DNA from: a bacterium
Lineage (GTDB): Bacteria > UBA4055
Direction of reading: 5' to 3'
Assembly: GCA_029559475.1 (NCBI GenBank)
Contig: JAKQBN010000044.1
Span: 1 to 21,432, forward strand
DNA: 21,432 nucleotides
Position numbers and translations under genes: made by a program. Shown piece by piece: positions 1-21,432 of this stretch. The notes beneath the pieces are model-generated. The model was not told where the DNA came from and ran no database searches. It saw only the letters and a list, made by a program, of their open reading frames with translations. Every line of letters begins with the position of its first letter. Within the stretch, counting starts at the first letter, position 1.

Positions 1-819
1 ATTGAGGACAATAACCTCGAGGAGGCTGAAAGGAACATTGAGCGGGGGATCATTTATTCTGATGAGAACAATCCTGAAATAAAGGATGAATACGCCGACA
101 TTCTTGTGCTTCTCGGTTCAAAGCTGATAAAGACAGGCGACAAAGAGGGCAGCGTCGACCTAAAGAAAAAGTATGAGAAGGGTGTTTCGCTCATACGTAA
201 GGCTGTCGGGCTGTCAGAAAATAACGAGGCGGGAAAAGCGATCCTCAACACATTGAAAAAGGAAGAGGCGCAGAGATATTTCGACCTGGCTCAGGTGGAT
301 TTCAATTCATGGTCGAAAGAAAGACGGAACCTGACTCTTTTGACTGAAAGCTACAAAAATCTTATGCTTTCAATTGACATTATGGTTATACCTGAAGCGG
401 AACAGCTTAAAATGAACCTTCTTGAGCATCTTTTATCGCAGAACATTAAAACCAATCCTTACGATATAAGATATCTGGAGGTCTTCTTCAACAGCCTGAA
501 CGGATATACGGCTTTCAGGATAAGGTTCCATAATAATTCCAATCGGGACGTCGTTCTGTCGCCTGCGCAGTTCACACTTTATGACACCGAAGAAAAGTCA
601 TACAAATTCGATGTCGTCGCGGCTAAAAAAGGAAACTATAAGGGACTTCTCGAAAGCATGAAAATAAATCCCGACAGATTCGCGACGGGACTTTTGGTTT
701 TCGATACGGATCATAAAAAACCTTTTTCAGCATCTAAAATGGTATGGCAGGACGATCTCGGCAATACCTATACAAAACTTTTCCCGAAAATCCTTGTAAC
801 GGAGTTGAAATTCGAATGA
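1..819 (+). CDS. Helical-repeat (TPR-like) protein with C-terminal beta domain, 5' truncated by window edge
   Basis: The reading frame is open from base 1 to the TGA at 817-819, so the gene starts upstream of the window; the GTG at 106 is internal. The 272 visible residues begin with amphipathic helices rich in Glu, Lys and Leu (residues 1 to about 150), whose spacing resembles TPR-type repeats. The last 110 or so residues look beta-rich, with alternating hydrophobics and a segment around TGLLVFDT that recalls DUF4352-like Ig-type domains of surface lipoproteins. No membrane segment is visible in this part, and a signal peptide would lie outside the window. The stop codon overlaps the acpS start by four bases (ATGA), implying translational coupling. 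Function unknown; the TPR and Ig-like assignments are pattern-based inference. Confidence 0.7.
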   Translation: MEDNNLEEAERNIERGIIYSDENNPEIKDEYADILVLLGSKLIKTGDKEGSVDLKKKYEKGVSLIRKAVGLSENNEAGKAILNTLKKEEAQRYFDLAQVDFNSWSKERRNLTLLTESYKNLMLSIDIMVIPEAEQLKMNLLEHLLSQNIKTNPYDIRYLEVFFNSLNGYTAFRIRFHNNSNRDVVLSPAQFTLYDTEEKSYKFDVVAAKKGNYKGLLESMKINPDRFATGLLVFDTDHKKPFSASKMVWQDDLGNTYTKLFPKILVTELKFE

Positions 820-1190
820 TCTACGGCATAGGCGCGGATCTGATCGAGGTGACGAGAGTTAAAAACAGCATAGAGAAGATCGGCGGATTTAAAGAAAAAA
901 TATTCAGCCCTGACGAGATCGTGTACTGCGAATCAAAAAAGAATAGATTCGAGAGCTATGCGGGAAGGTTCGCTGCCAAAGAAGCCTATTTCAAGGCTCT
1001 GGGAACGGGCTGGAGGAACGGACTGGCTTTTAATGAGATCGAAATAGTTAACGACAGCCTCGGGAAACCGTCTGTCAGGCTTACAGGAAAAGCGGCTGTC
1101 CATGCAAAAGACATCGGATTCGTGAACACTCTGGTGACTATCACGCACATAAAAGAGACCGCCGCCGCTTTCGTAATAATAGAAAAATAA
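816..1190 (+). CDS. acpS: Holo-[acyl-carrier-protein] synthase AcpS
   Basis: AcpS transfers the 4'-phosphopantetheine arm of CoA to a serine of acyl carrier protein, activating it for fatty acid synthesis in the cytoplasm. The 124-residue product has the family's usual length and both hallmark regions: N-terminal GIGADLIEV with the Mg-binding Asp8, and RFAAKEAYFKALGTG with the catalytic/metal-binding Glu56. The later GKP motif (residues 83-85) and a TITH segment replacing the common SxSH (108-111) also match. I chose ATG 816, which overlaps the preceding stop as ATGA, because the family motif begins three residues later. An in-frame ATG at 744 would add 24 residues lying inside the upstream gene. 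A possible ribosome site GGAG lies at 801-804. It is followed by prfB after 15 nt and is probably co-transcribed. Confidence 0.95.
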   Translation: MIYGIGADLIEVTRVKNSIEKIGGFKEKIFSPDEIVYCESKKNRFESYAGRFAAKEAYFKALGTGWRNGLAFNEIEIVNDSLGKPSVRLTGKAAVHAKDIGFVNTLVTITHIKETAAAFVIIEK

Positions 1191-1205
1191 TGGAGAATCA
1201 TATAA

Positions 1206-2313
1206 ATGCTTGATGAAATAAAAGAAGAACTAGCAGGAATAAATTCGAAATACGATCACATCAGGGAGTATCTTTGATCTGGATAAATTCAGATCAGACA
1301 TCGCAAAGCTCGAAGAGGAAACATTAAAGGAAGGTTTTTATTCCGACAAGCAGAAATCCCAGGCGGTTTTTTCGGAGATATCGAAAAAAAAGTACTGGAT
1401 AGAATCAGCAGGTAAAGCATCGGCCCTGCAGAAAGATATATCAGATCTGTTCGACATGCTGAGTGAAGACGAAACCGAGAATAAAGAGATCGTTTCCGAG
1501 ATAAAAGCATGCTTTGAGGAGTATAAAAAGACAGTCGAGGAACTGGAACTGAGAGGAATGCTTTCAGCTCCCGAGGATAAAAAAGACTGCCTCTTCACGA
1601 TCCACGCAGGTTCCGGAGGTACTGAAGCTTCAGACTGGGCGAATATGCTTCTCAGGATGTTCACGAGGTTCTTCGATATTATGGGTTTTCAATGGGAGCA
1701 GGTGGATTTTATACCCGGAGATACGGTCGGAATAAAATCGGTTACTGTGGAAGTGAAGGGAGAATTCGCATACGGGTTCTTAAAGTCGGAAACGGGTGTT
1801 CACAGGCTCATCAGGATATCGCCTTTCGACGCGGCGCATAAAAGACATACATCATTCGCTTCGGTGTATGTGCTTCCCGAAGCAGATGACATAGAGATCA
1901 CGATCGATCCTTCTGAGCTCAGGATCGACACCTACAGATCTTCAGGAGCCGGAGGTCAGCATGTGAACAAAACCGACTCGGCAGTCAGGATCACGCACAT
2001 CCCGACGGGAATAGTCGCGCAGTCGCAGAACGAAAGATCGCAGACGTTCAATAAAGAGACTGCGATGAAGATGCTCAAAGCGAGGCTCTATCAGAAAAAG
2101 CTCGATGAAGAGAAGGAAAAGCTTGCCCAGATCGAGGACGCAAAGAAAGACATTTCGTGGGGAAGCCAGATCAGGACTTATACTTTTCAGCCCTACAACC
2201 TTGTAAAAGACCACAGGACAGGGATCGAAACCGGAAACGTAAACGCTGTCATGGACGGCGACCTGATTAAATTCGTCCGGGGGTATCTGTTAAAATTCGG
2301 TAAATTTGAATAA
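1206..2313 (+). CDS. prfB: Peptide chain release factor 2 (RF2), expressed by programmed +1 frameshift
   Basis: RF2 recognises UGA and UAA stop codons and triggers peptide release on the ribosome. The gene is split: 23 codons from ATG 1206 end at an in-frame TGA (1275-1277), and reading continues in the +1 frame from GAT 1276 to the TAA at 2311-2313. The join is 1206..1274 plus 1276..2313, giving 368 residues, the normal RF2 length (365 in E. coli). The junction reads REYL|DLD, as in the family. The product contains the RF2-specific SPF tripeptide at 205-207 (RF1 has PxT) and the GGQ catalytic motif at 249-251 in SSGAGGQHVNKTDSAV. A start at ATG 1456 would delete the N-terminal helical domain. 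GGAG at 1192-1195 is the likely ribosome site. Expression is expected to be autoregulated: low RF2 lets the ribosome pause at UGA and shift. Confidence 0.96.
1263..1278 (+). promoter_or_regulatory. prfB: prfB programmed +1 ribosomal frameshift site
   Basis: The site reads AGGGAG TAT CTT TGA T. An internal Shine-Dalgarno-like AGGGAG (1263-1268) precedes the slippery CTT (1272-1274) by three bases, and the in-frame TGA is at 1275-1277. Slipping one base forward gives CTT GAT (Leu-Asp). The widely conserved form is AGGGGG TAT CTT TGA C. Here the SD has an A and the base after TGA is T rather than C; the C-to-T change is synonymous in the shifted frame (GAC and GAT both encode Asp). Confidence 0.95.
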
Positions 2314-2324
2314 AGGAAATTATT

Positions 2325-2795
2325 ATGCTCAATGAAATGTTCGGAGGGATCATCACCAGCGTATCGGCAGGTGTCAATACAAAAAAAGTGGACGGCGTAA
2401 AAACTAGAGAGGGCGTTTACAGATTAAAACTGGAATCTTCCGAAATAGATTATGATTCCGTTACAAAATTCAACTCATCAATATCATCGACTTTACTTAA
2501 TATTCAGCCGATGCCGTTCAGATCGGTCAACTTCGGCGACCAGACGGTAATGAACATGGACCTCTATTTCTGGGGAGCCGAAGAAGAGGATGATCAGAAC
2601 AGAGGTACTTATAAAGACCTTGAAGCGAGACCGGACGCGAAATTCGTTCGCGTGAAGATTAAGAACCTGACTGTAAACAATAAGCTCAACGTTCCTCATT
2701 ATATTTTTACCTTAGAAATACCAATGGAAACGGACGCGAAATTTCTGTTCTCGCATCTGAAAGCAAATGTCAACTTTAAATTTGAAAAAGCATAA
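2325..2795 (+). CDS. Hypothetical protein (156 aa) between prfB and amrS
   Basis: I do not recognise the family. The 156-residue product has no cysteine, no signal peptide and no membrane segment. Its composition suggests alternating beta strands, for example VYRLKLESSEIDYDS, KFVRVKIKNLTVNN and HYIFTLEIP, with an acidic loop around residues 85-92 (AEEEDDQN). This fits a small cytosolic beta-rich or beta-barrel protein, perhaps one used in assembly or binding; that is inference only. AAGGAA about 7 nt before ATG 2325 is a reasonable ribosome site. The gene lies 11 nt after prfB and 3 nt before the radical SAM gene, so it is almost certainly translated from the same transcript. Base usage looks like its neighbours and the frame is uninterrupted, which supports a real gene. 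Confidence 0.8.
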   Translation: MLNEMFGGIITSVSAGVNTKKVDGVKTREGVYRLKLESSEIDYDSVTKFNSSISSTLLNIQPMPFRSVNFGDQTVMNMDLYFWGAEEEDDQNRGTYKDLEARPDAKFVRVKIKNLTVNNKLNVPHYIFTLEIPMETDAKFLFSHLKANVNFKFEKA

Positions 2796-2798
2796 AAT

Positions 2799-3677
2799 AT
2801 GGAATTCTTTCAGCCTGAATACTACCGTAAAACCGAATCCGGAGCTATAAAATGCCTGCTGTGCGAAAGAACCTGTGTTCTGAAAGAGGGCGGAAAAGGT
2901 TTTTGCGGAGCTAATAAAAATGAGGACGGCGAGCTTGTAAATCTTGTTTACGGTCATCCTGTAGCGCTGAACATCGATCCTGTCGAAAAAAAACCGCTCA
3001 ACAGGTTTCTGCAGGGTTCGTTCACTTATTCATTAGGCACTCTCGGCTGCAATTTTAATTGCCAGTGGTGCCAGAATTATCAGATAAGCCAGAAACATTT
3101 CGATGAAAAATTTCCGTCGGATATCGTGCTTCCCGACGAGATCGTTACGGGTGCTATTCAGTCAGGCTGTATGTCAGTGTCATATACTTATAATGAACCT
3201 GCTATTTTCTATCCCTACGCCAAAGATATCGGATCGATAGCCAAGGAGAACGGTCTTAAAAATATTTTCGTAACCAACGGATATCAGACCGAAGCTATCA
3301 TAAAGGATATGAAGAACTGGGTGGACGCAGCCAATGTCGACCTCAAGTGCTTTAATAGGGAAAACCATCTTAAATACACCGGCGGAGATCTTGATATCGT
3401 TTTAAGAAATATAAAATCTCTTGCCGATTCGCCCGTTCATATAGAGATCACCTCACTTATAATCCCCGGTTTTAACGACTCCGATGAAGAAATTTCCAAT
3501 ATCGCGAAATTCATTTCGTCTGAACTCGGAACAGAAGTTCCGTGGCATGTTTCCGCTTTCCATCCTGACTACAAGATGACCGACAGGAAATCCACTTCCC
3601 GCGAAAAAGTTTACAGAGCGGTGGAGATCGGTCTGTCAGCAGGTTTAAAATTCGTTTATCCCGGAAACGTTTGGTAG
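2799..3677 (+). CDS. amrS: AmmeMemoRadiSam-system radical SAM enzyme (AmrS-like), C-terminally short
   Basis: This is a radical SAM protein of the PflA-like AmrS family, which co-occurs with AMMECR1 (AmrA) and Memo (AmrB) proteins; the reaction is unsettled. The 292 residues show the N-terminal Cys cluster C19-x2-C22-x3-C26 and C36 in GFCGAN, then the conserved DPVEKKPLNRF stretch at 60-70. The cluster-binding CxxxCxxC follows at C84, C88 and C91 (TLGCNFNCQWCQNY). Further conserved pieces are SYTYNEPA, the NVDLK segment and IIPGFND. The protein ends at YPGNVW, whereas usual members (about 330 residues) continue from GNVPG into a segment with a CP-x-CG pair. The stop codon abuts the next start directly, so the tail is absent rather than frameshifted into view. 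No AmrA or AmrB gene is in this window. ATG 2799 fits the family N-terminus although its ribosome site is weak. Confidence 0.88.
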   Translation: MEFFQPEYYRKTESGAIKCLLCERTCVLKEGGKGFCGANKNEDGELVNLVYGHPVALNIDPVEKKPLNRFLQGSFTYSLGTLGCNFNCQWCQNYQISQKHFDEKFPSDIVLPDEIVTGAIQSGCMSVSYTYNEPAIFYPYAKDIGSIAKENGLKNIFVTNGYQTEAIIKDMKNWVDAANVDLKCFNRENHLKYTGGDLDIVLRNIKSLADSPVHIEITSLIIPGFNDSDEEISNIAKFISSELGTEVPWHVSAFHPDYKMTDRKSTSREKVYRAVEIGLSAGLKFVYPGNVW

Positions 3678-4643
3678 ATGAAGTCAGGTAAGATCAAGAT
3701 AATCATCATTTCTGTCAAGATAGTCCTGTCAGTAATAATCGCAGCGCTCGTTCTTTACAATATTGATTCAGTAAAGCTCAAAAATATCGTTAAAAATGCC
3801 GATATTTCATTTATAATCCTTGCCTGCGCGCTTCTTCCTTTAAACCTTTATCTGCAGTTCGTCAAATGGAAATATCTTGTCAAAAAAGCCTCATTTGTCC
3901 GCGTGGCTTCAGTTCAGATATGGGAATCGGTTATTCTCGGTATTTCGTTCGGTTTCATCACTCCGGGAAGGGTCGGCGAACTCGGCAAGGTGATAGCTAT
4001 CGAAAAGACCGATAAATACAAACTTCTCGGAATGAGCATTCTGGAAAAATTATATGATACTTTTCCCGTAATATTCTTCGGTATAATCTCGGCCATTTTT
4101 CTCCCGGAACTCTTTTTCTCAGATTCCGCTCTGATGAAAGTAAATATGCTGATCTTTGCCTTATTAATACTTTTTTCAGCCTATTACGTTGCCGTACATC
4201 CCGGCATATTACGAACTCTGTTAAATTATTTTAGACATAAGGTCTTTAAACAAAGCGTAAAATTCTCAAGATTTACCGACAGTCTTCACGGTTTTAAAAA
4301 AGGCAGCGCTTCAGTACTTCTTTTATTTTCGATCCTGCTTTTTCTTATCTATACGACCCAGTTCGTATTTCTGATACTTGCGTTCGGCGAGATCTCCATC
4401 CTGCACGCTTTTCTAGGAGTATGGCTTTCGATACTTTTAAAAACATTCCTCCCTTTCAGCATAGGCGACATAGGAATAAGAGAGGGAACGGCGGCATATA
4501 TCTTCGCTATATTTAATTTTCCGGCCGAAGCTGCCGTATCCGCCGCATTCATGCTTTTCGTAATAAATATCCTTATTCCATCAGCTGCAGGAATATTTAC
4601 CGTACCGTTTATTAAAAATTTTATTTCTGAGAACGGGAACTGA
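3678..4643 (+). CDS. LPG-synthase transmembrane-domain / flippase-like membrane protein (UPF0104)
   Basis: The 321-residue product is highly hydrophobic, with about eight predicted membrane spans starting at residues 8-26. It carries the two short conserved stretches of the lysylphosphatidylglycerol-synthase transmembrane family: TPGRVGELGKV near residues 95-105 and LPFSIGDIGIREG in the second half. The family comprises MprF-type flippase domains and stand-alone proteins thought to move or bind lipids; no aminoacyltransferase domain is present here. The start ATG abuts the preceding stop codon (TAGATG), consistent with translational coupling to the radical SAM gene. The gene ends 3 bp from the end of a convergent gene. 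The specific lipid substrate cannot be told from sequence. Confidence 0.85.
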   Translation: MKSGKIKIIIISVKIVLSVIIAALVLYNIDSVKLKNIVKNADISFIILACALLPLNLYLQFVKWKYLVKKASFVRVASVQIWESVILGISFGFITPGRVGELGKVIAIEKTDKYKLLGMSILEKLYDTFPVIFFGIISAIFLPELFFSDSALMKVNMLIFALLILFSAYYVAVHPGILRTLLNYFRHKVFKQSVKFSRFTDSLHGFKKGSASVLLLFSILLFLIYTTQFVFLILAFGEISILHAFLGVWLSILLKTFLPFSIGDIGIREGTAAYIFAIFNFPAEAAVSAAFMLFVINILIPSAAGIFTVPFIKNFISENGN

Positions 4644-4646
4644 TCC

Positions 4647-6461
4647 TCACTTAAAAAAATGCCCTCCGATGACTTTCGCACCGAGGTCTTTTCTTATCTT
4701 TAGTTCGAGCGCCTCTTTCAGCCTTTTTCCGGTAGAAGCATTCGTAAAATAAAGATCCGTTGTTTCATCGGGATCTTTTTCAATGTCAAAAAGCTTATAA
4801 TGCATCCCGTCAGTACCGGGAACGGCGTCGAGTTTCATTTCGGCTGAGATTATTGACCTTGGCAAAAGCGGGAAAATTTCAGCCTGAACATGCAAATTCT
4901 TTGACTTGGATCCAAAAGTATCGCTAAAGACCGGATCCGAAGCCGACTTTAGCTTATAAATATCTGTCAGAACCACCTCTCTGTGTATAAATTCAGGATC
5001 GAAGAACGATCTCCCTTCAAAATCCTGATACTTGATTTTAACTCCTGCAGCTTCGAGAACCGTCGGCAGAATATCCATTGTAGTGTAGGGATTTTTAACT
5101 TGCCTCTCGATCGAATACTCGCTGCTGCTCAAAAAGAACGGTATCCTGTAGTCCTTTGCCTTTAAACCCTCCTTAGCAGACGGAATGCCGAACAGGCATA
5201 TTACGGTATCGTCAGCTTTGCCGTTCTTTTCGAGCTCCTGATAGATCATACCTATTTCATCGTCGAGATAATTCAAATATGAACCGGTATCGCCGCTTTC
5301 TGATGATCTGTAATACGGATACGGAAGCTTATCCTTATATTCCGGTATAGTATAAAGCATGATGAATTTCTTGTTCCCTGCCTGCACAATATCAGATATC
5401 TGCTTTTTCAGAAGCGTTCTTTCCCTGTAGCCGTTCATCAGAAGCACTTCAGGATAGATCTGTAAACCTGTTCCGTTGTTAAATATTACAGGCGCGAAAA
5501 TGAATCCTTCAAGGATTTCTGACCTTCTCTGTTCTGTTACAGACGGGCAGACAGGCAGATCGCCGCCGGATTTTCTTCTGCGTTCGTATCTGAATTTAAG
5601 GTCAGAAAGGTTTACGGCATTGTAAAGACTGTCGCCAAAATTATCAAAAAGCGTTTTGCTTTCCGGATACTGCCTAATTATCCCGTCCCCGAACATATTT
5701 TTCTCGGGAGAGGATGAAGTGATCACCGACAAAAGAACAGCATCTGGATCAAGAACCGGCGTAAAGCAGTTTCTAAAATCGTAACAATGCTGTTTCAGTT
5801 TTTTCAAATACGGCCTGTCTTTTATGTTCGAACCCGACATGTGTTGTCTCTCAAGGTTCTCCGCGCCTATCATCACTATGTTCTTTATGTCTTTTTTCCC
5901 CGCCGCATTAAGATAACCGTAATTAAATATCAGCAGTGCGGATAGTATCAGCGCTGTAATATATCCTGCTGCTCTCTGCTTTCCGTGGTACAGCGAAAGT
6001 GTTTTAATTAAATTATGAACGCTCATAATAATAATAATAACGAAGAAGATCGTAAAATATAAAGGCGAGAATTTGTCCCTGATGAACATAAAAAAACCGC
6101 TGAACCAGAAAGATCCGTTCAGCAGTGTAGAATTATAGAGCAGCGGATTATTGATGATCTCTCTCGATGTAAGAGAGAAAAGAGCCAGAAACGAGATGGC
6201 GATGTTTTTAAGAAAATATACTGAATATTTTTTTACGTCGTTCTCGAAAGTATATGAATATTTTTTCTGCTTTTTAGCCAGTATCCCCGCGCTTAATCCG
6301 CCGATAATAAGGCCGATTAATGTGTAAAAAAAGAACAGCTTAAGGAAAAACATTCCGTTTTCTTTCCTATACGGGATAGCTGTTCTGAAATATTCAGTCA
6401 GAAAGACCGTCCATACGATACTCAGCGCCGGAAAGGTATTTTTTAAGATCGAAAAGATCAT
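4647..6461 (-). CDS. Membrane-anchored sulfatase/LTA-synthase-fold protein with degenerate active site
   Basis: The 604 residues comprise an N-terminal membrane part of about five spans (residues 8 to 186) and an extracytoplasmic domain of the alkaline phosphatase/sulfatase superfamily. Fold markers include NIVMIGAENLERQ at 194-206, TTMDILPTVLEAAGV at 460-474 with FEGRSFF after it, and YKLFDIEKDPDETTDLYF near the C-terminus. Catalytic landmarks are mostly missing. The segment that should hold the nucleophile Thr/Cys reads PVLDPDAVLLSVITSSSP. The usual SDHG metal motif is replaced by LFGIPSAKEG (423-432), and the HxPY-type region reads TIPEYKDKLPY. Glu201 could match the first metal ligand of LTA-synthase-like enzymes. 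A structural or regulatory pseudoenzyme is therefore likely, though a shifted active site is possible. Its ATG overlaps the upstream stop (ATGA), so it is coupled to the AI-2E gene. Confidence 0.8.
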   Translation of the reverse strand: MIFSILKNTFPALSIVWTVFLTEYFRTAIPYRKENGMFFLKLFFFYTLIGLIIGGLSAGILAKKQKKYSYTFENDVKKYSVYFLKNIAISFLALFSLTSREIINNPLLYNSTLLNGSFWFSGFFMFIRDKFSPLYFTIFFVIIIIMSVHNLIKTLSLYHGKQRAAGYITALILSALLIFNYGYLNAAGKKDIKNIVMIGAENLERQHMSGSNIKDRPYLKKLKQHCYDFRNCFTPVLDPDAVLLSVITSSSPEKNMFGDGIIRQYPESKTLFDNFGDSLYNAVNLSDLKFRYERRRKSGGDLPVCPSVTEQRRSEILEGFIFAPVIFNNGTGLQIYPEVLLMNGYRERTLLKKQISDIVQAGNKKFIMLYTIPEYKDKLPYPYYRSSESGDTGSYLNYLDDEIGMIYQELEKNGKADDTVICLFGIPSAKEGLKAKDYRIPFFLSSSEYSIERQVKNPYTTMDILPTVLEAAGVKIKYQDFEGRSFFDPEFIHREVVLTDIYKLKSASDPVFSDTFGSKSKNLHVQAEIFPLLPRSIISAEMKLDAVPGTDGMHYKLFDIEKDPDETTDLYFTNASTGKRLKEALELKIRKDLGAKVIGGHFFK

Positions 6462-7543
6462 TCGGTTTCTGATTCAGGTTGTCTGGTTTTAAATTTTGAA
6501 GCAAAAAGCTCCCAGGCGACAATTGTGAAAGCCGCAATTAACGGACCTGCGATAAACCCGGTAATTCCAATCCACGCGATACCTCCTATGCTTGATACGA
6601 GCATAACGACAGGATGAAGACCGCTCTTATCGCCGGTAAGTTTCGGCTTAATCACATTTTGATTGATAAGTATTGCGCCTGATCCGAGTACTAGCAGAAT
6701 TATTCCTTTAGCGTAACTTCCCGAAATTATCATCAGGACAGCTGCAGGCACGATGATGGTATTCGCTCCCACGACAGGCAGCATGGACAGTATAACCATT
6801 ATCACGCTCCAGAAAAAAGGCGAGCCTATCCCCATAATAAAGAAGAGGAAACCTCCGTATATTCCTTCCGCAACTCCTATAAGAAAAGTGTAAATGACGA
6901 TCGTATCGGTGATCTTTACGAGCTCTTCCGCCGCTTTTTTCTCGTCCTCTCTTTCGAAAGGCATCATATTCCTGACTTTAGACATCATTGTCTTTCCATC
7001 AAGGAAGAGGAAAAAAAGAATGAACGGCGTGAAAAAAAGATGCATAAAGAACGAAGTAATATTAAAGAAAGCCGCTTTAAGCATTTTCATAAGAAACGCG
7101 CTGACAGCGGATATGATGTTCGCGCTAAGTTCTTTGACTTTATCAAGGTCGATTTCTTCAAGACTCTTGGAAAGCTGATCGCCTATCAGAGGGGTTTTGT
7201 TGGCGTATTCTATCAGAGATCCGGCGTCGAGCATATTATGTATCTGCGGGATCTTGTCGCTTATTTTATTATAAATTTCGCCGGCCTCGAAAGAAACCAT
7301 AAGACCGATGAAAAATAAAGGTACCGCAACTACAAACGTAACTATGATTATTGTGATTATTGAGGCTTTTTTTCTGTTTTTGGTTTTTTTAAGTAAATAC
7401 GCGAAAGGTTTTCTGAAGATGATATACAGAATTACAGCTATGAATATGTCGATTATGAAAGGAATGAGAAGATTGATAAAGCAGTATGAGATAACGATCA
7501 GAATACCTAAAAAAAAATAATCGTTTATTGTGAGTTTTTTCAT
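6458..7543 (-). CDS. AI-2E family transporter (UPF0118/PerM-like)
   Basis: This is an integral membrane protein of the AI-2 exporter superfamily, whose characterised members include putative autoinducer-2 exporters and Na+/H+ antiporters; the substrate cannot be deduced. The 361 residues have paired N-terminal spans (about 10-60), a charged hairpin KKTKNRKK, and a soluble central insert rich in Leu, Asp and Lys (about 105-145). A C-terminal hydrophobic bundle contains the family-typical run ending GITGFIAGPLIAAF. I start at ATG 7543 rather than the in-frame GTG at 7549, because AAAGGAG occupies 7549-7555 and overlaps that GTG while standing five bases before the ATG. It lies 15 nt downstream of yifB and overlaps the next gene by 4 nt, forming the middle of a minus-strand operon. 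Confidence 0.9.
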   Translation of the reverse strand: MKKLTINDYFFLGILIVISYCFINLLIPFIIDIFIAVILYIIFRKPFAYLLKKTKNRKKASIITIIIVTFVVAVPLFFIGLMVSFEAGEIYNKISDKIPQIHNMLDAGSLIEYANKTPLIGDQLSKSLEEIDLDKVKELSANIISAVSAFLMKMLKAAFFNITSFFMHLFFTPFILFFLFLDGKTMMSKVRNMMPFEREDEKKAAEELVKITDTIVIYTFLIGVAEGIYGGFLFFIMGIGSPFFWSVIMVILSMLPVVGANTIIVPAAVLMIISGSYAKGIILLVLGSGAILINQNVIKPKLTGDKSGLHPVVMLVSSIGGIAWIGITGFIAGPLIAAFTIVAWELFASKFKTRQPESETE

Positions 7544-7548
7544 TTGCA

Positions 7549-7555
7549 CTCCTTT
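7549..7555 (-). promoter_or_regulatory. Ribosome binding site deciding the AI-2E transporter start
   Basis: On the minus strand AAAGGAG is followed by TGCAA and ATG (7543). The final G of the site is also the first base of the in-frame GTG at 7549, so that GTG cannot be initiated from this site. Confidence 0.75.
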
Positions 7556-7558
7556 ACA

Positions 7559-9085
7559 CTATATATATTTTCTGTCGAGGCTTCTGTATTGAACCGCTTC
7601 CGCCAGATGTTCGGCGGCTATTATTTCTTTTCCGTTCATATCTGCTATCGTCCTCGCCACTTTTAGTATCCTGTTATATGCCCTCGCCGATAGTGAAAGC
7701 GATTCTATCGCTCTTTTCAGAATGCTTTCTGAAGCGGGATCCAGTGAACAGTATTTTTTTAAGTCCTTCTGGTTCATGCCTGAGTTGCAGTAAATGTTCC
7801 TTCCTGAATACCTTTCGGTCTGAATGCGCCGCGCCTTTATTACACGCTGCCTGATAACATCTGATGATTCGGCGTCCTTTTTCTGGGACAATTCATCGTA
7901 TTTAAGCGCCGGCACCTCGATATGAATGTCAATCCTGTCTAAAAGCGGGCCGGAAATTCTGCCCAGATAATTCTGGATCTTGTTCTGAGTGCAGACGCAT
8001 TCTCTCGTATTATCGCCGTAATACCCGCACGGACAGGGATTCATAGCTGCCACCATTATGAAATTCGAAGGAAATTTTAACGTCGATGCCGCTCTGGCGA
8101 TAGTGACCTCCCTGTCCTCCAAGGGCTGACGCATGACTTCCAGAACATTCTTTTTAAATTCCGGCAGCTCATCGAGAAAAAGCACGCCGTTATGTGCCAG
8201 GCTTATCTCTCCCGGCTTCGGGAATTTCCCGCCGCCGACAAGAGCCGAATCCGATATTGAATGATGTGGCGACCTGAACGGTCTGGTAGCTATTATCCCC
8301 TTTTCGTGCGGCAGAAGACCGGCAACAGAATATATCTTCGTCGTTTCGAGAGCTTCGCCCAAAGTCAGGTTCGGCAGAATCGTGGCGAACCTTTTCGAAA
8401 GCATCGATTTTCCGCTTCCTGGAGGTCCTATCATAAGAATATTGTGTCCGCCCGCCGCCGCGATCTCCAGTGCCCGTTTAACGTGATACTGCCCTTTTAC
8501 CTCAGAAAAATCTATTTCCCAGCGGTTCATTTCCTCAAAAAGCTTAGCGGCATCTACTTTCTTCGGATCTATCTTTTCATTCCCGTTAAAGAAATCAACG
8601 ACCTGTTTTAAACTCCCGACGGGAAAAACATCCGTTCCCGGAATTACGGCGGCTTCATCAGCATTCTCGCGGGGAAGTAGAATGCCTTTGTATTTATTTT
8701 CCGCCATAATAGAAATAGGGAGAGCGCCTTTAACCGGCCTGACAGTACCGTCGAGTGAAAGTTCCCCGAGGATTATGTAATCTTTCGTATTATCGATGTC
8801 GAGCTGGCCGGTCGCTCCGAGAAGCGCCACAGCTATAGGCAGATCGTAGGAAGATCCCTCCTTCTTAATATCAGCAGGAGCAAGATTAACCGTTATCCTC
8901 TTTAGCGGGAACATATAGTCGGAATTCTTTATCGCCGCATTGATCCTGTCCTTACTTTCTTTTACAACGCTGTCGGGCAGTCCCACGATAGAAAGTCCGG
9001 GAAGCCCTCTTTCGAGATGAGTTTCAACTTCAACGGTAAAAGCATCGAGGCCAATAACCGCCGCGGACAGAACTTTAGCAAGCAT
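7559..9085 (-). CDS. yifB: YifB/ComM family AAA+ Mg-chelatase-like ATPase
   Basis: The 508-residue product matches the YifB/ComM family throughout. An N-terminal Lon-protease-like ChlI domain (about 1-170) contains RGLPGLSIVGLPDSVVKES. An AAA+ core follows, with Walker A GPPGSGKS at 220-227, the RPFRSPHHSISDSALVGGG segment at 268-286 and Walker B VLFLDELPEF at 301-310. The Cys-rich CPCGYYGD...CVC lies at 351-365, and the C-terminal Mg-chelatase helical domain ends QYRSLDRKY. In Vibrio and Haemophilus, ComM is a branch-migration helicase that aids integration of transforming DNA. Whether this bacterium is competent is not shown here. GGAG six bases before ATG 9085 supports the start. It is first in a three-gene minus-strand operon and faces tdh divergently. 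Confidence 0.95.
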   Translation of the reverse strand: MLAKVLSAAVIGLDAFTVEVETHLERGLPGLSIVGLPDSVVKESKDRINAAIKNSDYMFPLKRITVNLAPADIKKEGSSYDLPIAVALLGATGQLDIDNTKDYIILGELSLDGTVRPVKGALPISIMAENKYKGILLPRENADEAAVIPGTDVFPVGSLKQVVDFFNGNEKIDPKKVDAAKLFEEMNRWEIDFSEVKGQYHVKRALEIAAAGGHNILMIGPPGSGKSMLSKRFATILPNLTLGEALETTKIYSVAGLLPHEKGIIATRPFRSPHHSISDSALVGGGKFPKPGEISLAHNGVLFLDELPEFKKNVLEVMRQPLEDREVTIARAASTLKFPSNFIMVAAMNPCPCGYYGDNTRECVCTQNKIQNYLGRISGPLLDRIDIHIEVPALKYDELSQKKDAESSDVIRQRVIKARRIQTERYSGRNIYCNSGMNQKDLKKYCSLDPASESILKRAIESLSLSARAYNRILKVARTIADMNGKEIIAAEHLAEAVQYRSLDRKYI

Positions 9086-9157
9086 TTTTTCTCCGTTTAG
9101 ATATTCTTCACATCACAGCAAAATTACTTTAAACGCATTTTAAAGTCAAATAAATTC

Positions 9158-9187
9158 ATTATAACTTATATATTTTTTAATTTACAA
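9158..9187 (-). promoter_or_regulatory. Candidate sigma-70-type promoter for the yifB operon
   Basis: Reading the minus strand, TTGTAA (9187-9182, four of six matches to TTGACA) is followed after 18 bases by a perfect TATAAT (9163-9158). Transcription would start near 9151, leaving a leader of about 65 nt before yifB. The AT-richness of this spacer makes chance matches likely. Confidence 0.4.
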
Positions 9188-9202
9188 ACCGTATTTTTTT
9201 TA

Positions 9203-9231
9203 TTAAATATCCAACCGGTAAAATTTATAAT
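9203..9231 (+). promoter_or_regulatory. Candidate promoter for tdh-aspartate kinase
   Basis: A perfect -10 hexamer TATAAT lies at 9226-9231, with a weak -35 (TTAAAT, 9203-9208) 17 bases upstream. Transcription would begin near 9238, so the first in-frame ATG (9234) would lie at or before the start site, while ATG 9252 would have a leader of about 14 nt. Confidence 0.4.
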
Positions 9232-9241
9232 TTATGATAAT

Positions 9242-9245
9242 GGAG
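9242..9245 (+). promoter_or_regulatory. tdh: Ribosome binding site deciding the tdh start
   Basis: GGAG at 9242-9245 stands six bases before ATG 9252, ideal spacing. It lies downstream of the alternative in-frame ATG codons at 9234 and 9240. Confidence 0.7.
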
Positions 9246-9251
9246 ATCATC

Positions 9252-10283
9252 ATGGCAAAAATGAAAGTTCTGGCGAAAATGAAAGCGGAGAAAGGTCTCT
9301 GGATGACCGAAAAGGATATTCCGGAGATAGGATTGAACGACGTTCTGATCAAGATAAAAAAAACCGCGATCTGCGGTACCGACCTGCACATTTACAAATG
9401 GGACGAATGGTCGCAGAAAACGATCACCATAGGACAGACGATCGGACATGAATATGTCGGAACGGTAGCTGCAATGGGCGCAGGTGTAAAACATTTTAAG
9501 ATAGGTGAAAGAGTTACAGGCGAAGGCCATATAGCCTGCGGTCACTGCAGGAACTGCAGGAGAGGAAAAAAACACGTGTGCGAGAATACAGTAGGTATCG
9601 GCGTGAATATTGACGGTGCTTTCGCCGAATACGTAAAAGTTCCCGCAGAGAACGTTATGAAGATCAACCCGAAAATATCGGATGATTATATCGCGATAAT
9701 GGACCCTTTCGGTAACGCGACACATACCGCTTTATCTTTCCCTGTAATAGGCGAGGATGTACTCATCACAGGCGCTGGGCTGATCGGAAGCATGGCCGTA
9801 GCTATCTGCAGATTCGCGGGAGCAAGGCACATCGTCGTGACCGACATAAGCGAATACAGACTTGATATTGCAAGAAAAATGGGCGCTACGAGAGCGATAA
9901 ATCCGATGAAAACGAAGATTAAAGATGTAATGAGTGAACTGGGAATGGTCGGCTTTGATGTCGGGCTTGAAATGTCCGGATCCCCGGCCGCTTTCAACGA
10001 AATGATCTCTAATATGTACAACGGTTCAAAAATAGCTCTTCTTGGAATACTTCCCTCTAATACTCAGGTAGCATGGAGTGATATAATTTTCAAAGCGCTC
10101 ACGCTAAAAGGCATCTACGGCAGGGAAATGTTCGAAACCTGGTATAAAATGGAGCAGATGCTGATCGCAGGACTCGATTTGAGTCCGATAATCACGCACC
10201 ATTTTAAGGTCGCCGATTTCCAGAAGGGATTCGATGTGATGGAGACGGGCGAAAGCGGAAAAGTCATATTAGACTGGGAATAA
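9252..10283 (+). CDS. tdh: L-threonine 3-dehydrogenase
   Basis: Tdh oxidises L-threonine with NAD+ to 2-amino-3-ketobutyrate in the cytoplasm, the first step of threonine breakdown to glycine and acetyl-CoA. The 343-residue product resembles E. coli Tdh (341 aa) along its whole length. Visible features are the catalytic zinc ligands Cys41 (in [11 protein letters not shown]), His66 and Glu67, and structural zinc cysteines at 96, 99, 102 and 110. [13 protein letters not shown] starts at 151, the nucleotide-binding GAGLIG is at 174-179 with Asp198 favouring NAD, and the C-terminal part includes [11 protein letters not shown] and [12 protein letters not shown] 9252 is preferred over 9234 because of the ribosome site at 9242-9245 and the E. 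coli-like N-terminus. The usual partner kbl (2-amino-3-ketobutyrate CoA ligase) is not next to it; an aspartate kinase follows one base later. Confidence 0.95.
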
Positions 10284-10284
10284 T

Positions 10285-11400
10285 ATGCCCTTAGCTGTTC
10301 AGAAATACGGCGGAAGCAGCCTCGCGACCCCTGATTTGATCAGAGCCCTCGCGGAAAGAATAGTGGCTCGTTACGATACCGGCGACAAACTTGTGATTGT
10401 GGTTTCCGCAATGGGCGGCACGACCAATTCTCTCGAGGCAAAAGCGTACGCCTTATCGGATGATCCCGACCCGAGAGAGGTGGACATGCTCATCTCCATC
10501 GGTGAAAGAGAATCCATTTCGCTTATGGCGATCGCGGTAAATAATATCCGGCCCGGTCTTGCCGTCTCTTTTACAGGCTCTCAGATAGGACTTATTACTG
10601 ACACGAACCACAGAAATGCGAGAATACTCGAGATCAAGGGAGACAGGCTTATCGAAGCTTTAAAAAAAGGCCGGATACCCATTATAGCCGGATTTCAGGG
10701 TGTAAGCGTGGAAAAACAGATAACGACCCTGGGCAGAGGAGGTTCCGACACTACCGCCGTAGCAGTTACAGCCGCTCTCTCGAAAGAATTCCCGGACGCG
10801 GTATGCGAGATATATTCTGATGTCATAGGTGTTTACAGCGGAGATCCGAAACTGGTCGAATCGCCCGTCCTTATAAAGAACCTCGATTACGAAACTATGC
10901 TGACGATCTCTTCTTTAGGAGCAAAAGTATTAAAGGACGCGGCCGTCGATTATGCTCACAGGCTCGGCGTTCAAATATCAACAGGACTCAGCTCTTCGGG
11001 CGAGATCGGGACTGTGATATCGAACGAAGCAACGCTCGACAGGAACAAATACGCGTCGCTTGTTTATAATGACAGGCTTAGATTTGTTAATGCGGATTTG
11101 AATGACAAATGTTTTGAAATGATGTCAAAGATCAGATACCTGCAGAGATCCGCTTCCTGCGTTTTGAAAATTTATGATGCGCCAGATATCATCGGCAGCT
11201 CAAAATGCTTTTCTGTCGCAATTACGGGATCGGGGTTAAAAAGCGATCCTGAAAAGCTTGAAAAAATGACGGATATTTTAGAGAATGCATCAAATATCAT
11301 CGCAATAGAATTATCGGAGATAAAATTCGAGGTTTATGTCAGGAAAAGTGTAGGAAAAGATACTTTAAACTTAATACACGACTTGTTTTTCAGAACATAA
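10285..11400 (+). CDS. Aspartate kinase with a short, divergent regulatory region
   Basis: The enzyme phosphorylates L-aspartate, the first committed step to lysine, threonine and methionine. The amino-acid kinase domain (residues 1 to about 245) is well preserved: KYGGSS at 7-12, VVSAMGGTT at 39-47, GERES at 73-77, GRGGSDTT at 150-157, CEIYSDVIGVYSGDP at 174-188 and LGAKVL at 211-216. Monofunctional aspartate kinases usually exceed 400 residues with two ACT domains after the kinase. Here only about 126 residues follow, with no recognisable first ACT motif; the end, VYVRKSVGKDTLNLIHDLFF, recalls the close of the second ACT domain. Feedback control may therefore differ. The gene begins one base after tdh, whose enzyme consumes threonine, so both genes probably share one transcript. 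I left the symbol empty because lysC, thrA-like and metL-like forms cannot be separated here. Confidence 0.88.
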   Translation: MPLAVQKYGGSSLATPDLIRALAERIVARYDTGDKLVIVVSAMGGTTNSLEAKAYALSDDPDPREVDMLISIGERESISLMAIAVNNIRPGLAVSFTGSQIGLITDTNHRNARILEIKGDRLIEALKKGRIPIIAGFQGVSVEKQITTLGRGGSDTTAVAVTAALSKEFPDAVCEIYSDVIGVYSGDPKLVESPVLIKNLDYETMLTISSLGAKVLKDAAVDYAHRLGVQISTGLSSSGEIGTVISNEATLDRNKYASLVYNDRLRFVNADLNDKCFEMMSKIRYLQRSASCVLKIYDAPDIIGSSKCFSVAITGSGLKSDPEKLEKMTDILENASNIIAIELSEIKFEVYVRKSVGKDTLNLIHDLFFRT

Positions 11401-11429
11401 AACCTATTGTAAAATCAGCTAACTTTTTG

Positions 11430-11458
11430 TTTACATTGAAGTAATATTTATTTATATT
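11430..11458 (+). promoter_or_regulatory. dnaA: Candidate dnaA promoter
   Basis: TTTACA (11430-11435, five of six -35 matches) and TATATT (11453-11458, five of six -10 matches) are separated by exactly 17 bases. Transcription would start near 11465, giving a leader of about 36 nt. A 9-bp inverted element overlaps both the spacer and the -10 (see repeat entry). Confidence 0.55.
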
Positions 11459-11489
11459 ACTTTACTTATTTAGTTATAAGTAATATAAA
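11439..11489. repeat. Three alternating copies of a 9-bp element in the dnaA promoter/leader
   Basis: AAGTAATAT occurs at 11439-11447, its reverse complement ATATTACTT at 11454-11462, and AAGTAATAT again at 11478-11486. The first two form an inverted repeat with a 6-bp spacer over the promoter. The second and third extend to 12-bp arms (11451-11462 and 11478-11489) around a 15-base loop, ending one base before the ribosome site. This looks like a protein-binding operator or a leader hairpin. Confidence 0.6.
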
Positions 11490-11500
11490 AGAGGTGTAAT

Positions 11501-12877
11501 GTGAGCGATTTAAATAAAATAGAACTCCAGTTCAAGGATAAGATCAAGGCTTTTCTCAACCAGAATTCATATAATACGTGGATAAAACCGCTAAAAATAA
11601 TTCTTATCGACAACGACAAAGTCTCGATCCAGGTTCCATCTAAGATCCATATAGATTACATAAAAGGCCAGTACAAATCCGTATTCGAAAAAACTTTAGG
11701 CGAAATACTGGGCAAAGAAAATCCGGGTATAAAATTCCTTATCGATGCCGATACCGATTTCGGGTTCGAGCAGAAGCAGGAAGCTGATGCGGCTGTTAAA
11801 AAACAGAGATCCCTGCCCAAAACGAGGATAGCTCCCTACAAGGAGACTTCATTAAACCCCAAATATACTTTTGAGAACTTCGTATCGGGGAACGGGAACG
11901 AAACTGCTTTTGTGTCATCCGAACAGGTCGCAAAAAACATTAAGAATACCCAGTACAATCCCCTTCTTATATTCGGAGGGGTAGGACTGGGAAAAACCCA
12001 TCTTGTATCGGCTATCGGGAATTACGTTTTCAACAATGAGCCCGGCAGGAATATTTTGTATCTTTCTTCTGATATTCTGGTCCAGCAGATAATCAATCAT
12101 ATTCACAAAAACACTATAGATGAGTATAAAAATTATCTCTGCACAAAAGACCTTATAATAATAGACGATATCCAGTTCCTCGCGAAAAAGGAAAAAACCA
12201 TGCAGGAACTTTTCCATATATTCAATTTCATCTACAATAGCGGCGGCCAGATAGTCATGACATCGGATTTTCATCCTAACGAGATACATGATCTTGACGA
12301 AAGACTGAAATCGAGATTCAAGCAGGGGCTTATAACCGATGTAAGACCGCCGGACCTTGAAACCAGAGCGGCTATCATCAGAATGAAAGCTGATGAAATT
12401 GATTTTGAGCTTGAAGATGATATAGTTATGTTCATAGCGAACAATATAAATACCAATGTGAGAGACCTTGAAGGAGCGGTTAAAAAGCTCTATTTCTATT
12501 ACTCGCATTTCAATAAGGAAATAGGGATAAACAAAGCTAAAGAAATCTTAAAAGAATTGATAACATCAAAGAAATCCACTCTCAATATTGACAAAATTCA
12601 GGATATAGTATCTGAATTCTTTTCCATACCGAAAGATCTATTAATGAAAAAAACAAGAACGAAAGAAATAGCAGACGCGAGAGCGGTCGCAATGTATTTA
12701 TGCACTACTCAGCTGAAAGCAACTACCACAAGTATAGGAGTTCATTTCGGAGGAAGAGAACACAGTACAGTCTCTCATGCTGCGAACAAAATTCAGAAAA
12801 AACTTAACTCAAAAGATCCTGAAGTTACTAAAATGATCGAAGAAATTCTTAATGTAATTAACTTATCGACTTGCTGA
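11501..12877 (+). CDS. dnaA: Chromosomal replication initiator protein DnaA
   Basis: DnaA binds origin boxes and, as an ATP-bound filament, melts the origin and helps load the helicase. The 458 residues show domain I (1 to about 85, with SYNTWIKPLKI), a short linker (about 86-118) and the AAA+ domain III. The latter has Walker A GGVGLGKT at 159-166, Walker B LIIIDDIQFL at 218-227 and sensor/arginine-finger segments around RLKSRFKQGL. Domain IV ends with the box-recognition signature GGREHSTVSHA at 417-427. The start is GTG: in-frame TAA at 11486-11488 precludes any upstream start, and GAGGTG (11491-11496) supplies the ribosome site. An out-of-frame ATG-TGA minimal ORF (11499-11504) overlaps the GTG. 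The 100-bp region upstream carries a promoter and repeated elements but no DnaA box. Confidence 0.98.
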   Translation: MSDLNKIELQFKDKIKAFLNQNSYNTWIKPLKIILIDNDKVSIQVPSKIHIDYIKGQYKSVFEKTLGEILGKENPGIKFLIDADTDFGFEQKQEADAAVKKQRSLPKTRIAPYKETSLNPKYTFENFVSGNGNETAFVSSEQVAKNIKNTQYNPLLIFGGVGLGKTHLVSAIGNYVFNNEPGRNILYLSSDILVQQIINHIHKNTIDEYKNYLCTKDLIIIDDIQFLAKKEKTMQELFHIFNFIYNSGGQIVMTSDFHPNEIHDLDERLKSRFKQGLITDVRPPDLETRAAIIRMKADEIDFELEDDIVMFIANNINTNVRDLEGAVKKLYFYYSHFNKEIGINKAKEILKELITSKKSTLNIDKIQDIVSEFFSIPKDLLMKKTRTKEIADARAVAMYLCTTQLKATTTSIGVHFGGREHSTVSHAANKIQKKLNSKDPEVTKMIEEILNVINLSTC

Positions 12878-12888
12878 CAGATGAAAAT

Positions 12889-12897
12889 TGTGAATAA
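12889..12897 (-). promoter_or_regulatory. DnaA box (perfect)
   Basis: TGTGAATAA on the plus strand, i.e. TTATTCACA on the minus strand, matches the TTATNCACA consensus fully. It lies 12 bases after the dnaA stop codon. Confidence 0.8.
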
Positions 12898-12911
12898 TGA
12901 AAATACGGCAC

Positions 12912-12920
12912 TTATGAACA
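12912..12920 (+). promoter_or_regulatory. Degenerate DnaA box
   Basis: TTATGAACA matches TTATNCACA at eight of nine positions. The 8-mer TATGAACA recurs at 12935-12942, exactly 22 bp later, where the match to the consensus (GTATGAACA) is seven of nine. Confidence 0.4.
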
Positions 12921-12980
12921 CCGATAAAATAGGGTATGAACAGTTGTGTTTGTATTTGTGTGTTTTTAAAACATCACTAT

Positions 12981-12986
12981 TTGACA
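12981..12986 (+). promoter_or_regulatory. dnaN: Possible -35 element of a dnaN promoter
   Basis: TTGACA is a perfect -35 hexamer 11 bases before the right-hand DnaA box, so DnaA bound there could interfere with it. No good -10 lies 16-18 bases downstream (ACAAAT at 13004-13009 matches three of six). GATAAT at 13038-13043 is an alternative -10 without a good -35. Confidence 0.25.
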
Positions 12987-12996
12987 ACTTGCGGAA

Positions 12997-13005
12997 TTAT
13001 TCACA
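12997..13005 (+). promoter_or_regulatory. DnaA box (perfect)
   Basis: TTATTCACA matches the TTATNCACA consensus fully, in inverted orientation to the box at 12889-12897. It directly precedes the GC patch and AT-rich TAA-repeat tract. Confidence 0.8.
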
Positions 13006-13073
13006 AATCGCCGGTCTTAATAATAATAATGATATTAGATAATTAAAATTATGATTAAAAAAAGGAGCCGCTT

Positions 13074-14201
13074 ATGATCTTCTCAACTTTAAAGTCGAAT
13101 CTGATGGTTCAGTTGTCGCTTATCAGTCCGATACTTCCGGCGCACAGCGCTAAACCTATCACCGAATGTATTATACTCGGTCTTAAGGATAATGAACTTA
13201 CCATTACGGCGACAGATATTTCTGTTACTCTGGTAAACAAAGTGGAAGTTAACGGCGTTGAGGACGGTACCGTAGTAGTTCACGGTAAAAAATTCATAAA
13301 CATAATCAAAAGTCTTCCTGATACTCTTTTAACAGTTAAAAGAGAAGGCGGCCTGGTCAAGATAATTTCGAATAACATAAAATTCGAACTCTCTATAACT
13401 GAAGATTACGAGGATTTTCCGGCTACTCCAAAAAGCCTTTCAGGCAACAATATGATCATAGATTCTTTAAAACTTAAAAACTACATCGAGAAAACGGTTT
13501 TCACGGTTTCACCGGATCAATTGAGAGCTGTTCTCACCGGGGTTCTTTTCTCCTTAAAACTTAATTCACTAACAATGGTGGCGACCGACAGCGTAAGGCT
13601 TGTAAAACTTGAAGATAAATCTGTCAGGTACGAAGGCGAAGACACGGATATGATACTTCCCGCAAAATCGCTTCAGATAGTTTCTAACGCTATCGAGAAG
13701 AATGAAGAATGCAAGATATTCTTCGAGGATAATTATGTCGAATTCAGGATCGGATCGGTCGTTATTTTCTCAAGGCTGATAAACGGAAAATATCCTGCGT
13801 ACCAGGCGATAATACCTGCGAACAACCATCTGAAAGCAAAATTCGACAAACAGACAGCAATTTCTGCTCTCGGAAGGGTTTCACTGGCCTGCAACCCGGT
13901 TACCAGGCTGATAAAATTCAACATGGAACCCGGTCAGCTGCTTATAAATACCGAAGACAGCAATTCGTCATCTAAAGCGGAAGAGAGCATTCCTCTGGAT
14001 TATACGGGAGAAAAACTTCTTATTGGCTTTAACTCCGCAAAGATCATTGAGCTTTTAAAGAACATCAGCACTGAAATGATCCTTATGGAGATCAGCAGCG
14101 GTAAAAAACCGGTAATAATAAAACCGTTCGAATCAGCAGATAATTATGATATGATGATGCTGTTAATGCCGTCTTCAGTCGATAATTCGGGTTCTAATTA
14201 A
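13074..14201 (+). CDS. dnaN: DNA polymerase III beta subunit (sliding clamp)
   Basis: The beta clamp dimer encircles DNA and tethers the replicative polymerase and repair factors. The 375-residue product has the usual length and three-domain clamp layout. Visible family pieces include the first-domain SPILPAHSAKPITECIILG, the NNIKFELSITEDYEDFPATP strand region near residues 98-118, TGVLFSLKLNSLTMVATDSVRL in domain two, and INGKYPAYQAIIP. The C-terminal end MMLLMPSSVDNSGSN extends past the usual MPMR-L-type end. AAGGAG (13062-13067) six bases before ATG 13074 supports the start. It follows the candidate origin and lies 3 nt before recF. Confidence 0.97.
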   Translation: MIFSTLKSNLMVQLSLISPILPAHSAKPITECIILGLKDNELTITATDISVTLVNKVEVNGVEDGTVVVHGKKFINIIKSLPDTLLTVKREGGLVKIISNNIKFELSITEDYEDFPATPKSLSGNNMIIDSLKLKNYIEKTVFTVSPDQLRAVLTGVLFSLKLNSLTMVATDSVRLVKLEDKSVRYEGEDTDMILPAKSLQIVSNAIEKNEECKIFFEDNYVEFRIGSVVIFSRLINGKYPAYQAIIPANNHLKAKFDKQTAISALGRVSLACNPVTRLIKFNMEPGQLLINTEDSNSSSKAEESIPLDYTGEKLLIGFNSAKIIELLKNISTEMILMEISSGKKPVIIKPFESADNYDMMMLLMPSSVDNSGSN

Positions 14202-14204
14202 CGG

Positions 14205-15305
14205 ATGAAATTAAAAAAGATCGAACTCTCGACTTTTCGTAATTATGACAAACTCGAGCTGGAATTTTCAAAAAACATCGTCTGTTTTACGGGTCTGAAC
14301 GGCCAGGGAAAAACCAATGTTGTTGAGGCTATTGCAGTACTGGGGTTATTGAACAGTTTTAGGACGAATAATTATTCAGACATGATAAAATTCGACTCAA
14401 AGGGATTTTATTTAAGAGCGGAATTCGTTAATAAAAGCGGACGGGAGCTCGAAGTAAAGATAAGTTATGACGGAGAAGTTAAAAAGATCTTTTTCCAGAA
14501 CAAAAGGATAATCAGATTTTCGGAATTGTGGGGAAAAATACCAGTTGTATATTTAATTCCCGAAGAAAGTCTTGTTACATCTGGACCGCCGGCATCGAGA
14601 AGGGATTTTATTGATAAACTGATTTCTATGATAGATGGCGAATATTTTTCAGCGCTTAATGATTATAATAAGATCATTAAACAGAAAAATAAAATATTGT
14701 CAGCCATGAAAACAGGCGAGTCATCAAGTTACGACATGCTAAAAATCTATAACTCAAAGATCGCTGAACTGGGATCGTTAATATACAAAAAGAGGAAGAG
14801 CTTTCTAGAAGACTTCCTGGTTCTTTTCAAAAACATTCTCCTGAACATTTCCGACGGTCTTTATGAAGGCGACATCAGATACGAAACACAGTCGGATGAG
14901 AAGGAATATTTTAAAAGCCTTTCGGAAAACCTTTCAAAATATCTTAATACGGAGATAAGAAGAGGAACGACGGCTGTAGGGTCGCATAAAGATGATCTTA
15001 TATTTCTTATAAACGGCAGACAGTTAAGGAATTACGGATCGAAGGGGCAGCATAAACTTTTCCTGGTTGCACTAAAACTTTCAGGTATCGAATACATAAA
15101 ATCGGTAACTGACGAATATCCTGTTTTTATCATGGACGATTTATATTCCGAGATAGATGATAAAAAGAGCATGAAGGTTGCAAAGATATTAGACAACGAT
15201 ATTCAGACATTCATAACTACAAGCAGCGGCAGGATAATAGATCAGCTCGACCCGAAGATATCGCAGCTTTATAAGATCGAAAACGGGGAGTGCATAGCTG
15301 TATAA
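14205..15305 (+). CDS. recF: DNA replication and repair protein RecF
   Basis: RecF is an SMC-like ATPase that, with RecO and RecR, loads RecA at single-strand gaps. The 366 residues begin with the family motif KIELSTFRNYDKLELEFS and Walker A GLNGQGKTN at 30-38. A helical middle portion follows. The C-terminal half contains VGSHKDDL, the ABC-type signature region NYGSKGQHKLF, and Walker B PVFIMDDLYSEID, with a TTS motif near the end. The signature reads GSKGQHK where many RecF proteins have S-x-GQ-Q. It starts 3 nt after dnaN and ends 1 nt before the next gene, the classic origin-proximal operon order. Confidence 0.96.
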   Translation: MKLKKIELSTFRNYDKLELEFSKNIVCFTGLNGQGKTNVVEAIAVLGLLNSFRTNNYSDMIKFDSKGFYLRAEFVNKSGRELEVKISYDGEVKKIFFQNKRIIRFSELWGKIPVVYLIPEESLVTSGPPASRRDFIDKLISMIDGEYFSALNDYNKIIKQKNKILSAMKTGESSSYDMLKIYNSKIAELGSLIYKKRKSFLEDFLVLFKNILLNISDGLYEGDIRYETQSDEKEYFKSLSENLSKYLNTEIRRGTTAVGSHKDDLIFLINGRQLRNYGSKGQHKLFLVALKLSGIEYIKSVTDEYPVFIMDDLYSEIDDKKSMKVAKILDNDIQTFITTSSGRIIDQLDPKISQLYKIENGECIAV

Positions 15306-15306
15306 G

Positions 15307-15627
15307 ATGAAAAAAAGAACGGACCGGGCATATAATAAACCGAGAAGGATACCGAAAATAGATTCGGTTCTTCAAAACCTCGTCTCTTCAAGTCCGGAAT
15401 TATCAAAGCTCGGCACTATAATGACGATAATGAGCGCGTGGAAAGAGACGCTTGGCGAAAAACTGTCCGCGGTGACCAGCATCGTAAAATATGAAAATAA
15501 CATTTTGTACGTAAAAGTCACAGGATCGGCATGGAGGAACGAATTTTTTCATATAGAATATGAAATCAAACAGAATTTAAGAGCCAGACTTGGCAAAATA
15601 AAAATAACGAAGATTATATTCGTTTAG
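15307..15627 (+). CDS. dciA: DciA-like (DUF721) helicase-loading protein
   Basis: The 106-residue product matches the DUF721 family, whose members include DciA, the helicase operator used by bacteria lacking phage-derived DnaC or DnaI. After a basic N-terminal tail (KKRTDRAYNKPRR) comes a helix and the family core: IMSAWKETLGEKLSAVTS, a strand ENNILYVKVTGSAWRNEF, and a final helix IEYEIKQNLRARLG with a KITKIIF strand. The position between recF and gyrB, one base after recF, is the common location of this gene and supports the assignment. Direct DciA activity is inferred from family and context. Confidence 0.88.
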   Translation: MKKRTDRAYNKPRRIPKIDSVLQNLVSSSPELSKLGTIMTIMSAWKETLGEKLSAVTSIVKYENNILYVKVTGSAWRNEFFHIEYEIKQNLRARLGKIKITKIIFV

Positions 15628-15639
15628 CTGGAGGAACTG

Positions 15640-17670
15640 ATGAGCGAATTTGAAAACACAAACAGTACAGAAGCGTATTCAGCGGATACCATAACCGTAT
15701 TAAAAGGTCTCGAAGCGGTAAGGATGAGACCCGCGATGTATATCGGAGACATCGGGGTCAGAGGTCTTCATCATCTTGTAAACGAAGTTGTTGACAACTC
15801 GATAGACGAAGCACTTGCGGGATACTGTACAAAAGTTGATGTGGAGATATTATCGGACGGAGGATTGTCCGTGACTGACAACGGAAGAGGTATTCCGGTC
15901 GATATGCATAAAGAAGAGAATAAACCCGGGGTTGAAGTAGCTATGACGATACTTCATGCAGGCGGTAAGTTCGACAAGGAGAATTACAAGGTGTCCGGAG
16001 GTCTGCACGGCGTGGGAGTATCGTGTGTTAACGCGCTTTCAAAGCTCATGATAACAGAAGTTTTCAGAGACGGAAAACATTACAGAATAGAATTTGAAAA
16101 AGGTATCACAATAAAGCCGCTTTCAATAATCGGAGATACTGAATACAGGGGAACAAAGCAGACATTTTATCCCGATCCTGAAATTTTCGAAACAGTGGTT
16201 TTCAACTGGGAAACGATAGCTCACAGGCTAAGAGTACTGGCTTTTCTGAATAAGGGGCTAATGATAACTTTAAAAGACCACCGCGAAACTTCCAAAAAAG
16301 AGGACGGAACACTCCCCGAATTTCAGTTCCAGTATCACGGCGGTCTGAGAGAATTCGTAAAATATATAGACGAGAATAAAAAAAGCGTCTGCGAACCTAT
16401 TCTGATCGAAAAAACAGTTGATGATTATCCTATGGAAATAGCGCTTTCGTGGAACGACACATACAGGGAAAATATCGAATCCTATGTTAATAATATCCAT
16501 ACGATTGAAGGCGGTACCCACGAAGAGGGATTTAAATCAGCGCTTACGAGAGCCATCAATAAATACGCTCTTGACAGCAAAATATTTAAAAATGATAAAA
16601 TGAAGCTGACCGGATCGGATGTGAGAGAAGGTCTTACGGCTGTAATTTCTATAAAAGTGATGGAACCGCAGTTCGAAGGGCAGACCAAGACCAAACTCGG
16701 AAACGGTGAGATCACAGGCATAATTCAGTCGCTTGTTTATGAGAAACTTCTTGAATGGATGTTCGAGAATCCGAGAATATCGAAGATAATTCTCGATAAA
16801 TGTACCGAGGCGTTGAGGGCAAGAGAAGCCGCCCACAAGGCAAAAGACCTCATAAGAAGAAAATCCGCTTTTGAAGGCGGATCGATGCCGTCAAAGCTGT
16901 ACGACTGCTCGAAAGGGACCGACCCGATGGAATGCGAGCTGTTTATCGTCGAGGGGGATTCCGCAGGCGGTTCAGCCGTTGACGGAAGGGATATCAAAAC
17001 ACAGGCCGTACTGCCTTTAAGGGGAAAAATCCTTAACGTAGAAAAGGCGAGACTGGATAAGATGCTGGCCAATGAAGAGATCAAGAACCTTATAAACGCA
17101 ATAGGGACAGGCATCGGCGAATCGGACATCGATCTTCCCTCAAACGGGAACGGGCAGACCGTGGATTCCTCAGCATTTTCACAGAACGGCGACGGATTCG
17201 TTCTTGAAAAACTGCGTTACGGAAAGATAATCATCATGACAGATGCCGACGTTGACGGCGCTCACATAAGTACGCTTATGCTCACTTTTTTCTTCAGATA
17301 CATGCCTGAACTTATAAAAAGAGGGCATATATATCTCGCGATGCCGCCGCTATACAAAGTTTCGAAAGGAAAAATATCACATTACATTTTTCCCGGCAAC
17401 GAAGAAGAGAAGAACAGACTGGTGGCAGAACTTGGAGGCGAGGACGGAAAAGGAGTTCAGGTCCAGAGGTACAAAGGTCTTGGAGAGATGAATCCCGAGC
17501 AGCTGAAGGAAACCACTCTCGACCAGGAAAAAAGATTTATAAAGAGAATCAACATCGAAGACGCGGTCGAAGCCGACAGGATATTTACTATGCTGATGGG
17601 TGAAGACGTTCCGCCGAGAAAGGATTTTATAATAGAGAAATGCCATTTTGCGCAGAATATAGATGCATGA
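15640..17670 (+). CDS. gyrB: DNA gyrase subunit B
   Basis: GyrB is the ATPase and TOPRIM subunit of the type IIA topoisomerase that supercoils DNA. The 676-residue product has the GHKL ATPase domain with Glu49 and Asn53 (NEVVDNSIDEALAG), NGRGIP at 81-86, GGLHGVG at 120-126 and the QTK loop (348-350). The TOPRIM motifs EGDSAGGSA (438-446) and DADVD (535-539) follow, then YKGLGEMNPEQL. PLRGKILNVEKA is the GyrB rather than ParE form. The length fits the short GyrB class lacking the proteobacterial insert. A Ser/Asn/Gly-rich insertion of about 20 residues (500-520) precedes the DADVD motif. GGAGG (15630-15634) five bases before ATG supports the start. It overlaps the next gene by 8 nt. Confidence 0.96.
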   Translation: MSEFENTNSTEAYSADTITVLKGLEAVRMRPAMYIGDIGVRGLHHLVNEVVDNSIDEALAGYCTKVDVEILSDGGLSVTDNGRGIPVDMHKEENKPGVEVAMTILHAGGKFDKENYKVSGGLHGVGVSCVNALSKLMITEVFRDGKHYRIEFEKGITIKPLSIIGDTEYRGTKQTFYPDPEIFETVVFNWETIAHRLRVLAFLNKGLMITLKDHRETSKKEDGTLPEFQFQYHGGLREFVKYIDENKKSVCEPILIEKTVDDYPMEIALSWNDTYRENIESYVNNIHTIEGGTHEEGFKSALTRAINKYALDSKIFKNDKMKLTGSDVREGLTAVISIKVMEPQFEGQTKTKLGNGEITGIIQSLVYEKLLEWMFENPRISKIILDKCTEALRAREAAHKAKDLIRRKSAFEGGSMPSKLYDCSKGTDPMECELFIVEGDSAGGSAVDGRDIKTQAVLPLRGKILNVEKARLDKMLANEEIKNLINAIGTGIGESDIDLPSNGNGQTVDSSAFSQNGDGFVLEKLRYGKIIIMTDADVDGAHISTLMLTFFFRYMPELIKRGHIYLAMPPLYKVSKGKISHYIFPGNEEEKNRLVAELGGEDGKGVQVQRYKGLGEMNPEQLKETTLDQEKRFIKRINIEDAVEADRIFTMLMGEDVPPRKDFIIEKCHFAQNIDA

Positions 17671-18220
17671 GGAATTTAAAATAAAAAAAGCAACGTCCGC
17701 CGACTGTTCAGGTATAGCTAAAGTGCATGTGGACTGCTGGAAAACGACATACCAAGGATTAATGCCGGACGGAAAACTGGACTCGCTGTCGTACGAAAAA
17801 AGCGCGGAAAAGTGGAAAGAATTTTTTATAAAAAAGGACGGTGCGAAGTTTCAGGATGCAGTTCTCGCGGCAGTTGACGGTAAAGGGGATATGATCGGTT
17901 TCTGCGCCGGAGGAATGAACAGAAAAACATCGAAAAGAACATCCGGTTACGAGGGGGAGATCAAGGCTATATATATTCTAAAACAGCATCAGAAAAAAAA
18001 GATCGGCACGAAATTATTATTGCTCTTTGAAGAAATGTTTAGAAAAAATGGAATTTTTTCGTATATTATATGGGTGCTAAAGGATAATCCCTCGAAAGAA
18101 TTTTATAAAAAGACCGGGGGAAAGCTGATAACGACAAAGACTTACGTTATCGGCGGAGCGAAATTAAAAGGGCTTTGCTACGGTTATAAAATATTAAATG
18201 GAAATGAGAATGAATTTTAA
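17663..18220 (+). CDS. GNAT family N-acetyltransferase
   Basis: The 185-residue product shows the GNAT fold. An N-terminal ATSADCSGIAKVHVDCWKTTY follows the common pattern in which a HV-x2-W-x-TY helix leads the family. A central strand GDMIGFCAGG follows, then the acetyl-CoA motif region EIKAIYILKQHQKKKIGTKLL and a late FYKKTGGKL beta-bulge segment. In the acetyl-CoA loop the usual Q/R-x-x-G-x-G reads QKKKIG, so the first glycine is a lysine. The substrate is not predictable; small-molecule or ribosomal-protein acetylation are both possible. ATG 17663 overlaps the gyrB stop by 8 nt, and the end overlaps pyrF, so translation is likely coupled. No good ribosome site is visible. Confidence 0.85.
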   Translation: MHEEFKIKKATSADCSGIAKVHVDCWKTTYQGLMPDGKLDSLSYEKSAEKWKEFFIKKDGAKFQDAVLAAVDGKGDMIGFCAGGMNRKTSKRTSGYEGEIKAIYILKQHQKKKIGTKLLLLFEEMFRKNGIFSYIIWVLKDNPSKEFYKKTGGKLITTKTYVIGGAKLKGLCYGYKILNGNENEF

Positions 18221-19022
18221 AGAACATGTCATAAGCACAATAAAAAATAAAAATTCTGCGGTTTGCGTCGGGCTGGATGTTGAGCCGGGAAAGATCCCGG
18301 CAGTCCTAAAGAACGAAAAAAATCCGGTTCTGAAGTTCAATCAGGAGATCATTGCCGCGACGAAGGAATATACCGCGGCGTATAAGCCAAATCTGGCATT
18401 CTACGAGCAGACGGGTATCAAAGGTCTCGAATGTTTTGAAAAAACGCTCGAATTCATGGGCGGCGACGTTATAAAGATAGCTGACGCTAAACGGGGCGAT
18501 ATCGGTAATACTTCAAAAAAATACGCTCACGCTTTCTTTGAACATTTCAGTTGTGACGCGGTAACTGTCAGCCCGTATATGGGCGAAGACTCCATTACTC
18601 CCTTTCTTGAAAAAGAGGATAAAGGAGTTTTCATACTGGCCCTGACATCGAATAAAGGTTCGTTCGACTTCCAGATGCAGAAGATGGCTGACGGCAGATA
18701 TCTTTATGAATTCGTGATAGAAAAAATAAATTCATGGAATGCGAAAAAGAACTGCGGCCTGGTTGTCGGTGCTACTCATCCCGAATTGTTCGAAGGGATA
18801 AGAAAACTAGCCCCAGATCTGCCTTATCTTATACCCGGAATAGGAGCGCAGGGCGGAGATCTTGAGAATACAGTAAAATACGGTTTTGTTAAGAACGATG
18901 TTCTCTCTCTCGTAAATTCATCGCGAGCCATAATTTTCGCATCGGACGGACCAGATTTCGCTGAAAGAGCGGGAGAAGAGGCCAGAAAATTGAGGGATCA
19001 GATAAATAAATGTCTGAAGTGA
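18210..19022 (+). CDS. pyrF: Orotidine 5'-phosphate decarboxylase (type 2)
   Basis: PyrF decarboxylates OMP to UMP, the last step of de novo pyrimidine synthesis, in the cytosol. The 270 residues carry the substrate-binding CVGLDVEP near 19-26, KPNLAFYE at 59-66, and the catalytic DAKRGDIGNT at 92-101 (Asp92, Lys94, Asp97). VTVSPYMGEDS and the late phosphate-loop PGIGAQGGD typical of the long, type 2 class (UMP-synthase-like) follow. I prefer ATG 18210 because GGAA (18200-18203) stands six bases upstream and the family begins MNF-x-E. In-frame ATGs at 18198 and 18204 would add four or two residues. It overlaps the GNAT gene by 11 nt. No other pyrimidine gene is in the window. Confidence 0.95.
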   Translation: MNFKEHVISTIKNKNSAVCVGLDVEPGKIPAVLKNEKNPVLKFNQEIIAATKEYTAAYKPNLAFYEQTGIKGLECFEKTLEFMGGDVIKIADAKRGDIGNTSKKYAHAFFEHFSCDAVTVSPYMGEDSITPFLEKEDKGVFILALTSNKGSFDFQMQKMADGRYLYEFVIEKINSWNAKKNCGLVVGATHPELFEGIRKLAPDLPYLIPGIGAQGGDLENTVKYGFVKNDVLSLVNSSRAIIFASDGPDFAERAGEEARKLRDQINKCLK

Positions 19023-19028
19023 TGAAAA

Positions 19029-21107
19029 ATGAGTAATTTAAAGCAGCTTATAGACGATAATTTTCTCGAATACGCTAACTACGTCGTAAAGGACAGAGCT
19101 ATTCCGGATATCAAGGACGGGCTCAAACCGGTACAGAGAAGGGTTCTCTATTCGATGTTCAGGATGGACGACGGAAGGTTTAATAAAGTAGCCAATATCG
19201 TCGGGCATACAATGCAGTTCCATCCGCACGGGGATGCCTCTATCGGGGACGCTCTCGTCGGTCTTGCCCAAAAAGATTATTTTATAGATATGCAGGGCAA
19301 TTTCGGAAATGTTATAACCGGAGACGGCGCAGCGGCTTCCAGGTATATTGAAGCAAGGCTTACGCCGCTGGGAAAAGAAGTACTTTTCAATAATGATATT
19401 ACAGAATTTAAGGATTCGTACGACAGAAGGAATGTCGAGCCTGTGGTACTTCCCGCAAAAATACCGGTTGTACTTCTTCTCGGCGTCGAAGGCATTGCTG
19501 TAGGGATGGCTACAAAGATCCTTCCCCATAATTTTACTGAAGTTCTTCAGGCACAGATAGATTATCTGGAAGGCAGAGAATTCAGGCTTTATCCGGATTT
19601 CATTCACGGCGGGATAATTGATGTCAGCGAATATAATGACGGTAACGGAAAGGTAAGGGTAAGAGCGGTCATCGAAGCGCCGACCGATAAAAAGCTTATA
19701 ATAAAAGAGATCCCCTTCGGTACGACCACGGAATCTTTAATAGCTTCGATTGAGAAACAGTCCAAGACGGGTAAATTAAAAATAGCGTCAATTCACGATT
19801 ATACGACATCTAGCGTCGAGATCGAGGTGAATCTGGCGAGAGGATACAGCGCGGATGAAGCCGTAGCGTCGCTTTACGCTTTTTCCGACTGCGAGCAGAG
19901 CATTTCTGTATCGCTTCTGGTAATAAAAGACAACGTGCCTGTGATCAAAAGCGTCACGGAGATAGTCCATGAAACGACCGATAATCTTGTTTCCTACCTG
20001 AAACGGGAACTCGAGATCAAGCTGGAAACACTTAATGAAAAATTCCATGCTAAAACGCTTGCTCAAATATTTATCGAAGAAAGGATCTATAAACAGATCG
20101 AAGAACTGACTAATTATAAAACCATTCTAAATACGGTCAAAGACGCCTTCGATCCTTTTAAAGGACAGCTTTTAAGGGGCGTGACTTTTGATGATGTAGA
20201 AAAACTTCTTCTGCTTCCGATAAAGAAGATATCAAAGTTCGATCTTAATAAAAATAAAAAAGAGATCAAGGATATTGAGACCGAAATAAAGCAGGTAAAA
20301 AAGGATCTCGGCAGAATAACCGGATTTACGATCGACTACATAAAAGATCTGATGGAAAAATACGGACCGGCTTATCCGAGAAGGTCGAAAATCGAAAACC
20401 TTGAAACGATCCACGCGAAAGACGCGGCGATAGAGAATATCAGGCTCTATTACGACAGAACCAACGGATATCTCGGCACAGATCCCGGACTCAAGTCGGA
20501 CGAATATGTGATGGTAAGCGAATTCTCCCATGTTCTTCTAATGTTCAAGAACGGGATGCATAAAGTAGTAAGGGTGAGCGGGAAGGAATTCATCGGCAAG
20601 GGTCTTCAGTTTTTCGATGTGGCTTCACATTTGAACGGTACTGTTTTCACTGTGATATACAGGGATAAAAAAACGGGATACTGCTATCTTAAACGGTTTT
20701 CCGAGATAAAATATATTCTGGATAAAGAGTACAGGTATTATCCGGCAGAATGCAGACTGGAATATTTTACAAGGCGGGCTGACCTGCACATCGTTTGCGA
20801 TTTTGAGCCTTCAAAAAAAATGAGGAATTTTAAAGTCGAGTTCGATTTCAGGGAATTTAAAGTGAAAGGTCTTTCAGCCGGTGGCGTCAGGCTGTCAAAC
20901 AGGAATATAATCAAGATAAGAGCTGAGAAAATAGATGACAACGGTGAATCAGAGGATGGAACTGCGGAAGGATCTGCTCCAGTATTGCAGGACACGCTTC
21001 CTCTTGAGGTCCCGAATGAGAAAAATATTACTCAGCAAACCGGGCAGAAAGGTAAAAAGCAGACTCTGGAGCCTGATCTTTTCGGAAGCACAAATGAAGA
21101 TGAATGA
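19029..21107 (+). CDS. parC: DNA gyrase/topoisomerase IV subunit A (ParC-type)
   Basis: This is the DNA-cleaving A subunit of a type IIA topoisomerase. The N-terminal winged-helix/tower core contains VKDRAIPDIKDGLKPVQRR, the helix HPHGDASIGDAL at 65-76 and the active-site Tyr106 preceded by Arg105 (AAASRYIEARL). It continues through PAKIPVVLLLGVEGIAVGMATKILPHNF. At 692 residues it is shorter than GyrA. I find no GyrA box (Q-R-R-G-G-x-G) in the C-terminal domain, which instead has VKGLSAGGVRLSN, as in ParC-like A subunits of Bacteroidota and PVC bacteria. The last 55 residues or so are a polar, disordered-looking tail. At the site equivalent to GyrA Ser83 there is Ala70. A gyrA designation is also arguable because a gyrB lies 1.4 kb upstream. 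It starts 6 nt after pyrF. Confidence 0.9.
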   Translation: MSNLKQLIDDNFLEYANYVVKDRAIPDIKDGLKPVQRRVLYSMFRMDDGRFNKVANIVGHTMQFHPHGDASIGDALVGLAQKDYFIDMQGNFGNVITGDGAAASRYIEARLTPLGKEVLFNNDITEFKDSYDRRNVEPVVLPAKIPVVLLLGVEGIAVGMATKILPHNFTEVLQAQIDYLEGREFRLYPDFIHGGIIDVSEYNDGNGKVRVRAVIEAPTDKKLIIKEIPFGTTTESLIASIEKQSKTGKLKIASIHDYTTSSVEIEVNLARGYSADEAVASLYAFSDCEQSISVSLLVIKDNVPVIKSVTEIVHETTDNLVSYLKRELEIKLETLNEKFHAKTLAQIFIEERIYKQIEELTNYKTILNTVKDAFDPFKGQLLRGVTFDDVEKLLLLPIKKISKFDLNKNKKEIKDIETEIKQVKKDLGRITGFTIDYIKDLMEKYGPAYPRRSKIENLETIHAKDAAIENIRLYYDRTNGYLGTDPGLKSDEYVMVSEFSHVLLMFKNGMHKVVRVSGKEFIGKGLQFFDVASHLNGTVFTVIYRDKKTGYCYLKRFSEIKYILDKEYRYYPAECRLEYFTRRADLHIVCDFEPSKKMRNFKVEFDFREFKVKGLSAGGVRLSNRNIIKIRAEKIDDNGESEDGTAEGSAPVLQDTLPLEVPNEKNITQQTGQKGKKQTLEPDLFGSTNEDE

Positions 21108-21133
21108 TTTTCAATAATGAACGGGGGTTTATT

Positions 21134-21432
21134 ATGAGAAGTTTTCTGCTGATAGTTTTACTGCTGAATTTATTTTTTGCAGTCAGGCAGGCGTATGGGG
21201 ATGACGGTGATACGACTATCGAAATTACGACAGAGCTTACCGCGGAGGAGATGGCTGAAATAGCCGCGTACGAGAAAGCTATGAAAGAGAAAGCGGAAAA
21301 AGAAAAAGCTAAAGCCGACAGTATTGCAACGGCAAAGGCGGAACTTGAAAAAGCCGAAGCTATCCGTATCGCAAATCTGAAGGCTGCCGAAGAGAAAGCT
21401 GCTCAGGATAAGGCTGCCGCAGATAAACTGGC
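21134..21432 (+). CDS. Exported coiled-coil protein, 3' truncated by window edge
   Basis: ATG 21134 is preceded by a GGGGG ribosome-like site (21123-21127). The frame stays open to the window end, giving 99 residues. It begins with a signal peptide: MRSF, a hydrophobic run LLIVLLLNLFFAV, and a likely cleavage after AYG near residue 22. An acidic stretch DDGDTTIEITTELTAEEM follows, then a long Ala/Lys/Glu-rich helix (about 42-99) of the TolA or coiled-coil type. The mature protein would be periplasmic or surface-located. It lies 26 nt after parC and is possibly in the same transcript. Function unknown; the downstream part is needed to classify it. Confidence 0.75.
   Translation, partial: MRSFLLIVLLLNLFFAVRQAYGDDGDTTIEITTELTAEEMAEIAAYEKAMKEKAEKEKAKADSIATAKAELEKAEAIRIANLKAAEEKAAQDKAAADKL

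Follow-up and report, generated by a model that had tools for sequence, protein, structure and literature searches.

Gene context of the dnaA-dnaN spacer

The window analysed here is a complete contig (C49) of 21,432 bp from a 2.28-Mb bacterial genome assembled in 83 contigs. Its dnaA gene was the sole full-length DnaA match that a profile search found in the genome, and the alignment of the encoded protein to B. subtilis DnaA (8btg) covers the full length. The spacer downstream of dnaA is flanked on its other side by dnaN, with both products scoring above curated cut-offs, and dnaN is followed by recF, gyrB and a topoisomerase IV A-like gene. We focused on this spacer, the features of which are collected in Table 1. 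The genome is of Candidatus Delongbacteria type, from an uncultured bacterium, and its closest named relatives are Candidatus Delongbacteria metagenome assemblies. We compared the spacer among 12 members of the phylum group, namely this genome and 11 others. The spacer is 196-201 bp long in 10 of the 12 members, and about 219 and 237-240 bp long in the two most distant ones.

Table 1. Features of the dnaA-dnaN region, in positions of the window
Feature	Position	Strand	Remarks
dnaA	11501..12877	+	458 aa, GTG start; TIGR00362, 455.1 bits (cut-off 343.9)
oriC candidate (entire dnaA-dnaN spacer)	12878..13073	+	196 bp
DnaA box A	12889..12897	-	TTATTCACA; points left
DnaA box B	12912..12920	+	TTATGAACA; one change from TTATNCACA
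DnaA box C	12934..12942	+	GTATGAACA; 22 bp past B
DnaA box D	12997..13005	+	TTATTCACA; points right, toward the unwinding element; 63 bp (6 turns) past C
Overlapping tandem box position (+8 from D)	13005..13013	+	AAATCGCCG; degenerate in this genome
GC patch	13009..13014	+	CGCCGG; within the 12-nt gap between box D and the triplets; sequence not conserved
TAA-rich block	13018..13038	+	TAATAATAATAATGATATTAG
Triplets	13018..13032	+	TAA TAA TAA TAA TGA; complement 3'-ATT ATT ATT ATT ACT-5' (5'-TTATTATTATTA-3')
AT-rich continuation of the unwinding element	13033..13060	+	runs to the dnaN ribosome-binding site
dnaN (sliding clamp)	13074..14201	+	375 aa; TIGR00663, 241 bits (cut-off 137.65)

Two further matches to these families were seen. 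A weak second DnaA-family match (28.5 bits) lies in a 260-aa open frame at G000:C37:113068-113379 (L051), possibly an Hda-, DnaC- or IstB-like AAA+ protein. Genome G006 has a second DnaN-like gene (L025, on G006:C38) with 42% identity over 268 residues; it sits on a 3.4-kb contig and could be contamination, or a plasmid or phage clamp.

Phased DnaA boxes in the spacer

The first-pass annotation had described the spacer as a compact origin candidate, with two perfect DnaA boxes facing each other, 117 bp from outer edge to outer edge, and two weaker sites with a TATGAACA core at 22-23 bp spacing. We found the perfect boxes (A and D) at the positions given for them, and the weaker sites are boxes B and C. 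The first bases of the four boxes are spaced 23, 22 and 63 bp apart from A to D, and the B-C and C-D distances place the three rightward boxes on one face of the helix.

The clustering of boxes exceeds chance. At least two exact copies of TTATNCACA were reached in 2 of 2000 dinucleotide shuffles of the 196-bp spacer, and the relaxed form NTATN[CA]ACA, which occurs four times, was matched by none of the 2000. Across the 2.28-Mb genome there are 92 exact sites, a density at which only 0.008 would be expected in 196 bp (P about 3e-5 for the pair observed). When all 92 were listed, boxes A and D were the only exact pair at most 200 bp apart.

The arrangement is also conserved. In ten phylum members the recognisable elements hold a constant offset from the dnaA stop: 11-12 for A, 34-35 for B, 56-57 for C and 119-120 for D. 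Box A keeps its offset with at most one mismatch in 7 of the 11 other members, a TATRAACA-like box B stands at 34/35 in most, and box C reads ATATGAACA at 56/57 in five, with related forms in others. Box D and the triplet block, at mean pairwise identities of 0.764 and 0.793, are the best conserved stretches of the spacer; the C-D interval, at 0.376, keeps its length despite this low identity. Thus the alignment with relatives that had been proposed as a check shows boxes, phasing and the geometry of box, GC patch and triplets to be shared, and both the helical phasing and the small number of boxes stand as features of the group.

GC skew had been proposed as another check. We compared 10-kb flanks to the left and right of the spacer on six contigs, and found that skew rises from left to right on five of them (G000, G005, G011, G001 and G007), with a clean sign change from -0.174 to +0.137 on G001. 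On G002 the 10-kb flanks gave no switch. The skew over the whole 212-kb contig of G007 was set aside: 72 kb of it reads N, and the minimum, about 5 kb from the spacer, is noisy. Skew agrees with an origin at this place, but the fragmentation of the assembly into 83 contigs keeps it from being decisive. Taken together, GC skew, gene context, box statistics and conservation among relatives lead us to conclude that the dnaA-dnaN spacer is very likely the chromosomal oriC of this bacterium, as the annotation had proposed.

A triplet block locked to box D

In the basal unwinding geometry known as BUS, bases are captured from canonical trios, 3'-GAT-5' (CTA on the box strand), that lie opposite the box strand (PMC8287927, PMC10721633). 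The annotation had likened the right-hand box, GC patch and TAA repeats to such a unit, and had left in doubt whether the TAA triplets lay on the right strand. Each of the 12 members has a gap of exactly 12 nt between box D and the first triplet. On the box strand the triplets read TAA, then TAA, TAT or TAC, then YAA-like triplets, mostly TAA or CAA. Their complement in every member is mainly 3'-RTT-5' (5'-TTR-3'), with 3'-ATT-5' or 3'-GTT-5' where 3'-GAT-5' or 3'-AAT-5' would be canonical.

To define the register, we scanned four triplets per member (48 in total, box strand) from 8 to 16 nt past box D. At 12 nt, 43 of the 48 are YAA, all 48 begin with a pyrimidine, 46 have a middle A, and none is a YT triplet. 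A canonical run of 3'-GAT-5' or 3'-RAT-5' trios at 12 nt is absent from all 12 members. The block does lie within the 16 bp of a DnaA box expected of a BUS, and a second, co-oriented box at +8 from D occurs in four relatives (L017, L018, L020 and L023), where it reads TTATCGACA, TTATAAACA, TTATACACG or TTATCAACA. A BUS with a single box is accepted (PMC8287927). Under a looser published rule, which asks for three or more NAN triplets no farther than 16 bp from a box, this spacer passes with a run of eight; 28-49% of shuffled spacers pass too, and L022 fails. In addition, the T-rich strand opposite the box strand has the motif of an E. coli-type ssDUE, TTATTATTATTATTA, and relatives such as L020-L023 carry TTGTT variants there.

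The suggested layout thus holds in its geometry and fails in its words: box, 12 nt and triplets recur in 12 of 12 members, and in none of them is the TAA repeat a canonical Bacillus-type trio. The doubt over strand was well placed, for TAA stands on the TTATTCACA strand and canonical trios on the opposite one.

The triplet pattern in other phyla

We searched 386 genomes, 13 from the phylum group and 373 others, for exact patterns of a box, 12 nt and four triplets. With (YAA)4, five of the 13 phylum genomes matched, at one site each and always in the dnaA-dnaN spacer, and none of the 373 others did; a reversed-pattern control matched three genomes. With the canonical (YTA)4, no phylum genome and 13 of the 373 others matched, and the control gave none. 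These patterns are strict and miss most genomes of both kinds, so that only the contrast between them is meaningful; among the 386 genomes the two were mutually exclusive. An extra match in G012, on C126, was rejected as the origin of that genome, for it adjoins neither dnaA nor dnaN. In canonical BUS origins of other phyla (L068, L081, L084, L087 and L104) the triplets likewise begin 12 nt past the box, but as CTA, CTACTACTA.

A second lineage with the same motif appeared to be G041 (L123), which has TAATAATAATAG after tandem boxes. We discarded it: this is one arm of an inverted repeat, TAATAATAATAG ... CTATTATTATTA, and its relative G188 (L122) has the plain canonical CTACTACTACTG. A third genome of this unrelated family, G323 (L120), also carries trio-like triplets in an inverted repeat, TAGTAGTGATAG ... 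CTACTACTA, and the strand or direction of the trios may have flipped within the family. Separately, in the spacer downstream of dnaA in G050 (L065) a perfect box TTATTCACA is followed by as many as 14 canonical trios in a row, TTACTACTACTACTATTACTATTATTATTACTATTATTATTA, which is unusually long.

A proposed unwinding mechanism and its alternatives

What the spacers display directly (boxes, phasing, 12-nt register, conservation, absence of canonical trios) can be combined with known DnaA biochemistry, from which we take binding, strand choice, melting and helicase loading. In the account we propose, DnaA would bind boxes A, B and C, which are in helical phase, as well as box D to their right, and in some relatives also the second box that overlaps D at +8. 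A DnaA-ATP filament would then grow rightwards from D over the 12-nt gap with its GC patch, melt the AT-rich tract and grip the strand complementary to TTATTCACA, at three bases per protomer. The gripped strand would read 3'-ATT-ATT-RTT-RTT-5', which keeps the canonical position and a purine first base and has T in place of the invariant middle A. The 12 spacers are related, so that they stand for a small number of independent changes. We judge this account as a whole, an oriC with a filament anchored at D and trio-like 3'-RTT-5' triplets on the complementary strand, to have slightly better than an even chance of being correct.

We hypothesized that the DnaA proteins could instead use canonical 5'-TA(A/G)-3' trios on the box strand, so that both strand and direction would be the reverse of those in Bacillus. 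By sequence, either strand could be the one gripped: the box-strand TAA is itself a canonical trio word (3'-AAT-5'), though on the strand opposite to the usual one. Such trios would retain the middle adenine, the most important base of canonical trios, in 46 of 48 triplets, and in an unrelated family (f30) two genomes have TAA TAA TAA TAG or TAG TAG TGA TAG on the box strand right after a box. This arrangement would require the filament either to come in from the right or to bind the opposite strand. We favour the complementary strand because the block is locked to the left-hand box D at the canonical distance in all 12 members, as if read from D, because there is no conserved leftward box on the right of the block, and because the variable position holds only purines there. 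If the box strand were read, that position would be the uncaptured third base and should vary freely, yet on the box strand it is T or C in 48 of 48 triplets. We therefore regard canonical box-strand trios as unlikely.

An ordinary, relaxed BUS read at 11 nt, 3'-RAT-TAT-TRT-TRT-5', has a rather poorer chance. Only its first trio is canonical: in this register the first triplet is YTA, the complement of 3'-RAT-5', in 11 of 12 members, so that a mixed register is possible, and the canonical middle T of the box strand is found in 41 of the 48 triplets. The run of eight NAN triplets in this spacer, equalled by none of 100 shuffles, also speaks for it. Against it, the middle A of the gripped strand is lost in 7 of the 48 triplets, and a pyrimidine comes first on the box strand (a purine on the other) in only 14. 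The NAN runs of nine of the 12 members are equalled by 9-60 of 100 shuffles, and clear canonical origins elsewhere use 12 nt.

Less probable again, box D and the TAATAAT block could be, or could also be, a dnaN promoter tuned by DnaA, the AT tract being a generic unwinding region without a sequence code. One sigma-70-like site with 10 of 12 matches is present about 40 nt upstream of the dnaN start (-35 TTCACA at 13000, -10 AATAAT at 13022-13027). However, chance alone would give 1.8 such sites in the region, relatives have AACAAC, AATAAC or AACGAT at the place of the -10, and a promoter leaves the three-base periodicity over four triplets unexplained. Finally, a DnaA-regulated spacer with replication starting elsewhere would fit the weak GC skew in the group and the one contig that lacks a switch, and is very improbable given the only close pair of exact boxes in the genome, phased boxes and an unwinding block conserved across the phylum group, and the dnaA-dnaN-recF-gyrB context.

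Relation to known origins

Returning to the complementary-strand reading, we suggest more tentatively that the Delongbacteria may use a deviant DnaA-trio, 3'-RTT-5', which would lack the supposedly universal middle adenine, occupy the canonical 12-nt register and link the Bacillus trio with the TTATT/TTGT code of E. coli. This generalization seems to us somewhat less probable than not. Compact dnaA-dnaN origins in which a box directs unwinding are already known; the phylum-wide deviation of the triplets is, to our knowledge, undescribed, and a full-text literature search returned no paper containing both 'DnaA-trio' and 'Delongbacteria'. Pelliciari et al. (2021, PMC8287927) reported that trios are missing in 15% of origins and suspected deviant trios without the middle adenine, for which the spacer offers a concrete, position-locked and phylum-wide candidate.

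The closest known system is the BUS of the B. subtilis oriC (DnaA-box#6/#7, GC, DnaA-trios). It also lies between dnaA and dnaN and has a triplet block and a tandem box, at +8 in several of our relatives. The 12-nt spacer falls inside the published 10-13 bp peak, and in both origins the distal boxes lie on one helical face, a phasing that matters in B. subtilis (PMC6669920). The two differ in the trinucleotide of the reading strand (3'-RTT-5' here, 3'-GAT-5' there) and in the number of boxes, which is smaller here, with the second tandem box degenerate.

E. coli DnaA requires TTATT/TTGT on the T-rich strand of oriC (PMC5742627), and 3'-RTT-5' triplets on the complementary strand would match these words. 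The E. coli DUE, beside box R1, resembles the spacer in its TTATT repeats on the T-rich strand opposite the box strand, and in relatives TTGTT can take the place of TTATT. Nearest the box, the word is TTATTAG in E. coli and five relatives and TTATTAA in this spacer. Read in the same orientation, the E. coli K-12 oriC record has CTAATAA beyond R1; the block begins with CTAATA in seven relatives and with TTAATA in four members, including this genome. The E. coli origin differs in lying away from dnaA, in its IHF site and many boxes, and in a distance from motif to R1 that is not the 12-nt register. The candidate trio suggests that a single triplet code, in different dialects, could underlie unwinding in both E. 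coli and Bacillus, in place of two separate mechanisms.

The Thermotoga maritima oriC (TAG eTrio and TTATT) is likewise compact, with five boxes in mixed orientation and an inter-box phasing that matters (PMC10316083). It differs in its essential motif, three copies of TAG, and in its box consensus, ACCTACCAC.

Residues of DnaA that read trios and boxes

In B. subtilis DnaA, Glu183 and Asn187 read the middle A, and Arg202 and Glu228 read the G (PMC10721633). In the DnaAs of the phylum group, Glu183 is replaced by Asp and Arg202 by Lys in all 12, and the residue at Asn187 is Q, F, I, K or N. Both Glu183 and Asn187 are kept in 34 of 44 DnaAs of other lineages. At the positions of N187 and R202, this genome's DnaA has Gln and Lys, as does that of E. 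coli. The pattern resembles covariation of pocket and motif but is only a lead, and we rejected a simple form of it: altered pockets occur with canonical CTA trios in G070 (Ile187, Ser202), G017 (Val187), G015 (Ser187, Asn202), G030 (Lys202) and G154 (Asp183). A simple residue code is not supported, because these lineages keep canonical trios.

The helix that reads the box also departs from the usual form. Around residue 420 it has GREHSTV in place of GRDHxTV, and at the position of E. coli D433, 10 of the 12 group DnaAs have Glu instead of Asp, a change seen in none of the 44 others. Group origins with the shifted helix residue carry TATGAACA/TATAAACA box variants, and the box specificity of these DnaAs may have shifted too.
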